Shown here piece by piece: positions 1-57,175 of a DNA stretch of 57,175 nt. Where the stretch lies: contig JAJYVD010000012.1 in NCBI GenBank assembly GCA_021792185.1, positions 1 through 57,175 of the forward strand. Direction: 5' to 3'. Origin of the DNA: Nitrospirota bacterium (lineage in GTDB: Bacteria; Nitrospirota; Thermodesulfovibrionia; Thermodesulfovibrionales; Dissulfurispiraceae). Numbering within the stretch: the stretch's first letter is position 1; each line of letters opens with the position of its first letter. Under the pieces are notes generated by a model. It was not told where the DNA came from, did no database searches, and saw only the letters and a list, made by a program, of their open reading frames with translations. The position numbers and the translations under genes are program-made.

Positions 1-2
1 TA

Positions 3-110
3 TTGAGCGTCTCGGTTTTCGAAAGAATTCCATTATTACAGCTACTTACGGAAACAACCATGGCGGAGGGATTCTCAGAGTCCCAAAACCAGTTGAATTT
101 ATTCACTTAA
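3..110 (+). CDS. C-terminal fragment of an IS4-type transposase
   Basis: The frame is open from the window edge and ends at TAA. The 35 residues contain LSVSVFERIPLLQLLTET and end in NQLNLFT, which resembles the extreme C-terminus of IS4-family DDE transposases (a phenylalanine-glutamate segment followed by a terminal NQLxLF). The catalytic domain lies outside the window. The bases just after the stop (about 111-125, with TCGGACACTATTGG) look like the terminal repeat of such an element. The frame choice rests on this match, because a second open frame here shows no recognisable protein. Confidence 0.55.
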   Translation: MSVSVFERIPLLQLLTETTMAEGFSESQNQLNLFT

Positions 111-162
111 CTGTCGGACACTATTGGGTTAAGATATTAAAACATTATCGCTTTTATCTCCT

Positions 163-200
163 CAGCCTTAACCTAACCCTTAACCTTTTTATTAACCTTT
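163..200. repeat. Short degenerate tandem repeat (CCTTAAC-like units)
   Basis: Repeated CTTAACC/CCTAACC units of 6-7 bases run up to and into the stop codon of the universal stress protein gene. It belongs to the class of locus-specific short tandem tracts seen at eleven other places in the window. Only one arm is evident here. Confidence 0.6.
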
Positions 201-636
201 ATTCGGGCAATTTTACGACATATACGGAGCACGGGCTGTGCTTTACCACCTTTGAGGCAACGCTGCCCATTTTGAATCTCGATGATTTGTCGAGACCCCG
301 GCTGCCGATTATTATAAGGTCTATTTTCTCCTTATCCGCATAATCTATTATGGCGTCGGGGATTGAAGACGCGGCTACTACATGCCTGCAGGTAGCGATC
401 ACATCTTCTCCGGTCAAAATGCCGCATGCCTGCTGTACTATGTAATCCGCACGCTTTGTAAAGGTCTCGTTCAGCTTTTCCCTTTCGGATGCCGAGATCT
501 CGAGGTCTACGCCTTCGATAAAAGGCGAAACGCTTATCAGGCAGATATTCGCGCCTTTTGTCTTTGCGTAATCTATGGCAATCTTAAGCGCTTTTTCGGA
601 ATGTTTTGAGCCGTCAACCGGCACAAGTATTTTCAT
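199..636 (-). CDS. Universal stress protein, UspA family
   Basis: A 145-residue single-domain Usp, the usual size. Asp8 sits in the N-terminal ILVPVDGS strand, and residues 111-125 carry the nucleotide-binding signature GxxGx9GS (GSRG...MGSV). This predicts an ATP-binding cytoplasmic Usp that helps survival under starvation or other stress. The ATG follows a GGAGG-like site. It lies downstream of the TauE exporter genes on the same strand, separated by a palindromic repeat, so co-transcription is possible but not shown. The specific stress cannot be told from sequence. Confidence 0.93.
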   Translation of the reverse strand: MKILVPVDGSKHSEKALKIAIDYAKTKGANICLISVSPFIEGVDLEISASEREKLNETFTKRADYIVQQACGILTGEDVIATCRHVVAASSIPDAIIDYADKEKIDLIIIGSRGLDKSSRFKMGSVASKVVKHSPCSVYVVKLPE

Positions 637-663
637 GTTTATCCTCCAAATTTTGGTGTCGCA

Positions 664-714
664 CGGGGACAGTCCCGAATCTACGGCTTCGCCCGTAATT
701 CAGGGACAGTCCCC
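664..714. repeat. REP-like palindrome with GGGGACAGTCCC arms, copy 1
   Basis: Two near-palindromic arms (CGGGGACAGTCCC and GGGACAGTCCCC) flank an inner hairpin TACGG...CCGTA. A closely related copy lies at 16995-17044 inside lolD. This copy is intergenic, between the universal stress protein start and the upstream membrane-protein gene. Confidence 0.8.
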
Positions 715-730
715 TCACTATTCACTGTTT

Positions 731-1432
731 TTAATGTTTGGCCTTGCTCATTGAAAGCCCGATGCCTTCAAACATATAATATATCGCAAATCCCCACCAC
801 ATTGTATACGCCACATAAAATACAAGCAGACCTACCATAAGACCGGCCTTTTCGGTAACTTTCTGCGCCTCGATGCCGTAGAAGTTGTGAGCGGTCTCAA
901 CCGCTTTTTTCATGACATCGGAGGCAATCTTTGCCTCCTGTATCTTGCCTTCCTTCTTGAGCTGCTTATCCAGAGGCTTCATGAGATTCCACCATGTAAC
1001 CATGACCTCTTTTTCGTCGAATCCGTAGCGGGCTGAAATCGACTTGCCGTCATTCTTATACATATCGTCGGAGTCCTTCAGCGCCTTCTCCATAAGAACG
1101 CCCATATCCGCGCTTATTTTTATCTCAGCGCCGTTTGCCTCTGCCTTAGCTCCGGCAACGGTAAGCACCTTAACGGCCTTTTCGACCTGATCGGGCTTTT
1201 CCATCTTGATTGCTGTCGCAATCTGCTTACCGGCGAACTTTTTAGCGTCCTCCATTACCTTAGGGATAAAGTAAGACGACCCCTTTGACAGTTTATTAAA
1301 CATATCGTCTGAAAATACAAGTCCGTTCTTCCCTTCACCGAAAATAGGCGAGAAAATCAAGGCCAGCACCCCAAAAAATGACAGGCCGAGAAAAATGCCT
1401 ATAGACATCGCTTTTTTATTCATGGTTGCCAT
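731..1432 (-). CDS. Unrecognised membrane protein paired with TauE exporter
   Basis: A 233-residue protein I cannot assign to a family. An N-terminal membrane segment (about residues 7-27) is followed by about 165 mostly helical, lysine-rich soluble residues, and a second hydrophobic segment near residues 200-225 (GLLVFYVAYTMWWGFAIYYM). The central domain is probably outside the membrane. It starts one base after the TauE gene stop, so the two are almost certainly co-translated and may form one transport unit. A second in-frame ATG lies at residue 4. Function is inference from the neighbour only. Confidence 0.8.
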   Translation of the reverse strand: MATMNKKAMSIGIFLGLSFFGVLALIFSPIFGEGKNGLVFSDDMFNKLSKGSSYFIPKVMEDAKKFAGKQIATAIKMEKPDQVEKAVKVLTVAGAKAEANGAEIKISADMGVLMEKALKDSDDMYKNDGKSISARYGFDEKEVMVTWWNLMKPLDKQLKKEGKIQEAKIASDVMKKAVETAHNFYGIEAQKVTEKAGLMVGLLVFYVAYTMWWGFAIYYMFEGIGLSMSKAKH

Positions 1433-1433
1433 T

Positions 1434-2681
1434 TTATTCCTCCCCTCTCAGCTTGCCCATGTTTGTAAAAAACTTGGCCATAACCCATATGCCGAATATG
1501 CCGACAACTATCCAGAAAATGATGTTCCCGACAAACTCTATGCCGTTAACCGCGGACTTTGACATCTGTATGTATTCGAGCTCGACCATCTTTTTTGGAA
1601 GAGTGCTTGCCCTGTTGATAAATCCCGCGATAATGGAAACCGCGTAGAATCCTAAGATTTGCGTTCCCTTCACAACCTTTGTTACGAGGGCTCCTACCTG
1701 AATGCCTATCAGAGAGCCTATGAGCATTCCCATCGCGAGGGTATAGAAAACATACCCATATATGGCATACTGTGCAATAGATGCAAGCCCTGCCGTAAAT
1801 ATGATTTGTAATATATCGGTGCCTACAGTGGTCCCGGCGGAGACCCCGAAGAGATAAACGAACATCGGGAATGTGATAAAACCGCCGCCCACTCCCATTA
1901 TAGCGGCAAGCATACCCACGATAAATCCGCCCATAATGAGAAATATTGCGGATATCCTTTTGCCGCCCTTCACTAAATGCTCGTCAAAGGTAATGAACGG
2001 CGGAACTTTCACAGCCTGAAGCTTTAGTGCAAGGGGAGGAGTTATGTCCGGCCCGCTGTGCGCGCCTCCGGCCCCCCCGGCTTTTCTCGACCTTAAAAAA
2101 TCGGCAAGGGCGTAAAAACCCAAAAAGCCGAGCAGAAGCGCATACACCAAACTGATAAATGCCTCGCTGAGCAAAGGGTCTTTGTTGTAAAGCCCCTTGT
2201 TTACGGCCCCTCCGACGAATGTGCCGACAGCAGAACCTACAAGAAACCACACTGCCAGCTTTACCGAGACATTGCCCAGTTTTTTATGAACCGTTGTTCC
2301 CATAATAGCCTTTGCAAAAATATGAAACACATCCGTTCCGACGGCAAGTATGCCTTTAACTCCGGCAGCCATTAAAGCAGGCGTAATGATAAAACCGCCT
2401 CCCGCGCCTATGCAGCCTGTAATCAGGCCTGCCGCAAGGCCGATAGCTATCGAGATAAGGAATATAGGCGTGGTATAAAACGCCGGGGCATATGCTGTTT
2501 TGCCGCCCAGCATAGAGCCGGCCTCGGTAAAAGAAACCGCAAGGATAGGCAGAGAGAGTATCATCAGAAACAGGAGTTTCTTCCTGTTCTTGAGGATATT
2601 AGTCGAAACTTCATAATCCCATTTGGCGTAAGCAACAGATCCCGCCATAAAAAAATCATACAACTTCCTTGGGAAACTCAT
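1434..2681 (-). CDS. TauE/SafE family sulfite/organosulfonate exporter
   Basis: A 415-residue polytopic membrane protein. It has the two-fold TauE architecture: glycine-rich repeats with GAGGGFIITP in the first half and GVGGGFITFP in the second, each followed by GTD motifs (VGTDVFHIF, VGTDILQII). About 60 extra N-terminal residues include one additional membrane segment (LLFLMILSLPILAV). The family exports sulfite, sulfoacetate or related C1/S anions; the substrate here is unknown. It is the first gene after the GntR regulator and is followed by a membrane partner at one-base spacing, which suggests one regulated operon. Confidence 0.9.
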   Translation of the reverse strand: MSFPRKLYDFFMAGSVAYAKWDYEVSTNILKNRKKLLFLMILSLPILAVSFTEAGSMLGGKTAYAPAFYTTPIFLISIAIGLAAGLITGCIGAGGGFIITPALMAAGVKGILAVGTDVFHIFAKAIMGTTVHKKLGNVSVKLAVWFLVGSAVGTFVGGAVNKGLYNKDPLLSEAFISLVYALLLGFLGFYALADFLRSRKAGGAGGAHSGPDITPPLALKLQAVKVPPFITFDEHLVKGGKRISAIFLIMGGFIVGMLAAIMGVGGGFITFPMFVYLFGVSAGTTVGTDILQIIFTAGLASIAQYAIYGYVFYTLAMGMLIGSLIGIQVGALVTKVVKGTQILGFYAVSIIAGFINRASTLPKKMVELEYIQMSKSAVNGIEFVGNIIFWIVVGIFGIWVMAKFFTNMGKLRGEE

Positions 2682-2699
2682 TTTTCAAAACCTTCTTTT

Positions 2700-3461
2700 T
2701 TATCTTATCTTTTCAAATTCCGTCTGGAATTTATACCTGTCGCTCCGGCCGTGGATCTTAGTATAAGCCACGGGCGTATCGTCGGGGCTGAAAAACAGCC
2801 TGTGTATGACCAGTAATGGAAAGCCTTCCTCGACGCCGAGACGCCGCGCAATATCGCCGGCTGCCTGTGCGACCTCTATGGTCTGCACCATCTTAAATAT
2901 CTTTTTAACCGCCTTTTCCTGAAGAACAGAATAAAAAGAACTTTGGGTAATATCGAGTTTCTCTATGAAAGGAAGCATATCATGAGGAATAAATGCCTCC
3001 TCTATATAGGCGGTCTTGTTATTGCCCAACCTTTTGCTGAGTATATAGTATATTTCCCCGTCGGTTTTAAGATACGTCCTGATCTCGGGGGAAGGCTCTT
3101 TTATCCCCTTGGACAATATCTTGCGTTCGAGTTTCACCTCCCTCCCGAACATCTCTTCGGTAAGCCTCGTTTTCATGGCAAGCCCTACCACGGGCAATGT
3201 GTTTGCGACGAATGTCCCCTTGCCCTGTATCCTTATGAGATAACCGTCCGTAACGAGGTTGTTTATCGCCTGCCTGACGGTTATCTTGCTGACATCGTAT
3301 TTTTTGCAGAGTTCTTCTTCGGTAGGGATTTGCCGCCCCAAACCCCATGTGCCGGAGGTTATCTCATCGAGAAATATCCTCGTAAGCTGGATATAGAGCT
3401 TTTCCTGAGCGAAGCGGTCTATTCCCTTGCCCGGCCCCCTGTCTAATGTCTTGTCATGCAT
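2700..3461 (-). CDS. GntR-family regulator with UTRA ligand domain
   Basis: The winged-helix GntR domain (LYIQLTRIF...IPTEEELCKKYDVSKITVRQAI) is followed by a UTRA effector domain typical of the HutC subfamily. A longer start at 3485 exists. I prefer the ATG at 3461 because it has a GGAG nine bases upstream, while the predicted transcription start falls at about 3485. The gene heads the exporter operon, ending 18 bases before TauE, so it probably controls TauE and itself. The effector is unknown. Confidence 0.9.
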   Translation of the reverse strand: MHDKTLDRGPGKGIDRFAQEKLYIQLTRIFLDEITSGTWGLGRQIPTEEELCKKYDVSKITVRQAINNLVTDGYLIRIQGKGTFVANTLPVVGLAMKTRLTEEMFGREVKLERKILSKGIKEPSPEIRTYLKTDGEIYYILSKRLGNNKTAYIEEAFIPHDMLPFIEKLDITQSSFYSVLQEKAVKKIFKMVQTIEVAQAAGDIARRLGVEEGFPLLVIHRLFFSPDDTPVAYTKIHGRSDRYKFQTEFEKIR

Positions 3462-3491
3462 GTGCGGCTGCTCCGGCTGTGCCATGTCAAT

Positions 3492-3520
3492 ATAATATTA
3501 TAATGACATAATGTTGTCAA
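3492..3520 (-). promoter_or_regulatory. Promoter and TGACA-N6-TGTCA operator of the GntR gene
   Basis: On the minus strand TTGACA (3520-3515) and TATTAT (3497-3492) are spaced 17 bases apart, close to a sigma-70 promoter. The inverted repeat TGACA-N6-TGTCA (3504-3519) overlaps the -35 box, as expected for an autoregulatory GntR site. Binding is inferred. Confidence 0.55.
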
Positions 3521-3629
3521 GAGAAATTTTGGGGCCGGAAAGATCGTAATAATCACCGAATCCAGTGATAAGCATGCCCAACTTTCGCTTCATACGAGAT
3601 TTTTTGACAGTTCTAAGCTTATTCTGCTA

Positions 3630-3671
3630 CAGCCGTGAAGCTCACCCTTCGGGCTCAGACGGTCACGGCTG
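3630..3671. repeat. Stable hairpin next to the 130-bp element
   Basis: A nine-base stem CAGCCGTGA/TCACGGCTG encloses a second small hairpin with a CCCTTCGGG tip. It abuts the left arm of the family-1 element at 3671. No poly-T follows, so a terminator role is not supported. The gap from 3521 to 3629 shows nothing I recognise. Confidence 0.5.
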
Positions 3672-3805
3672 TCAGGCAATGGTATGGTCTCGGAGCGACT
3701 TCGGCAGCCCAAGCGTAACATGGATGTTCAAGCGGGCTGGCGTAGCTTCGGAGAATGGCTGGATGTCATTCGAGAATGAAGCGGAGAGATTATACCATTG
3801 TCTGA
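3671..3805 (+). repeat. Family-1 structured element, copy A
   Basis: A 21-base terminal stem (3671-3691 with 3785-3805) pairs along its whole length if G-U pairs are allowed. Inside are hairpin 1 (CAGCCC/GGGCTG with GGATG near the tip) and hairpin 2 (GAATG/CATTC, loop containing GGATG), and the conserved CTTCGG and AAGCGG motifs. It lies between the ilvA 3' end and the GntR start, opposite in orientation to both. The remaining stretch up to 3929 holds nothing else I can name. Confidence 0.85.
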
Positions 3806-3929
3806 CGCTCCATTTCGCTAAGAACTGTTGCCAAAAAATCTCGAAAGTCCGCTCAAGCGAGTCCTGCTTATCGTAGCGTTATGCATGGATTTAATTTTGC
3901 TTCAAGTCAGCCCATCCTGCTGCTTTTAG

Positions 3930-5117
3930 CTATTCAATGACACCGAGTTCCGCCCGTTTTATGGCCGATATTATCTCTTCAAAATGCCCTCGTCCCTTTG
4001 TCTCTACGGTAAACGTAACAAGCGTCTTCCCTACAGGCACGTCCCCGGCAAGCCTGTCGTGAACGACATTAAGGATATTCCCGCGCTGCGCGGCTATAAT
4101 GCCGGTTATCTTGTGAAGGCCTCCCGGCACATCATCGACGATCACCTTAAACACCCCTATCCTGCCGCTCGAAACAAGCCCCTTATGTATTATCCTGTCG
4201 ATTAGCGTGAAATCGATATTCCCGCCGCTTACAACAAGGACTATCTTTTTACCCCTGAATCTCTCACGCTGTTCAATCAATGCCGCAAGCGGGACCGCAC
4301 CGGCGCCTTCTACGACCAGTTTCTTTCTTTCAAGGAACAAAAGCACGGACATTGCGATAGATTCCTCGCTTACCTTTATAATATCGTCCACATGCTTATT
4401 GATAATCTCAATCGTTTTGCCGCCTACCTTCCCTACCGCTATGCCGTCCGCAAGAGTCGGCTGCGGAATTCTCTCCACCGGTTTTTTGGAATGAAAGGAG
4501 TCATAAGCGGATGTGGCGGAGACTGTCTGAACGCCTATAATTTCTACCTTTGGCGAAAGGCTCTTAACAGCAATGGAAATGCCGGAAATAAGCCCTCCGC
4601 CGCCGACAGGCACGATAACGACATCAGCATCCTTAATATCTTCTGCGATCTCAAGCCCTATTGTTCCCTGCCCGGCTATTATCTCCTCGTCGTCAAAGGC
4701 GTGGATAAATTCATAGCCTTTTTGCGATACCGCGTAATTCAGGGCGTCACTGAAACTCTCGCCGTAAAGTATAACCTCTGCGCCGTATCCCTTTGTTGCC
4801 TCCTGTTTTACTATGGATGCCGTTGAAGGCATTACAATAGAGGCTTCCATGCCGAGGCTCATCGCTGCAAAGGCGACTCCCTGCGCGTGATTACCCATAG
4901 AAGCGGCAATGACCCTGCCTTCCCTCAGCTTCCGCAGCTTATTAAACGCGCCCCTTACTTTAAATGAACCTGTCTTCTGAAGATTTTCGGCCTTTATATA
5001 TACTTCTGCATCGAATATTTTGCTGAATGAATTGGAATAAATCAGCGGCGTCCTATGGACATAAGGCGATATGGATTTAAGCGCATCCTGAATTGATGAC
5101 AGATCGATTTTAGTCAT
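3930..5117 (-). CDS. ilvA: Threonine ammonia-lyase with C-terminal ACT domain
   Basis: A 395-residue fold-type II PLP enzyme converting threonine to 2-oxobutanoate, the first step towards isoleucine. Lys53 in TGSFKVRGA is the expected Schiff-base lysine and PVGGGGLISG is the phosphate-binding glycine loop. Residues about 320-395 form one ACT domain (IGVFKVIVDDVPGGLHKITGI). Length and single ACT fit the shorter TdcB/TD-ACT type rather than the 510-residue E. coli IlvA, so feedback behaviour may differ. It is flanked by a repeat element and a divergent signalling operon and appears monocistronic. Confidence 0.93.
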   Translation of the reverse strand: MTKIDLSSIQDALKSISPYVHRTPLIYSNSFSKIFDAEVYIKAENLQKTGSFKVRGAFNKLRKLREGRVIAASMGNHAQGVAFAAMSLGMEASIVMPSTASIVKQEATKGYGAEVILYGESFSDALNYAVSQKGYEFIHAFDDEEIIAGQGTIGLEIAEDIKDADVVIVPVGGGGLISGISIAVKSLSPKVEIIGVQTVSATSAYDSFHSKKPVERIPQPTLADGIAVGKVGGKTIEIINKHVDDIIKVSEESIAMSVLLFLERKKLVVEGAGAVPLAALIEQRERFRGKKIVLVVSGGNIDFTLIDRIIHKGLVSSGRIGVFKVIVDDVPGGLHKITGIIAAQRGNILNVVHDRLAGDVPVGKTLVTFTVETKGRGHFEEIISAIKRAELGVIE

Positions 5118-5209
5118 ACTTAAAAATAAACCATAAATAACGATAAATGTCCATAAAAATTTCTTTATCTTTTATTGACTATCCGCAGGGCAGTTACTAT
5201 AATGATACT

Positions 5210-6040
5210 ATGTCTCTGAAAAAATGCCTGAAAATAATAGTGCTGGCTGTTCTTTTGGGATGCCTTCCCAACATCCCCGATACATACGCCGCGCAGATAG
5301 TCGGCAGCGGCTGTTCCGTAAGCAATATAGGTTATCTGTCGGCGATTGCCGGGGAGTATGAAAGACTGACAGGCGTAAAAGTGCTTGTCCGCGGCGGAGG
5401 CACTGTCGTAGGAATAGAAGACTTGAGGGCCGGAAGGGTAGACTTCGCGGCATCATGCAGGGAGAAGACGCCGTCAGATCCCGATGACATTGAGTTCATT
5501 CAGGTCGCATGGGACGCGCTCGTCTTTATTGCAAATAAATCAAACCCGGTCGACGACATATCCACCGATAATGTCAGGTCTATCTGTGAAGGCAAATTAA
5601 GGAACTGGAAAGAACTGAAAGGCAGAGACGCGAATATAAAGATATTCAGGTCAAGGCCGGGAAAGGGGCTCAGCGGCGTTGACGATTCGATGAGGAAGAT
5701 GGTATTGCAGGGGAAAGAACCTCATGAAACCCCGAATGCCCTGTCGCTCGCTTCAACAGGCATAGTGGAACAGATGGTAGAAAAAACCGCGGAAGGTTTC
5801 GCGGCATCGGGTTTTTCGAGCGCATGCAAGAGGGATGTCAAGATGTTAAGGGTCAACGGCTCGTATCCCAACAAAAATAATATCGTAAACGGCAAGTATC
5901 CTTTAAGAAGGCCATTATTCATTATCATACCGAAAAAAGCAAAACCTGAAACAAAAAAATTCGTTGATTTCGTATTGAGCAAAGAAGGACAGCAGTTCAT
6001 AAGCTCACAGGGAATAATATCGCTCGCGGATATAAAATGA
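5210..6040 (+). CDS. PstS-like periplasmic anion-binding protein
   Basis: A 276-residue substrate-binding protein of the phosphate-binding (PBP-like) type. The ATG at 5210 gives a proper signal peptide (KKCLKIIVLAVLLGCLP, cleavage near TYAA-Q); a longer start at 5147 would bury it. The mature protein begins QIVGSGCSVS and contains GRVDFAASCR and LRNWKELKG, typical of the family. Its stop overlaps the start of the hybrid kinase (ATGA). There is no transporter next to it, so it more likely presents ligand to that kinase than feeds a permease. Confidence 0.85.
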   Translation: MSLKKCLKIIVLAVLLGCLPNIPDTYAAQIVGSGCSVSNIGYLSAIAGEYERLTGVKVLVRGGGTVVGIEDLRAGRVDFAASCREKTPSDPDDIEFIQVAWDALVFIANKSNPVDDISTDNVRSICEGKLRNWKELKGRDANIKIFRSRPGKGLSGVDDSMRKMVLQGKEPHETPNALSLASTGIVEQMVEKTAEGFAASGFSSACKRDVKMLRVNGSYPNKNNIVNGKYPLRRPLFIIIPKKAKPETKKFVDFVLSKEGQQFISSQGIISLADIK

Positions 6041-8747
6041 AACTATCCCTGCAGAATAAAATATCCATGTTCCTGACATTGACTGTTTTTGCAATAGGCA
6101 CTATATGCGCGTATCTCTTTATATCCGCCTATACCGTCAGTAAGGAAAAAGAATTGATCGCACGGGGAACAACATTGAGCTATTCCCTTTCACGGACGGC
6201 CGAAGAAGGTCTCATCAGGGAAGACCTCGACCTTCTCCAGAAGGCGTCATATATTGTCCGGGCCGAAGATGTCGTTTCTGTGCAGGTATATTCGAACATA
6301 TGGGACTCCGTAGACGCCTATCCGATTGAAAGATTAAAATCCCCTCCTCACGCCGAGGCCGTGAAGCACTTTGAAGGTTCGTCATCCCCTTTGTATATAA
6401 AGCTTAAAGACGGCTATGACTTTTATAATCCGGTACTCTTCTATGCGTCCGGAAACTCGCCGCAGGTCACCATAGGCTTTGCCAGGGTTGTTTTATCATC
6501 CCTCGGCATGCAAAAAGAGATGAAGCAATTGCTCGCCTTCATTATAGGCGCGGCTATAGGCATTACCCTCATGGCCGTCGCAGCTCTTCATGCACTTATC
6601 GGCAGGCTTGTCCTCAATCCAATCACAAAGATTTATGAATATGTCTCAAGGGTGAAATCAGGCGATTTGCCCGCTGCCGACGCGCATAAGGAAATGCCTG
6701 AAACAGGAACACAGGAACTGGACACCATCAGCATGGTCGTAAGCGAAGCATTTAAAAAACTCGATAAAAAAACCGAGCAGTATCAGGCGCTGCACAGCAT
6801 AGCGGTATCCCTCCATGAATACTTCTCACCGGACGAGATGCTTAATTTAATCATTGACAGGGCCGGCCAGTTGATAAATGTGGAGCTCGCTGCCATTGCC
6901 CTTTATGACGATAAGGGCAAGTTCAAAAAGCTTATTACCAGAGGCACAACAATAAAAACAGGAGATGCTCTGCCTGAAGGCAAGGGGGTATTGGAGTTGA
7001 CACGTCTATCCCTCACGCCTGTCCGCATCGACAATGTATCAGAACATCCTGCATTCAGCGGCTCATTCCCTGAAGGCCATCCTATAATAAGAAATCTGCT
7101 TGCATACCCGATATTTTCTGACGAAGGGAAACCGATAGGAGCCCTTTATTTCGGCAATAAATCAGAAGGCTTTTCAGATGACGATGAGAGCATCCTCAAG
7201 GCCATTTCTGCAGATACTGCAATAGCCCTCAACAAGGCTGAAAGTCTAATGCAATTAAGGAGATTCCAGCAGGTAATCGACTCTGCCTTTGATGTAATTC
7301 TGGTAACAGATAGTGCCGGATATATCACACATGTCAATCCGGCATTTGAGACTGTTACGGAATATTCAGCCAAAGAGGTCATCGGCAAAAAGACCAATAT
7401 CCTTAAAAGCGGCTACCATGATAATGATTTTTATAAAAACCTGTGGGATACCATAAAGGCAGGCGATGTCTGGAAGGGCGAGTTCATTAACAGGAAAAAG
7501 AACGGAGAGATATATTATACATCGGCAGTTATTTTCCCCATACAGGCAGAAGGAGAGGTCTACTACGCGGCCATTCAGAGGGATATCACTCAGGAGAAGA
7601 AACTTTACGAGCAGTTGATAAGGTCTCAAAAGATGGAGGCCATCGGGACCCTTGCCGGAGGAATAGCGCACGACTTCAACAACCTGCTCACAGCAATGCT
7701 CGGGTATTCTGAGATTATGCTGGGCATGACAAAAGAGGGAGACCCGTTCTATAGACCTGCAACCATTATTAACAACGCTGCACAGAAGGGTGCTGATCTG
7801 GCGAAGAAAATCCTTATGGTGACCAGAAAGGAGAAGATGGAGACAAAGGCCGTAGACATCAATGAAATCATTCATAACTCCATGGAACTTCTCCAGAGGA
7901 GCATACCGAAAAATATAGAGATTAAACTCAACCTCAAAGAGAACATTCCCAACATAGTGGCCGATCCGTCACAGATGCACCAGGTCATAATGAACCTTGC
8001 CGTGAACGCGCGTGATGCGATGCCTGAGGGTGGAAGACTAACCATCGAGACCTCTGTGGTCGGTGCTGAGAACGGAGCTGCCAACGGCATTTCTACGGAT
8101 AAAGACGGCTTTATAAAATTGTCCGTATCCGATACGGGCACAGGCATGGATACCGAAACTCAGAGCAGGATATTCGACCCGTTCTTCACCACAAAAGAGT
8201 CCGGAAAAGGCACAGGTTTAGGGCTTTATATAGTGCATTCCATAATAAACAATCACAGCGGCTACATAAATATCTACAGCGAACTCGATAAAGGGACGCG
8301 CTTCAACATATACCTGCCTATCGCAAAAGGCATAGATAAAGAAGAATCAATCGTGGACGAAGACATAACCGGAACCGGCACAATACTCGTTATAGACGAC
8401 GAGTCGGATATCAGGGAGCTATGCAGGGATATACTGCAACCACTCGGTTACGAGGTCGTGCTTGCTCGAAACGGAAGCGAAGGGATCAATACATTCAGGG
8501 CAATGAAAGACGCCGTATCGCTGGTGATAGTGGATATGATAATGCCGAAGATGGGCGGAGGAGAGGTATTCCAAACGCTCAGGACAATGAAATCGGATGT
8601 GAATATATTGCTCTCTGTTCGGGCTACAGCCACGACAGTTTTTCCGGCATAGATAAGCTGATTAAAAGCGGAGCATGCGGGTTTGTCCAAAAACCTTTCA
8701 CTCGCCAGTCCATAGCAAAGGCGATCAAAAAAGCCCTGTCGGAATAG
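6037..8747 (+). CDS. Hybrid sensor histidine kinase, frameshifted in its receiver domain
   Basis: In order: membrane segment (8-30), periplasmic region, second membrane segment (165-190), HAMP, GAF (about 270-410), PAS (415-530), HisKA with the phospho-histidine in GGIAHDFNNLL near residue 545, HATPase (DTGTGMD, GKGTGLGL), then a receiver domain with the phospho-acceptor in VIVDMIMP. The first frame stops at 8652, but the receiver continues in another frame (CSGYSHDSF...GFVQKPF) to 8747. Removing one CT from CTCTCT near 8611 restores one frame, so this is a recent 2-base insertion or a sequencing error. It probably senses the ligand of the overlapping upstream binding protein. Confidence 0.88.
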
Positions 8748-8754
8748 TTATATC

Positions 8755-8882
8755 GAGGGAGGCAAAACATTTCCGCTTCATTCTCGGAAGGCATCCAGCC
8801 TTCCTGCGAAGCTACGCCAGCCCGCTTAAACATCCATATTACGCCTGGGCTGCCGAAGTCGCTACAATGCTTTACCTCCCTC
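8755..8882 (-). repeat. Family-1 structured element, copy B
   Basis: In minus orientation the 17-base terminal stem (8882-8866 with 8771-8755) is fully paired with two G-U pairs. Hairpin 1 is CAGCCC/GGGCTG. Hairpin 2 is GGAAGG/CCTTCC, a different but still complementary stem compared with the other copies. It sits eight bases after the kinase gene, antisense to the flanking plus-strand genes. Confidence 0.85.
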
Positions 8883-8905
8883 AATAGTAAAAAATTTAGA
8901 CTCGG

Positions 8906-8940
8906 TTCCAATTGATTGGAATATTTCAATCGGTTATTAT
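8906..8940 (+). promoter_or_regulatory. Promoter with overlapping palindrome upstream of the copper chaperone
   Basis: TTGATT (8912-8917) and TATTAT (8935-8940) are 17 bases apart. The palindrome TTCCAAT-TG-ATTGGAA (8906-8921) overlaps the -35 box and could be a repressor site. An AGGAGG ribosome site follows before the ATG at 8971. Confidence 0.45.
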
Positions 8941-8970
8941 AATTACATTACTCTTTCAGGAGGTTTATAA

Positions 8971-9174
8971 ATGGCTGAGACAACAATTAAAATCGAAGGC
9001 ATGAGCTGCCAGCACTGCGTGATGAGGATAAAAAAGGCTATAGACGCCCTTTCAGGCGTATCGCAATCGGATGTGCAGGTCGGAAGCGCTGCCGTTAAAT
9101 TCGACGAATCGAGGGTCAAAAAAGAAGACATTGCGGCGGCAATCGAAAAAGCCGGATATAAAATAATAGGCTAA
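8971..9174 (+). CDS. Heavy-metal-associated domain protein, copper chaperone-like
   Basis: A 67-residue single HMA domain with the metal-binding motif GMSCQHC at residues 11-17, the ferredoxin-like fold pattern (VMRIKKAIDALSGV, KAGYKIIG) and the usual CopZ length. It would bind Cu(I) through the two cysteines in the cytoplasm and pass it to a P-type ATPase or regulator. No such partner is in the window, so the target is unknown. AGGAGG lies just upstream of the ATG. Confidence 0.9.
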   Translation: MAETTIKIEGMSCQHCVMRIKKAIDALSGVSQSDVQVGSAAVKFDESRVKKEDIAAAIEKAGYKIIG

Positions 9175-9176
9175 AC

Positions 9177-9377
9177 TGAGCGATTATTACACTTAAAATA
9201 TAGGACGGGTATGGCGAAAAGCCTTTAGACCCCGCACTTGTATTAACATTTATCTTAAACCCGTCATCCGCATCGGTGGTTACTTATTGAGTGATACATT
9301 TTAAATTTCTTATATGCATTTCAATAAACACTTTCTAAAGGCTTAAAGCCATGCACGACCTATATAAAATCGCTCAA
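9177..9377 (+). repeat. Family-2 ~200-bp structured element, copy 1
   Basis: Terminal inverted repeats TGAGCGATT/AATCGCTCA, then ATATAGG.../...CCTATAT, then CCTTTAGA/TCTAAAGG build a long imperfect hairpin around a core beginning ACCCCGCACTTGTATT and CGTCATCCGCATCGG. The second copy is at 20284-20484 in minus orientation. It fills the gap between the chaperone stop and the pheT stop. Confidence 0.8.
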
Positions 9378-9385
9378 GTGGGGTA

Positions 9386-11482
9386 TTATGCTCTCAATTG
9401 TCCCTTTGTCTTATCGAGGATATAATTGACAAGGCTGTTGTGCGCAGCGTCAACTTCTTCATCTTTCAGCGTCCTGCCGGCAGCCCTATAACGCACGTTA
9501 AACGCAATGCTCTTTTTGCCTTCGGGAATATTCTTGCCCTGATAGACATCGAAAATGTGTATATCCTCTATCGTATCCGAAGCGTAAGACTTAAGCCGTG
9601 CGATAATTGCCGATGCATCGATGGATGAATCTACAATCAGCGCCGTATCCCGCTCGACATGCGGATATTTGGGCAACGGCCTGTATTTTACGACCTGCAT
9701 CGTATACGGCATCAGCCTGTCGATATCGAGTTCCATAACAAATACGGCCGGCTTATGCGCCTTTATGTCGAGAACGTCTATAATTTCCGGAGAAAGGGCG
9801 CCTGCATAACCTATCTTGTCATCCATTATGAAAATATCGGCGGATTGCCCTGAATGTAAAAACGGTTCGGAGGATATGACGAATGAATAGTCGTAAATCT
9901 TTAAGTCATTAAAAAAAGCCTCTATTATTCCTTTAACGATATAAAAATCATGCGTGTCATCCCTGTAAAGCGCTTTAGCCCTCTCTTTGTAATAAAGAAC
10001 GGCCAGATGTTCACGCTCCTCCGGGAGCCCGGAGTCTTCAACCTGGCTGCTTTTTATAAATACCTTCGCAGTCTCGAACAGCCTCAAGTCCCTGTTGCCG
10101 TGAGCGACGTTATGAGCGAGATTCTTTATCATCGACGGCATGAGGGTCGTCCTCATGAAGGAATCCTCCGCTCTGAGCGGATTTTTTATCCGAACCGAAT
10201 TCCTCCTCTCATCCTTTTCATCGATGCCGAGCAGATCGATTTCATGCATGCCCATAAAGCTGTAATTTATTACCTCTGTAAAACCGGACTTTAAAAGGGC
10301 CTGCTTTATATCGTTTTTAACTTCTGCGCTTCCGGACTTCCGATCTTCCGGACTCTCTATCCCTATGGTCGCCTTCGGCAGTTGCGCCGGAATCCTGTCG
10401 TAGCCGTAAATACGCGCGATCTCTTCTATAACGTCCGCCTCTATTTTTATGTCGCGCCTGTAAGCCGGCGGCTTTATCTTCATCCTGTCTGGAAGCGTTT
10501 CTATCTCAAAACCGAGCCCGTTAAGGCAATTGTGTATATCTTTCTTTGCGAGTTTCAAACCGAGTATTTCACTTACCCGTTCATATCTGACGATTATCCC
10601 AATAGGCCTGTACCGCTTGGGATATATATCTATTTTCCCGTGAATTTCGCCTCCCGCAACAGTCTTCATCAGATAGGCCGCCCTGTCGAGGGCCTTCTTG
10701 AGCATCTTTATATCGGTTCCCCGTTCGAACCTGAATGAGGATTCCGTCTTCAACCCGATGGCCTTCGATGTCCGCCTTACCGATGCGGGGTCGAAATAAG
10801 CGCTCTCGATGAATATATCTTTCGTCGAATCAGAAACCTCCGTCTCCTGCCCTCCCATTACTCCCGCGACCGCTATCGGTCTTTTTTCATCCCATATGAG
10901 AAGCGATTCGCCGGGCATTTCACGCTCGATGCCGTCCAGGGTTTTAATCCCGACCTTTGCCCCTTTTCCCTTTACCGTGTTCGGAGTTCCGATACGGATA
11001 CGGCGGCCTTTGATCGTGCCGAGGTCAAAGGCGTGCAGCGGATGTCCCAATTCCAAAAGCACGTAGTTTGTAATATCCACGACATTATTGATCGACCTGA
11101 TATTGTTTTTTTCGAGCCTGTTTCTCAGCCATTCAGGGGAAGATCCCATCCTGATATTTTTCACTATCCGTCCGGCGTATCTGTGGCAGAGTTCCTTATC
11201 GAGGATGTCCACGTTGAAATCGAGTTCTCCGGTCTCGGCCAGAATATCGTGATCAGGGAATTCAAGCGGAGTATCGTATACGGCGGAAAGCTCCCGTGCG
11301 ATTCCGATAATGCTCAAACAGTCCGGCCTGTTGGGAGTTACATTCACTTCAAAGACGACGTCGTTATTGATATTTTCCACGGCCTCAACTTCAAGGCCTA
11401 TCATGGTAAGATTATGAGAGACCTCTGAAACGTCTGCGGGAAGCGTTACGAATTCTCTCAGCCATTCAAGGGGTATACGCAT
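9386..11482 (-). CDS. pheT: Phenylalanine-tRNA ligase beta subunit, short form
   Basis: The beta subunit of the (alpha-beta)2 enzyme. It carries the B3/B4 editing region, B5 domain and a C-terminal ferredoxin-fold anticodon-binding domain (PLPKYPHVERDTALIVD). At 698 residues it is about 100 shorter than usual. After ITMIGLEVE-type sequence (MIGLEVEAVENINNDV) it runs straight into VTPNRPDCLSIIGIARE, so the EMAPII-like OB-fold tRNA-binding domain normally inserted there is absent. It begins one base after the pheS stop codon. Confidence 0.95.
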   Translation of the reverse strand: MRIPLEWLREFVTLPADVSEVSHNLTMIGLEVEAVENINNDVVFEVNVTPNRPDCLSIIGIARELSAVYDTPLEFPDHDILAETGELDFNVDILDKELCHRYAGRIVKNIRMGSSPEWLRNRLEKNNIRSINNVVDITNYVLLELGHPLHAFDLGTIKGRRIRIGTPNTVKGKGAKVGIKTLDGIEREMPGESLLIWDEKRPIAVAGVMGGQETEVSDSTKDIFIESAYFDPASVRRTSKAIGLKTESSFRFERGTDIKMLKKALDRAAYLMKTVAGGEIHGKIDIYPKRYRPIGIIVRYERVSEILGLKLAKKDIHNCLNGLGFEIETLPDRMKIKPPAYRRDIKIEADVIEEIARIYGYDRIPAQLPKATIGIESPEDRKSGSAEVKNDIKQALLKSGFTEVINYSFMGMHEIDLLGIDEKDERRNSVRIKNPLRAEDSFMRTTLMPSMIKNLAHNVAHGNRDLRLFETAKVFIKSSQVEDSGLPEEREHLAVLYYKERAKALYRDDTHDFYIVKGIIEAFFNDLKIYDYSFVISSEPFLHSGQSADIFIMDDKIGYAGALSPEIIDVLDIKAHKPAVFVMELDIDRLMPYTMQVVKYRPLPKYPHVERDTALIVDSSIDASAIIARLKSYASDTIEDIHIFDVYQGKNIPEGKKSIAFNVRYRAAGRTLKDEEVDAAHNSLVNYILDKTKGQLRA

Positions 11483-12490
11483 TTAAAATTGCCTCAAAAA
11501 TCTGATGTCGTTCTCATAAAACATCCTTATGTCGTCTATCGAATACTTAAGCATCGCTATCCTCTCTACCCCCATTCCGAACGCAAAGCCCGAATATTCT
11601 TCGGGGTCGTAGCCTACATGTTCGAAGACCTTGGGGTTTACCATCCCTGCGCCGAGTATTTCGAGCCATCCGGAACCCTTGCAAACCCTGCATCCCGCTC
11701 CGCCGCACAGTATGCATCCGATATCCACTTCCGCGGACGGCTCTGTAAAAGGGAAAAAGCTCGGCCTGAAGCGCACCGGAGTATCCGCGCCGAACATCTG
11801 ATGGAGAAACGCCTCTAAGACACCCTTAAGATTGCTGAATGTTATGCCCTTATCCACCATGAAACCCTCGACCTGATGGAACATCGGCGTATGAGTTATA
11901 TCCGCATCGCAGCGGTAAACCTTGCCCGGAGCTATAAACCTCACCGGCGGTTTTCTTTTTTCCATGACCCGCACCTGAACCGGCGACGTGTGGGTTCTTA
12001 ATACAATGTCGTCGCTTATATAAAACGTATCCTGCATATCCCTCGCCGGATGATCCTTCGGTATGTTCAATGCCTCGAAATTATAATAGTCGAGCTCGAC
12101 CTCAGGCCCTTCCTCCACGCTGAATCCCATTTTCACAAAAATGTCCGTTATTTCGGAGAGAACCTTGTTTATGGGATGCTGCCTGCCGAAGGGAACGAAT
12201 TTGCCGCTCAAGGTAACGTCAACAGAATCAGAAAGCAGTTGCTTCTTCAATTCTTCCTGCTTAAGCCGGGATTCCTTCGAATCGAGATCCGCTTCGATAA
12301 ATTCTTTTATTTCATTTATCTTTTTGCCTTGTAACGGCCTCTCCTCATGAGGAAGCGCTGAAAGGGATTTTAACCGATCGGTTATAATCCCCTTTCTGCC
12401 TAAATATTTGACCCTGAGATTTGATAAGTCGGAAAGATTGTTTACAGCGCTTATTTCTTCGAGGAATGTCTTCTTAAGGTCTTCCATCAT
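11483..12490 (-). CDS. pheS: Phenylalanine-tRNA ligase alpha subunit
   Basis: A 335-residue class II synthetase subunit with an N-terminal coiled-coil, [20 protein letters not shown] and the motif 3 region [17 protein letters not shown] Cys-rich insertion [17 protein letters not shown] precedes LEILGAGMV, as I recall for many non-enteric PheS proteins, and may bind zinc. It is adjacent to pheT, with a repeat tract separating it from rplT. Two consecutive ATG codons can serve as start. Confidence 0.96.
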
Positions 12491-12496
12491 AGTTTC

Positions 12497-12573
12497 AGGT
12501 TAAGGCTTAGGCTAAGGCTGAGGCGAAGAGAACAAGAAAGAAATCCTTAACCTCAACCTTAACCTTAGCCTTT
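12497..12573. repeat. Inverted pair of 6-bp tandem tracts between rplT and pheS
   Basis: GGTTAAGGCTTAGGCTAAGG-type units (12497-12525) are mirrored by CCTTAACCTCAACC-type units (12545-12573) around an A-rich loop. The right tract runs into the rplT stop codon. It could form a hairpin in mRNA but lacks a clear terminator U-run. Confidence 0.7.
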
Positions 12574-12912
12574 CACTTGATTTACAAGTTCGCTGAATGC
12601 CTTGGGATCATTATACGCCAAATCCGCAAGGGCTTTTCTATTGAGGGTAATGTTCGCCTTTTTCAGATTGTTCATGAACAGGCTGTAGGACACCCCGAAG
12701 GATCTGACAGCCGCATTGATCCTTGCAATCCACAGCGCCCTGAATTCGCGCTTTTTAAGTTTCCTGTCTTTATATGCAGCAAGAAGTCCTTTATCCACGA
12801 CCTGGGCAGCAACCTTATATACGCGCTTTCTCGCCCCGTACTGCCCCTTTGCCATATCGAGAACTTTTTTATGGTATTTCCTTGTCTTATAACCGCCTTT
12901 TGCCCTCGGCAT
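12565..12912 (-). CDS. rplT: Ribosomal protein bL20
   Basis: A 115-residue protein of normal length with the conserved N-terminus [22 protein letters not shown] and the [11 protein letters not shown] and [12 protein letters not shown] segments. It binds 23S rRNA early in 50S assembly and in known systems represses its own operon. It lies in the usual infC-rpmI-rplT order. Confidence 0.97.
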
Positions 12913-12987
12913 TTTACTTCCTCCTCAAATTCGTTACTTTAAAGACGTATAGTTTAATAAATAAAAAACATTCACGTCAAGCTGACC

Positions 12988-13188
12988 CTAAAACATGTAA
13001 GGCAAAAGTTTCTTTACATTATCATGCTGTACTTCCGGCACAAGGCTGCTCTGCCTGAGCCCTCTCATCCTCTTGGCCGGCTTGCCTGTCAAAAGATGGC
13101 TCCTGTAAGCACTGTATCTCTTTATTTTTCCGCTGCCCGTTACCTTAAACCTCTTGGCAGCGCCTCTGTGCGTCTTCATCTTCGGCAT
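12988..13188 (-). CDS. rpmI: Ribosomal protein bL35
   Basis: A 66-residue basic protein with the family start [20 protein letters not shown] and the [17 protein letters not shown] segment. It sits between infC and rplT as in most bacteria; a preceding ribosome-binding purine run (GAGGATAGAG) is visible. Confidence 0.96.
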
Positions 13189-13219
13189 CTCTCTATCCTC
13201 CTCTCTAACTGTTTGTCTA

Positions 13220-13720
13220 TTACTTGCTGCTTGGCGCTATGACCATCGTAATGCTCTTGCCTTCCTGTTTAGGCGGCTGTTCCACCTGAAACTTTCCGGC
13301 AAGCGATTCTACTACCTTTTCGAACAGCTTCATTCCGATTTCGGGCCTTATGATTTCCCTGCCCCTGAAGAACATGGTAACCTTCGCCTTGTCTCCGTCG
13401 TCAAGGAATCGCCTTATATTCTTTATTTTGAGCTGAAGGTCGTGGTCGGTTATCTGCGGCCTTATCTTCACCTCTTTGACATCGACGGTCTTTCTCGCCG
13501 TATGTTTTTTGCTCATCTGATATTTGTACTTGCCGTAATCCATTATCCGGCATACAGGAGGAACGGCATTGGGGGCTACTTCAACGAGGTCGTAACCTCT
13601 TTCACGCGCCAACCGGAGAGCCTCCTGAATGGGCGTAACGCCTACCTGTTTGCCTTCATCATCAATGAGCCTTACTTCCCGCACCCTGATACCTTCGTTA
13701 AATCTAATGTCCTTGCTTAT
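13220..13720 (-). CDS. infC: Translation initiation factor IF-3, probable AUA start
   Basis: IF-3 binds the 30S subunit and checks start codons. The first ATG (13684) gives only 154 residues and loses conserved N-terminal sequence. The frame extends upstream through [19 protein letters not shown], and GGAGGT lies six bases before an in-frame ATA at 13720-13718. I take that as the start, giving 166 residues. Rare starts are known for infC (AUU in E. coli), where IF-3 discriminates against its own mRNA. No ATG, GTG or TTG fits the ribosome site. It is followed by rpmI and rplT. Confidence 0.9.
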
Positions 13721-13740
13721 GCTCTCACCTCCATAATTTA

Positions 13741-13811
13741 GGCTATGGGCAAGAGGCTATAGGCTATAAAAAAATTAATTTATATTGCCTATTGCCTATC
13801 GCCTATTGCCC
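13741..13811. repeat. Inverted pair of 7-bp tandem tracts between thrS and infC
   Basis: GGCTATA-type units (13741-13768) face TGCCTAT-type units (13784-13811) across an AT-rich loop. The second tract encodes the last residues of ThrS (AIGDRQ) and its stop codon. Confidence 0.75.
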
Positions 13812-15513
13812 TTTTTATTATATCCGTAAACTGTTCCACTGTAAACGGCCCTATATTTTCTCCGTTTCTTTTCCTGACCGTTATCATCTTATCCGAAACT
13901 TCCTTGTCGCCTATTATAACAAGATACGGTATTTTTCTCACGGTCGCTTCCCGTATCTTATACCCTATCTTTTCGTTATCCGTATTTATTTCGGTCCTTA
14001 TGTCCGAATTCTTCAGCGCCCTGCCTATTTCCTGCGCATAATCGCCGTGCCGTTCCGCGATTGTCAATACCGACAATTGAACCGGCGCAAGCCATAACGG
14101 GAACGCCCCGGCGTAATGCTCGATTAGTATACCAAAAAACCTTTCGAGAGAGCCCATCAAGGCGCGGTGGATCATTATGGGCCTGTGTTCTTTGCCGTCG
14201 CTTCCGCGGTATGTAACATCGAATCTTTCAGGATTATTAAAATCGACCTGAATGGTGCTGCACTGCCATGACCTGTTAAGCGAGTCCTTTATCTTTATAT
14301 CTATCTTAGGCCCGTAAAAAGCCCCGCCGCCCTCGTCTATTTGATAGGCAAGCCCTCGCTTCTCAAGCGCGAGCCTCAGCGCGTCGGTTGCCCGCTCCCA
14401 GCTTTCAGGAGTGCCGACGAACTTTTCGGGCCGTGTGGAAAGATATATATCATAGTTATCGAAACCGAACGTAGCGAGGACAAAAACAGTAAAATTGAGG
14501 ACGTTCTGAATCTCCTCTTCGATCTGATCTTCCCGGCAAAAAACATGGGCATCGTCCTGCGTAAACCCCCTCACCCTCAGAAGGCCGTGAAGAACGCCGG
14601 ACCGCTCGTACCGGTACACTGTTCCCAGTTCGGCATAGCGCACAGGCAGATCACGATAGCTTCGGAGACCGCTTTTGTAAATGGCGATATGAAAAGGACA
14701 GTTCATGGGTTTCAACTCATAGTCCACGCCGTCTATATCCATAGGCGAATACATATTTTCGCTGTAATACTCCACATGGCCGCTCGTCTTCCAAAGGTCG
14801 AGCCTTGCTATGTGCGGGGTATAGAGAATCTTGTAGTCCGCCTTTAAATGCTCGTTCCTCCAGAAATCCTCTATAGTCTTTCTGATAATCGCGCCGTTCG
14901 GATGCCACAATATAAGGCCCGCGCCGATCTCGTCGTTCATGCTGAAAAGATCAAGTTCCCTGCCGAGCTTTCTGTGATCCCTCTTTTTGACCTCTTCGAG
15001 GAAATTCAGATACGCGTTCAGGTCGTCCTTATTTTCAAAGGCGGTTCCGTAAATCCTCTGAAGCATCTTGTTCTTTTCATTTCCGCGCCAGTATGCGCCC
15101 GCGATGCTGAGAAGCTTAAATGCCTTGACTTTCCCGGACTTCTCGATATGCGGACCGCGACAGAGGTCTGTAAAACCTCCTTCTTCATATATGGATACCG
15201 TGTCGTCCTGTATTTCCTGAAGAAGTTCCACCTTATAGTTTTCACCCATTTTCTTAAATAACTCCACGGCCTCTGTTTTGGAAATGTCTTTACGGACGAA
15301 CGGACTGTTCTTCTTTACAATCTCCTTCATCCTCTTTTCTATCTTTTCGAGATCTTCGGGAGCAAAAGGCGCGTCTCTGTCGATGTCGTAATAAAAACCT
15401 TCATCGGTAGATGGGCCTATGGCTAACTTCGCTTCGGGGAATAAATCCTTTATGGCATGCGCCATGACGTGCGATGTGCTGTGGCGCAGAATCTCGAGTT
15501 CCTCTTTATTAAT
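13789..15513 (-). CDS. thrS: Threonine-tRNA ligase, TGS-less, probable AUU start
   Basis: Class II synthetase with the N2 editing domain (HSTSHVMAHA, DLCRGPHI), catalytic core (MNCPFH, RYERSGVLHGLLRVRGF, MIHRALMGSLERF) and anticodon domain. The first ATG (15465) cuts into the conserved HSTSH motif. The open frame continues to an ATT at 15513-15511, seven bases after GGAGG, giving 574 residues. No standard start codon fits in between. The usual N-terminal TGS domain (about 60 residues) is missing, since the frame begins at the N2 domain. The C-terminus is encoded by a tandem repeat tract. It leads the thrS-infC-rpmI-rplT-pheST cluster. Confidence 0.93.
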   Translation of the reverse strand: MNKEELEILRHSTSHVMAHAIKDLFPEAKLAIGPSTDEGFYYDIDRDAPFAPEDLEKIEKRMKEIVKKNSPFVRKDISKTEAVELFKKMGENYKVELLQEIQDDTVSIYEEGGFTDLCRGPHIEKSGKVKAFKLLSIAGAYWRGNEKNKMLQRIYGTAFENKDDLNAYLNFLEEVKKRDHRKLGRELDLFSMNDEIGAGLILWHPNGAIIRKTIEDFWRNEHLKADYKILYTPHIARLDLWKTSGHVEYYSENMYSPMDIDGVDYELKPMNCPFHIAIYKSGLRSYRDLPVRYAELGTVYRYERSGVLHGLLRVRGFTQDDAHVFCREDQIEEEIQNVLNFTVFVLATFGFDNYDIYLSTRPEKFVGTPESWERATDALRLALEKRGLAYQIDEGGGAFYGPKIDIKIKDSLNRSWQCSTIQVDFNNPERFDVTYRGSDGKEHRPIMIHRALMGSLERFFGILIEHYAGAFPLWLAPVQLSVLTIAERHGDYAQEIGRALKNSDIRTEINTDNEKIGYKIREATVRKIPYLVIIGDKEVSDKMITVRKRNGENIGPFTVEQFTDIIKRAIGDRQ

Positions 15514-15648
15514 GACAAAACCTCCGTGAAAATTTTCGGCTTGTATAATAACCGATTAATCATTGGAATTTCTACTATAATGTGAATTTACGGCACTTCA
15601 CTTCATAATTTGTGCTACAATTAAATAAAAATCAACGGAGATTATGCA

Positions 15649-16077
15649 GTGACAGAACTATTCAAAAAATATGGGGTAAAAATCGCTTACATCTTCGGCT
15701 CTCAAAAGGAGAAGGGCATTGCTTTTCTAAAAGGGGAGACTGTTGATGTTGAGAGGTACTCCGACCTCGATATTGGGGTAGTTTTTGATAAATTGCCCCA
15801 GAAAAAATTTGAAACATACGGCGATCTGTATCTTGATCTTTCCCTTCTATTTAAGCCTTTCAATATAGACATCGTATTTCTTCAAGAAACAGACGCCCTT
15901 TTTCAATACGAGGCGATTAAAGGCGCTCTCATCTATTCCGAAGACGAGTCTTTTCTCGACGACTATGAAGAAATGACGGCAAAACAGGCGGCAGATCTTT
16001 CTTATAAAAAAATCGAGTTTGAAAAGGATTTTTTAGAGGCGGTTAAGGATGGTTATTTCGAGATTGCAGACAGATAA
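15649..16077 (+). CDS. mntA: MntA-type nucleotidyltransferase antitoxin
   Basis: A 142-residue minimal nucleotidyltransferase with AYIFGSQ (GS motif) and SDLDIGVVF (DxD motif), preceded by a GTG start and AACGGAG. In studied HepT/MntA pairs the antitoxin neutralises the toxin by adding AMP to it. The helix between GS and DxD is longer than usual (GIAFLKGETVDVERY). It overlaps the HEPN gene by 29 bases, typical of such modules. Confidence 0.85.
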   Translation: MTELFKKYGVKIAYIFGSQKEKGIAFLKGETVDVERYSDLDIGVVFDKLPQKKFETYGDLYLDLSLLFKPFNIDIVFLQETDALFQYEAIKGALIYSEDESFLDDYEEMTAKQAADLSYKKIEFEKDFLEAVKDGYFEIADR

Positions 16078-16513
16078 GATAGAAAGGAACCTCTCGCTTA
16101 TACAGGAGTTTCTTGTCGAACTGAAAAGACTCTCTTTAATGACGGAAGATGAATTTCTTTCGGACAGAAGAAACCCTGCTGCCGCAGAAAGCTATTTAAG
16201 ACGCTCGCTGGAAGCCGCATTCGATATAGGGAGGCATATACTCGCAAAGAGCTATGGTTTTAAAGAACTCGAATACAAAAACATTGCGCTTGAGCTTGGA
16301 GAAAAGGGTATTGTAAATAAAGAACATGCAAAAATCCTTATGAAAATGGCCGGCTACAGAAACAGGATGGTGCATCTTTATCATGAAATAAGTTCCGAAG
16401 AAATTTATGAAATACTTAAAAACCATCTTTCCGATATTGAAAAGTTCATTGTCGAGATCGTCGGTTTTATAGAAGCATACAGAAAAACAATCGGCAAACA
16501 GTCTTCATCTTAG
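16049..16513 (+). CDS. hepT: HepT-type HEPN toxin (DUF86)
   Basis: A 154-residue all-helical HEPN protein. The catalytic RNase motif Rx4HxY is present as RNRMVHLY near residues 109-116. It overlaps the nucleotidyltransferase gene and converges on lolD, with the coding ends overlapping by nine bases. Predicted to be an RNase controlled by AMPylation from its partner; this is family knowledge, not shown here. Confidence 0.85.
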   Translation: MVISRLQTDKIERNLSLIQEFLVELKRLSLMTEDEFLSDRRNPAAAESYLRRSLEAAFDIGRHILAKSYGFKELEYKNIALELGEKGIVNKEHAKILMKMAGYRNRMVHLYHEISSEEIYEILKNHLSDIEKFIVEIVGFIEAYRKTIGKQSSS

Positions 16514-17266
16514 CTTCCCGTCAACCATTTCCATAATTCTATGACATCTTTTGGACAAGTGTTCGTTGTGCGTCACTATGATGAATGTAGTGCCATGTTT
16601 TGAATTTATTTCCATCAAAAGCCTGAAGAGTTCCTCTCCTGTTGCCTTGTCGAGATTTCCCGTAGGCTCGTCTGCAAAAACAACCTTCGGCTCAAGAAAT
16701 AACGCCCTCGCCACCGCAACACGCTGCTGCTCTCCGCCGGACAGTTCGCCGGGTTTGTGGTCTTTCCTTGCGTATAACCCCAGTTCGTCAAGAAGCTTTC
16801 CCGCCTTTTCATATATTTCCTTATGGCTGACTGCTGACTGCTGACTGCTGACTGCTATCATTCCCGGCATCATCACGTTTTCTATCGCAGTAAATTCGGG
16901 AAGAAGATAATGGAACTGAAATATAAATCCTATTACGCTGTTCCTGAAAACAGCTATTTCCCCGTTGGAAAGAGAAAAAGGGTCTATGACGCACGGGGAC
17001 AGTCCCCTTTCTACGACTGCGTCCGTAAATCCGGGACAGTCCCCTTTCTGATTATCCTTGATCCTATAAGTAATTTTCCCCTGAGTAGGTTTATCGAGTG
17101 TTCCCAATACATGCAGAAACGTGCTCTTGCCCGCGCCGGAAGCGCCTACAATGCTCACTACCTCGCCTTCACCGAAGGCTGCGTCTATGCCTTTTAAAAC
17201 CTTCACTTCTCCCGCAGGCATATAGAATGATTTTTCGAGTCCGGCTACGGTTATAAGCTCTTTCAT
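16505..17266 (-). CDS. lolD: Lipoprotein-releasing ABC transporter ATPase with two repeat-derived insertions
   Basis: Walker A GASGAGKST, Q-loop GFIFQFHYLLPEF, signature LSGGEQQRVAVARAL and Walker B VVFADEPTGNLD are intact. The ATG at 17266 overlaps the TGA of the small upstream gene. Two stretches are foreign to the family: about 20 residues around KGDCPGFTDAVVERGLSPC, encoded by the REP-like palindrome at 16995-17044, and SSQQSAVS, encoded by a 7-bp tandem tract at 16826-16856. Both keep frame. With LolC it would extract lipoproteins from the inner membrane. Confidence 0.9.
   Translation of the reverse strand: MKELITVAGLEKSFYMPAGEVKVLKGIDAAFGEGEVVSIVGASGAGKSTFLHVLGTLDKPTQGKITYRIKDNQKGDCPGFTDAVVERGLSPCVIDPFSLSNGEIAVFRNSVIGFIFQFHYLLPEFTAIENVMMPGMIAVSSQQSAVSHKEIYEKAGKLLDELGLYARKDHKPGELSGGEQQRVAVARALFLEPKVVFADEPTGNLDKATGEELFRLLMEINSKHGTTFIIVTHNEHLSKRCHRIMEMVDGKLR
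16826..16856. repeat. 7-bp tandem repeat (GCTGACT) inside lolD
   Basis: Four exact GCTGACT units plus a partial one lie in frame within lolD and encode SSQQSAVS in a helical region after the Q-loop. No inverted partner is nearby. Confidence 0.85.
16995..17044. repeat. REP-like palindrome, copy 2, in frame inside lolD
   Basis: GGGGACAGTCCCC (16995-17007) and GGGACAGTCCCC (17033-17044) flank an inner TACG.../...CGTA hairpin. It matches the intergenic copy at 664-714 in layout and sequence, and adds residues to LolD without breaking its frame. Confidence 0.85.
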
Positions 17267-17514
17267 TTCTTCTCTTCCGGCTCCTCTTTTTTGCCGGTCC
17301 ATTCCTTAACTTTTTCCTTAACGGCTTCCGCTTTATTTCTCAGCCTATCCGCTTCATCGGCAAGCCTGTCTGTGCCCTTTTTCACGATACCGCCTGTCTT
17401 TTCTCCGATCCATCTGAACTTATCGCCGCCCTTGCCCCATACGGTAATGCCGGCAAACAATATGGATGAGATTATCGCTATGCAAATAAGCTTTTTGATT
17501 ATCTTGCACATCAC
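17263..17514 (-). CDS. Small membrane-anchored protein between lolC and lolD
   Basis: An 83-residue protein I do not recognise. An N-terminal hydrophobic segment (LICIAIISSILFAGITVWG) works as a signal anchor or signal peptide. The rest is charged and helical (DRLADEADRLRNKAEAVKEKVKEW) and ends in EEPEEKK. Its start overlaps the lolC stop and its stop overlaps the lolD start (ATGA), so it is translationally coupled to both. This placement suggests an accessory to the lipoprotein exporter. Confidence 0.75.
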   Translation of the reverse strand: MMCKIIKKLICIAIISSILFAGITVWGKGGDKFRWIGEKTGGIVKKGTDRLADEADRLRNKAEAVKEKVKEWTGKKEEPEEKK

Positions 17515-18761
17515 TCATACCTCAACGACTCTACGGGATTCAGTTTTGCCGCGTAATACGAGGGATATAGCGTGGAAAGAAAACTGATGGCAACCGCTGA
17601 AAAAGATACGACTATAAAATCCGTGAGCTTCATCTTAACCGGTAATTTGCTTAAATAATAGACGTCGGCAGGAAGCTTTATAATCTCGTAGTTATGGATT
17701 ATATTTCCGAGGACATAGCCGCCGGTCATCCCTATTGCCGTGCCGATAAGACCTATAAGCAGGCCCTGAAATATAAAGACCGCCATTACACCCTGATTTG
17801 TCGCGCCCATCGCCTTTAATATCGCTATTTCTTTCTGCTTTTCCATCACATTCATCATAAGCGTGCTGACTATGTTAAAAGACGCCACCAGCACGATGAG
17901 TATCAATATGACGAACATCGCGAATTTTTCGAGTTTCAGCGCGGAAAAGAGATTCCTGTTCATCTGCATCCAATCCCGCGCATAATAGGGGAACCCTAAC
18001 TTTTTGTTCACGGAATCCCTGACTGCCGCCGCTTTGTAAATATCGTCGAGTCTAAGCTCTATCCCTGAGACGGCGGTTCCGTATCCGAAAAATTCCTGCG
18101 TTGATTTTATATCGGTAAGGGCGAGGTTAGTGTCGTATTCGAACATGCCCATCTCAAACACCGCAATGACCTTGAACTGCTTCACCTTCGGCAGCATCCC
18201 GAGCGGGCCTACCTCTCCCGTCGGAGAAATTATATTGACCGTATCGTCCGTAATAACGCCGAGCATTGCCGCGAGTTCCTTTCCTAAAATTATCCATGGA
18301 AGTCTTGACCCTTGTCCCTTGCCCCTTGCCCCTTCAAGAGCCTCTTGTACGCTTCCCCTTTTTATATGCTTCAAAATATCGGTAGTCTTTAATTCCAAAG
18401 AAGGCTCTATACCCCTCAGAAAAACACCGTGCGCCCTTTTGCCGGACGACACCATCACCTGTCCGAGGACAAAAGGAGCTGTCGAAACAACATGCGGTTC
18501 GGTTTTGAGCCTCTCCATTACAGGCTTATAATCTTCTATACCGCCCTTATAACTCAGGACAATGGCATGGGCATTGGCTCCCAATATCTTTTTCTGAAGG
18601 TCTTCATGGAATCCGCTCATAACGGAAAGAACTACAAGCAGCGCCATAACGCCGACTGCAACTCCGGTTATGGATATTACCGTATTAAAAGATATGCCTT
18701 TATGACGCTTTTTTGATTTCAGGTATCGTAAGGCGATGAATAGTTGGTAAGGGAGATTCAT
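17511..18761 (-). CDS. lolC: Lipoprotein-releasing ABC permease, LolC/LolE family
   Basis: A 416-residue FtsX-type permease: one N-terminal membrane segment (VISITGVAVGVMALLVVLSV), a large periplasmic domain, then three C-terminal segments (LILIVLVASFNIVSTLMM, GLLIGLIGTAIGMTGG, VVSFSAVAISFLSTLYPS). Only one permease gene is present, so it may act as a homodimer (LolF-like). A repeat tract adds GARGKGQGSRLPW around residue 145 in the periplasmic domain. It starts three bases after lysS, so both are one operon. Confidence 0.9.
   Translation of the reverse strand: MNLPYQLFIALRYLKSKKRHKGISFNTVISITGVAVGVMALLVVLSVMSGFHEDLQKKILGANAHAIVLSYKGGIEDYKPVMERLKTEPHVVSTAPFVLGQVMVSSGKRAHGVFLRGIEPSLELKTTDILKHIKRGSVQEALEGARGKGQGSRLPWIILGKELAAMLGVITDDTVNIISPTGEVGPLGMLPKVKQFKVIAVFEMGMFEYDTNLALTDIKSTQEFFGYGTAVSGIELRLDDIYKAAAVRDSVNKKLGFPYYARDWMQMNRNLFSALKLEKFAMFVILILIVLVASFNIVSTLMMNVMEKQKEIAILKAMGATNQGVMAVFIFQGLLIGLIGTAIGMTGGYVLGNIIHNYEIIKLPADVYYLSKLPVKMKLTDFIVVSFSAVAISFLSTLYPSYYAAKLNPVESLRYE
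18304..18338. repeat. 7-bp tandem repeat (TTGCCCC) inside lolC
   Basis: Units TTGACCC, TTGTCCC, TTGCCCC, TTGCCCC and TTCAAGA follow each other with a 7-base period. They stay in frame and encode the GARGKGQGS peptide of the LolC-like permease. Confidence 0.8.
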
Positions 18762-18764
18762 TTA

Positions 18765-20240
18765 TTATTGTTCCGGCTTTAGTTGCGGAAATAATATCAC
18801 GTCGCGTATGGACTGGGAATCCGTGAGAAGCATTACCAGCCTGTCTATGCCTATTCCCTCTCCGGCTGCGGGCGGCATGCCGTATTCCAGCGCCCTGACA
18901 AAGTCCTCGTCCATCCAGTGCGCTTCTTCATCTCCCTTGTTCTTCGCCTCCACCTGCTTTAAAAACCTTTCCTTCTGATCGATGGGATCGTTGAGTTCCG
19001 AAAAGGCATTCGCTATCTCTCTCGACGCTATGAAGAGTTCGAACCTTTCGACAAACCCCGGGTTATCGTGTTTTCTCTTGGCAAGAGGAGAGAGTTCGAC
19101 CGGATAATCGATTATAAACGTAGGCTGCACGAGTTCCGGTTCGACGAACTCCTTGAATATCTCATCCAGCACCTTAGCGTGAGAAGAACCTGTAGGAATA
19201 TCGAGTTTTTTAGACCGTGCCCATGCAAGCGCCTTTTCCGGATCGGCGATCACGTCATCGGGAACATCTTTCCGTTTCAGCGCTTCGAGCATCGGAATGC
19301 GCGGCCACGGCGGGGTCAGGTCTATAACGGTATCGCCGTAAGGAACCTTCAATGTTCCAAGCGCCTTTTCCGCGACAGCGGCAAACATATCCTCGGTAAA
19401 TGACATAAGGAAATCATAATCCTTGTAAGCCATGTAAAATTCGAGCATCGTGAATTCGGGATTGTGCTTTGTGGATATGCCCTCGTTCCTGAAATTCTTG
19501 TTGATCTCAAAGACGCGTTCATATCCTCCTACAAGAAGCCTTTTAAGATAAAGCTCCGGGGCTATCCTCAAATAAAGATCCATGCCGAGGGCGTTGTGGT
19601 GGGTCTTAAAAGGCTTGGCTGCCGCGCCGCCCGGAATCTGATGCATCATTGGAGTCTCGACCTCTATAAACCCGCGCGCTTCGAGGAAGTCCCTCATCGC
19701 CTTTATTATCGCGCTTCTCTTAGCGAACACATCCTTTACTTCAGGATTCACTATAAGGTCAACGTATCTCTGCCTGTATCTGAGTTCTATATCTTTCAAT
19801 CCATGCCATTTTTCAGGCAGAGGCCTAAGTGATTTGCTCAGAAACACGAAATCTTTAACCTCTATTGTAAGCTCGTCGGTCTTTGTCCTGAAAAGCCTGC
19901 CGCTTACTCCGATTATGTCGCCGATGTCGAGCTTTTTCATAAGGGAATGCTTTTCGCCGAGAACGTCTTTCTTCAGGTATATCTGAAGCTTGCCCGTCGC
20001 GTCCTGAATATGAGCGAATGAAGCCTTTCCGAAATCCCGCATTGCGACAATCCTGCCCGCGATAGAGGTATTGACCGGTTCCGCTTCAAGGTTCTCCTTT
20101 GGGGTGGAACCGTAAGAAGTTCTTAATGCCCCGGCTGTCGATTCGGGATTGAAGCGGCCGTTGTAAGGATCTATTTCGAGGCCGCGCAATTCGTTGAGTT
20201 TCTTAAATCTCTGTTCTATAAGCTCGTTTATTTCTTCCAT
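18765..20240 (-). CDS. lysS: Lysine-tRNA ligase, class II
   Basis: A 491-residue class II LysRS with an N-terminal OB-fold anticodon domain (SIAGRIVAMRDFGKASFAHIQD), motif 1 around FIEVETPMMHQIPGGAAAKPF, motif 2 FRNEGISTKHNPEFTMLEFY and motif 3 GIGIDRLVMLLTDS. Length and motifs are normal. It heads a minus-strand operon with the lipoprotein exporter genes. Confidence 0.97.
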   Translation of the reverse strand: MEEINELIEQRFKKLNELRGLEIDPYNGRFNPESTAGALRTSYGSTPKENLEAEPVNTSIAGRIVAMRDFGKASFAHIQDATGKLQIYLKKDVLGEKHSLMKKLDIGDIIGVSGRLFRTKTDELTIEVKDFVFLSKSLRPLPEKWHGLKDIELRYRQRYVDLIVNPEVKDVFAKRSAIIKAMRDFLEARGFIEVETPMMHQIPGGAAAKPFKTHHNALGMDLYLRIAPELYLKRLLVGGYERVFEINKNFRNEGISTKHNPEFTMLEFYMAYKDYDFLMSFTEDMFAAVAEKALGTLKVPYGDTVIDLTPPWPRIPMLEALKRKDVPDDVIADPEKALAWARSKKLDIPTGSSHAKVLDEIFKEFVEPELVQPTFIIDYPVELSPLAKRKHDNPGFVERFELFIASREIANAFSELNDPIDQKERFLKQVEAKNKGDEEAHWMDEDFVRALEYGMPPAAGEGIGIDRLVMLLTDSQSIRDVILFPQLKPEQ

Positions 20241-20283
20241 AACCGTTGATTATACTTGCCTAAATTAAAGATAGTCAACCGAA

Positions 20284-20484
20284 ATCAAGCGATTTTATAT
20301 GCCAGATACGGCTCAAAGACTTTAAAAAGTGTTAGCTCGAGTGCAGATATAAAGATTATAAGTGCATCATCCAATAAGTGTCCGCCGATGCGGATGACGG
20401 TATAATATAAATGTTAATACAAGTGCGGGGTTTAAAGTTTTTTCGCCGCATCCGGCATATATTTTCAACATATAATCGCTCAAT
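20284..20484 (-). repeat. Family-2 ~200-bp structured element, copy 2
   Basis: In minus orientation it aligns end to end with 9177-9377: the same TGAGCGATT start, ACCCCGCACTTGTATTAACA and CCGTCATCCGCATCGG core, and ATAAAATCGCT end. Its stems differ but still pair: ATATGCCGGATGCGGC with GCCGTATCTGGCATAT (two G-T pairs) and ACTTTAAA with TTTAAAGT. It occupies nearly all of the gap between lysS and the MgtC-like gene. Confidence 0.8.
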
Positions 20485-20496
20485 TTAGGTATTATA

Positions 20497-21162
20497 ATGT
20501 CAGCAAATCTTTCGGAGGGACATCTGGAAAATTTCCTAAAACTTATTATCGCGGCGGCGTTTGGCGGGCTTATCGGCATCGAACGGCAGATGGGCGGACA
20601 ATACGCAGGCTTCCGCACGCAGCTCCTCGTCTGCCTCGGCTCGTGCCTGTTCACCATCGCATCCGTACATCTGCATGAGGTCTACCGCCTTTATACCGAC
20701 CCGGGCAGGATAGCTGCGCAGATCGTGGTCGGGATCGGCTTCCTCGGAGCCGGCGCTATATTAAGGCACGGCAATTACATCAGGGGACTTACCACTGCCG
20801 CGTCCCTCTGGATAGTCAGCGCAATCGGCATGGCAGTAGGTTTCGGGGAATATATGATCGCCGGCTTCACCACACTTCTCGTCCTTGTAAATCTGGCGAT
20901 ATTAAAAAACATCGAAGACATCCTTCCCACAAACCGCTATGCAAGCCTCACGATTAAACTCAAGGGCATAGAAGAACTTAAAACAAAGGAAACGCTGAAA
21001 GGATGCGGCATAAAAATTATCGAAACCAAATTGAAATTTTCGAAGGAACAAAACATCGTCGAACAGGAAGTATCTCTAAGGTACAAAAACCATGATCAAT
21101 TAACCGAAGCCGTCAGAATTATCAAGGATGTCCCCAACCTGATAGAGCTTCATATCTCTTAA
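20497..21162 (+). CDS. MgtC/SapB family membrane protein
   Basis: A 221-residue protein. The N-terminal two thirds hold about five membrane segments with family motifs (GGLIGIERQMGGQYAGFRT, GIGFLGAGAILR, IRGLTTAASLWIVSAIGMA). Residues about 150-221 form a cytoplasmic ACT-like domain. MgtC proteins modulate magnesium or ATP-synthase-linked homeostasis in known hosts; the role here is open. Its start lies 12 bases after the family-2 element, so its promoter may lie within that repeat. Confidence 0.88.
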   Translation: MSANLSEGHLENFLKLIIAAAFGGLIGIERQMGGQYAGFRTQLLVCLGSCLFTIASVHLHEVYRLYTDPGRIAAQIVVGIGFLGAGAILRHGNYIRGLTTAASLWIVSAIGMAVGFGEYMIAGFTTLLVLVNLAILKNIEDILPTNRYASLTIKLKGIEELKTKETLKGCGIKIIETKLKFSKEQNIVEQEVSLRYKNHDQLTEAVRIIKDVPNLIELHIS

Positions 21163-21836
21163 GCATGCTCTCCCTTTTCCCATGCTGCGGCCTTATCGTA
21201 ATGCTGAAAGAGCTTTTCGCGCCTTTTAAATTCCCTTGAATGCACCGAACGCCTGCCGTTCTTTGTTTCGGTACCAATATCAGCGTGAAGCATTTCATGA
21301 TAAACGATGAACTCGACAAAATAGCGCGGAATTCTTTTCCTGTCGAGAATCGGATTGATCCTTATAATGTTCGCGTGGCTGCTATAACTTCCGAGAGTCC
21401 TTTTTCGCACGGCATAACGCGGGCTTCTTGTTCCCCATGTGATACCGGCGGATACCGCGCCGCCGAAATACTCATCATTTATCGACCCGTATATATCGGA
21501 AAGGTTATGATATTTGCCATCCGCATTAATAACGGCTTTCCTAACAGTCTTCTTCAGGCATCCGCTGTTTTGCCTTATAAAATCTCTTATTAACGGTGTG
21601 CTGCCCTTTCTCTTTCTTATGAATTGCGCTACCTCCGAAATCACGTCACTCCCCGCGCTAAGGAACATTCTGTGCAGCCTGACCGATATGGCATTGCCGC
21701 CAGGTTTAACGGAAATCATGCTGGCGGCATTATCGGTTATTATCAAAGAAACAGGCCTGCCTATCATTTTTTCAAGACAGCCTCTCAAAGAAATTTCCGA
21801 ATGCGCCAATAATAAAGTTAACTGCTCTGCGGACAT
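21159..21836 (-). CDS. SprT-like zinc metalloprotease
   Basis: The C-terminal part has the zinc motif HEMLH (FIVYHEMLHADI) and a third ligand candidate in HSREFKRRE, with SINDEYFGGAVSAGITWGTR typical of SprT-like domains. The N-terminal 90 residues are unassigned. I use the ATG at 21836; a GTG at 21893 would add 19 residues with no family support. It converges with the MgtC-like gene, their ends overlapping by four bases. Eukaryotic relatives cleave DNA-protein crosslinks; the bacterial role is unclear. Confidence 0.75.
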   Translation of the reverse strand: MSAEQLTLLLAHSEISLRGCLEKMIGRPVSLIITDNAASMISVKPGGNAISVRLHRMFLSAGSDVISEVAQFIRKRKGSTPLIRDFIRQNSGCLKKTVRKAVINADGKYHNLSDIYGSINDEYFGGAVSAGITWGTRSPRYAVRKRTLGSYSSHANIIRINPILDRKRIPRYFVEFIVYHEMLHADIGTETKNGRRSVHSREFKRREKLFQHYDKAAAWEKGEHA

Positions 21837-21907
21837 GAATATACTATACCAAATAATCCTATCCAATGCTTGACAGAATAAGGCTCTATGCACTAAATTA
21901 AATCCTT

Positions 21908-22660
21908 ATGAGAAAGCCTTTTATAGCTGCAAACTGGAAGATGAACAAGACTATCGGGGAGACCAAATCATTCCTCGATGAATTCATCCCTCTCGTTAAG
22001 GACGCTAATGATGTAGACATAATAATAGCGCCTCCTTTCACGTCGCTGGGCATAGCTTCAGCGATGCTGAAAGATACGAATATCCAGCTTTCCGCTCAGG
22101 ATATATTCTACGAAGAAAAGGGCGCATTTACAGGCGAGGTATCTCCTGTTATGCTCGCCGATGCCGGATGCGAGCATGTAATAATCGGACATTCCGAAAG
22201 ACGCCAGTATTTTCACGAGACAGACGAGATCGTAAACAAAAAGATCAAGGCGGCAAAAAAGCACGGACTCGACGTGATATTCTGCATAGGCGAATCCCTC
22301 GAAGAAAGGGAATCAGGAAAGACATTAGATGTCCTGAAAAGGGAAGTCGAAAACGGACTTAAGGATGTGCCTGCCGACGGCATTGTCGTGGCTTACGAGC
22401 CGATATGGGCTATAGGAACGGGAAAAACGGCGACAATAGAACAGGCTCAGGAAGCCCACAAATATATTCGTGAGAGGCTATCTTCTCTCTACGGCAACAA
22501 GGCAAATGAAATAAGGATACTTTACGGCGGCAGCGTAACGCCGGATAACGTAGATTCGTTAATGGCCTGCGAAGACGTGGACGGCGCTCTTGTAGGCGGC
22601 GCAAGTTTAAAGCCGGACAGTTTCAGCCGCATAGTAAAATTCAAAAAAATAGACAAATAA
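21908..22660 (+). CDS. tpiA: Triose-phosphate isomerase
   Basis: A 250-residue TIM barrel interconverting glyceraldehyde 3-phosphate and dihydroxyacetone phosphate. The catalytic residues are all visible: Lys in AANWKMNKT, His in IIGHSERR, Glu in VAYEPIWAIGTGK (flexible loop following), and the phosphate site YGGSV. It is followed by secG after 19 bases, a common pairing. Confidence 0.97.
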   Translation: MRKPFIAANWKMNKTIGETKSFLDEFIPLVKDANDVDIIIAPPFTSLGIASAMLKDTNIQLSAQDIFYEEKGAFTGEVSPVMLADAGCEHVIIGHSERRQYFHETDEIVNKKIKAAKKHGLDVIFCIGESLEERESGKTLDVLKREVENGLKDVPADGIVVAYEPIWAIGTGKTATIEQAQEAHKYIRERLSSLYGNKANEIRILYGGSVTPDNVDSLMACEDVDGALVGGASLKPDSFSRIVKFKKIDK

Positions 22661-22679
22661 ATTTTAAAGGAGATAAAGA

Positions 22680-22976
22680 ATGACAACCTTCTTAATAGTC
22701 ATACATCTGATGGCGTCTCTGTTCTTAATCGCAGTGGTGCTGCTTCAGAGCGGAAAAGGCGCCGAGATGGGAGCGGCCTTCGGCGGTTCGAGCCAGACTA
22801 TTTTCGGAAGCAGGGGAGCGACTACATTCCTGAACAAGCTTACCACAATCGCAGCGGTTGTATTTATGCTCACATCCCTCGCTCTGACCATGGCGACGAC
22901 AAAGACCACTTCCGTCATAAAACAGACCGCTCCTGCGGAACAGAGGGCGTTGCCGCAGCAGCCGATAAACAAATAA
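22680..22976 (+). CDS. secG: Preprotein translocase subunit SecG
   Basis: A 98-residue protein with two membrane segments (VIHLMASLFLIAVVLLQSG and LTTIAAVVFMLTSLALTM) and the conserved loop GKGAEMGAAFGGSSQTIFGSRG between them. The short polar tail ends PQQPINK. AAAGGAGA lies upstream of the ATG. It stabilises SecYEG. Confidence 0.95.
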   Translation: MTTFLIVIHLMASLFLIAVVLLQSGKGAEMGAAFGGSSQTIFGSRGATTFLNKLTTIAAVVFMLTSLALTMATTKTTSVIKQTAPAEQRALPQQPINK

Positions 22977-22982
22977 AGGCTT

Positions 22983-23046
22983 GGAGTGATGGAGAAATGG
23001 AGAGATAAATTCCAACACTCCAAAACCCCGATACTCCAATATCTCT
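22983..23046. repeat. Inverted pair of 8-bp tandem tracts encoding a lipoprotein N-terminus
   Basis: TGGAGTGA-TGGAGAAA-TGGAGAGA units face CTCCAAAA/CTCCAATA units around ATAAAT. The tracts encode the first 20 or so residues of the next protein (MMEKWRDKFQHSKTPILQ). Confidence 0.8.
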
Positions 23047-24611
23047 GTTTATTCTTTGCCGTTTGCTTCTTGCTTGGCTGCGCAAAAGAACCTGAGATCA
23101 AACATCCGAACACCATTACCATAGGTTTCCTGTCGGATGCTAAAAGGCTTCTTCCGCTTCTTGCATCCGACAGCGCTTCAGCAGAAATAACCAGCCATAT
23201 TTTTAACGGCCTCACAAAATACGACAAAGACATCAAACTGACCGGAGATCTCGCGGAATCATGGGATATAAGCCCTGACGGACTTAAAATAACATTCCAT
23301 CTCAGGAAGGGCGTTAAATGGCATGACGGCGCTGAGTTCACATCCGATGACGTAATATTTACCTATCGTACCGTAACAAACCCCAATATACCGACGCCTT
23401 ACAGCAGCATATACGGCCCTGTTCAAAAGGTAGAGGCGATTGATAGATATACTGTAAGGGTCACATACAAAGAACCCTACGCGCCTGCGCTTGAGTCATG
23501 GGGAATGGGAATCGTTCCCAAACATGCGCTCGAAGGAAAGGACTTGAAATCTCCGGAAGTCAACCGGAACCCTATAGGCACAGGGCCTTACAAGCTCAAA
23601 GAATGGGTCACAGGCCAGAAGATAGTAATTGAGGCATTCGACGATTATTTCGAGAAACGGCCTAATATAGACAGGTTCACGGCAAGAATAATACCGGACA
23701 CGGCAACGATGTTTTTGGAATTGAAATTCGGAGGCATAGACTTCATGGGATTAACGCCTCCGCAGTACAAACTTCAAGCCCAAACAGATTTCTTCAAAAA
23801 ATATTTTCAGAAATTCAGATACCCTTCATTCGGCTACACGTATCTCGGTTATAACCTTCTCAATCCTTTATTCTCGGACAAACGGATAAGGCAGGCTATC
23901 TCCCATTCCATCAACAAAAAAGAGATCATAGCGGGGGTGTTGATGAGTTACGGAACACCATGCACCGGCCCCTTCCCGCCGGAATCATGGGCGTTCAATT
24001 CCGACGTGAAAGATTACGAATACAACCCCGGCAAGGCTGAAAAACTTCTTTCGGAAGCAGGATGGCAGAAAAATCCCGAAGGAGTTCTTGAGAAAGACGG
24101 AAAAAAATTGACATTCACCGTCTTAGTGAATCAGGGAAACGAAGCGAGGCTCAAGACAGCGCAGATAATAAAGGAGCAGCTCAAAAAAATCGGGATCGAT
24201 ATGACCATTAAGGTCCTCGAATGGCAGGCCATGCTCCATGAGTTCATAGACAAAAAAAGGTTTGAGGCGGTAATTATGGGGTGGTCATTGTCGAGGGATC
24301 CGGATATTTACGACATCTGGCATTCTTCAAAGACAAAGGAAGGAGAATTCAATTTCATCTCGTATAAAAACGATGAGGTCGATAAGCTTCTTATTCAGGG
24401 CAGGCAGACATTCGACATGGAAAAGAGGAAAAAAATTTATCACAGAATACATGAAATATTAGCGGAGGAACAGCCGCAAACCTTTCTTTACGTGCCTGAC
24501 GCGCTTCCGGTTCTTCATAAGAGATTCAAAGGCGTAGAAAAAGCGCCTGTCGGCATATGGTATGACTTCATCAAATGGCATGTGCCGAAGAATAAGATGG
24601 AGTGGTATTAA
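22986..24611 (+). CDS. Oligopeptide-type ABC substrate-binding lipoprotein
   Basis: A 541-residue SBP_bac_5 protein (DppA/OppA fold) with lipobox LLGC near residue 36, then GFLSDAKRLLPLLASDSAS, LAESWDISPDGLKITFHLRKGVKWHDG and the conserved NRNPIGTGPYKLKEW. It would bind peptides or similar ligands at the outer face of the inner membrane. No permease genes follow. The charged N-terminus of its signal peptide is built from an 8-bp tandem repeat. It follows secG by nine bases. Confidence 0.9.
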   Translation: MMEKWRDKFQHSKTPILQYLCLFFAVCFLLGCAKEPEIKHPNTITIGFLSDAKRLLPLLASDSASAEITSHIFNGLTKYDKDIKLTGDLAESWDISPDGLKITFHLRKGVKWHDGAEFTSDDVIFTYRTVTNPNIPTPYSSIYGPVQKVEAIDRYTVRVTYKEPYAPALESWGMGIVPKHALEGKDLKSPEVNRNPIGTGPYKLKEWVTGQKIVIEAFDDYFEKRPNIDRFTARIIPDTATMFLELKFGGIDFMGLTPPQYKLQAQTDFFKKYFQKFRYPSFGYTYLGYNLLNPLFSDKRIRQAISHSINKKEIIAGVLMSYGTPCTGPFPPESWAFNSDVKDYEYNPGKAEKLLSEAGWQKNPEGVLEKDGKKLTFTVLVNQGNEARLKTAQIIKEQLKKIGIDMTIKVLEWQAMLHEFIDKKRFEAVIMGWSLSRDPDIYDIWHSSKTKEGEFNFISYKNDEVDKLLIQGRQTFDMEKRKKIYHRIHEILAEEQPQTFLYVPDALPVLHKRFKGVEKAPVGIWYDFIKWHVPKNKMEWY

Positions 24612-25918
24612 GCTTCTATCGTCTTCACAAAAATCGCCGAGAGGAAACCGAAAATCGTTGACATGCCGACCACCGAGCCGCCCTGCTCGAATGCCTCCGG
24701 CAGCATGGTCTCGGCTATCATAGCGAGCATAGCGCCTGCGGCAAGGCTTTCGATAAACGCAACAGTATACGGCGGCACTTCCTGAAACATAATATTCCCC
24801 AAATAAGCGCCGATGCCTGACAGCACACAAAGTAATCCCCACAATCCCATTATCTTCCAACCGGATATGCCCATTTTTTTCATGCCGATGGAACTGGACA
24901 TGGATTCAGGGAAATTTGCCAGAAATATTCCGACTATAAGGGAAAGACCTATTTTGGCACTGCCTATTGTATTGACTCCTATCACAAAAGACTCGGGCAT
25001 GCCGTCCATGAATGTTCCGATCAAAATGGCTAAAGGAGCTCCTTTATGCGCAATGTGCTCTTTGGATATCTTATATATCTCCGAGGCAGAGGGCTTATAA
25101 TCCTTTTCTTCGGTGAACCTTTCTACCTTCTCAGCCCATATTCTGGAATCTGCTTTTCTCCTTATAAGCTCAAGCCCTTTGAGATGGGCGTCGTAAAGAT
25201 TTTGCACTTCCTGTTTTAATTGTGGAGAGGCTTGAAGCAGCCTGTCAAAGTCCGATTTATGGATTTCGAGCAGCATAACATCCGTCACGGCTGTTACTGT
25301 TGCCTGTCTTACTTCATTAGTCAGGAGCGCCATTTCGCCAAAAATTTCTGAGGGCCCGAGTGTTGCAACAATTTCTCCTTGATGCGATACCTCAACGCTG
25401 CCCTTTTCGATTATATACAATTCGAATCCATCTTCGCCTTCGGTGATAATGCGCGTTCCCTGCTTAAAATTCCTTTCATGGACATGTACGACAAGAGAGT
25501 GTATCTCTTCAGGAGGCAGCGAATTGAAAAGAGGCACATGGCTCAAATATTCTATAATCTCTGCGATGCGTTTGCGTTTTAATTTTGTAGCATGTTTTGC
25601 AAGGGTAGCCGTCTTCCTTAAAAAGCCGCCTTTATTGCTTATTGCATAATTAAGCGCTACGAAAATAAAACCGCCTATGGCACAGCCAAGCCCTATAGGC
25701 CAGAAACCTCCCTGAAGCTTTTCAAGGGCTTCGGCAACCAGTTCAAGGGTAAGCGCGGCCAGCAGCGCACCCGCTCCGTAAGCCATTATGGATGCGGTCA
25801 GACGCTCTGAAGGCTTAATTAAAATGCCCACCCAAGCACCGAGGGGAAGGGAAACAGCGCTTAATATCCCGAAAAGAAACGCATAAAATGCCGCTTGGCT
25901 GAAAAATATATTTTCCAT
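24608..25918 (-). CDS. ZIP-like transporter with internal cyclic-nucleotide-binding domain
   Basis: Three membrane segments (residues about 10-90) are followed by a cNMP-binding domain (about 125-225: FKQGTRIITEGEDGFELYIIEKGSV, GEMALLTNEVRQATVTA), then at least five more segments with DGMPESFVIGV and ANFPESMSS. These two motifs stand where ZIP proteins have HNxPEG and H/ExxPEG, so the usual histidines are replaced by Asp and Asn. The arrangement suggests metal flux gated by a nucleotide or voltage-like sensor domain. Phosphate-cassette residues look partly conserved (GEMALL, RQATV). Confidence 0.75.
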   Translation of the reverse strand: MENIFFSQAAFYAFLFGILSAVSLPLGAWVGILIKPSERLTASIMAYGAGALLAALTLELVAEALEKLQGGFWPIGLGCAIGGFIFVALNYAISNKGGFLRKTATLAKHATKLKRKRIAEIIEYLSHVPLFNSLPPEEIHSLVVHVHERNFKQGTRIITEGEDGFELYIIEKGSVEVSHQGEIVATLGPSEIFGEMALLTNEVRQATVTAVTDVMLLEIHKSDFDRLLQASPQLKQEVQNLYDAHLKGLELIRRKADSRIWAEKVERFTEEKDYKPSASEIYKISKEHIAHKGAPLAILIGTFMDGMPESFVIGVNTIGSAKIGLSLIVGIFLANFPESMSSSIGMKKMGISGWKIMGLWGLLCVLSGIGAYLGNIMFQEVPPYTVAFIESLAAGAMLAMIAETMLPEAFEQGGSVVGMSTIFGFLSAIFVKTIEA

Positions 25919-26022
25919 ATTCCCTTTTAAGATTATAACCTTTTATCCCGCTATTATGAACAATATAATCTCCATTCCGTTAAACAGGATTTTGCATGGT
26001 TCAACATGCTACAATTTCTTAG

Positions 26023-27012
26023 ATGACCCCTATAATCACGGTTGAAAACCTTACAAAAAAATTCGGCTCTATAACAGCCGTTGACGGCATATCGTTTGAG
26101 GTGGAAGAAGGCGCCATCTTCGGATTTCTCGGGCCGAACGGCGCGGGAAAGACGACCACCATCAATATCCTCTGCACCCTTTTGTCTCCCACTTCAGGCG
26201 GCGCGTCGATAGACGGCCACGACTGCATGAAGGAATCTTCGGAGGTAAGAAAGAATATAGGAATCGTCTTTCAGGACAATACCCTCGACAAGGAACTGAC
26301 CGCATACGAAAACCTGTTGTTTCATTCATACCTTTACAATGTGCCTAAAACTGAGAGAAAGGGAAGGATTGATGATGCGCTAAATTTTGTAGGACTGTAC
26401 GAAAGAAAAGACGACACTGTGAAAAAATTTTCGGGCGGAATGAAAAGAAGACTTGAAGTCGCGCGTTCTATAATCCACCAGCCCAAGATATTGTTTTTAG
26501 ATGAGCCCACGCTCGGACTCGATCCCCAGAGCAGGACTAATCTATGGGAGTTTATAGCCGAGCTTCCCAAGAAACATGCTGTCACCATATTCATGACCAC
26601 TCATTATATGGAAGAAGCCGAGATATGCAATAAAATAGCTGTAATCGACAAGGGGAAAATAATCGCGCAGGGCTCGCCTGAAGAGTTGAAAAAAATGGTC
26701 GGCGGGGATGTCATTTATTTAAAGACAAAAGACAACGCCGGAGCGATAGGCGAGATTAAGGCAAGCATGGATCTCGATGCGGAAGAAAAAAACGGAGAAA
26801 TATTCATATCGGTGTCAAAGGGAGACGCGTGCATTCCGAAACTTATCAATACCCTTGCAGATTCCGTAGTATCCGTCAGGCTGCAGAGGCCGACGCTGAA
26901 CGATGTGTTTTTAAAGCTCACAGGCAAGGCGATAAGGCCGGAGGCCGTATCCGGCGGGGATGAATTGAAGGAATCGATAAGGTCGTACAGGAAAAAATTT
27001 GACAGGGGATAA
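26023..27012 (+). CDS. ABC-2 exporter ATPase, DrrA-like
   Basis: A 329-residue ATPase with Walker A LGPNGAGKTTT, Q-loop GIVFQDNTLDKELTAYENL, signature FSGGMKRRLEVARS, Walker B ILFLDEPTLGLDPQ and a C-terminal extension of about 100 residues as in drug and polysaccharide exporters of the DrrA type. Its permease follows after a 146-base gap that contains family-1 element C. Substrate unknown. Confidence 0.93.
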   Translation: MTPIITVENLTKKFGSITAVDGISFEVEEGAIFGFLGPNGAGKTTTINILCTLLSPTSGGASIDGHDCMKESSEVRKNIGIVFQDNTLDKELTAYENLLFHSYLYNVPKTERKGRIDDALNFVGLYERKDDTVKKFSGGMKRRLEVARSIIHQPKILFLDEPTLGLDPQSRTNLWEFIAELPKKHAVTIFMTTHYMEEAEICNKIAVIDKGKIIAQGSPEELKKMVGGDVIYLKTKDNAGAIGEIKASMDLDAEEKNGEIFISVSKGDACIPKLINTLADSVVSVRLQRPTLNDVFLKLTGKAIRPEAVSGGDELKESIRSYRKKFDRG

Positions 27013-27017
27013 ATGAT

Positions 27018-27151
27018 TTTTATGAAGACAAGGTATTGCCGCTCATTCTCGAAAGGCATCCGAACCTTTCTCCGAGGCTACGTCAGCCCGCTTAAACATC
27101 CGTGTTACGCTTGGGCTGCCGAAGCCGCTCTAATACCTTATCTTCATAAAA
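27018..27151 (-). repeat. Family-1 structured element, copy C
   Basis: A 20-base terminal stem in minus orientation (27151-27132 with 27037-27018) has a single U-G pair and no mismatch. Hairpin 1 is CAGCCC/GGGCTG with loop CGGATG; hairpin 2 is GAAAGG/CCTTTC. It separates the ATPase and permease genes of one exporter, antisense to them. Confidence 0.88.
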
Positions 27152-27158
27152 TAACCAT

Positions 27159-27926
27159 ATGAAATCTGATATAAACGCCATATACGTAATTGTCGCGCGG
27201 GAATTCATCAAGTTCGTGCGTGAGCGGGGAAGGCTCATATCCACTCTCGCGAGGCCGCTCCTGTGGCTGTTTTTGGTGGGAGGCGGCATGTCTAAGATGG
27301 TGTCTCCTGACATGGGAATGCCTTACATGCAATTCATATTTCCGGGCATAATAGGAATGACCATATTGTTCAGTTCGATATTCTCGTCGATTTCTATCAT
27401 ATGGGACAAGGAATTCGGGTTCATGAAAGAAATGCTCGTAGCCCCGGTATCGAGATTTTCGATAGTTATAGGCAAGGCATTGAGCGGCACAATGGTATCG
27501 ACATTTCAGGCATTGATCATAGTGCTGCTTTTCCCGGTTATCGGGCTGAAGCTCGGAATAGACCAGATACTCCTCATACTGTGCATTTCCGCCATGCTGT
27601 CATTCTGCCTTGCTTCACTCGGCATACTCATAGCCACATTTTATGAAAACCTCGAAAGCTTCAGCGTCATAATGAACTTCATAATCATGCCCATGTTCTT
27701 TCTGTCGGGCGCGATGTATCCGGTAAAACTCCTGCCGCATGTATTGAGCTTTTTAACGAGGATAAACCCTCTCACTTACGGCATAGACGCGCTGAAATAC
27801 ATGATATTTCCAGAAAAGAAACTGCTGACTCACGATTTCACTTTATCGCTCGACATAGCTGCAATCGGCATTTCATCGATTGTATTCGTCATCCTCGCCG
27901 CAATGGTGTTTGAGAGGAGAAAATGA
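27159..27926 (+). CDS. ABC-2 type permease
   Basis: A 255-residue permease with about six membrane segments and the ABC-2 hallmarks: the N-terminal REFIKFVRERGRL amphipathic segment, LVGGGMSKM, EMLVAPVSRFSIVIGKALSG and the late MPMFFLSGAMYP plus INPLTYGIDALKYM. It pairs with the ATPase upstream. It begins seven bases after element C, so the repeat must be transcribed through. Confidence 0.92.
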   Translation: MKSDINAIYVIVAREFIKFVRERGRLISTLARPLLWLFLVGGGMSKMVSPDMGMPYMQFIFPGIIGMTILFSSIFSSISIIWDKEFGFMKEMLVAPVSRFSIVIGKALSGTMVSTFQALIIVLLFPVIGLKLGIDQILLILCISAMLSFCLASLGILIATFYENLESFSVIMNFIIMPMFFLSGAMYPVKLLPHVLSFLTRINPLTYGIDALKYMIFPEKKLLTHDFTLSLDIAAIGISSIVFVILAAMVFERRK

Positions 27927-27929
27927 TTT

Positions 27930-28913
27930 ATGTCTCATCAGCTTTCAAATAAAATCACCCAATATACACTTGGCCCGCTGCCATGGGATAAAGAGCAATT
28001 AGAAAAGCTATCTTATCGTTTACCGGTCGATATAGCAGAGGCAATCAAAGAACATCCAGGATATGCGGCTCATGAAATCCTTGCAGAGCTAAAAATCACA
28101 CTCGATTTGTTTTTGGATTGTGTGCAGGATATTCTAAATACTATTGCACAATTCAGGATAGCAAGTGAAAATCCAGTTTTTTGGTACAGACCATCAGAGA
28201 GTCTTTTAGTTAATTATGAAAAAGAGATGCGCAAAGGGCTTTTTGCCTCAGCCGCAAGTGCTATAGCATTGGTTGATAATTCTCGAAGAGTTGCCCAAAA
28301 AATTGTTGTTGATTGCTATCAAAATAAGGTTGAACAGATGTTTGTAAAAGATGAGCAACATATATTCATTCAAAATCTAAGAAACTTTGTTGCACATAGA
28401 CATATTTTACAGCCAGACTGGACAGTTCATTATTCTGTTGAAGGCCGTTATGCAACTTTCAGATTGAAATCAGATGTACTGTTTCGATACAAAAAATGGG
28501 AACCACTTGCGATAAATTTTATTGAAAAGAATAAAGAAGGCATAGATATTGACATTCTTTTTTCTACCTATCGAGAAAAAGTTATTGAGTTTCACAACTG
28601 GTTCCATAGCGAAATTATAAAAGTCTCAGAACCTCAACTTTCCGACTATAGGAAGTACGAAAAATGGTTAAAACAATTCAGTTTGCAAGCAAGTTGGAAT
28701 CTTTTACTCTCAGAGGCAATAAAGCGCAACATAAACCCCTATGACTATCTTAACAGATATTTTACAAAGGACGAACTTTCAGAGATAAACTCACTACCAC
28801 ACAAGTCCCAAGCACAGGTTGATAGAATGATAGAAATACTCGATGATGTTAATGCTTGCGATGATAAAATTCGAGAGTTAGCATATAAGTTATTCGGTCT
28901 CATTAACGATTAA
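27930..28913 (+). CDS. Unrecognised AT-rich protein with a HEPN-like RNxxxH motif
   Basis: A 327-residue helical, soluble protein of no family I recognise. Residues around 152-160 read QNLRNFVAHRHI; R-N-x3-H matches the RNase motif of HEPN proteins but a single short motif is weak evidence. Its base composition is clearly more AT-rich than the exporter genes it follows by three bases, and HicAB lies just beyond, so it may be an acquired defence or stress gene. No membrane segment or signal peptide is visible. Confidence 0.7.
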   Translation: MSHQLSNKITQYTLGPLPWDKEQLEKLSYRLPVDIAEAIKEHPGYAAHEILAELKITLDLFLDCVQDILNTIAQFRIASENPVFWYRPSESLLVNYEKEMRKGLFASAASAIALVDNSRRVAQKIVVDCYQNKVEQMFVKDEQHIFIQNLRNFVAHRHILQPDWTVHYSVEGRYATFRLKSDVLFRYKKWEPLAINFIEKNKEGIDIDILFSTYREKVIEFHNWFHSEIIKVSEPQLSDYRKYEKWLKQFSLQASWNLLLSEAIKRNINPYDYLNRYFTKDELSEINSLPHKSQAQVDRMIEILDDVNACDDKIRELAYKLFGLIND

Positions 28914-29028
28914 GTTTACTCTTTTTCTTCTTCACTGCATACCTCGCCTTTTTCTTCCCCACCATCATCGCCTTCTTTTTCTCCTCCCTCTCGACAAACT
29001 CAATCTTCGCCTTTCCGAAAAGTCCCAC
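28903..29028 (-). other. Possible lysine-rich relic or tiny ORF
   Basis: A 41-codon frame from a GTG reads VGLFGKAKIEFVE, then long runs of Lys, Arg and Glu. There is no ribosome site and it overlaps the end of the preceding plus-strand gene. It could be the tail of a lost gene. I cannot assign it. Confidence 0.2.
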
Positions 29029-29034
29029 ATAAAA

Positions 29035-29283
29035 TTATTCCGAATAGAACTCGCCCCTGAGTTGTTCTTCCGGAACAAACCGACTTGCCTGCCTGAAAAT
29101 GGCGTGGAGAGTGCCTATATCAAGCTCATCGTGCATGACGATAGTTAATGTTTGAATCGTTCCGGATGGAGATGTGCGCCGAAGTTTTACATGGCTGCCT
29201 TTTTGCGCGTGTACTGAAAAACCGAATTTTGCAAGGATGGAGAGGACTTCTTTTCCTGAGAGCCGCTTGAGTTTAGGCGACAC
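29035..29283 (-). CDS. hicA: HicA-type mRNA interferase toxin
   Basis: An 82-residue double-stranded RNA-binding-like toxin. It has LSGKEVLSILAKFGF and the active-site region QKGSHVKLRR with the conserved GSH histidine, then a hydrophobic strand and TLHAIFRQA. It is a little longer than classic HicA. Its start overlaps the end of hicB by 11 bases. Expected to cut mRNA when free of HicB. Confidence 0.88.
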   Translation of the reverse strand: MSPKLKRLSGKEVLSILAKFGFSVHAQKGSHVKLRRTSPSGTIQTLTIVMHDELDIGTLHAIFRQASRFVPEEQLRGEFYSE

Positions 29284-29515
29284 CCGCGAAGGCCTCCGTC
29301 TCCATTGTTATGAGCAGAATGGGATTCGGCGCGATACCGTATTCTTCAAGATTTTCGTCTTCCAGATGCAGCGCCAGAGCCTCTTTGAAATTGGCGACCG
29401 TCTCGTCAATAGTTTTGCCTTGAGTAACCACCGGCATTTCAAGGCATTCAGCTACAAAAAACTTCTCGCCCTTTCTGATAAACACCTTGATCGTATGTTG
29501 CAGCGTGGTTTGCAT
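29273..29515 (-). CDS. hicB: HicB-type antitoxin
   Basis: An 80-residue partial RNase H-fold HicB protein with EKFFVAECLEMPVVTQGKTIDETVANFKEAL, the family signature. It lacks a C-terminal DNA-binding domain, so autoregulation by HicB alone is not evident. It is upstream of hicA, an order opposite to the E. coli hicAB locus but frequent in other bacteria. Confidence 0.88.
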   Translation of the reverse strand: MQTTLQHTIKVFIRKGEKFFVAECLEMPVVTQGKTIDETVANFKEALALHLEDENLEEYGIAPNPILLITMETEAFAGVA

Positions 29516-29606
29516 ATATGCCTATTTTACCTCAAATCAACCGGAAAATCATACAGATTTGAAGAAAGAATCCGCGATAGGGTAGGATAATGCCTTAACA
29601 ACCGAT

Positions 29607-30395
29607 ATGAATCCCATCGAACTCTATAAAAAACTCCCTAAGAAAAACTGCGGCAAATGCCCGCAGAAGGCGTGCATGCCGTTCGCGCTGTCCGTGATAA
29701 AGGGGGATGCGGAACTTTCCGAATGCCCCTGCCTGACCGAAAAAGAAATAGAGGCGCTGAAAGGCGCTATAAAAAAATCTGATTGGCGCGAAGAATTGAT
29801 AGCAAAGCTGAGAGACGAGATCAAGGGAATCGATTTTGCCGATATTGCGGAAGGCATAGGCGCGGATTTGAAGGACGGCGCGCTTATAATTAAATGCATG
29901 GGAAGGGAGTTCGTTATTTCTCCTGAGGGAGAGATAACTACACGCGGCCACATGACGCCGTGGATAAAGATACTGCTCCTGCACTATATCAGGACTGAGG
30001 GAAAAGGCCCTTTATCCGGCAAGTGGGTCTCATACGCCGAGCTAAAGGCCGGCATGATAAAGGCGTCATCGTTTCAGAGAGACTGTGAAGAGCCGCTCAG
30101 AGAACTGTTCGACAAAAATTTCGAAGGCACGATAACAGTATTAAACAGACTGGGGGCTGAAAGGCGTGAAGATTTCCCTGCGAAGCAGGCATGGCATCTT
30201 TTTCTCCTGCCAAAAATCCCTGTTATTATCCTCTACTGGCCAAAGGAAGAAGAGTTTGAATCGAAGGTAAAAATAATCTTCGACTCGACCTCCGACAGGT
30301 TTTTAGACGCGGAATCGATAATATTCCTCGTGGAAGGGCTGGTTAAAAACATCGAAATTACCCTAAGCAGGGTTGCGGGGGCAAATTTTTCTTGA
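29607..30395 (+). CDS. DUF3786 protein with N-terminal Fe-S motif
   Basis: A 262-residue protein. Residues 15-43 hold KNCGKCPQKACMPFALSV...SECPC, the four-cysteine motif also found in the gamma subunit of CO dehydrogenase/acetyl-CoA synthase and expected to bind a 4Fe-4S cluster. The rest matches my memory of DUF3786, linked to anaerobic corrinoid metabolism. It appears monocistronic. This is the strongest hint in the window of anaerobic C1 chemistry. Confidence 0.8.
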   Translation: MNPIELYKKLPKKNCGKCPQKACMPFALSVIKGDAELSECPCLTEKEIEALKGAIKKSDWREELIAKLRDEIKGIDFADIAEGIGADLKDGALIIKCMGREFVISPEGEITTRGHMTPWIKILLLHYIRTEGKGPLSGKWVSYAELKAGMIKASSFQRDCEEPLRELFDKNFEGTITVLNRLGAERREDFPAKQAWHLFLLPKIPVIILYWPKEEEFESKVKIIFDSTSDRFLDAESIIFLVEGLVKNIEITLSRVAGANFS

Positions 30396-30420
30396 CAAGA
30401 AAGGGCGTATATGTTAATAA
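30392..30420 (+). promoter_or_regulatory. Strong sigma-70-like promoter of the small lipoprotein
   Basis: A perfect TTGACA (30392-30397) and TAATAA (30415-30420) are separated by 17 bases. The -35 box overlaps the stop of the DUF3786 gene. The start codon follows about 55 bases later. Confidence 0.6.
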
Positions 30421-30480
30421 TTGAGTTGGTAAAATTACCCCCAATTTTTAGCACAACTTTGGAAGGAGGTGACAAAATAA

Positions 30481-30659
30481 TGAAGAAGGTATTAGCTTTT
30501 ATACTTGCTCTTATGCTCCTCGTAGCATTTACCTTTGCAGTCGGCTGCAAGAAGGCTGAAGAACCGAAGCCTGCACCGGCTCCTGCTCCCGCAGAAGCTC
30601 CGAAGCCGGCAGATGCGCCTGCACCGGCTCCTGCTCCCGCAGAAGCTCCGAAAAAATAG
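30481..30659 (+). CDS. Small Ala/Pro-repeat lipoprotein
   Basis: A 58-residue protein with signal peptide KKVLAFILALMLLVAFTFAVGC, where the Cys is a lipid-attachment candidate (FAVGC), followed by KKAEEP and two nearly identical APAPAPAEAPK repeats. GGAGGTGA lies seven bases before this ATG, so the longer frame from 30411 is rejected. It has its own promoter and a perfect terminator, which implies a highly expressed monocistronic message. Ala-Pro tails often span the periplasm or bridge to murein. Function unknown. Confidence 0.8.
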
Positions 30660-30670
30660 TGTTTATGAAA

Positions 30671-30711
30671 AACACCATGAGGGCATCTTGCCCTCATGGT
30701 GTTGCTTTTTT
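30671..30711 (+). terminator. Rho-independent terminator of the small lipoprotein gene
   Basis: A perfect 15-base stem (AACACCATGAGGGCA with its complement) has a TCT loop and is followed by GCTTTTTT. It begins 12 bases after the stop codon. Confidence 0.95.
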
Positions 30712-30756
30712 GTTCTAAAAACTGTTATATTTTAATAAGTTTTTCTTTTTCTTATT

Positions 30757-30786
30757 AAAGAGTGGGTCTTTCCCACTCTTTTGTTT
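30757..30786 (+). terminator. Terminator-like hairpin in the rimP leader
   Basis: A ten-base stem AAAGAGTGGG/CCCACTCTTT with a TCTTT loop is followed by TGTTTT, just before the rimP ribosome site (AGGAG). It may attenuate rimP-nusA, since NusA acts on such hairpins, or be a second terminator for upstream transcription. A weaker AATAAG/CTTATT hairpin precedes it. Confidence 0.6.
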
Positions 30787-30797
30787 TAGGAGCAAAA

Positions 30798-31277
30798 ATG
30801 GATCCGGTAAGACAAAAAATTTACGAGCTTGCCGAACAGACAGCGGAAGACGAGGGGTTCGAACTCGTCAGCGCAGACATGATCGGCAGCGGCAGGAAGG
30901 CAACGGTACGCATAGTCATCGACAAGGAAGGCGGGGTGACCATCGGGGACTGCGAAAGGATGAGCAGAAGACTCGAAGCGCTGCTCGATGTGGAAGACCC
31001 GATAAAGGGGTCTTACGTGCTGGAGGTATCGTCTCCGGGGCTCGACAGGCCCCTTGTTAATCAGGCGGACTTCGAAAAGAATATAGAAAAGCTTGCGCGG
31101 GTTGTCGTTACGGAGAAGATAGACAACCAGACGTTTTTCATAGGCAGGATCATAGATGTGGGAGAGGGCTGGATAAGGCTCAAACTCGGTAAAAAAGGCG
31201 CCAAGAAAGAAGAAAGCAAGGATATATTTATCCCTATGGACAAGATTTCAAAGGCAAGGCTTGAAATAGAGTTTTGA
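30798..31277 (+). CDS. rimP: Ribosome maturation factor RimP
   Basis: A 159-residue protein with the family blocks FELVSADMIGSGRKATVRIVIDKEGGVTIGDCE and YVLEVSSPGLDRPL, plus the C-terminal SH3-like barrel. It assists 30S maturation. The ATG at 30798 follows AGGAG; an upstream in-frame start at 30762 would overlap the leader hairpin. nusA follows after 11 bases. Confidence 0.95.
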   Translation: MDPVRQKIYELAEQTAEDEGFELVSADMIGSGRKATVRIVIDKEGGVTIGDCERMSRRLEALLDVEDPIKGSYVLEVSSPGLDRPLVNQADFEKNIEKLARVVVTEKIDNQTFFIGRIIDVGEGWIRLKLGKKGAKKEESKDIFIPMDKISKARLEIEF

Positions 31278-31288
31278 GGTGATGTCAT

Positions 31289-32398
31289 ATGTCGAAAGAA
31301 TTGTGTTTTGTTATAGACCAGATAAGCAGGGAGAAGGGCATCTCCCGCGATGCCCTTTTGAATGTGCTTGAGGCCGCCCTCCTTTCCGCGGTAAGAAAAA
31401 AATTCGGCGGCAGAACCAATATAGACCTGCGCATAAGCCCTAAGAACTGCGACATACAGGTGTTTGAGACCAAGCAGGTAGTGGAAAGCGCGGTAAACAA
31501 GGATGAAGAAATATCTCTGGAGAAGGCGCAGGAACTCTTCCCTGATAAGAACATAGGCGATACGGTCGAAATACCGATCCCGCTCCAAGACTTCGGCAGG
31601 ATAGCGGCGCAGACCGCAAAACAGGTCATATTCCAGAAGGTGAAAGAGGCCGAAAGGGATATCATCTATGACGAATACAAAGACAAGGTCGGACAGGTAA
31701 TCAGCGGCACCGTATTAAGAAAGGAAAGGGGAAATTACTATATAGGCCTCGCGAAAACCGAGGCGTTCCTGCCGCAGAAGGAAACGTTACCCATCGAAAA
31801 CCTGAAAAGAGGCGATATCGTAAAGGCATACCTCTCTGAAGTTAAACTGACGCCGAAAGGTCCCTCTATCATTCTCTCAAGAACGGACCCCAGATTCGTC
31901 GTAAGCCTCTTTAAGATGGAGGTCCCGGAAATCCACGACGGTATCGTTGTCATAAAAGGGATTGCGCGGGAGCCGGGAGAAAGAACCAAAATAGCCGTAT
32001 CCTCTAAGGACTCTTCCATAGATGCGGTCGGCGCGTGCGTCGGCATGAAGGGCACGAGGGTGCAATCCATTGTGAGGGAACTCCGCGGCGAGCGTATCGA
32101 TATAATACCGTGGAGCGATGACCCGCGCATATTCGTAGCGCGCGCGCTTACTCCTGCGACGGTAGACAGGGTCGGCATAAACGAAGAGGAAAAAACCGCC
32201 ATGGTGATAGCGGACGACCAGCAGCTCTCGCTCGCGATAGGGAAGCGCGGACAGAATATAAAGCTCGCCACAAGACTGACCGGGTGGGAGATAGACATAA
32301 TAAGCGAATCGGAATACTCTAAACTCAAAATGGACGAGGCCGACAAATCACTCGATGAGGCGTTAAAGAAAGAATCGGAAAAACCAAGCGAAGAGTAA
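31289..32398 (+). CDS. nusA: Transcription termination/antitermination factor NusA
   Basis: A 369-residue protein: N-terminal RNAP-binding domain, S1 domain (GQVISGTVLRKERGNYYIGL), KH1 (VGACVGMKGTRVQSIVRELRGERIDII) and KH2 (LAIGKRGQNIKLATRLTGWEIDI). It lacks the C-terminal acidic repeats of E. coli NusA, as in many bacteria. GAGGTGA precedes the ATG. infB, the usual next gene, is replaced by recG. Confidence 0.96.
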   Translation: MSKELCFVIDQISREKGISRDALLNVLEAALLSAVRKKFGGRTNIDLRISPKNCDIQVFETKQVVESAVNKDEEISLEKAQELFPDKNIGDTVEIPIPLQDFGRIAAQTAKQVIFQKVKEAERDIIYDEYKDKVGQVISGTVLRKERGNYYIGLAKTEAFLPQKETLPIENLKRGDIVKAYLSEVKLTPKGPSIILSRTDPRFVVSLFKMEVPEIHDGIVVIKGIAREPGERTKIAVSSKDSSIDAVGACVGMKGTRVQSIVRELRGERIDIIPWSDDPRIFVARALTPATVDRVGINEEEKTAMVIADDQQLSLAIGKRGQNIKLATRLTGWEIDIISESEYSKLKMDEADKSLDEALKKESEKPSEE

Positions 32399-34522
32399 AT
32401 GGGCAGTGATTTATCATCCCCCATTCAGTATGTAAAGGGCGTAGGCCCTCAACGGGCACGGCTTCTTGCCAGACTCGGGATAAAAACGGTCAAAGACGCT
32501 CTTTTCCACCTCCCTTACAGATACGAAGACAGAAGTTCAATAAAAAAAATAGCCCGCCTCTGTCCCGAAGAGATACAGACAGTTCAGGGCAAAATTATAA
32601 AAACGGATGTCATAACGCCTACCCCCAAAAGGCCGCGATTAAAAATATTTGAGGCGGTGATAACTGACGGAAGCGGCGCGCTCAAGGCAAAGTGGTTCAA
32701 TCAGATTTACCTCAAAAGGGTATTCAAGACGGGGCAGCAGGTAGTGCTTTATGGAACTGTAAAAATAAACTACTGGGGGTCGGGATTCGAAATCATGAAC
32801 CCCGAGTATGAGATACTTGATGAAGAAAACAATACTCAAACAACAGACGCCGGAGAACAAAAAACAGAGCTTGGAATCCATACCGGAAGAATAGTACCCG
32901 TTTACCGTTTAACCGAAGGGCTGAGCCAGAAGAATCTGCGCAGTATTATGTACGCGGTTGTCGGCAATTCGATACCGGCAATATCGGACTCAATTCCGCA
33001 GGAAATTATCGAGGAGTACGGCCTTCCGGACATCCGGGAAAGCCTGCGGAATGTCCATTTCCCGCCTCCTGCGTCGCCCATGCACGATTTGAACAGGGGC
33101 ATAAGCCCTTATCACCAAAGGCTCTCATTTGACGAGCTTTTCACGCTTCAACTCGGGCTTGCGGCGATCAAAAAAAGAGAGATTCTTGAAAAGGGCATAT
33201 CTTTTTCACCTTCAGGAAAACTTATAGACAGGCTTATAGGAAAACTGCCCTTTAAACTCACTCATGCTCAGGAGAGGGTATTTAATGACATAATGATCGA
33301 TATGAGATCGCCTGCTCCCATGAACAGGCTTATTCAGGGAGACGTAGGCTGCGGGAAAACAATAGTGGCTCTCATGTCGATGCTCACCGCCGTGGAGTGC
33401 GGTTATCAATCAGCCCTTATGGCGCCGACGGAGATATTAGCGGAGCAGCATTACATAAACATTCACAGGCTCGTCGAAGACCTCGGATTAAAAATCCATC
33501 TCCTCACCGGAAGCAAGAAAAACAAAGAGGCCGGGATGATCGCGTCCGGAGACGCCGACATTGTTATCGGCACTCACGCCCTGATCCAGGAAGGCGTATC
33601 GTTTAAAAACCTCGGGCTGATAGTCATCGACGAACAGCACAGGTTCGGGGTCATGCAAAGGGCGACATTAAGAAAAAAAGGGACGAATCCGGACACACTG
33701 ATAATGACCGCAACCCCTATACCGAGAACCTTAGCGCTCACGTTTTACGGCGACCTCGATTATTCCGTTATAGATGAACTTCCCCCGAACAGAAATCCGG
33801 TTATCACAAGGCTCTTTTCCGAGAAAAATAAGAGCCGCATATACGCGCTGATGGAAGAAGAGATTAAAAAGGGGAGGCAGGCGTATGTGGTGTATCCGCT
33901 GATCGAAGAATCCGAAAAGACCGACCTTAAATCCGCAATCACAGGGGCCGAGGCTCTGCAAAAGATGTTCCCCAATTTCAAAATAGGATTGATCCACGGA
34001 AGGATGAAACCTTCCGAAAGAGAAGAAGTCATGAGGGAATTCAAAGAGGGCGGTATTCACATACTCGTTTCGACAACGGTAATAGAAGTAGGAGTGGACG
34101 TGCCTAATGCCACGGTGATGGTTATAATACACGCTGAGAGGTTCGGCCTCTCCCAACTCCACCAGTTGCGCGGAAGGGTCGGAAGGGGAAGCAGCCAGTC
34201 ATACTGCATTTTGCTGAGCTACGGCGGAAGCGACGATGCAAGGAAAAGGCTTGACGTGATGGTTGAAACAACCGACGGATTCAGGATAGCGGAAGAAGAC
34301 CTGAGCATTAGAGGCCCCGGAGAGTTTTTCGGAACGCGGCAGTCCGGCATGCCCGATCTGAGGGTTGCAAATCTGCTCAGGGATGTTAAAATACTGGAGA
34401 TTGCCCGCAAAGAGGCATTTGCCCTCATAGAGAGGGACGCGGCTCTGAGCGGATATCCGGAACTCAGGAAGGCTATGGGAGATTTCTGGGGAGAAAGACT
34501 TGAGATGTTCAAGACAGCGTAA
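32399..34522 (+). CDS. recG: ATP-dependent DNA helicase RecG
   Basis: A 707-residue superfamily 2 helicase that remodels stalled forks and Holliday junctions. It has a wedge OB-fold near residues 60-140 (VQGKIIKTDVITPTPKRPRLKIF), Walker A QGDVGCGKTIV, DEQH box, TATPIPRTLALT and motif VI QLRGRVGRG. The ATG directly abuts the nusA stop. Length is typical. Confidence 0.96.
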   Translation: MGSDLSSPIQYVKGVGPQRARLLARLGIKTVKDALFHLPYRYEDRSSIKKIARLCPEEIQTVQGKIIKTDVITPTPKRPRLKIFEAVITDGSGALKAKWFNQIYLKRVFKTGQQVVLYGTVKINYWGSGFEIMNPEYEILDEENNTQTTDAGEQKTELGIHTGRIVPVYRLTEGLSQKNLRSIMYAVVGNSIPAISDSIPQEIIEEYGLPDIRESLRNVHFPPPASPMHDLNRGISPYHQRLSFDELFTLQLGLAAIKKREILEKGISFSPSGKLIDRLIGKLPFKLTHAQERVFNDIMIDMRSPAPMNRLIQGDVGCGKTIVALMSMLTAVECGYQSALMAPTEILAEQHYINIHRLVEDLGLKIHLLTGSKKNKEAGMIASGDADIVIGTHALIQEGVSFKNLGLIVIDEQHRFGVMQRATLRKKGTNPDTLIMTATPIPRTLALTFYGDLDYSVIDELPPNRNPVITRLFSEKNKSRIYALMEEEIKKGRQAYVVYPLIEESEKTDLKSAITGAEALQKMFPNFKIGLIHGRMKPSEREEVMREFKEGGIHILVSTTVIEVGVDVPNATVMVIIHAERFGLSQLHQLRGRVGRGSSQSYCILLSYGGSDDARKRLDVMVETTDGFRIAEEDLSIRGPGEFFGTRQSGMPDLRVANLLRDVKILEIARKEAFALIERDAALSGYPELRKAMGDFWGERLEMFKTA

Positions 34523-34534
34523 AGGGGGGATTTT

Positions 34535-34846
34535 ATGTACGCAAAAATCAAAAAGGATTTCGATGAAGGCATCGGAAAGATTAAGTGGTTCGCCTCTCTG
34601 CTTTCGGAGAGGATAAGGGTCGAGATCACCGTATTCAAACTGCTGTATAAATCGGAAGAGTTGAAAAAGAGAAAAGACGAACTGATGAGGAAGATGGGCG
34701 AAGAGGTTTACGAACACAGGGGAAAAGAAAAAAACATCTATGCCAATAAAGAGATCGTCAGCGCCATAAAAGAACTCGAAACCCTCGAACCCGAAATAAA
34801 GGAAACCCTCGAAAAGGCGTCCGAGATAAGCAAGATAATGGCATGA
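34535..34846 (+). CDS. Small helical protein downstream of recG, unrecognised
   Basis: A 103-residue, highly charged, probably coiled-coil protein (YKSEELKKRKDELMRKMGEEVYEH, LETLEPEIKETLEKASEI). AGGGGGG lies before the ATG, a good ribosome site. It follows recG by 12 bases. No cysteine motif, signal or membrane segment is visible. Likely real from its ribosome site and spacing, but its role is unknown. Confidence 0.7.
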   Translation: MYAKIKKDFDEGIGKIKWFASLLSERIRVEITVFKLLYKSEELKKRKDELMRKMGEEVYEHRGKEKNIYANKEIVSAIKELETLEPEIKETLEKASEISKIMA

Positions 34847-35004
34847 ACGAAGCTGATACAGATTGGGTGAAAGGAAAACACTTTCCCTGAAAAAAGCTTT
34901 TGGAAAAAGAGAAAGTAACTATGGCTTTAAAATCGCTTGAATCGCAAGATGTGGAGTTCAAATTCAAGTGGTGGGGATGAGGCGGAAGAGAATTAAATCT
35001 GAAA

Positions 35005-35032
35005 TTGCGCCCGGAGGCTGGTAAAATATAAA
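35005..35032 (+). promoter_or_regulatory. Possible promoter of the second MNT/HEPN pair
   Basis: TTGCGC and TATAAA are 16 bases apart, upstream of an AAAGGAGG ribosome site. Weak match. The rest of 34847-35004 shows nothing I recognise. Confidence 0.3.
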
Positions 35033-35055
35033 TGGGAATTTAAAGGAGGCAAAGG

Positions 35056-35373
35056 ATGCAGGAAAAAGACCTTAAAGTGATAGAAAAATTCAAATCCCTT
35101 GTATCGCAAAGGGTAAAAGTTCATGAAGTTAAGATTTTCGGTTCCCGCGCAAGGGGGGACGCAGGCCCTGAATCTGATCTTGATGTGTTTATTGTTGTGG
35201 ACTATCTTGATCATGAAATAGAAAAATATATAAGTGACTGCGCGTGGGAATCCGGCTTTCCTGAAGACATAGTTGTGATACCTATCGTCATCAGCATTGA
35301 TAGTCTAAGAAACAGTCCAATAAAAGAATCTGTTTTTATTCACAATGTCTATCGTGAAGGGATTGCTGTATGA
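35056..35373 (+). CDS. MNT-type nucleotidyltransferase, second pair
   Basis: A 105-residue minimal nucleotidyltransferase with KIFGSRARGDAGPESDLDVFIVVD, an intact GSRARG plus DxD active site. A strong GGAGG lies upstream. Its end overlaps the HEPN gene by four bases (ATGA). It is only distantly similar to the MntA at 15649, so this is not a recent duplication. Confidence 0.85.
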   Translation: MQEKDLKVIEKFKSLVSQRVKVHEVKIFGSRARGDAGPESDLDVFIVVDYLDHEIEKYISDCAWESGFPEDIVVIPIVISIDSLRNSPIKESVFIHNVYREGIAV

Positions 35374-35768
35374 AAGAAGAACTGCGTACCTTGATACAAT
35401 ATAGACTCAAGGAGGCGGAAGATTCCATAGAAGAGGCAAAGGTTCTGATAAAAGAAAATATGAGCCTGCGCGCGGTAATGAACCGTTTATACTATGCAAT
35501 GTTTTATGCGGTTTTGGCTCTTTTGCAGGAAAAGCATCTTGGAACATCAAAACATACCGGAGCGATCGCACTGTTTGATAAGGAATTCATAAAGACAGGA
35601 ATATTTGACAAAGGAATGTCTAAGGTTTTGCATCGTGCTTTTGAATTGAGACAGAAGGGCGATTACATGGAACAGGCAGAGGTCACGAAAAAGGATGTTG
35701 ATGAAATACTTCCTGAAGCAACAAGTTTTGTGAATAAAATAAAAGAATATCTTATCGCGAGACAATAG
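35370..35768 (+). CDS. HEPN domain protein, second pair
   Basis: A 132-residue helical HEPN protein with LRAVMNRLYYAMFYAVLALLQ, the classic core of the HEPN (PF05168-like) family, and KHTGAIALF and ELRQKGDYME further on. A clear Rx4-6H motif is not obvious, so it may be the non-nuclease type. Translation is coupled to the nucleotidyltransferase. Whether it acts as a toxin is unknown. Confidence 0.8.
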   Translation: MKEELRTLIQYRLKEAEDSIEEAKVLIKENMSLRAVMNRLYYAMFYAVLALLQEKHLGTSKHTGAIALFDKEFIKTGIFDKGMSKVLHRAFELRQKGDYMEQAEVTKKDVDEILPEATSFVNKIKEYLIARQ

Positions 35769-35777
35769 CTCATCCAT

Positions 35778-36569
35778 ATGACAGGCATTATTTTTATCTT
35801 CGGCCTTATAGTCGGTTCGTTCCTGAATGTCTGCATTTACAGGCTGCCGAGGAATATGTCCATTATCAGGCCCTCCTCGGCGTGTCCCTCATGCAATACG
35901 CCGATTAAGCCCTGGGATAATATTCCTGTTCTCAGTTACATCTTTTTAAAAGGCGAATGCAGGAAATGCGGCGAAAGGATTTCGATCCGTTATCCTCTTG
36001 TCGAACTTCTCAACGGAATTTTTTATCTCGCTGTTTTCCGGTTCTTCGGAATGGGCCAAAATTCTGAGTTTGCGCTGCCTTTTCTCTTTGCCTTCGCGTC
36101 GGCAATGATCGTAATAACCTTAATCGATCTTGATTTTCAGGTAATACCGGATGTTATAACCTTGCCGGGGATTATTATCGGTCTGTTTTCATCGTCTTTT
36201 TTACTCCCAGACCCTTTCAGCCTTCAGTCTTCAGCCCTCAGCCTTCCCGTTGTCGGCTTCAAAAATTCCATCATCGGATTGCTGCTCGGCGGCGGACTCT
36301 TCTATCTCATTGCCGTTCTGAGCAGGGGCGGCATGGGAGGCGGCGATATTAAAATGATGGCGATGGTCGGAGCGTTCATGGGATGGAAGGCTGTTTTTCT
36401 TACGACTTTCATAGGAAGCCTCACAGGTTCCATAGTCGGCATATCCCTGATGGTCTTCAAAGGCAAGGGCAGGAAGACAAAAATACCGTTCGGCCCTTTC
36501 CTTGCGCTCGGCTCTGTTATAACGCTTTTCTTCGGAGGCGAGATTATCAGGTGGTATTTTACCCTCTAA
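35778..36569 (+). CDS. pilD: Type IV prepilin peptidase
   Basis: A 263-residue bifunctional leader peptidase/methyltransferase. The N-terminal zinc-binding cysteines are CPSC and CRKC, and the catalytic aspartates lie in LIDLDFQVIPD and GGGDIKM. About eight membrane segments. Around residues 145-160 a 7-bp tandem tract encodes PFSLQSSALSLPVV, extra to the family. No pilin genes are in the window. It follows the HEPN gene by nine bases. Confidence 0.93.
   Translation: MTGIIFIFGLIVGSFLNVCIYRLPRNMSIIRPSSACPSCNTPIKPWDNIPVLSYIFLKGECRKCGERISIRYPLVELLNGIFYLAVFRFFGMGQNSEFALPFLFAFASAMIVITLIDLDFQVIPDVITLPGIIIGLFSSSFLLPDPFSLQSSALSLPVVGFKNSIIGLLLGGGLFYLIAVLSRGGMGGGDIKMMAMVGAFMGWKAVFLTTFIGSLTGSIVGISLMVFKGKGRKTKIPFGPFLALGSVITLFFGGEIIRWYFTL
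36211..36248. repeat. 7-bp tandem repeat (AGCCTTC) inside the prepilin peptidase gene
   Basis: Units CCCTTTC, AGCCTTC, AGTCTTC, AGCCCTC and AGCCTTC follow in a 7-base period and stay in frame, encoding PFSLQSSALSL in a loop between membrane segments. Confidence 0.8.
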
Positions 36570-36629
36570 ATAAGCTAAAATATCAAGTTCTCATTCTATC
36601 CGGTTAAAAAAATCATAAAGGATAACATT

Positions 36630-38438
36630 ATGAAGCGTGAAGATTTAAGAAACATAGCCATTATCGCACATGTCGACCACGGCAAGACAACCCTTGTGGA
36701 TGGGATGTTGAGACAAGCGGGCATATTCCGCTCCAATCAGCAGGTTCAGGAAAGGGTTATGGACAACATCGACCTCGAACGCGAGCGCGGGATCACCATA
36801 ATGGCAAAGAATACCGCCGTAGAATATAACGGCGTAAAGATCAACATAGTAGACACTCCGGGCCACGCGGATTTCGGAGGCGAAGTAGAAAGAACCCTTA
36901 AAATGGTGGACGGCGTACTGCTGCTGGTCGATGCGTCGGAAGGGCCGCTGCCTCAGACTCGCTTTGTCTTAAGAAAGGCTCTCGAATTGAAACTGCCTCC
37001 GATATTGGTGATAAACAAGATCGACAGGCCTGACGCGCGTATTCAGGGCGTTTTGAACGAGGTCTACGACCTGTTCATAGACCTCGATGCTACAGAGGAA
37101 CAGCTTGATTTCCCGGTTGTCTACACAAACGCCAAACTGGGCACGGCAAAACTCGATATCGATGAGGAATCGGAAAACCTGAAGCCTCTCTTCGACCTGA
37201 TAGTGAAAACAGTCCGTGCTCCCGAAGGCAACAAAGACAGCGCCCTGCAACTGCTCGTTACCAACATAGACTATAACGACTACGTGGGCAGGCTCGCCAT
37301 AGGAAGAGTCTTTTCCGGCACGGTAGGGGTCGGTGACCATGTGGCGGTAATTAACAGCAGCGGAAATGCCGTTAAAACAAAAATAACATCGATTTATACA
37401 TTTCAAGGGCTTGAACGTATAGACGCGAAAGAGGCATCGGTAGGAGAGATCGTAGCGCTTGCGGGCATAGAAGGCATTAACATCGGGGACACGATCACGG
37501 ATGCGGAAAGGCCCATGCCGCTGCCGAGGATAAAGGTAGATGAACCGACCATATCTATAGTCTTTTCCGTCAACACATCTCCGTTTGCCGGCAAGGAAGG
37601 AAAGTTCGTTACGTCGAGGAACCTGAGGGAGAGGCTCGAAAAGGAACTGCTTTATAATGTCGCTATTAAGGTGGATTTCAGCAATACGGATTCGTTCAAG
37701 GTCATGGGCAGGGGAGAGTTGCAGCTTGCGATCCTTATAGAGATGATGCGCCGCGAGGGATACGAGCTTTCCGTATCCATGCCCGAGACCATAACAAAGG
37801 AAATCAACGGCACTGTCCATGAACCGATGGAACTGCTTGTTATAGATGTGCCGGAGGAATTCGTAGGAGTTGTGACCCAGCAGGTAGGGATGAGAAAAGG
37901 CAAGATGCAGAAGATGCAGAATAACGGACATGGTCGTGTAAGGCTCGAATTCAGGATTCCATCGAGGGGATTGATAGGCTTCAGGTCTCAGTTTTTAACC
38001 GACACAAAAGGCACGGGACTTTTAAATCACCTTTTCGACGGCTACGAGCCGTGGCACGGCGCGATGTCTAAAAGGCAGACAGGAGCTCTTGCGGCGGACA
38101 GACCCGGAAAATCGACGCCATATGCCCTATTTCATTTACAGCCGAGGGGAACACTCTTCATCAAAGAAGGCACTTCGGTTTATGAAGGCATGATAATCGG
38201 AGAGAATTCGAGAGATAACGATCTGGACGTGAACGTCACTAAAGAGAAGAAACTCACGAACATGCGGGCTTCGGGCTCGGACGATACCATACAGTTGATA
38301 CCGCCTAAAATACTTAACCTCGAACAGGCTATAGAATTCATAAAAGAAGACGAGCTTGTGGAGGTAACGCCCCAATCCGTAAGGATGAGGAAAAAAGTGC
38401 TGGAAGCTAATAAAAGGCCGAAGATACAGAAAAATTGA
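36630..38438 (+). CDS. typA: Ribosome-associated GTPase TypA/BipA
   Basis: A 602-residue translational GTPase. G1 [13 protein letters not shown]2 [10 protein letters not shown]3 DTPGHADF, G4 NKIDRPDA, then EF-G-like domains II, III and V and the BipA C-terminal domain ([29 protein letters not shown]). Length and motifs are normal. AAAGGA precedes the ATG. It helps ribosome assembly under stress and at low temperature. Confidence 0.97.
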
Positions 38439-38453
38439 TATTGTTATAGTTTC

Positions 38454-38810
38454 TTACTTCACAGTTCCCGCAGCGGTTCCTGAAATGGTCTTGTTAGTTT
38501 GATTTATAGTTCCAGCGCCAGCGCCGTTGAACTGCACGTTATAGCCGTTCACAATATTATTGCCGCCTGTGCTGTTAATAGTCGAAATCCATTTATTGTT
38601 CGCGGCATCCCACGTCTTGAATGTAAAATCCGCGTTGATGCCGCCGCCGCTTACGTTGATGGCTGAATTCAGGGCGGGATTCGATGTATATGCACCGCTC
38701 ACATTGCCTGTAGCCCATATAGTCGGCTTTGCGCCGGTAGACGGGGCTAAGAGAATATGGTATCCGTCATTTTAAGGTCTGTAAAGCCGTTGCCGCTTCC
38801 TGTAAGCGGT
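38454..38810 (-). pseudogene. 3' remnant of a surface or repeat-rich protein gene
   Basis: The last 81 codons read VSGAYTSNPALNSAINVSGG, then Gly/Asn/Thr-rich beta-type sequence ending SGTAAGTVK. The frame can be followed upstream (GYHILLAPSTGAKPTIWATG) and a second frame just before it (SGNGFTDLKMTDTIFS) looks like its continuation, so there is a frameshift and no start. The composition resembles the tail of a filamentous or FecR-like exported protein; I cannot name the family. Confidence 0.5.
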
Positions 38811-38821
38811 TATCGGAACTG

Positions 38822-39022
38822 TCACTCTCTGCCGGCATGACATGATACGGACTTATCGACATCTGCCGTTTTAATGCATGACTTGATAAATTCCATATGC
38901 GCGTTCGCGCAAGCAAAAGGTCCTCCGCATAATCTGCGAAGCTTTAAATCCAACAAACAGGTCTTATTTACGTAACAATCGTTACATCTCTCTGCATTGT
39001 TCGGTTCCATGTCTCTTTCCAC
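38822..39022 (-). CDS. Possible small cysteine-rich protein
   Basis: A 66-residue frame (GTG at 39022 or ATG at 39010) with seven cysteines, spaced CxxCx4C, then LCGGPFAC and later KSCI and SCH. The pattern suggests metal binding or disulfides. It lies downstream of the response regulator on the same strand. The ribosome site is weak and I know no homologue. The stretch 39023-39105 shows nothing more. Confidence 0.4.
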   Translation of the reverse strand: MERDMEPNNAERCNDCYVNKTCLLDLKLRRLCGGPFACANAHMEFIKSCIKTADVDKSVSCHAGRE

Positions 39023-39105
39023 GGCGACATCGATATATGAGGCATCTAAGATTAACCTATGACAAGAGACAAAGAAATACCTGAATCGGGGTATTTTAGG
39101 GGCAG

Positions 39106-39729
39106 CTAAATAATCCCTTTCTTTCTCGCTTTAATAAGGGCTTCCTGCCTGTTTTTTGCCTGAAGCTTCTCGTAGATATTCTTTATATGGGTATGCACCG
39201 TATGAGGGCTTATGCTTAATTTCTTTGATATTTCTTTATATGAAAGTCCTTTTTCTACAAGCCTGACTATTTCTTTTTCCCTGTGGCTTAAAATATATTG
39301 CCCGCCTATGCCTTCGTCCTGAAATTCCATTATTACCTTGCGGGCTATTTTAGGGCTCATGGGCGCACCGCCTTTATAAAGATTGTGCAGCGCTTCTATA
39401 ATCTCTCTCGGGCTGCTTCCTTTGAGGATATAACCCGATGCCCCTGCCTTTATTGCCGAAAATACATTTTCCTTATCCTCGAAGATAGTGTGCGCCATTA
39501 TTTCGACATCAGGCATTTCTCCTTTCACTCTTTTTATAAGTTCAATGCCTGACATGCCCGGCAGTCCAAGGTCAGCGAGGATGATCTCGGGAGATGTTTC
39601 TTTCAGCCTCGACAGGGCTTCTTCGGCAGAAATAAAGTCGCCTACGACTTCTATATTAGACTCTCCGCTTAGAAGCAGTTTGAGATTCTCCAACAAAAGA
39701 CGGTTATCCTCGACTATAGCTATGCGCAT
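39106..39729 (-). CDS. NarL/LuxR-type response regulator
   Basis: A 207-residue regulator. The receiver has acidic residues IVEDN, phospho-acceptor Asp in ILADLGLPGMSG and Lys in LKGSS; the C-terminal HTH is LSHREKEIVRLVEKGLSYKEISKKLSISPHTVHTHI. It is the last gene of a three-gene unit with its kinase and a PhnD-like protein, and would activate or repress genes in response to that sensor. Confidence 0.95.
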   Translation of the reverse strand: MRIAIVEDNRLLLENLKLLLSGESNIEVVGDFISAEEALSRLKETSPEIILADLGLPGMSGIELIKRVKGEMPDVEIMAHTIFEDKENVFSAIKAGASGYILKGSSPREIIEALHNLYKGGAPMSPKIARKVIMEFQDEGIGGQYILSHREKEIVRLVEKGLSYKEISKKLSISPHTVHTHIKNIYEKLQAKNRQEALIKARKKGII

Positions 39730-39756
39730 AAATTCAACCTATCACATCGATTGATG

Positions 39757-41199
39757 TCATTCCATACCGTCCATAAGGTATTTTAAGGGTATCGGGATCT
39801 CGAGATTCAGGCATGTGCCGTTATTAGAGGTTATTTCCAATTTGCCGCCTATCTCTTTTGCCCTTGCCTTCATGTTCGATATCCCCTTGCCCTTGCCTTT
39901 GCCTGCCCCCAGTCCGACTCCATCGTCCTTTACCGAAAGCATCAGCCTTTCAGGATTAATATCCAGAACTATATCCACATTTTTTGCCCCCGAGTGTTTT
40001 ATTACATTGGTGAGCCCTTCTTTATATATTCTGAAGAGATTCAAAGAGAGGAGACTGCTGGGTTTCGTGACGATATCCTTTATGGAAGTCGTCATATTAA
40101 ACAACATCCCGTGAGCTTCGATCAGGTTACTGCCGTAATGTCTGATATCCGCAGTCAAACCGTGCCAGTCTATTTTTTTATCGTCGAGGCTCTGCATAAA
40201 AGTCCTTATCTCTGAAAGTCCTTCCTTCGATAGTTCCGATATGGTTTTGAGCGTCTTTTTGGCATCTCCTTCCAACGATACATTTTGCTGCGCCATGTCC
40301 GCAAGCAGGATTATGTTTGTAGTTATGCCTCCTATGCCGTCGTGCATATCCCTGAGCATTTTGTCCTTTTCTATAAGATATCGCTGCATGTCCGCAGCCA
40401 TCTTATTGAAGGAATCAGATAACTGCCCGATCTCGTCTTTCGTATCTACATTTATCCTATGGGTAAAATCTCCTGCGGATATCTTTTTTGTTCCATGGAT
40501 CAGTTCATAAATAGGCACTATCAACCTGTCTGTGAACAGCAGCCCTACCGTCACAGCTATGACCAATGCAGCCAGCGACAAAGAAACCAGTTTCTCCCTC
40601 GTTTTAAGAGCCACTTCTTTCATATCGCTATCGAATTTTCCGATCACGCTGCCGGCCGTATTCCCGATACTTTCGGATGAAAAGCCGACGCGGACTACAG
40701 CAAGCCTCTTTTGTCCGAGCATGACAGGCGCGGCTATATCGACAATAGTGCCGTCCGCCGCCTGCAGCCGCATTTTTCGCGCGGCAATTGCATTTTTTGT
40801 AAGCGCATCGGAAAATACCTTACCCATCAGTTCGGTCCCTTTTGTTCCACGCCCCTCGATACCCGCAACCAGCACCCTCCCTGCATTGTCATGGATATAT
40901 ATATAGGCTATATTGTCACTTTTCATCGTTATCGAGACGATATTGTCTATTTCGGAGATGTCGAAATTATACACGGGTTGGATCAGCCTGAGAGAAAGGA
41001 GTTCCGTTATTGCCCGCGCCTTTTCTTCCCACTCCTCCTGAAGCGCGTTTTTCATAAGCGTTTCTCCGGTTTGCCTTACGCCGTAGATGACCTTCTCGTT
41101 AAAATCGTTCAGTATGAAAATAAAAATACCTGCCGTCATCGACAACAGGACGGCTGTGAATAAAAAAAACTTCAGCTTTATGCTTTTGAAGGCAAACAT
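39757..41199 (-). CDS. NarX/DesK-type sensor histidine kinase
   Basis: A 480-residue kinase: membrane segment (8-30), periplasmic sensor of about 170 residues, second segment (LVSLSLAALVIAVTVGLLF), HAMP, HisKA_3 dimerisation helix with the phospho-histidine in LRDMHDGIGG, and HATPase (IYKEGLTNVIKHSGAKN, VKDDGVGLG, GKGISNMKARAKEIGG). It lies six bases after the PhnD-like gene and 27 before the regulator, so the three form a sensing operon. Confidence 0.94.
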   Translation of the reverse strand: MFAFKSIKLKFFLFTAVLLSMTAGIFIFILNDFNEKVIYGVRQTGETLMKNALQEEWEEKARAITELLSLRLIQPVYNFDISEIDNIVSITMKSDNIAYIYIHDNAGRVLVAGIEGRGTKGTELMGKVFSDALTKNAIAARKMRLQAADGTIVDIAAPVMLGQKRLAVVRVGFSSESIGNTAGSVIGKFDSDMKEVALKTREKLVSLSLAALVIAVTVGLLFTDRLIVPIYELIHGTKKISAGDFTHRINVDTKDEIGQLSDSFNKMAADMQRYLIEKDKMLRDMHDGIGGITTNIILLADMAQQNVSLEGDAKKTLKTISELSKEGLSEIRTFMQSLDDKKIDWHGLTADIRHYGSNLIEAHGMLFNMTTSIKDIVTKPSSLLSLNLFRIYKEGLTNVIKHSGAKNVDIVLDINPERLMLSVKDDGVGLGAGKGKGKGISNMKARAKEIGGKLEITSNNGTCLNLEIPIPLKYLMDGME

Positions 41200-41204
41200 A
41201 TGCG

Positions 41205-42143
41205 CTAATGTATCTTCTCTCCGCTCAGGTTTATAAGGCTCTCGATATACGCGATGAGTTTGCCTATCTTCTCAGGAGAATCTATGAACCTGTCGAATTC
41301 ATATGCCCTGAGCGCCTTTCTTCCTTCTTCGGTCTTATCCATCATGAGCAGTTCTTCCTTTATCCTTTCTGTGAGCCGTTCATTCAGCCCCGTCCTGACC
41401 AGCACCAGAAACTCTATCATTACAGGCGATTCCCATATTATCTTGAACCTCGCCTTATACGTCTCCGGCACGTCTTCAGGAGTTAACCAGTCCAGATTGC
41501 TCAATGCCCCTGCGGCGACCTTCTTATAGAAAACCCAGCTCGATACGTTCAGTTCCGTACCGGCAAAGACATAACCCACCTTGTCTTTCGGAGGGGTGGA
41601 ATTAAAGGAGGGCAGCTCGACCATATCGAGTCCCTGAGCCTTGAGCGTAAACTTCGGCAGAAAATAGGAAGAATTCGATGTAGGGTCTTCAAAGACTATC
41701 GTCCTTCCCCTCAAGTCTTCTACACTGCTTATTCCGCCGTCTTTTCGTGTGAATATTATGCTGTTATATTCGCCTGCGCCCTTTCTCGACAACGTAAGTA
41801 TCGGAAAAGCGACTCCGTCTCTCTTGAGAAAAACCGCTTTAAAAGGACTCTCCAGAATGATATCTATTTTTCCTTCTTTCACGAGCCTGCTGAGCGTGGA
41901 ATATTTCCTGTCTCCGGCAAGCACGACGTCCCCGCGCTCGATGCCCGTATCCCCAAGCCTCGATGCAAGATACCGTATGATAGGCTCCATCTTCCTCTGC
42001 TGTCTGACGACGTTCTCGGTCGCCCTTCCTATGGTAATGACCTTTTTCTTATTCGCATCTTCGCCGTATGCGGCGTCGAAGGCGATGAGTCCGGCGGCTA
42101 AAATAAAAAACGAAATGATCATATCACGCATAAGTTTTCCCAT
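41205..42143 (-). CDS. PhnD-like periplasmic binding protein, sensor-linked
   Basis: About 312 residues from the ATG at 42143 (a TTG at 42164 is also in frame). A signal peptide (MIISFFILAAGLIAFDAAYG) precedes a PhnD/SsuA-type domain with VITIGRATENVVRQQRKMEPI, GKIDIILESPFKAVFL and FEDPTSNSSYFLP. PhnD proteins bind phosphonate or phosphite-like anions. With no ABC transporter nearby and a two-component pair directly after it, it probably serves as ligand receptor for that kinase. Confidence 0.85.
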   Translation of the reverse strand: MGKLMRDMIISFFILAAGLIAFDAAYGEDANKKKVITIGRATENVVRQQRKMEPIIRYLASRLGDTGIERGDVVLAGDRKYSTLSRLVKEGKIDIILESPFKAVFLKRDGVAFPILTLSRKGAGEYNSIIFTRKDGGISSVEDLRGRTIVFEDPTSNSSYFLPKFTLKAQGLDMVELPSFNSTPPKDKVGYVFAGTELNVSSWVFYKKVAAGALSNLDWLTPEDVPETYKARFKIIWESPVMIEFLVLVRTGLNERLTERIKEELLMMDKTEEGRKALRAYEFDRFIDSPEKIGKLIAYIESLINLSGEKIH

Positions 42144-42215
42144 GGCTTCGGTATTATAACGCAAAAGGGCTTATTGCGTTGCTTTAATATCATTGTATAT
42201 CATAAGGTTTAATCC

Positions 42216-42959
42216 ATGAAGTTTTTCAAGTTTATAATAATAGCCCTCGTCTCGGCGCTTCTTCTCGGTATCGCCTATTATTTCATTTTTCCCGACATCT
42301 CGAAGCTGAAAAAAGAGAATCCTAAAAAAACGTCGTTCATGGAATACAGGGAAAGGGAATGGCGGGAGAAAGGCAAAAAAATAAAGATCACGCAAATATG
42401 GACGCCGCTTTCGAACATATCGCCGTATCTGATCAAAGCCGTGCTTATAGCTGAGGACGACAAATTCTACAGGCACGAGGGCTTTGATTTCGAGGCGATT
42501 CAGAAGGCGATAGAAAAGGACATCAAAAAGAAAAAGTTCAAATTCGGCGGCAGCACAATAAGCCAGCAGCTTGCAAAGAACCTCTACCTGACGCCGTCAA
42601 AAAATCCTATTAGGAAAATAAAAGAGGCGATCCTCACGTGGAGGATAGAGAGGACGCTCTCAAAAAAGAGGATACTTGAGATATATCTCAATGCAGCGGA
42701 ATGGGGAGAAGGCATCTTCGGCATAGAGGCTGCATCGCGCCATTACTACGGCAAGCCCGCGTCGGCATTAGCCCCTGAAGAGGCTGCCCGGCTCGCGTCT
42801 GTGCTTCCGAACCCGCGAAAATACAACCCTATCGGCACGTCGAAATACGTTGAAACCCGCTCAAGAATAATCTACGATATAATGGTAAGAAGGGGCATCG
42901 TGATACCCGAATACGAGGAAATCGAGAACATACCTGAGCCCGAACAGCAGACGCAATAA
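42216..42959 (+). CDS. mtgA: Monofunctional peptidoglycan glycosyltransferase
   Basis: A 247-residue GT51 enzyme with one N-terminal membrane anchor (FIIIALVSALLLGIAYYFIF) and motifs AEDDKFYRHEGFDFEAI, GGSTISQQLAKNLYL, RKIKEAILTWRIERTLSKKRILEIYLN. The catalytic Glu is in EDDKFYRHEG. It polymerises lipid II into glycan strands. No transpeptidase domain is present. Family-1 element D follows 18 bases after its stop. Confidence 0.95.
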   Translation: MKFFKFIIIALVSALLLGIAYYFIFPDISKLKKENPKKTSFMEYREREWREKGKKIKITQIWTPLSNISPYLIKAVLIAEDDKFYRHEGFDFEAIQKAIEKDIKKKKFKFGGSTISQQLAKNLYLTPSKNPIRKIKEAILTWRIERTLSKKRILEIYLNAAEWGEGIFGIEAASRHYYGKPASALAPEEAARLASVLPNPRKYNPIGTSKYVETRSRIIYDIMVRRGIVIPEYEEIENIPEPEQQTQ

Positions 42960-42977
42960 TTTCGTTTCGATGACACA

Positions 42978-43106
42978 GCGGAAGACAAAATATTAGAGCG
43001 ACTTCGGCAGCCCAGGCGTAACAAGGATGTTTAAGCGGGCTGGCGTAGCTTCGGAGAAAGGCTCGGATGCCTTTCGAGAATGAAGCGGAAATGCTTTGTC
43101 TTCCGC
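42978..43106 (+). repeat. Family-1 structured element, copy D
   Basis: The 17-base terminal stem (42978-42994 with 43090-43106) has one U-G pair and one A-C mismatch. Hairpin 1 is CAGCCC/GGGCTG and hairpin 2 is GAAAGG/CCTTTC, each with GGATG near the tip. It lies between the convergent mtgA and HAMP-protein genes, sense to mtgA. Confidence 0.85.
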
Positions 43107-43143
43107 ATGGCAAACTCTATGAATAAAAATTACTAACGCCACC

Positions 43144-43161
43144 CAATACTTTGTCTTCCGC
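43144..43161 (+). repeat. Extra copy of the right arm of element D
   Basis: ATACTTTGTCTTCCGCC repeats the right terminal arm (43090-43106) about 55 bases downstream, and pairs equally well with the left arm. The rest of 43107-43207 shows nothing I recognise. Confidence 0.6.
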
Positions 43162-43207
43162 CATACTGTCGTAAATTATAAATATGATACCCTGTCTGCC
43201 TACAATT

Positions 43208-44179
43208 CTATTCACCTGCATCATCTTCGTTACTATATTCGGGATAGAGTTTTTTCATGCAGTCGGGGCATATGCCGTGGCTGAACTCGGCATCGGTATG
43301 CTCCGACACATAAGCCTCGACCTGCTTCCAGAAACCCTTGTCGTCCCTGACCTTTTTGCATGAAGAGCATATAGGGATAAGGCCGCGCAGCGTCTTGATC
43401 TTGACAAGGGTATCCGCCAGCTTTTCGTTGCCCTGCTTCAGCTCTTCTATATAGTAGTAACATTTTTCCCTTGCCCTTATAACCCCTTCCCTCATCGCGT
43501 TAAAAGAGTTCACCAGTTCTATTATTTCCCTGCTGCCTGTCTTGATATCTATCTCCTTAGGATTTTCGATATCGAATTTCTCCATATATTTTCCGAGCCT
43601 GCTCAATGGATATGTTATGCAGTAACTTACGACTATTCCCACAACTAAACCTATTCCGGCTATGACAAAGGTTATGAACGCTATATGCCCCCTGACGGCA
43701 ATAATTTGGGAAAGCATGACGTTCTGATTCATGCCGATATGGATGTCTATCCGGGTTCCTGCTACAACCGGATAACTGAATTCGAGTATGAACTTATCCC
43801 CTGCTTTATATTTCATCACTTTATATTCTTCGGCATCCGAGGTCCGGTATTCTCCATGCTCCTTCAACAATGCCCTCGGAAATCCGCCGTCGAATGAGTG
43901 CGCGAAGATATTATTGTTGAAATCTTCTATATAGAGGTATTCCATGTCCTTAGTATTAGCCGCGATATTTTTCAGATATTCCGAGACGAAAACGACATCG
44001 TTGGTAAATATCCTGTCGGCGATATTTTCGGCGACCATCCGGGCGATAAAAAAACCCCTGTTCTTCATCTCGTCTTGCATGAAATCTTTCATAATCCTGT
44101 CCACGGTTATGCTTATAACAATCCCTATGCCGAGCGTAACGGCCGCAATCAGCAGTATTATCTTTACATAAAGTTTCAC
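43208..44179 (-). CDS. HAMP membrane protein with C-terminal zinc-type cysteine module, no kinase
   Basis: A 323-residue protein: membrane segment (5-25), periplasmic sensor, second segment (HIAFITFVIAGIGLVVGIVVSY), HAMP, a short coiled coil, then LIPICSSCKKVRDDKGFWKQVEAYVSEH...HGICPDC. I know this last Cys-rich module from the ends of many sensor kinases and cyclases. Here no output domain follows, so it may signal through a partner. Its start overlaps the preceding PhnD-like gene (ATGA). Confidence 0.85.
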   Translation of the reverse strand: MKLYVKIILLIAAVTLGIGIVISITVDRIMKDFMQDEMKNRGFFIARMVAENIADRIFTNDVVFVSEYLKNIAANTKDMEYLYIEDFNNNIFAHSFDGGFPRALLKEHGEYRTSDAEEYKVMKYKAGDKFILEFSYPVVAGTRIDIHIGMNQNVMLSQIIAVRGHIAFITFVIAGIGLVVGIVVSYCITYPLSRLGKYMEKFDIENPKEIDIKTGSREIIELVNSFNAMREGVIRAREKCYYYIEELKQGNEKLADTLVKIKTLRGLIPICSSCKKVRDDKGFWKQVEAYVSEHTDAEFSHGICPDCMKKLYPEYSNEDDAGE

Positions 44180-45159
44180 GGCGCCGCCTTTTTTGATTTT
44201 GGAATGATCCCGAATTTAATCATGTATTTCCTCATCTCCGCATAGTCCTCGTCGAGCGCCGCGACGAATCCGTTGGGCATTTCCGTTCTGTCCCAGCGAT
44301 AAAGCCCGGCGGCATCCCTGCCCTTGGGCTGGAAATCTACCAGCGCCTTCATAATGTTTTTCAGGACATCGGAAGGCACGTTTTTATTAGCGAAGATGCC
44401 GCTCGACGGATAATACCTCGACGTATAAATAATGCGTACAAACCCTTCCTTTGCCAGCCTCATTCCGAGAACATCCTGAAGTCCGGCCGCGTCCGCCCTG
44501 CCGGATGATACGGCATTCGCCGCATTAAGATGCGAGCCGGTAAATTCGTAGCGGGCGAGGTCTTTGAGCGATATGCCGTGGTCTTCCAGCGCTATCCTCG
44601 GAATTACATGCCCCTGTGTGGAATGAATGTTGCCGAATGCAAAACGCCTGTCTCGCAGCTCATCGATTTTATTTATGTTACTGCCGGAAGCGACTACTAT
44701 AACAGAACGGTACTCCGCCTTATTTTCTTCATTAAGCCCGCGAACAAGAGGTATTACGCCGTATTTTTCACGCGCAACGAGATAAGAGCCTGCGCCTGCT
44801 ATCGCGAAATGCACATCCCCCCTGCCCGCCTCATCGGCCAAGGCGCTTTCTTCCGCGAACTTCAGCATGAATTTATAGCCGGTCTTTTTCTCCAGATACT
44901 TCAAAAAGGGGATATACTGACGGGCGTCTTCAACCGGGTTGGTCCTCCTGTCGAAACCGAACAGGAATATTCTTTCAGCGCCGTTTCCCGGCGGCGGGAG
45001 ACGTAGTTCCGTATCGCTCAAACGATCGGTCAAATCGATGTTTTTGTAATCTCTGCTTATATCGGTATTTCCGAATGCGAGGTAGAGCGCCGCTCCGGCC
45101 AGCGTTACAGCCAGAGCTATAAGCAATCCCTTGCGAGCTTTAATCCGGATCGGCTCCAT
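44176..45159 (-). CDS. PhnD-like periplasmic binding protein, second
   Basis: A 327-residue protein with an uncleaved anchor or signal (RKGLLIALAVTLAGAALYLAFG), then FGFDRRTNPVEDARQYIPFLKYLEKKTGYKF, HFAIAGAGSYLVAREKYGV and FGNIHSTQGHVIPRIAL, typical of phosphonate or phosphate-type binding proteins. It overlaps the HAMP/zinc protein gene by four bases. As with the set at 39-42 kb, it appears to supply ligand to a signalling protein rather than a transporter. Confidence 0.87.
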   Translation of the reverse strand: MEPIRIKARKGLLIALAVTLAGAALYLAFGNTDISRDYKNIDLTDRLSDTELRLPPPGNGAERIFLFGFDRRTNPVEDARQYIPFLKYLEKKTGYKFMLKFAEESALADEAGRGDVHFAIAGAGSYLVAREKYGVIPLVRGLNEENKAEYRSVIVVASGSNINKIDELRDRRFAFGNIHSTQGHVIPRIALEDHGISLKDLARYEFTGSHLNAANAVSSGRADAAGLQDVLGMRLAKEGFVRIIYTSRYYPSSGIFANKNVPSDVLKNIMKALVDFQPKGRDAAGLYRWDRTEMPNGFVAALDEDYAEMRKYMIKFGIIPKSKKAAP

Positions 45160-45212
45160 AATTAGAGACTATCAGACAAATACAGGGGTGTCAAATTTTT
45201 GCGAGAATTGTA

Positions 45213-45345
45213 AAGAGGGAGGGCACAGTATTTCCGCTCATTCTCGCCGGACATCCATGTCCGTCTCCGAGGTACCAGCTCAGTTTCGCCGTCACGGCGA
45301 AACTTTGAGCTGCTAAAGCCGCTCCAATACAATGCCCTTCCTCTT
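45213..45345 (-). repeat. Family-1 structured element, copy E (divergent)
   Basis: In minus orientation the terminal arms (45345-45326 with 45232-45213) pair over 20 bases with one U-G pair and two mismatches. Hairpin 1 has changed on both sides to CAGCTCA/TGAGCTG and carries a new inner stem GTTTCGCCG/CGGCGAAAC. Hairpin 2 is CGGAC/GTCCG with GGATG partly in the loop. It follows the lipid kinase gene by four bases, sense to it. Confidence 0.82.
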
Positions 45346-45349
45346 ACTC

Positions 45350-46048
45350 TTAATAAAAAATATAAAACAATAAAAAAGTGATGCCGGCCCCTAAAAGTGC
45401 GCCGGCAATGACTTCGAGAGGCGTATGCGCCTTCACAGTTATCCTGCTCTGCGCGATTACGACCGCCAGCATAAAAGAAAGCATGGAAGCTGTAAAGCTT
45501 TCGGTGATATATGTAACCGCAACCCATGCGGAAAATGCTATAGAGGCATGTCCGCTCGGCATTCCGCCGCGCAGCGGATGGCCCTTGCCTGAATATGACT
45601 TCAATACCACAACGATTATCAGAACAAGTATTACGGCGATAAGCGTTATATCTTCCTTTGAATGTGTCGCTATATGGATCCCCTTTTCGAATATCCTGCC
45701 GAAATACGGGAAGATTATGATATACCCTAAAACCGCGGCCCCGAACGCGGTTATCAAAACGGCTCCGGCAGCAACATCTTTAACAACCCTCGCCTTTTCG
45801 CTGTGTTCCGGTGAAACCATATCTACTATATATTCGACGGCCGTATTTATCATCTCCGCAAGAAGGACAAGTATCACGGCAATAGCTACGATAAGAAAAT
45901 CCGTCCTTTCAAGGCCGAGAACATAGCCCAAAACCAAGACGGCAACAGCGGAATAAAAATGATACCTTAGATGCCTCTGTGTCTTTGCGGCGTGCAGGAT
46001 GCCCTCAATGGCGTTATTCGTGCTGTCTATCCATCTTCTTAACGGCAT
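45350..46048 (-). CDS. Diacylglycerol/undecaprenol kinase fused to PAP2 phosphatase
   Basis: A 232-residue fusion. The N-terminal half is a DgkA-type small kinase with three membrane segments (LLAEMINTAVEYIVD and SEKARVVKDVAAGAVL). The C-terminal half is a PAP2 domain with KSYSGKGHPLRGGMPSGHASIAFS and SRITVKAHTPLEVIAG. One protein could thus phosphorylate and dephosphorylate lipid carriers such as undecaprenol. It follows ybeY closely, with a three-base gap. Confidence 0.88.
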   Translation of the reverse strand: MPLRRWIDSTNNAIEGILHAAKTQRHLRYHFYSAVAVLVLGYVLGLERTDFLIVAIAVILVLLAEMINTAVEYIVDMVSPEHSEKARVVKDVAAGAVLITAFGAAVLGYIIIFPYFGRIFEKGIHIATHSKEDITLIAVILVLIIVVVLKSYSGKGHPLRGGMPSGHASIAFSAWVAVTYITESFTASMLSFMLAVVIAQSRITVKAHTPLEVIAGALLGAGITFLLFYIFY

Positions 46049-46051
46049 AGC

Positions 46052-46579
46052 TTATTTACCCCGGCGCTCCGATGCTCCGAGCAGTTCTTCTTCGAGTTTC
46101 CTCATTTTTCGCGCCTCATATCCGCTCTTCTCATGGTCGTATCCGAGGAGATGCAGAAGGCCGTGAATCAAAAGACGCTCGACTTCCCGATAAAAGGTTA
46201 CTCCATACTCCTTCGCCTGTCTTTCCGCCCGATGGAGGTTTATGACTATGTCGCCAAGCACTTGTGCTGAAGTTTGGAAGTCTGGAAGTTTAGAAGTCTG
46301 GAAACCTTTAGCTGCCGCACTTCCGCGCTTCCGCGCTTCCGCCCTATATTGTGGAAACGACAGAACATCGGTGGTTTTATCTTTCCCGCGATACTGCCGG
46401 TTCAACACCCTCATCGACCTGTCGTTTATCAGTAGCACGCTTACCTCGCAAGTCTCAAGCAATCCGAACCTGCGCGGGTAATTATTGGAAAGACGTCCGG
46501 CAGCCTGTTTAAGGGTGTTCTCTATCTTACGCCGGCTTATCCTTATGCGCCTTTGACTGTTCCTTATCGCTGTTTCCAT
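46052..46579 (-). CDS. ybeY: Endoribonuclease YbeY with repeat-derived insertion
   Basis: The zinc motif HGLLHLLGYDH (Hx3Hx5H) and LLINDRSMRVLNRQYRGKDKTTDVLSF identify the rRNA maturation RNase. About 30 extra residues (EARKRGSAAAKGFQTSKLPD) separate VLSFPQ from VLGDIVI, which are normally almost adjacent; they are encoded by 8-bp tandem tracts. The ATG at 46579 lies inside the 3' end of the HD gene; an ATG at 46627 is also possible. The phoH-HD-ybeY-dgk order is common. Confidence 0.92.
   Translation of the reverse strand: METAIRNSQRRIRISRRKIENTLKQAAGRLSNNYPRRFGLLETCEVSVLLINDRSMRVLNRQYRGKDKTTDVLSFPQYRAEARKRGSAAAKGFQTSKLPDFQTSAQVLGDIVINLHRAERQAKEYGVTFYREVERLLIHGLLHLLGYDHEKSGYEARKMRKLEEELLGASERRGK
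46262..46345. repeat. Inverted 8-bp tandem tracts inside ybeY
   Basis: GAAGTTTG/GAAGTCTG-type units (46267-46304) face CGCGCTTC units (46317-46345), so the two sides can pair through GAAG/CTTC. They stay in frame and encode the YbeY insertion. Confidence 0.8.
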
Positions 46580-48155
46580 TGCCCTGCGCGGAAAATACCT
46601 CCGGATTTCTGAGAACGGTCGGTTCAAATGCCGGCAGTTCGGTCTTTGAGGCGGCCTTTTGGGACGAACCCTTTAAATCGATCTCCGGATATTCTATCCT
46701 CCTGTGGAAAATGCTGGTGAGTATATACGTAAATCTTTTTTTCACCTCTGATATGTCTTTCAGCGTCAGTTCGCAGTCATCGATCTGTCCGTCCAGAAAG
46801 ATATTGTTTATTATCCTGTCTACAAGGGCTGATATCCTCGCTGGCGTAGGGTCAGTAAGGGCGCGCGACGCCGCTTCGACCGCATCCGCCATCATCACGA
46901 TGGCCGCAACCCTTGTCTGCGGCCTGGGGCCTGGATAGCGGTAGTTTCCCTGTAAGACCATATCGCCGGTCTGCTGCTCTATCGCCTTCTGGTAAAAAAA
47001 GGTTATGAGGCTCGTCCCGTGATGCTGCTGTATGATATCGGTAACGAGCCTCGGCAGTTTATACTGCCTTGCCAGTTCTATGCCTTCTTTAACGTGCGAG
47101 GTCAATATCATGCTGCTCATGTGCGGCGCGAGTTTTTCGTGTTTGCTCACGGTGCTCGTCTGGTTCTCCACAAAATACTCGGGCATCTTTATCTTTCCTA
47201 TATCGTGATAATAGGCGGTAACACGCGCAAGGAGGGGGTTGGCCCCCACAGCCTCAGCCGCCGCTTCTGCTAAGTTGCCTACTATAACGCTGTGGTGATA
47301 GGTGCCGGGTGCGGCTATCATCAAATTGTGCATCAAAGGCTGATCGAGATCCAACAACTCGACAAGGCTTATATCGGTCGTTATCCCGAACGCGTATTCG
47401 ATAACGGGCAGCACGAGGGAAACTATTGCCGAGACCATCAACCCGGATACCGCCGCGAACAAAAAAGAGGCGGGGGCAGTGCTGGAGAAAAGCGTCCCCG
47501 CAAGCAGCATGATTATGCCTGAAGTAACCACATTGACCGCGCTGACATACATGCCGCCTTTCAGCAGGGCGGATCTCTTCCTGCACCGCATAACGCCGAA
47601 TGCCGCCGTAAGGCTTCCGATAAATGCATACACCGGATAAAACGGATTGTTAAGCCATATGCCGGTCAGCAGGCTTATCGCAAAGGAAAATATTATCGCC
47701 GTATGAAAATCGAATATGAGCGTTACGAGCATGGCGCCCATGGGTATGGGGATACCGAATATGAACGAAATTCCGTCCGGAAAATCGAGTCCCCTGTTAA
47801 GGCCGGAAAGGATGTACGCGAAAACCCTTCCCGTCAGAAGGGTCCCGGTGACAAGGATGCCCAGAAGGAGAAGCATCTTATAGTCCCCGAGATAGCCGGG
47901 TTTATATCTCCTTATGTCTTTGTAGAAGAGAAGTAAAATTATAGCTGCCACGAGAAAACTGCCGATAAAATATCCCGTGCCGGCCCTTTCCTGAAGTATA
48001 AGGGCGGAGACAAGGCCGAGGGCTATCAATACGGCTATCTTGCGGATGTCGTTTCTATGCCGTTCCCTGTATTCCCGGATCAGGTTTAAAAGATAGCCGG
48101 CGCTGAAAACCCTTTGAATATTTTCAATGCTGCTCTTCTGTGTCCCGTTTTTCAT
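46527..48155 (-). CDS. 7TM-HD phosphohydrolase, short PgpH-like
   Basis: About seven membrane segments (residues 35-260) are followed by an HD domain: HSVIVGNLAEAAAEAVGANPLLARVTAYYHDIGKI, then HHGTSLITFFY and ADAVEAASRAL. PgpH proteins hydrolyse cyclic di-AMP. At 542 residues this protein lacks most of the extracellular 7TMR-HDED domain that precedes the membrane part in PgpH (about 700 residues). It overlaps phoH by 32 bases and ybeY by about 50. Confidence 0.9.
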   Translation of the reverse strand: MKNGTQKSSIENIQRVFSAGYLLNLIREYRERHRNDIRKIAVLIALGLVSALILQERAGTGYFIGSFLVAAIILLLFYKDIRRYKPGYLGDYKMLLLLGILVTGTLLTGRVFAYILSGLNRGLDFPDGISFIFGIPIPMGAMLVTLIFDFHTAIIFSFAISLLTGIWLNNPFYPVYAFIGSLTAAFGVMRCRKRSALLKGGMYVSAVNVVTSGIIMLLAGTLFSSTAPASFLFAAVSGLMVSAIVSLVLPVIEYAFGITTDISLVELLDLDQPLMHNLMIAAPGTYHHSVIVGNLAEAAAEAVGANPLLARVTAYYHDIGKIKMPEYFVENQTSTVSKHEKLAPHMSSMILTSHVKEGIELARQYKLPRLVTDIIQQHHGTSLITFFYQKAIEQQTGDMVLQGNYRYPGPRPQTRVAAIVMMADAVEAASRALTDPTPARISALVDRIINNIFLDGQIDDCELTLKDISEVKKRFTYILTSIFHRRIEYPEIDLKGSSQKAASKTELPAFEPTVLRNPEVFSAQGNGNSDKEQSKAHKDKPA

Positions 48156-49095
48156 ATCTGTCGTATGCCCTTACGATTTCCTGAACAAGTCTGTGTCTGA
48201 CCACATCCCGTTCGGAAAAATATATTATTTTTATGTCTTCCACATCCTTAAGTATCCGCATGACCTCGACAAGCCCCGATGTCTTGCCGGCCGGCAGGTC
48301 TATCTGCGTAATGTCGCCGGTTATCACCGTCTTTGAGCCGAAGCCGAGTCTCGTCAGATACATCTTCATCTGCTCGGATGTAGTGTTTTGCGCCTCATCG
48401 AGTATTATAAAGGAATCGTTGAGCGTCCTGCCCCTCATGAATGCCAGCGGCGCTATTTCTATAATACCCCTCTCTATCAATTTCGATGACTTATCGATAT
48501 CCATCATATCGAAGAGGGCGTCATACAACGGCCTCAGATAGGGACTCACCTTTTCCGCGATGTCGCCGGGCAGAAAGCCCAGCTTTTCTCCGGCCTCGAC
48601 AGCAGGCCTAACAAGCACGATCCTCGAAACCTGTTTGGTAAGGAATGAGTTTATGGCCATTGCCATTGCGAGATATGTTTTTCCCGTTCCGGCCGGCCCG
48701 ATGCCGAAGACTATGTCGTAAGCGTTTATCGCGTCTATATAGTGCTTCTGATTTTCGGTCTTGGGGATTATAAACCTCTTTTTCGATGAGACCGGGATGC
48801 TTCCATGAAAAAGGCCTTTTACGGAGATGTCCTTGCCTTCTGAAAGAGCCTTGGCAGCGTAAATTATATCTTCCGGTTTGAGGATGTATCCGTTACGGTT
48901 GACCTCACGTATCTCCTGAATTAATTTCTCGGCTTTTTCGGCAAGGCCGTCTTCGCCTTGAATCAACAGCCTGTTTCCCCTTACGGTAACGGCAACGCCG
49001 AACGAGCTTTCTATGATCTTGAGGGTCTTATCGATCCCGCCGTGAAGAAACGGATACTCTTTTTCCTCGTCGAGTTCTATCTCTATTATCTTCGT
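48124..49095 (-). CDS. phoH: PhoH-like ATPase, probable ACG start
   Basis: Walker A GIGPAGTGKTYLAMA, LVRPAVEAGEKLGFLPGD, FIILDEAQNTTSEQMKMYLTRLG and GDITQIDLP identify PhoH. A TTG at 48966 gives 280 residues, but the frame continues upstream with good PhoH N-terminal sequence (FLHGGIDKTLKIIESSFGVAVTVRG) to a stop near 49119. GGAGG lies five bases before ACG at 49095, where ACGAAG would be ATGAAG after a single change, giving 323 residues. No ATG or GTG is available near that site. Confidence 0.9.
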   Translation of the reverse strand, partial: TKIIEIELDEEKEYPFLHGGIDKTLKIIESSFGVAVTVRGNRLLIQGEDGLAEKAEKLIQEIREVNRNGYILKPEDIIYAAKALSEGKDISVKGLFHGSIPVSSKKRFIIPKTENQKHYIDAINAYDIVFGIGPAGTGKTYLAMAMAINSFLTKQVSRIVLVRPAVEAGEKLGFLPGDIAEKVSPYLRPLYDALFDMMDIDKSSKLIERGIIEIAPLAFMRGRTLNDSFIILDEAQNTTSEQMKMYLTRLGFGSKTVITGDITQIDLPAGKTSGLVEVMRILKDVEDIKIIYFSERDVVRHRLVQEIVRAYDRYEKRDTEEQH

Positions 49096-49111
49096 AAATG
49101 CCTCCAGATAA

Positions 49112-49206
49112 TTAGGTTAAGGTCAAGGTTAAGGCTAAGAAAAAATATTATCTTTTAATTCTCTAACCTCAACCTCAACCTCAACCTCAACCTTAACCTT
49201 AGCCTG
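49112..49206. repeat. Inverted 6-bp tandem tracts between SPOR gene and phoH
   Basis: AGGTTAAGGTCAAGG-type units (49113-49139) and AACCTC x4 / AACCTT x2 units (49164-49206) form a long potential hairpin across an AT-rich loop. It fills the gap between the SPOR protein stop and the phoH start. Confidence 0.85.
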
Positions 49207-49208
49207 TC

Positions 49209-49991
49209 TTATTTCGCCGTTACAAAATTCTGCATTCCGGTCTTTTTTTGCATAGACACCGCCGCCGAGCCGGCCTCTTTTCTGGTCTTAAACGCCCCTG
49301 CCCTTACCCTGAAGTAAGGGTCGCCTTCGCTCTTTTCGACAATATACGCCTTAATGCCCTTTGCCTTTAAAGACCCAAGCATCTGCTCAGCACCCTCCCT
49401 TGTCGGGAACGCTCCGAATTGAACGGCATAAAGCCTTTCATGAGAGGTTTTTGAGGTTTTCTGCGAACCTTTGCTTTTTACGTCCTTTTTAGCCGGCTTG
49501 CCGCCTTTAGCTTTAGCGTCTGTTTCTGCAGGCTGCGGCTTATCGGCAGGCTGTTCGCCGACTGCCTTTTCTGTCTGCGCCGGTTCTTTTTCTTTAGGAG
49601 GCTCGGGAGGAAATGGAGGCGCTTTATCCGCCTTCTGCCCTTTTGCAGCCGGAAGTTCCTTTGGAGCTTCCTTACCTCTATCGGCCTCCGCTAATGCAGG
49701 TTTCTGAGCTTTATTTTCTTGAGGGAATTCAGGAGGAGGCATAATTGGAGGCGGTATTACAGGCTTATCCGCAGACGCGGCATCCAGCACCTTTTTTTCC
49801 TCTAAAATCGCCGCCGCCTTATCCTTCTCGGATATCTCGGCGTCTTTTTCGGATTGGAAAAAATCTCCGCCCTTATAGCCGAAGAAATATCCGAGTCCGA
49901 AAGCGACGATAATAATGACAACGGCGCCTATCACCACCGTGTTTCGTCCGAGGAGCAAAATCGATGATCTCTCGGGGCTCCTAAACCTCAT
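49209..49991 (-). CDS. SPOR-domain membrane protein
   Basis: A 260-residue protein: short cytoplasmic N-terminus, one membrane segment (TVVIGAVVIIIVAFGLGYFFG), a long Pro/Lys/Glu/Ala-rich linker (residues about 45-180), and a C-terminal SPOR domain (RLYAVQFGAFPTREGAEQMLGSLKAKGIKAYIVEK). SPOR domains bind denuded glycan at the division septum, as in FtsN. Its start overlaps the queA stop by four bases. Confidence 0.9.
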   Translation of the reverse strand: MRFRSPERSSILLLGRNTVVIGAVVIIIVAFGLGYFFGYKGGDFFQSEKDAEISEKDKAAAILEEKKVLDAASADKPVIPPPIMPPPEFPQENKAQKPALAEADRGKEAPKELPAAKGQKADKAPPFPPEPPKEKEPAQTEKAVGEQPADKPQPAETDAKAKGGKPAKKDVKSKGSQKTSKTSHERLYAVQFGAFPTREGAEQMLGSLKAKGIKAYIVEKSEGDPYFRVRAGAFKTRKEAGSAAVSMQKKTGMQNFVTAK

Positions 49992-51052
49992 AAAATGAGC
50001 ATAGCATCCCCGTAGGAAAAAAATCTATAACCCATAGAGATTGCCTCCTCGTAAGCCTTATTCAATTTTTCAAAACCGCACAGCGCGGACGTAAGCATCA
50101 GCGGTGTGGAGCGCGGCAGATGGAAATTGGTTATAAGGCCGTTAACCGCTTTAAAAACATATCCGGGATGGATGAATATGTCCGTATATCCTTTAATAGA
50201 GCCGTTTTGACGCTCGACCGCCGACCACCGGCCGGCCGCCGTTGCTTCAATCGCCCTCGTAGTTGTTGTCCCCACCGCCAAAAGCCTTCTGCCTGCCTCT
50301 TTAACTTTAGATATCCTGCCTTCGAGAGACGATTTTATTTCAAAATATTCCCGGTCCATTCGATGCCCGCTTAAAAACTCGGCTTTAACCGGTTTAAACG
50401 TGCCTATACCTACATGAAGCGTCAGGGTTTCGACAGAGACGCCCTTATCTCTTATTTTACCTAAAAGTTCTTCCGTAAAGTGCAGTCCCGCAGTTGGAGC
50501 GGCTATCGATCCCTGATGCTCGGCATAAACAGTCTGGTATCTCTGCCTGTCCTCATTATCGGGCAGTCGTTTTATGTATGGGGGCAGAGGCATGGAGCCG
50601 AATTTCCAGATAATATCGTTTACCCTTGCCGGCTCTATATCCAAAAATCTTAAAAACTTTTTTGTCGCATAACTCCTAACTCCTAACTCTAAACTCTTAA
50701 CTTTCTCCGTCCATATCTCGGCATTTATATCATTCCCGACGGTTATCATGCCTTCGAATCTGCCTTTATACATTACCTCCCATGTGCCGTCTTCGCCAGC
50801 TTCTTTAACGAGCAGGATATCTATATTGCCGCCTGAAGGTTTTTTAACGATAATCCGGGCAGGAAACACTTTTGTGTTGTTCAACAGGAGCATGTCTCCT
50901 TCGTTAAGGTATTCCATGATGTCGGCAAACCGCCTGTGCTCAACGGTTCCATCCTTGTGCAGGATGAGAAGTCTTGCTTCGTCTCTCTTTTCAGAGGGCC
51001 GCAGCGCGATTGAATCCTTTGGAAGGTGAAAATCGAAATCAGCGGTTTTCAT
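49988..51052 (-). CDS. queA: tRNA preQ1(34) S-adenosylmethionine ribosyltransferase-isomerase
   Basis: A 354-residue enzyme with DFDFHLPKDSIALRPSEKRDEARLL, YQTVYAEHQGSIAAPTAGLHFT and THVGIGTFKPV-type motif LHVGIGTFKPV. It makes epoxyqueuosine in tRNA; QueH, encoded two genes upstream, reduces it to queuosine. An in-frame 7-bp tract encodes KSLELGVRS near residue 120, foreign to the family. It overlaps both neighbours. Confidence 0.96.
   Translation of the reverse strand: MKTADFDFHLPKDSIALRPSEKRDEARLLILHKDGTVEHRRFADIMEYLNEGDMLLLNNTKVFPARIIVKKPSGGNIDILLVKEAGEDGTWEVMYKGRFEGMITVGNDINAEIWTEKVKSLELGVRSYATKKFLRFLDIEPARVNDIIWKFGSMPLPPYIKRLPDNEDRQRYQTVYAEHQGSIAAPTAGLHFTEELLGKIRDKGVSVETLTLHVGIGTFKPVKAEFLSGHRMDREYFEIKSSLEGRISKVKEAGRRLLAVGTTTTRAIEATAAGRWSAVERQNGSIKGYTDIFIHPGYVFKAVNGLITNFHLPRSTPLMLTSALCGFEKLNKAYEEAISMGYRFFSYGDAMLIL
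50671..50702. repeat. 7-bp tandem repeat (AACTCCT) inside queA
   Basis: Units AACTCCT, AACTCCT, AACTCTA, AACTCTT run with a 7-base period in frame with queA and encode LELGVRS. No inverted partner is visible. Confidence 0.82.
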
Positions 51053-52091
51053 ACAATTCTATTATTGTTCCTGGATAAAACTTGGAGATTATCTCCCTGT
51101 AACTCATTCCCTTCTTTGCCAAATCAAGGGCAGTCCACTGGCACATCCCGACCCCATGCCCGTATCCTTTGCCTTCGAATATGTAAACGTCTTCGGCTCT
51201 TATGATATTTGTTATCATGGTGCTCGGAAGCTTATCCCATCCTAAGTTTTTTCTCAGGTCTTTCGCCGGGATACTGTATTCCCCGCTTTCAGTAATGATT
51301 TTTAAAGTCCGCGCCCGGTTGGAAACGGTATACGACTCTATGGCAATATCTTTTATCTGAACGCTGCTCGATGCCTTTTCAATATCGGACACCGGTATCC
51401 GCTTCTCCCACATAAAGTATGGGGAAAGTTCACAACTCGTCTCTACAGGCTTCAGATAAGGATAGCTCTTCCCGAAAGCCTCGGCCGGGTCCTCCGTCAT
51501 GCCTCCGCTTGTGGAATGATAATACGCCACTATGGGTTTGCCCTCGTATGTGAGTATTTCCCCTTTCGTCTCGTTAACCGCCCTCGCTATGCTCTCCGGC
51601 ACATTCCCGCTTTTATACACCTGATGAAGCACTGACGATGTAAGATGGTACGGCATTTTGCCGTTATTCAGCTTTTGATAAAGCGCATACGTCCTTGACA
51701 CCACGGCCTGCGCCTTCAGGGCTTCGATATCCCAACTGCTTCCTACCTCTGCAGCGACCACGCCCTTTATGTAATCCTCCAGAGAAACCTCATTCACTAT
51801 ATAGAGTCCGTTATTTCCCTTCCACACCTCGATAACGCCTGAATATTTCAACCCGCTAAGAAGCACTTCGCCCTTCACATTACCGAGCCGTTCAACCTTT
51901 TCGTCCTTTTTCGGGATCTTCGGATTCTTATTATCCATGAGCAACACCCGTATGGTGGTCTCGGCAAATGAGGCGATAGGCCATAGGCAACAGGCTATAG
52001 ACGAAAGGCTTAAAAAAATAAATAATGAAAAAGATAAAGAGACTTTCTTAATCCATTGCTTTTTGCCTATTGCCCATTGCCTATTGCCCAT
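51039..52091 (-). CDS. SpoIID/LytB-domain protein with repeat-encoded signal peptide
   Basis: A 350-residue protein. After the signal peptide come VSLEDYIKGVVAAEVGSSWDIEALKAQAVVSRTYAL and YYHSTSGGMTEDPAEAFG, the SpoIID lytic-transglycosylase signature, and GKGYGHGVGMCQWTA. It probably acts on murein or regulates an amidase; sporulation need not be involved. The N-terminus (MGNRQWAIGKKQW) and the end of the signal peptide (CCLWPIASFA) are encoded by the two arms of a 7-bp repeat. It overlaps queH by 11 bases. Confidence 0.9.
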   Translation of the reverse strand: MGNRQWAIGKKQWIKKVSLSFSLFIFLSLSSIACCLWPIASFAETTIRVLLMDNKNPKIPKKDEKVERLGNVKGEVLLSGLKYSGVIEVWKGNNGLYIVNEVSLEDYIKGVVAAEVGSSWDIEALKAQAVVSRTYALYQKLNNGKMPYHLTSSVLHQVYKSGNVPESIARAVNETKGEILTYEGKPIVAYYHSTSGGMTEDPAEAFGKSYPYLKPVETSCELSPYFMWEKRIPVSDIEKASSSVQIKDIAIESYTVSNRARTLKIITESGEYSIPAKDLRKNLGWDKLPSTMITNIIRAEDVYIFEGKGYGHGVGMCQWTALDLAKKGMSYREIISKFYPGTIIELYENR

Positions 52092-52099
52092 TGCCTGCT
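51973..52099. repeat. Inverted 7-bp tandem tracts spanning the queH/spoIID junction
   Basis: GGCGATA/GGCCATA/GGCAACA/GGCTATA units (51973-52000) face TGCCTAT/TGCCCAT units (52065-52099). The right arm encodes the QueH C-terminus (IAGNGQ) and the spoIID start; the left arm encodes the signal peptide end. Confidence 0.85.
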
Positions 52100-52638
52100 A
52101 TTTTCTCCTTATCTCTGCCGTATCTTTCCATTTCCGAATATATGCATCCGCAATATTTCTGCCTGTAAAGCCCCACTTCCTTAGATATCTTTCTGCCCTC
52201 GGTGAATCCGATCCTGAAATCCTCACCGTAGAATTCCACCGAATATTTCTCCTGCATTTCCCTGCCTATATCCATAATCATACCAAATTTTTGATACGGG
52301 CTCACCAACAAAGATGTGGTAAAGGCATCCGCTTTCATCTCCTTAGCCTTTTTGGCTGTCTCCTCCAACCTGACAGAATAACAGTATTCGCATCTGTTAT
52401 CTTCGCTGCCGACAACATTCCTCAGATATTCCTTCAAGCCGTAATAATCCGTATATTCCACATCGAGATTCCACAATCTTTGAAGCTCTTTCAGCGCATC
52501 CAGCCTGTTTTTATATTCCGTATACGGATGGATATTGGGATTAAACCACAGGCCCGTAACATCTATTCCATTCCGTTTGATATCCGTTAACGGATAAACG
52601 GCGCACGGGGCGCAGCATATATGCATGAGCAGGTTCAT
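52081..52638 (-). CDS. queH: Epoxyqueuosine reductase QueH
   Basis: A 185-residue QueH (formerly DUF208). It has the cysteine pairs MHICCAPC at the N-terminus, CEYCYSVRLEETAKKA in the middle, and KYCGCIYSE near the end, expected to hold an Fe-S cluster and catalytic cysteines. It is the oxygen-sensitive alternative to QueG, fitting an anaerobe. It works with QueA encoded nearby. The last residues are encoded by a repeat tract. Confidence 0.93.
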   Translation of the reverse strand: MNLLMHICCAPCAVYPLTDIKRNGIDVTGLWFNPNIHPYTEYKNRLDALKELQRLWNLDVEYTDYYGLKEYLRNVVGSEDNRCEYCYSVRLEETAKKAKEMKADAFTTSLLVSPYQKFGMIMDIGREMQEKYSVEFYGEDFRIGFTEGRKISKEVGLYRQKYCGCIYSEMERYGRDKEKIAGNGQ

Positions 52639-52640
52639 TT

Positions 52641-53663
52641 CTAAAACAACCCTTGCGGCAATTTTAAACCCAGATGCTCATATGCCAGCCTTGTAGCGAG
52701 CCTGCCGCGCGAAGTCCTCTCAAGCAGCCCCTCCTGCAGAAGGTAAGGCTCATATACATCCTCTATCGTCTCTTTGTCTTCCCTCAGCGCCGCCGCTATG
52801 GCATCAACCCCGGCAGGGCCTCCGCCGAATTTCTCGATTATGGTAAGGAGCAGTTTTCTGTCTATCTCATCCAGTCCCCTCTTGTCGACATCGAGGGATT
52901 TTAGCGCGCTCTTCGTGATGGCAATATCGATAACGCCGTCTCCTTTAACCTGCGCAAAGTCGCGGATGCGCTTTAAAAGCCTGTTCGCAATCCTCGGAGT
53001 GCCCCTTGAGCGCGACGCGATCTCCGATGCGGCGTCCGCCTTTATCTCCATCTCAAGCAGCTTTGCGGATCTCATGACAATCTGTTTGAGTTCTTCCGTA
53101 TTATAAAACTCAAGCCTGTTTATAACCCCGAAACGGTCTCTCAGCGGCGAAGTAAGCAGACCCGTTCTTGTGGTAGCTCCTATCAGGGTAAATCTCGGAA
53201 GGTTGATTTTCAATGTCCGCGCATTAGGCCCCTGCCCTATGATTATATCCAGCTTATAATCCTCCATAGCCGAATATAAAACCTCTTCGACTATTCTCGG
53301 CAGGCGGTGAATCTCATCTATAAAAAGAATATCCCTCTCGGAGAGATTCGTGAGGATGGCCGCGAGGTCGCCCTGCCGTTCGAGCACAGGGCCTGTAGTG
53401 GTCTTGATATTTACTCCGAGTTCGTTAGCTATGATAACGGCAAGTGTAGTTTTGCCGAGACCCGGAGGCCCGAAAAACAGGGTATGGTCAAGGGGCTCCT
53501 CCCGCATCTTTGTAGCGGAAATAAATACCTTGAGATTTTCCTTTATCTTCTCCTGACCGACGAACTCGTCGAGCGAACGGGGGCGAAGGTTTACCTCGTA
53601 AGGGATATCCTCCTGAATGGCTTCAGGAGAAAGGGGATGGAGTTCTTTGTCTTCTATACGCAT
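52641..53663 (-). CDS. ruvB: Holliday junction branch migration ATPase RuvB
   Basis: A 340-residue AAA+ motor with [18 protein letters not shown], Walker [13 protein letters not shown], Walker [10 protein letters not shown], sensor GATTRTGLL and the C-terminal winged helix ([17 protein letters not shown]). Length is normal. It is separated from ruvA by a restriction-modification pair, an unusual break in ruvCAB. The gap to the restriction gene is only six bases. Confidence 0.97.
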
Positions 53664-53669
53664 AATTTG

Positions 53670-54398
53670 TTATTTTGCCGAATTAAATTTTACCAATTTA
53701 TTCCAGATTATCTTCCCGTTTTCACAGAATTCTTTTGAAAATTCGAGAGTGAAATTATTTATGAATTGGGAATATGCTTCTAAGAACTCTTCATTCCTCT
53801 TTTTTGCCTTATGTCCGAGCGGCTCTATAATTTCTAAGTATAAATTTGGATTGCCGGATATGAAATCCCAGAATTCTTGTCCACAAAGCTTTATATAATC
53901 ACCTTTATCTGTTCTTTTTAACTTGCCATAACAGCACCCATTAACTGCAACTATATTTTTTTGTGAAAGGTTTGCCCCTAAAATCCTTTTTGCCTTTCTA
54001 AAATTGTCACGCATTTTTCTGATTTGACTGCTATTCCCCCAATTTGGCCCTGACTTAATGGAAACAATATATCTGATACCATCTCGCTCAAACTCAAGAT
54101 CTATTCCTTCTGCAGAGGATTTCCTCCCATCCAAAACTTTTCCACAAATAAAAACAGCAAGACCCTCCAAAAACTCTCCAAATATTGTTTCCTCTTGAGA
54201 AGATAGATGAGCATCGAGAAGCCCTTTAACCAAATCATGAGCTGTTAAAATATTTTTTGCTTTAAACAGGTAAGGATTTTTGCGCTTTAAAATATGGTTT
54301 AATTTAAGCCTTTGAAGATTCAGCAGTCTCTTTGAATGGAATGTTCCAATATTCCTTTCTACATAATCTTTCACATCATTTAACTCTATTGGTCTCAT
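53670..54398 (-). CDS. Type II restriction endonuclease, PmeII-like
   Basis: From the ATG at 54398 the protein has 242 residues. FKAKNILTAHDLVKGLLDAH, SSQEETIFGEFLEGL and GIDLEFERDGIRYIVSIKSG (a PD-(D/E)xK-like core with IDLEF and SIK) resemble what I recall of PmeII-family endonucleases. It is AT-rich relative to the ruv genes around it and overlaps the methyltransferase gene. It would cut DNA lacking the partner methylation; the recognition site is unknown. Confidence 0.78.
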   Translation of the reverse strand: MRPIELNDVKDYVERNIGTFHSKRLLNLQRLKLNHILKRKNPYLFKAKNILTAHDLVKGLLDAHLSSQEETIFGEFLEGLAVFICGKVLDGRKSSAEGIDLEFERDGIRYIVSIKSGPNWGNSSQIRKMRDNFRKAKRILGANLSQKNIVAVNGCCYGKLKRTDKGDYIKLCGQEFWDFISGNPNLYLEIIEPLGHKAKKRNEEFLEAYSQFINNFTLEFSKEFCENGKIIWNKLVKFNSAK

Positions 54399-55239
54399 AA
54401 ACTCCTTTTTCTTCGCACAATAAGCATTCAACCGGCTCTATTTGTTCTTTTACCCTATTATAGTATTCCGGCACAATTTCAATTCCAATAGAATTTCTAA
54501 GCATTTTTTTGGCAACTCTTACAGTAGTTCCAGAGCCCATAAACGGGTCTAATACCCAATCGCCTTCTTTTGTAAATAATTTAATAAACCATTCCGGCAA
54601 TGCCTCCGGAAATACAGCGCTGTGATTTTTATTGTTGCATTCTGTAGCTAAATGCAAGACATTAGTAGGATAAGCCAGACTTCTTTGCAGCCAGTTTGAT
54701 ATATTTTTGCCGAAACCGCTGCGTGTCTTTGAATTGTCTCTAATCATATCCGTTTCACTTAATCTCTTTAATCTTCCATTAGCCCATTCACCAACAGGAA
54801 CCATTACCTCTTCCTGATGCATATTAAATCTTCTTGTTTTGTTGAATTGTAAAAGCCTCTCCCATGCGTCTCTAAAACGATTTGGCCATTTGCCCGGATA
54901 ACAGTTTCTTTTGTGCCAGATAAATTCCTCAGTCCAGAGCCAGCCCTGCTTTCTCAGCGCTAAAATCAACTCCAGCACATAAGTATGCCTTTCACCGTTT
55001 TCAGCTTTTTCTTTTATATTCAGCATGAAAGTTCCATCGGGTTTTAAAACCCTCAAAAGCTCTTTGCCGATAGGCAGGAACCAATCAACATATTCCTCAG
55101 GTTTAATGCCGCCGTAAGTATGAGTTCTGCGGTCAGCATACGGCGGAGATGTAAAAATCAAATCAATAGAATTCTCTTCAAGTGTCTTTAAAACATCTCT
55201 ACAATCCCCCAAAGTAATTTCATTCTGAATTTGCATCAT
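54376..55239 (-). CDS. DNA methyltransferase, N4-cytosine/N6-adenine type
   Basis: A 287-residue beta-class enzyme with the catalytic motif TSPPY (LIFTSPPYADRRTH) near the N-terminus and the SAM-binding motif DPFMGSGTTVRVAKK near the C-terminus. SPPY favours N4-cytosine methylation, though this is not certain. It is upstream of and overlaps the endonuclease, so it is made first. It starts 57 bases after the ruvA stop, with AT-rich composition unlike ruvA. Confidence 0.88.
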   Translation of the reverse strand: MMQIQNEITLGDCRDVLKTLEENSIDLIFTSPPYADRRTHTYGGIKPEEYVDWFLPIGKELLRVLKPDGTFMLNIKEKAENGERHTYVLELILALRKQGWLWTEEFIWHKRNCYPGKWPNRFRDAWERLLQFNKTRRFNMHQEEVMVPVGEWANGRLKRLSETDMIRDNSKTRSGFGKNISNWLQRSLAYPTNVLHLATECNNKNHSAVFPEALPEWFIKLFTKEGDWVLDPFMGSGTTVRVAKKMLRNSIGIEIVPEYYNRVKEQIEPVECLLCEEKGVYETNRVK

Positions 55240-55296
55240 AAAAAATTACAATAACTCCGATATAATATCTTTATAATTATTCATAATTATTCTCAT

Positions 55297-55866
55297 CTAT
55301 TCCTTCGTCAGATATTTTAACGCCTCTTTCAGAAGACTTTCAATATCCTTACATCCGCCTTCATAAGCCTTATCGAGGGCTTCCTGAGCCGTATTCTTTT
55401 TATAGCCGAGATTCACGAGTGCGGAAAGGGTATCGTCATAGACCGTGTCCTTTTTCTCCTTCAGGGACGGAAGTTTTCCCCTGAGTTCGAGGATCAATCT
55501 GTGAGCCGTTTTTTTGCCGAGACCCGGCACTTTGCAGAGAATGTCCACATCTTCGGAATGTATCGCGTTGTAAAAATTATCAGGCGGAATGGTTGAGAGT
55601 ATATTTAATGCTACCTTCGGTCCTATTCCCGATATGCCGAGCAGCGTCGTGAAAATCCTTTTGTCATCATCGGTCTGAAAGCCGTAAAGCTGTATCGCGT
55701 CTTCTCTGACATGGGTATAAACAAAAAGGAAAACATCCTTATGCTCGTCGGGCAGATCGGGAAGCAGGGCAACCGGGACATTGACATGGTATCCCACTCC
55801 GCCTACTTCGACGATAAGGTAATCCGGTCTCTTTGAAATAAGCCTGCCTCTGAGCGACGCAATCAT
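55297..55866 (-). CDS. ruvA: Holliday junction-binding protein RuvA
   Basis: A 189-residue protein with the N-terminal OB fold (MIASLRGRLISKRPDYLIVEVGGVGYHV), two HhH motifs (LLGISGIGPKVALNIL, LCKVPGLGKKTAHRLI) and the C-terminal RuvB-binding domain (ALVNLGYKKNTAQEAL). Length is slightly short but complete. It lies between ruvC and the inserted restriction-modification pair. Confidence 0.97.
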   Translation of the reverse strand: MIASLRGRLISKRPDYLIVEVGGVGYHVNVPVALLPDLPDEHKDVFLFVYTHVREDAIQLYGFQTDDDKRIFTTLLGISGIGPKVALNILSTIPPDNFYNAIHSEDVDILCKVPGLGKKTAHRLILELRGKLPSLKEKKDTVYDDTLSALVNLGYKKNTAQEALDKAYEGGCKDIESLLKEALKYLTKE

Positions 55867-55897
55867 GTTTTAGTATACCGCAAACAGCATAAAGCAA

Positions 55898-56407
55898 TCA
55901 GCATTTTAACTGCCTGTTGTTCGCATGGCACATAGCAATGGCAAGGGCATCCGCGCTGTCCGAAGACAACGAATGTTTTATCCGTAATATCTCCATGACC
56001 ATTTTTTGAACCTGATTTTTGTCCGCCCTGCCGTAGCCTACAACAGCCTTCTTTACTTCAAGGGCGCTGTATTCATAAATCGGAAGTCCGGTCAATGCAG
56101 CGGCAAGGAGGACTACTCCCCGCGTATGTCCGAGGCTCAAGGCCGCCTTTATCCCTTTTGCAAAGAAAATCTTCTCTATCGCTATTTCGTCGGGATTATA
56201 TTCGGAAATAACATCGACAAGCGATGCATAAAGCTCTCTGAGTCTTATATAGAGGGGCTTTCCGGCAGGCAAGGCTATTTTGCCGGATGCAAGGTATACC
56301 GGGTTGTTATTTCTCTGATTGTTGACTGCTGACCGCTGACTGCCGGCTGCATTTATGAGCCCGTAGCCGCAATTAATGCTTCCGGGGTCGATTCCGAGAA
56401 TTCTCAT
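55898..56407 (-). CDS. ruvC: Holliday junction resolvase RuvC with repeat-derived insertion
   Basis: From the ATG at 56407 (169 residues). Catalytic Asp7 in ILGIDPGS, Glu in EIAIEKIFF and the C-terminal acidic pair DSADALAIAMCH are present. Between CGYGLI and the next strand (YLASGKIAL) there is an extra segment AAGSQRSAVNNQRNN encoded by a 7-bp tandem tract. An upstream ATG at 56434 lies within the gmhA end and is less likely. Confidence 0.95.
   Translation of the reverse strand: MRILGIDPGSINCGYGLINAAGSQRSAVNNQRNNNPVYLASGKIALPAGKPLYIRLRELYASLVDVISEYNPDEIAIEKIFFAKGIKAALSLGHTRGVVLLAAALTGLPIYEYSALEVKKAVVGYGRADKNQVQKMVMEILRIKHSLSSDSADALAIAMCHANNRQLKC
56322..56350. repeat. 7-bp tandem repeat (TGACTGC) inside ruvC
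   Basis: Units TTGACTGC, TGACCGC, TGACTGC, CGGCTGC run in a 7-base period, in frame, encoding AGSQRSAVN. The unit is close to that inside lolD (GCTGACT). Confidence 0.75.
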
Positions 56408-56411
56408 CCCC

Positions 56412-56996
56412 TCATCTTTTCCTCGGGGCCTCAAAAAGTATCTCTTCTATCATCTGGCACAATACATGACCGAGCGTTATATGCGTTTCCTGGATCCTCG
56501 GGGTGTCGTCCGTTGGCACAACGAAGGCGTAATCGCTCTTGGATGCGAATTTATCGCCCTTAGTTCCGGTGAGGGCAATAGTCTTCAATCCTTTTTTCTT
56601 TGCCGCATCGACCGCCTTGAGGATATTTTTAGAGCCGCCGCTTGTGCTTATAGCCACGGCTATATCTCCCTGCTCCCCCAGAGTCTTGACCTGCCTTGCG
56701 AAAACCTCGGAATAGTCGTAATCGTTGGCTATGGATGTCATCACCGCCATATCGGTATTCAACGCGATCGCCGGAAGTCCGGGCCTGTCTTTTTTGAAAC
56801 GGTTTACGAATTCCGCCGCGATGTGAGATGCGTCGCAGGCGCTGCCGCCGTTGCCGAAAATTATCAGTTTTTTGCCGTCATTAAAGGCGTCGGCTATCAT
56901 CTTTGATACATCCGCGATGAGGGACGCATTCTCCTTAACGAACTTGGATTTTACGTTTATGCTGTCTTCAAACGCCTTGAGTATCTTTTTTTCCAT
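56412..56996 (-). CDS. gmhA: Phosphoheptose isomerase, SIS domain
   Basis: A 194-residue SIS-domain protein with LIIFGNGGSACDASHIAAEFVNRF, AISTSGGSKNILKAV and IQETHITLGHVLCQMIEEILF. It converts sedoheptulose 7-phosphate to heptose 7-phosphate for LPS core or S-layer glycan. DnaA-regulator DiaA is a close alternative, but ETHIxxGH with the RFKKDRPGLPA loop fits GmhA. It is first in the long minus-strand operon. Confidence 0.9.
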   Translation of the reverse strand: MEKKILKAFEDSINVKSKFVKENASLIADVSKMIADAFNDGKKLIIFGNGGSACDASHIAAEFVNRFKKDRPGLPAIALNTDMAVMTSIANDYDYSEVFARQVKTLGEQGDIAVAISTSGGSKNILKAVDAAKKKGLKTIALTGTKGDKFASKSDYAFVVPTDDTPRIQETHITLGHVLCQMIEEILFEAPRKR

Positions 56997-57062
56997 GCGG
57001 GTAGTCTACTAAAGATAAAAGTTCATAGTCAAGGAAACAGAGGCTCTGTGTCAAGCCAATTT

Positions 57063-57097
57063 AGAAATGTCCTATTTTTACCAAAATAGAAATGTCC
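57063..57097. repeat. Insertion-sequence end with repeated AGAAATGTCC motif
   Basis: AGAAATGTCC occurs at 57063-57072 and 57088-57097, spaced 25 bases. Such repeated terminal motifs next to a transposase stop are typical of transposase-binding sites at element ends. Confidence 0.55.
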
Positions 57098-57101
57098 GGT
57101 T

Positions 57102-57175
57102 TTATGCTGCTGCCTCCAATGGAGGATTATTTATCATTGTCGCCGTTTTTCTATATGTCTTTCTCCATGGATGAT
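57102..57175 (-). CDS. C-terminal fragment of an integrase-core transposase
   Basis: The frame runs off the window edge and ends in TAA: HPWRKTYRKTATMINN, then PPLEAAA. A terminal HPWR segment is one I associate with IS481/IS21-like integrase-core transposases, but 23 residues cannot settle the family. The catalytic domain lies outside. It is the right edge of the segment. Confidence 0.5.
   Translation of the reverse strand, partial: HPWRKTYRKTATMINNPPLEAAA

Follow-up and report, generated by a model that had tools for sequence, protein, structure and literature searches.

A ZIP-family protein with a cyclic-nucleotide-binding domain between its third and fourth membrane helices in Nitrospirota

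ZIPs are widespread metal transporters, and their short-term control is poorly understood. BbZIP, the ZIP of Bordetella bronchiseptica (PDB 5tsb, 8ght, 8czj), has an 8-TM ZIP fold, in which TM1, TM4, TM5 and TM6 are described as the transport domain, which moves, and the remaining TMs as the scaffold (PMC9873690). The TM3–TM4 loop of BbZIP has ~21 residues (146–166) and is cytosolic; it is reported to fold back, to sense zinc with two histidines and to inhibit uptake (PMC10256678). A transporter likewise described as moving by elevator-type alternating access is the sperm Na+/H+ exchanger SLC9C1, which cAMP tunes via a cyclic-nucleotide-binding domain (CNBD). In CNBD proteins, the C-terminal helix of the domain is described as moving on cAMP binding, and the inhibition of SLC9C1 as being relieved by cAMP via the CNBD (PMC10620092).

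CNBD tails on membrane proteins are already known. MFS-CNBD fusions are mentioned in PMC10710835. Further examples were CPA2-like antiporter-CNBD proteins of Rhizobium (L022, L084, and L085; by eye) and, in the genome studied here, an MMPL-CNBD protein (L002) and a BrkB-CNBD protein (L004). Cyclic-nucleotide-gated channels, for example MlotiK1 and SthK, are tetrameric K+ channels with C-terminal CNBDs.

A stretch of 57,175 nucleotides from a Nitrospirota bacterium (contig JAJYVD010000012.1), called the window here, encodes a protein in which the CNBD, unlike in the C-terminal fusions, lies within the transport fold. Unlike SLC9C1, whose transport fold is unrelated and whose CNBD is distal, after the voltage sensor, the window protein carries the domain between scaffold and elevator. 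No description of a ZIP with a CNBD was found in searches of the open-access literature.

Gene layout and the ZIP membrane part

The CNBD-ZIP gene and its parts were located as follows.

24608..25918, minus strand: CNBD-ZIP gene, 436 aa, a single open reading frame from ATG to stop
25628..25918, minus strand: ZIP TM1–TM3, residues 1–97, from predicted helices and alignment with ZIPs
25562..25627, minus strand: K/R-rich linker helix from TM3 (scaffold) to the CNBD, residues 98–119, from GGxxRK conservation and charges
25199..25561, minus strand: cyclic-nucleotide-binding domain, about residues 120–240, from PF00027, PDB match and dN/dS
25295..25342, minus strand: phosphate-binding cassette FGEMALLTNEVRQATV, residues 193–208, with Glu195 and Arg204, in agreement with canonical cassettes tabulated in PMC2246266
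25049..25198, minus strand: linker helices that connect the CNBD with TM4, residues 241–290 (model helices 232–255, 259–272, and 278–292, of low confidence)
24611..25048, minus strand: ZIP TM4–TM8, residues 291–436, with DGMPES in TM4 and ANFPES in TM5, from model helices and hhalign

An SBP_bac_5 solute-binding protein gene (22986–24611, plus strand) is convergent with the CNBD-ZIP gene, their ends overlapping by 4 bases, and an ABC ATPase gene (from 26023, plus strand) is divergent from it, ~100 bp apart. The CNBD-ZIP gene therefore looks like a separate transcription unit. No conserved gene neighbourhood was found among the loci of the window and of genomes G415, G295, and G152: the flanking genes were SBP_bac_5 and ABC in the window; DUF362, 4Fe-4S, and DUF6599 in G415; inositol phosphatase and M48 in G295; and a cyclase in G152. 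The source genome assembly has 2.65 Mb in 89 contigs.

The membrane part is a member of the ZIP superfamily with the 8-TM BbZIP fold. TM helices were predicted by AlphaFold2 at about residues 8–33, 38–67, and 73–96 before the insert and 294–316, 325–348, 353–378, 383–413, and 416–435 after it. The TM helices of the model were fairly confident (69–92 in ten-residue blocks) and the CNBD was poor (mean 64.8, pTM 0.53). The model was compared with known structures by VIA-align, and eight BbZIP entries were matched with Z 21.2–26.5 (2.2–2.8 Å, 215–242 residues), against 8.1 for the next chain; rows after BbZIP (Z ≤8.1) were not taken as relatives. The first ten ranks of a Foldseek search against the PDB were all BbZIP. 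Nine of the 13 rows of the model alignment were conventional ZIPs, and a model made without those rows was uninformative (pLDDT 39.8); these structure comparisons therefore presuppose the ZIP hypothesis to some extent.

Three profile comparisons, by contrast, were independent of that hypothesis. Profile A3, made from eight short relatives, matched BbZIP in the PDB with E 3.4e-11 to 7.6e-11 (five distinct sequences) and nothing else significantly, the next match being cathepsin S with E 0.44. The same profile matched ten conventional ZIPs at 99.4% in hhalign (E 1.5e-21, 240 columns). The profile of the five CNBD-ZIPs matched these ten at 97.2% (E 3.8e-11) over TM4–7.

The Pfam Zip score (PF02535) of the window protein was 26.9 bits, under the curated cut-off of 35.1, which is a detection threshold and not a biological trait; ZIP membership thus rests on the other evidence. 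Five short relatives, including L024, annotated as a ZIP family zinc transporter, scored 0–31.7 bits, all under the cut-off as well, so the Pfam model is distant from this subgroup. L008 of the source genome cleared the cut-off with 85.9 bits.

Cyclic-nucleotide-binding domain and metal site

PF00027 (cNMP_binding) was matched at residues 148–230 with E 3.2e-22 and a score of 78.8 bits (cut-off 27.5), which excludes a chance match. The top PDB sequence match of the window protein was cGMP-dependent protein kinase (E 5.9e-29), and bacterial CNBD channels came next. The CNBD is similar in sequence to those of MlotiK1 (2zd9, E 7.4e-16) and SthK (8vtb, E 9.7e-14). No channel domain was found in the window protein, unlike in these channels: Pfam matched no ion-channel family with E values as high as 10 allowed, the membrane part resembles BbZIP, and the protein was not classed as a cyclic-nucleotide-gated channel.

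The cassette FGEMALLTNEVRQATV has the canonical Gly-Glu and Arg and is intact by sequence. PMC2246266 gives a comparable cassette, GEIALLTGGPRTATVRA, as one of its examples for CNB domains fused to mechanosensitive channels of bacteria. The canonical Gly-Glu and Arg were present in four of the five full-length members (window, G116, G295, and G415). In the G152 protein, PF00027 was matched twice, and both cassettes, FGWMDFLTGAPHTMAA and FGGKAFITGARHTTSA, are degenerate, with Glu and Arg lost; cAMP binding has therefore probably not been kept throughout the clade. The initial annotation had placed a cNMP-binding fold after the third membrane segment of a ZIP-like protein, and it had named cassette degeneracy and a membrane part unrelated to ZIP as grounds for rejection. 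The domain was found behind the first three predicted helices, the cassette is intact in the window protein and the membrane part matches BbZIP.

The dN/dS ratios of the window protein against that of G116 were 0.098 in the CNBD, 0.195 in TM1–3, and 0.117 in TM4–8. For G295 against G415 they were 0.069 (rough, with CNBD dS >1), 0.174, and 0.150, respectively. A ratio of 0.074 was obtained for the linker helices between CNBD and TM4 (residues 241–290). With ratios of ~0.1 or less, the insert is under purifying selection and about as constrained as the transporter parts, or more. The GGxxRK motif in the linker after TM3 was kept in all five full-length members. Residues 97–124, adjoining TM3, contain eight K/R, which fits the cytosolic side.

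The metal site was mapped by alignment to PDB 5tsa and by alignments A2 and A5, with the eight binuclear-centre residues named in PMC9873690. The BbZIP residues and their equivalents are Met99 and Leu52, His177 and Asp305, Asn178 and Gly306, Glu181 and Glu309, Gln207 and Ala334, Asp208 and Asn335, Glu211 and Glu338, and Glu240 and Ser367. Two of the eight (Glu309 and Glu338, at the Glu181 and Glu211 positions) are identical to BbZIP and six are different; the window protein was therefore not filed as a GufA-type ZIP (GufA/ZupT-type). At the exit site, Asp144 and Glu276 of BbZIP are replaced by Asn90 and Thr404, and the insert stands in the place of the two loop histidines.

DGMPES (residues 305–310) and ANFPES (334–339) do differ from the HNxPEG form, as the initial annotation pointed out. 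A motif specific to the fusion was ruled out, since motifs of this type are common to short relatives without a CNBD. These relatives of ~250 aa, annotated as 'ZIP family zinc transporter' (e.g. Deinococcus L024), belong to the same subgroup, with ~33–44% identity to the window protein over TM4–8 (tblastn), and have DGIPES-type and SNxPE-type motifs; unlike the window protein, they have a short loop instead of a CNBD. The general pattern is D(G/S)xPE and NxP(E), with NVPQ in the Haladaptatus row. D305, E309, N335, and E338 were invariant in all five members and largely common to the short relatives annotated as ZIP transporters.

The putative transport site of Asp305, Glu309, Asn335, and Glu338 would offer oxygen ligands only. 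This suggests that the metal is not zinc, or not zinc alone; Mn2+ or Fe2+ would be examples. The altered specificity proposed by the initial annotation is thus reasonable from the residues, and it would be a trait of the wider subgroup rather than of the fusion. In human ZIP8, E343 is located in TM5. This acidic residue of the primary transport site is reported to bear on the preference for Zn versus Fe, Mn, and Cd (PMC10372143). Its position is different from those of the window site, and the parallel may serve as a loose analogy only.

Distribution and origin

The class was searched with profile A1 (230 genomes, E ≤ 1e-25), and 12 genomes gave matches. The full CNBD-in-ZIP architecture was found in five of the 230: G000 (the source genome of the window), G116, G295, G415, and G152. 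The G295 and G415 proteins have 465 aa each. The open frame of G152 has 621 codons, or 610 aa from the first start codon, with its two CNBDs within the same loop. In G446, 98 codons at the end of a contig matched TM1–3; this piece was left out of the five, and G446 is probably a sixth carrier. The remaining A1 matches were short ZIPs (G331, G271, G341, G225, and one in G446) and CNBD parts of other proteins (G140 and G414).

With profile A7, the architecture was found in four genomes of an even sample of the phylum (395 genomes) and in three of 150 relatives, all already among the known carriers. A single-protein search matched eight of the 395 phylum genomes at E ≤ 1e-20, four of which were short ZIPs. 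There was no match in G375, a genome of the same genus that is 88% complete. The closest named relative is a 95% identical protein of Nitrospirae bacterium GWB2_47_37. An exact-peptide pattern scan of genome contigs found only this relative (MHDU01000044); the patterns were strict, and the scan says little on other phyla.

Among 72,556 plasmid records, 229 matched the window protein and 199 the G295 protein; no match covered 80% of the query, and residues 1–112 alone as the query gave no match. The Rhizobium plasmid hits with long matches in the flanks proved to be antiporter-like, with the CNBD at the C terminus, and a Gemmatirosa match was an oxidoreductase-like protein with a CNBD (both by eye). 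Viral contigs contained short ZIPs only and no CNBD-ZIP. A scan with the CNBD alignment A4 gave no match.

In a tree of the ZIP parts (23 rows, midpoint root, long branches for GufA_L047 and GufA_L043), the five CNBD-ZIPs formed one clade with support of 99/100 within the short-ZIP group. This placement fits a single origin of the CNBD insertion.

Proposed control of transport and other readings

The insert takes the place of the BbZIP zinc-sensor loop and joins TM3, the scaffold helix that leads into it, to TM4, the elevator helix that follows it. Like BbZIP, the window protein would thus have a regulatory element in the TM3–TM4 loop, here a CNBD of ~120 residues with linkers. Cyclic-nucleotide control is therefore the best candidate mechanism, and ligand gating appears the best reading of the CNBD-ZIP. 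The protein is somewhat more probably than otherwise an elevator-type divalent-metal ZIP in which a CNBD replaces the cytosolic TM3–TM4 loop and cyclic nucleotides control transport. In the stronger form of this explanation, cAMP binding to the domain between scaffold and elevator would directly set the rate of metal uptake, and the zinc feedback sensor would have been swapped for cellular signalling; the case for and against this form is evenly balanced.

A cellular cyclase would make cAMP (or cGMP), which would be bound by the CNBD. The C-terminal helix of the CNBD would then close and pull or release TM4, in the transport domain, relative to TM3, in the scaffold. In the model, the junction consists of this helix and two linker helices, of low confidence. 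The shift of TM4 would permit or block the elevator stroke and thereby the metal flux, the second messenger taking the role held by intracellular zinc in BbZIP. As to polarity, the effect may be activation or inhibition, with a slight preference for relief of inhibition because of the analogy with SLC9C1. If true, cAMP signalling would be tied directly to metal supply and the TM3–TM4 loop would be an evolvable control point. The protein would also offer structural work a ligand-switchable ZIP, in which a soluble domain that binds the ligand connects the scaffold with the elevator.

The CNBD fold could also have been kept while sensing another ligand or nothing, as a dimerisation or docking module, so that the ZIP is regulated or stabilised without cAMP. 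The G152 protein is intact although both of its CNBDs lack the cassette Glu and Arg, PMC2246266 describes CNB domains whose cassettes are non-canonical and whose ligands are others, haem among them, and BbZIP is reported to form dimers via scaffold TMs (PMC9873690 and PMC10256678). This reading is unlikely, though it deserves attention, given the canonical cassette in the four other members and the low dN/dS of the insert. It is still less probable that the ZIP part does not transport and is a membrane receptor or transceptor, whose DGxPES/NFPES site senses metal with the CNBD as output or input. Such a role would agree with the loss of six of the eight BbZIP centre residues, including Glu240 in TM6, and with the exchanges at the exit site. 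However, the four invariant residues are largely shared with annotated ZIP transporters, and the TM parts are under purifying selection. A chance joining of two adjacent genes by an assembly or gene-call artefact has a negligible probability. The division of the source genome into 89 contigs speaks for it, but the gene is a single frame, and an artefactual fusion was ruled out by the same architecture in four other genomes at 38–95% identity.

Under the preferred explanation of cyclic-nucleotide control, a cyclase would supply the messenger. Cyclases were present in all six carriers (G446 counted) and in 165 of the 230 class genomes; the difference is not significant (~0.14 by chance). In the window and in G415, the CNBD-ZIP gene has no cyclase gene beside it, and in G295, where the contig does not cover the upstream side, there is none downstream. 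G152 has a HAMP-class III cyclase gene (488 aa) directly upstream on the same strand, with 388 bp between its end and the start of the CNBD-ZIP. The chance of such a direct neighbour is roughly 1 in 140 (19 cyclase matches, 5,500 genes assumed). Since only one locus of the five has it, the very one with degenerate cassettes, the neighbour weakly supports a link of the CNBD-ZIP with cyclic-nucleotide signalling. The source genome of the window has three PF00211 matches, two of which are CHASE2-class III cyclases. Their sequences show FSDxRGFT, DK(F/Y)IGDA, and VNLxSR, in which we see the Asp residues that bind metal, the Lys that contacts the base, and the catalytic Asn/Arg of class III cyclases.

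CNBD proteins and an unassigned ORF in the genome of the window

Besides CNBD-ZIP, an MMPL-family and a BrkB-family membrane protein of this genome carry a CNBD. Therefore, CNBDs are used on several membrane proteins in this genome.

L002 1420-3309: MMPL-family membrane protein, CNBD at the C terminus
L004 1447-2661: BrkB-family membrane protein, CNBD at the C terminus
L007 1501-1581 (C36:11595-11675): CNBD-ZIP remnant of 27 residues
Window 27930-28913: 327-aa ORF, with the ABC genes upstream

The remnant showed 85% identity to the C-terminal end of CNBD-ZIP, with the remaining gene absent there, and is probably a decayed second copy. The 327-aa ORF had no match in a Pfam search at E 0.01.

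CNBD-ZIP loci of related genomes

L080 7517-9379 (G152:C102): CNBD-ZIP whose TM3-TM4 loop holds two CNBDs in tandem
L080 5695-7158: HAMP-class III cyclase gene directly upstream
L082 2949-9922 (G415:C54): surroundings of CNBD-ZIP
L083 1496-2113 and 6295-7002 (G446:C61): one separate CNBD protein each

The cassettes of both G152 CNBDs were degenerate. Same-strand genes around the G415 CNBD-ZIP encoded three DUF362 proteins, a polyferredoxin-like 4Fe-4S protein, and a DUF6599 protein. The end of the G446 contig carries the truncated start of a probable CNBD-ZIP, and both CNBD proteins are encoded no more than about 7 kb away from it.

Short ZIP genes in IMG/VR contigs

Two IMG/VR contigs classed as viral (L041 and L042) carried short ZIP genes of the DGIPES type, one of them close to its contig edge; this DNA may be host DNA.
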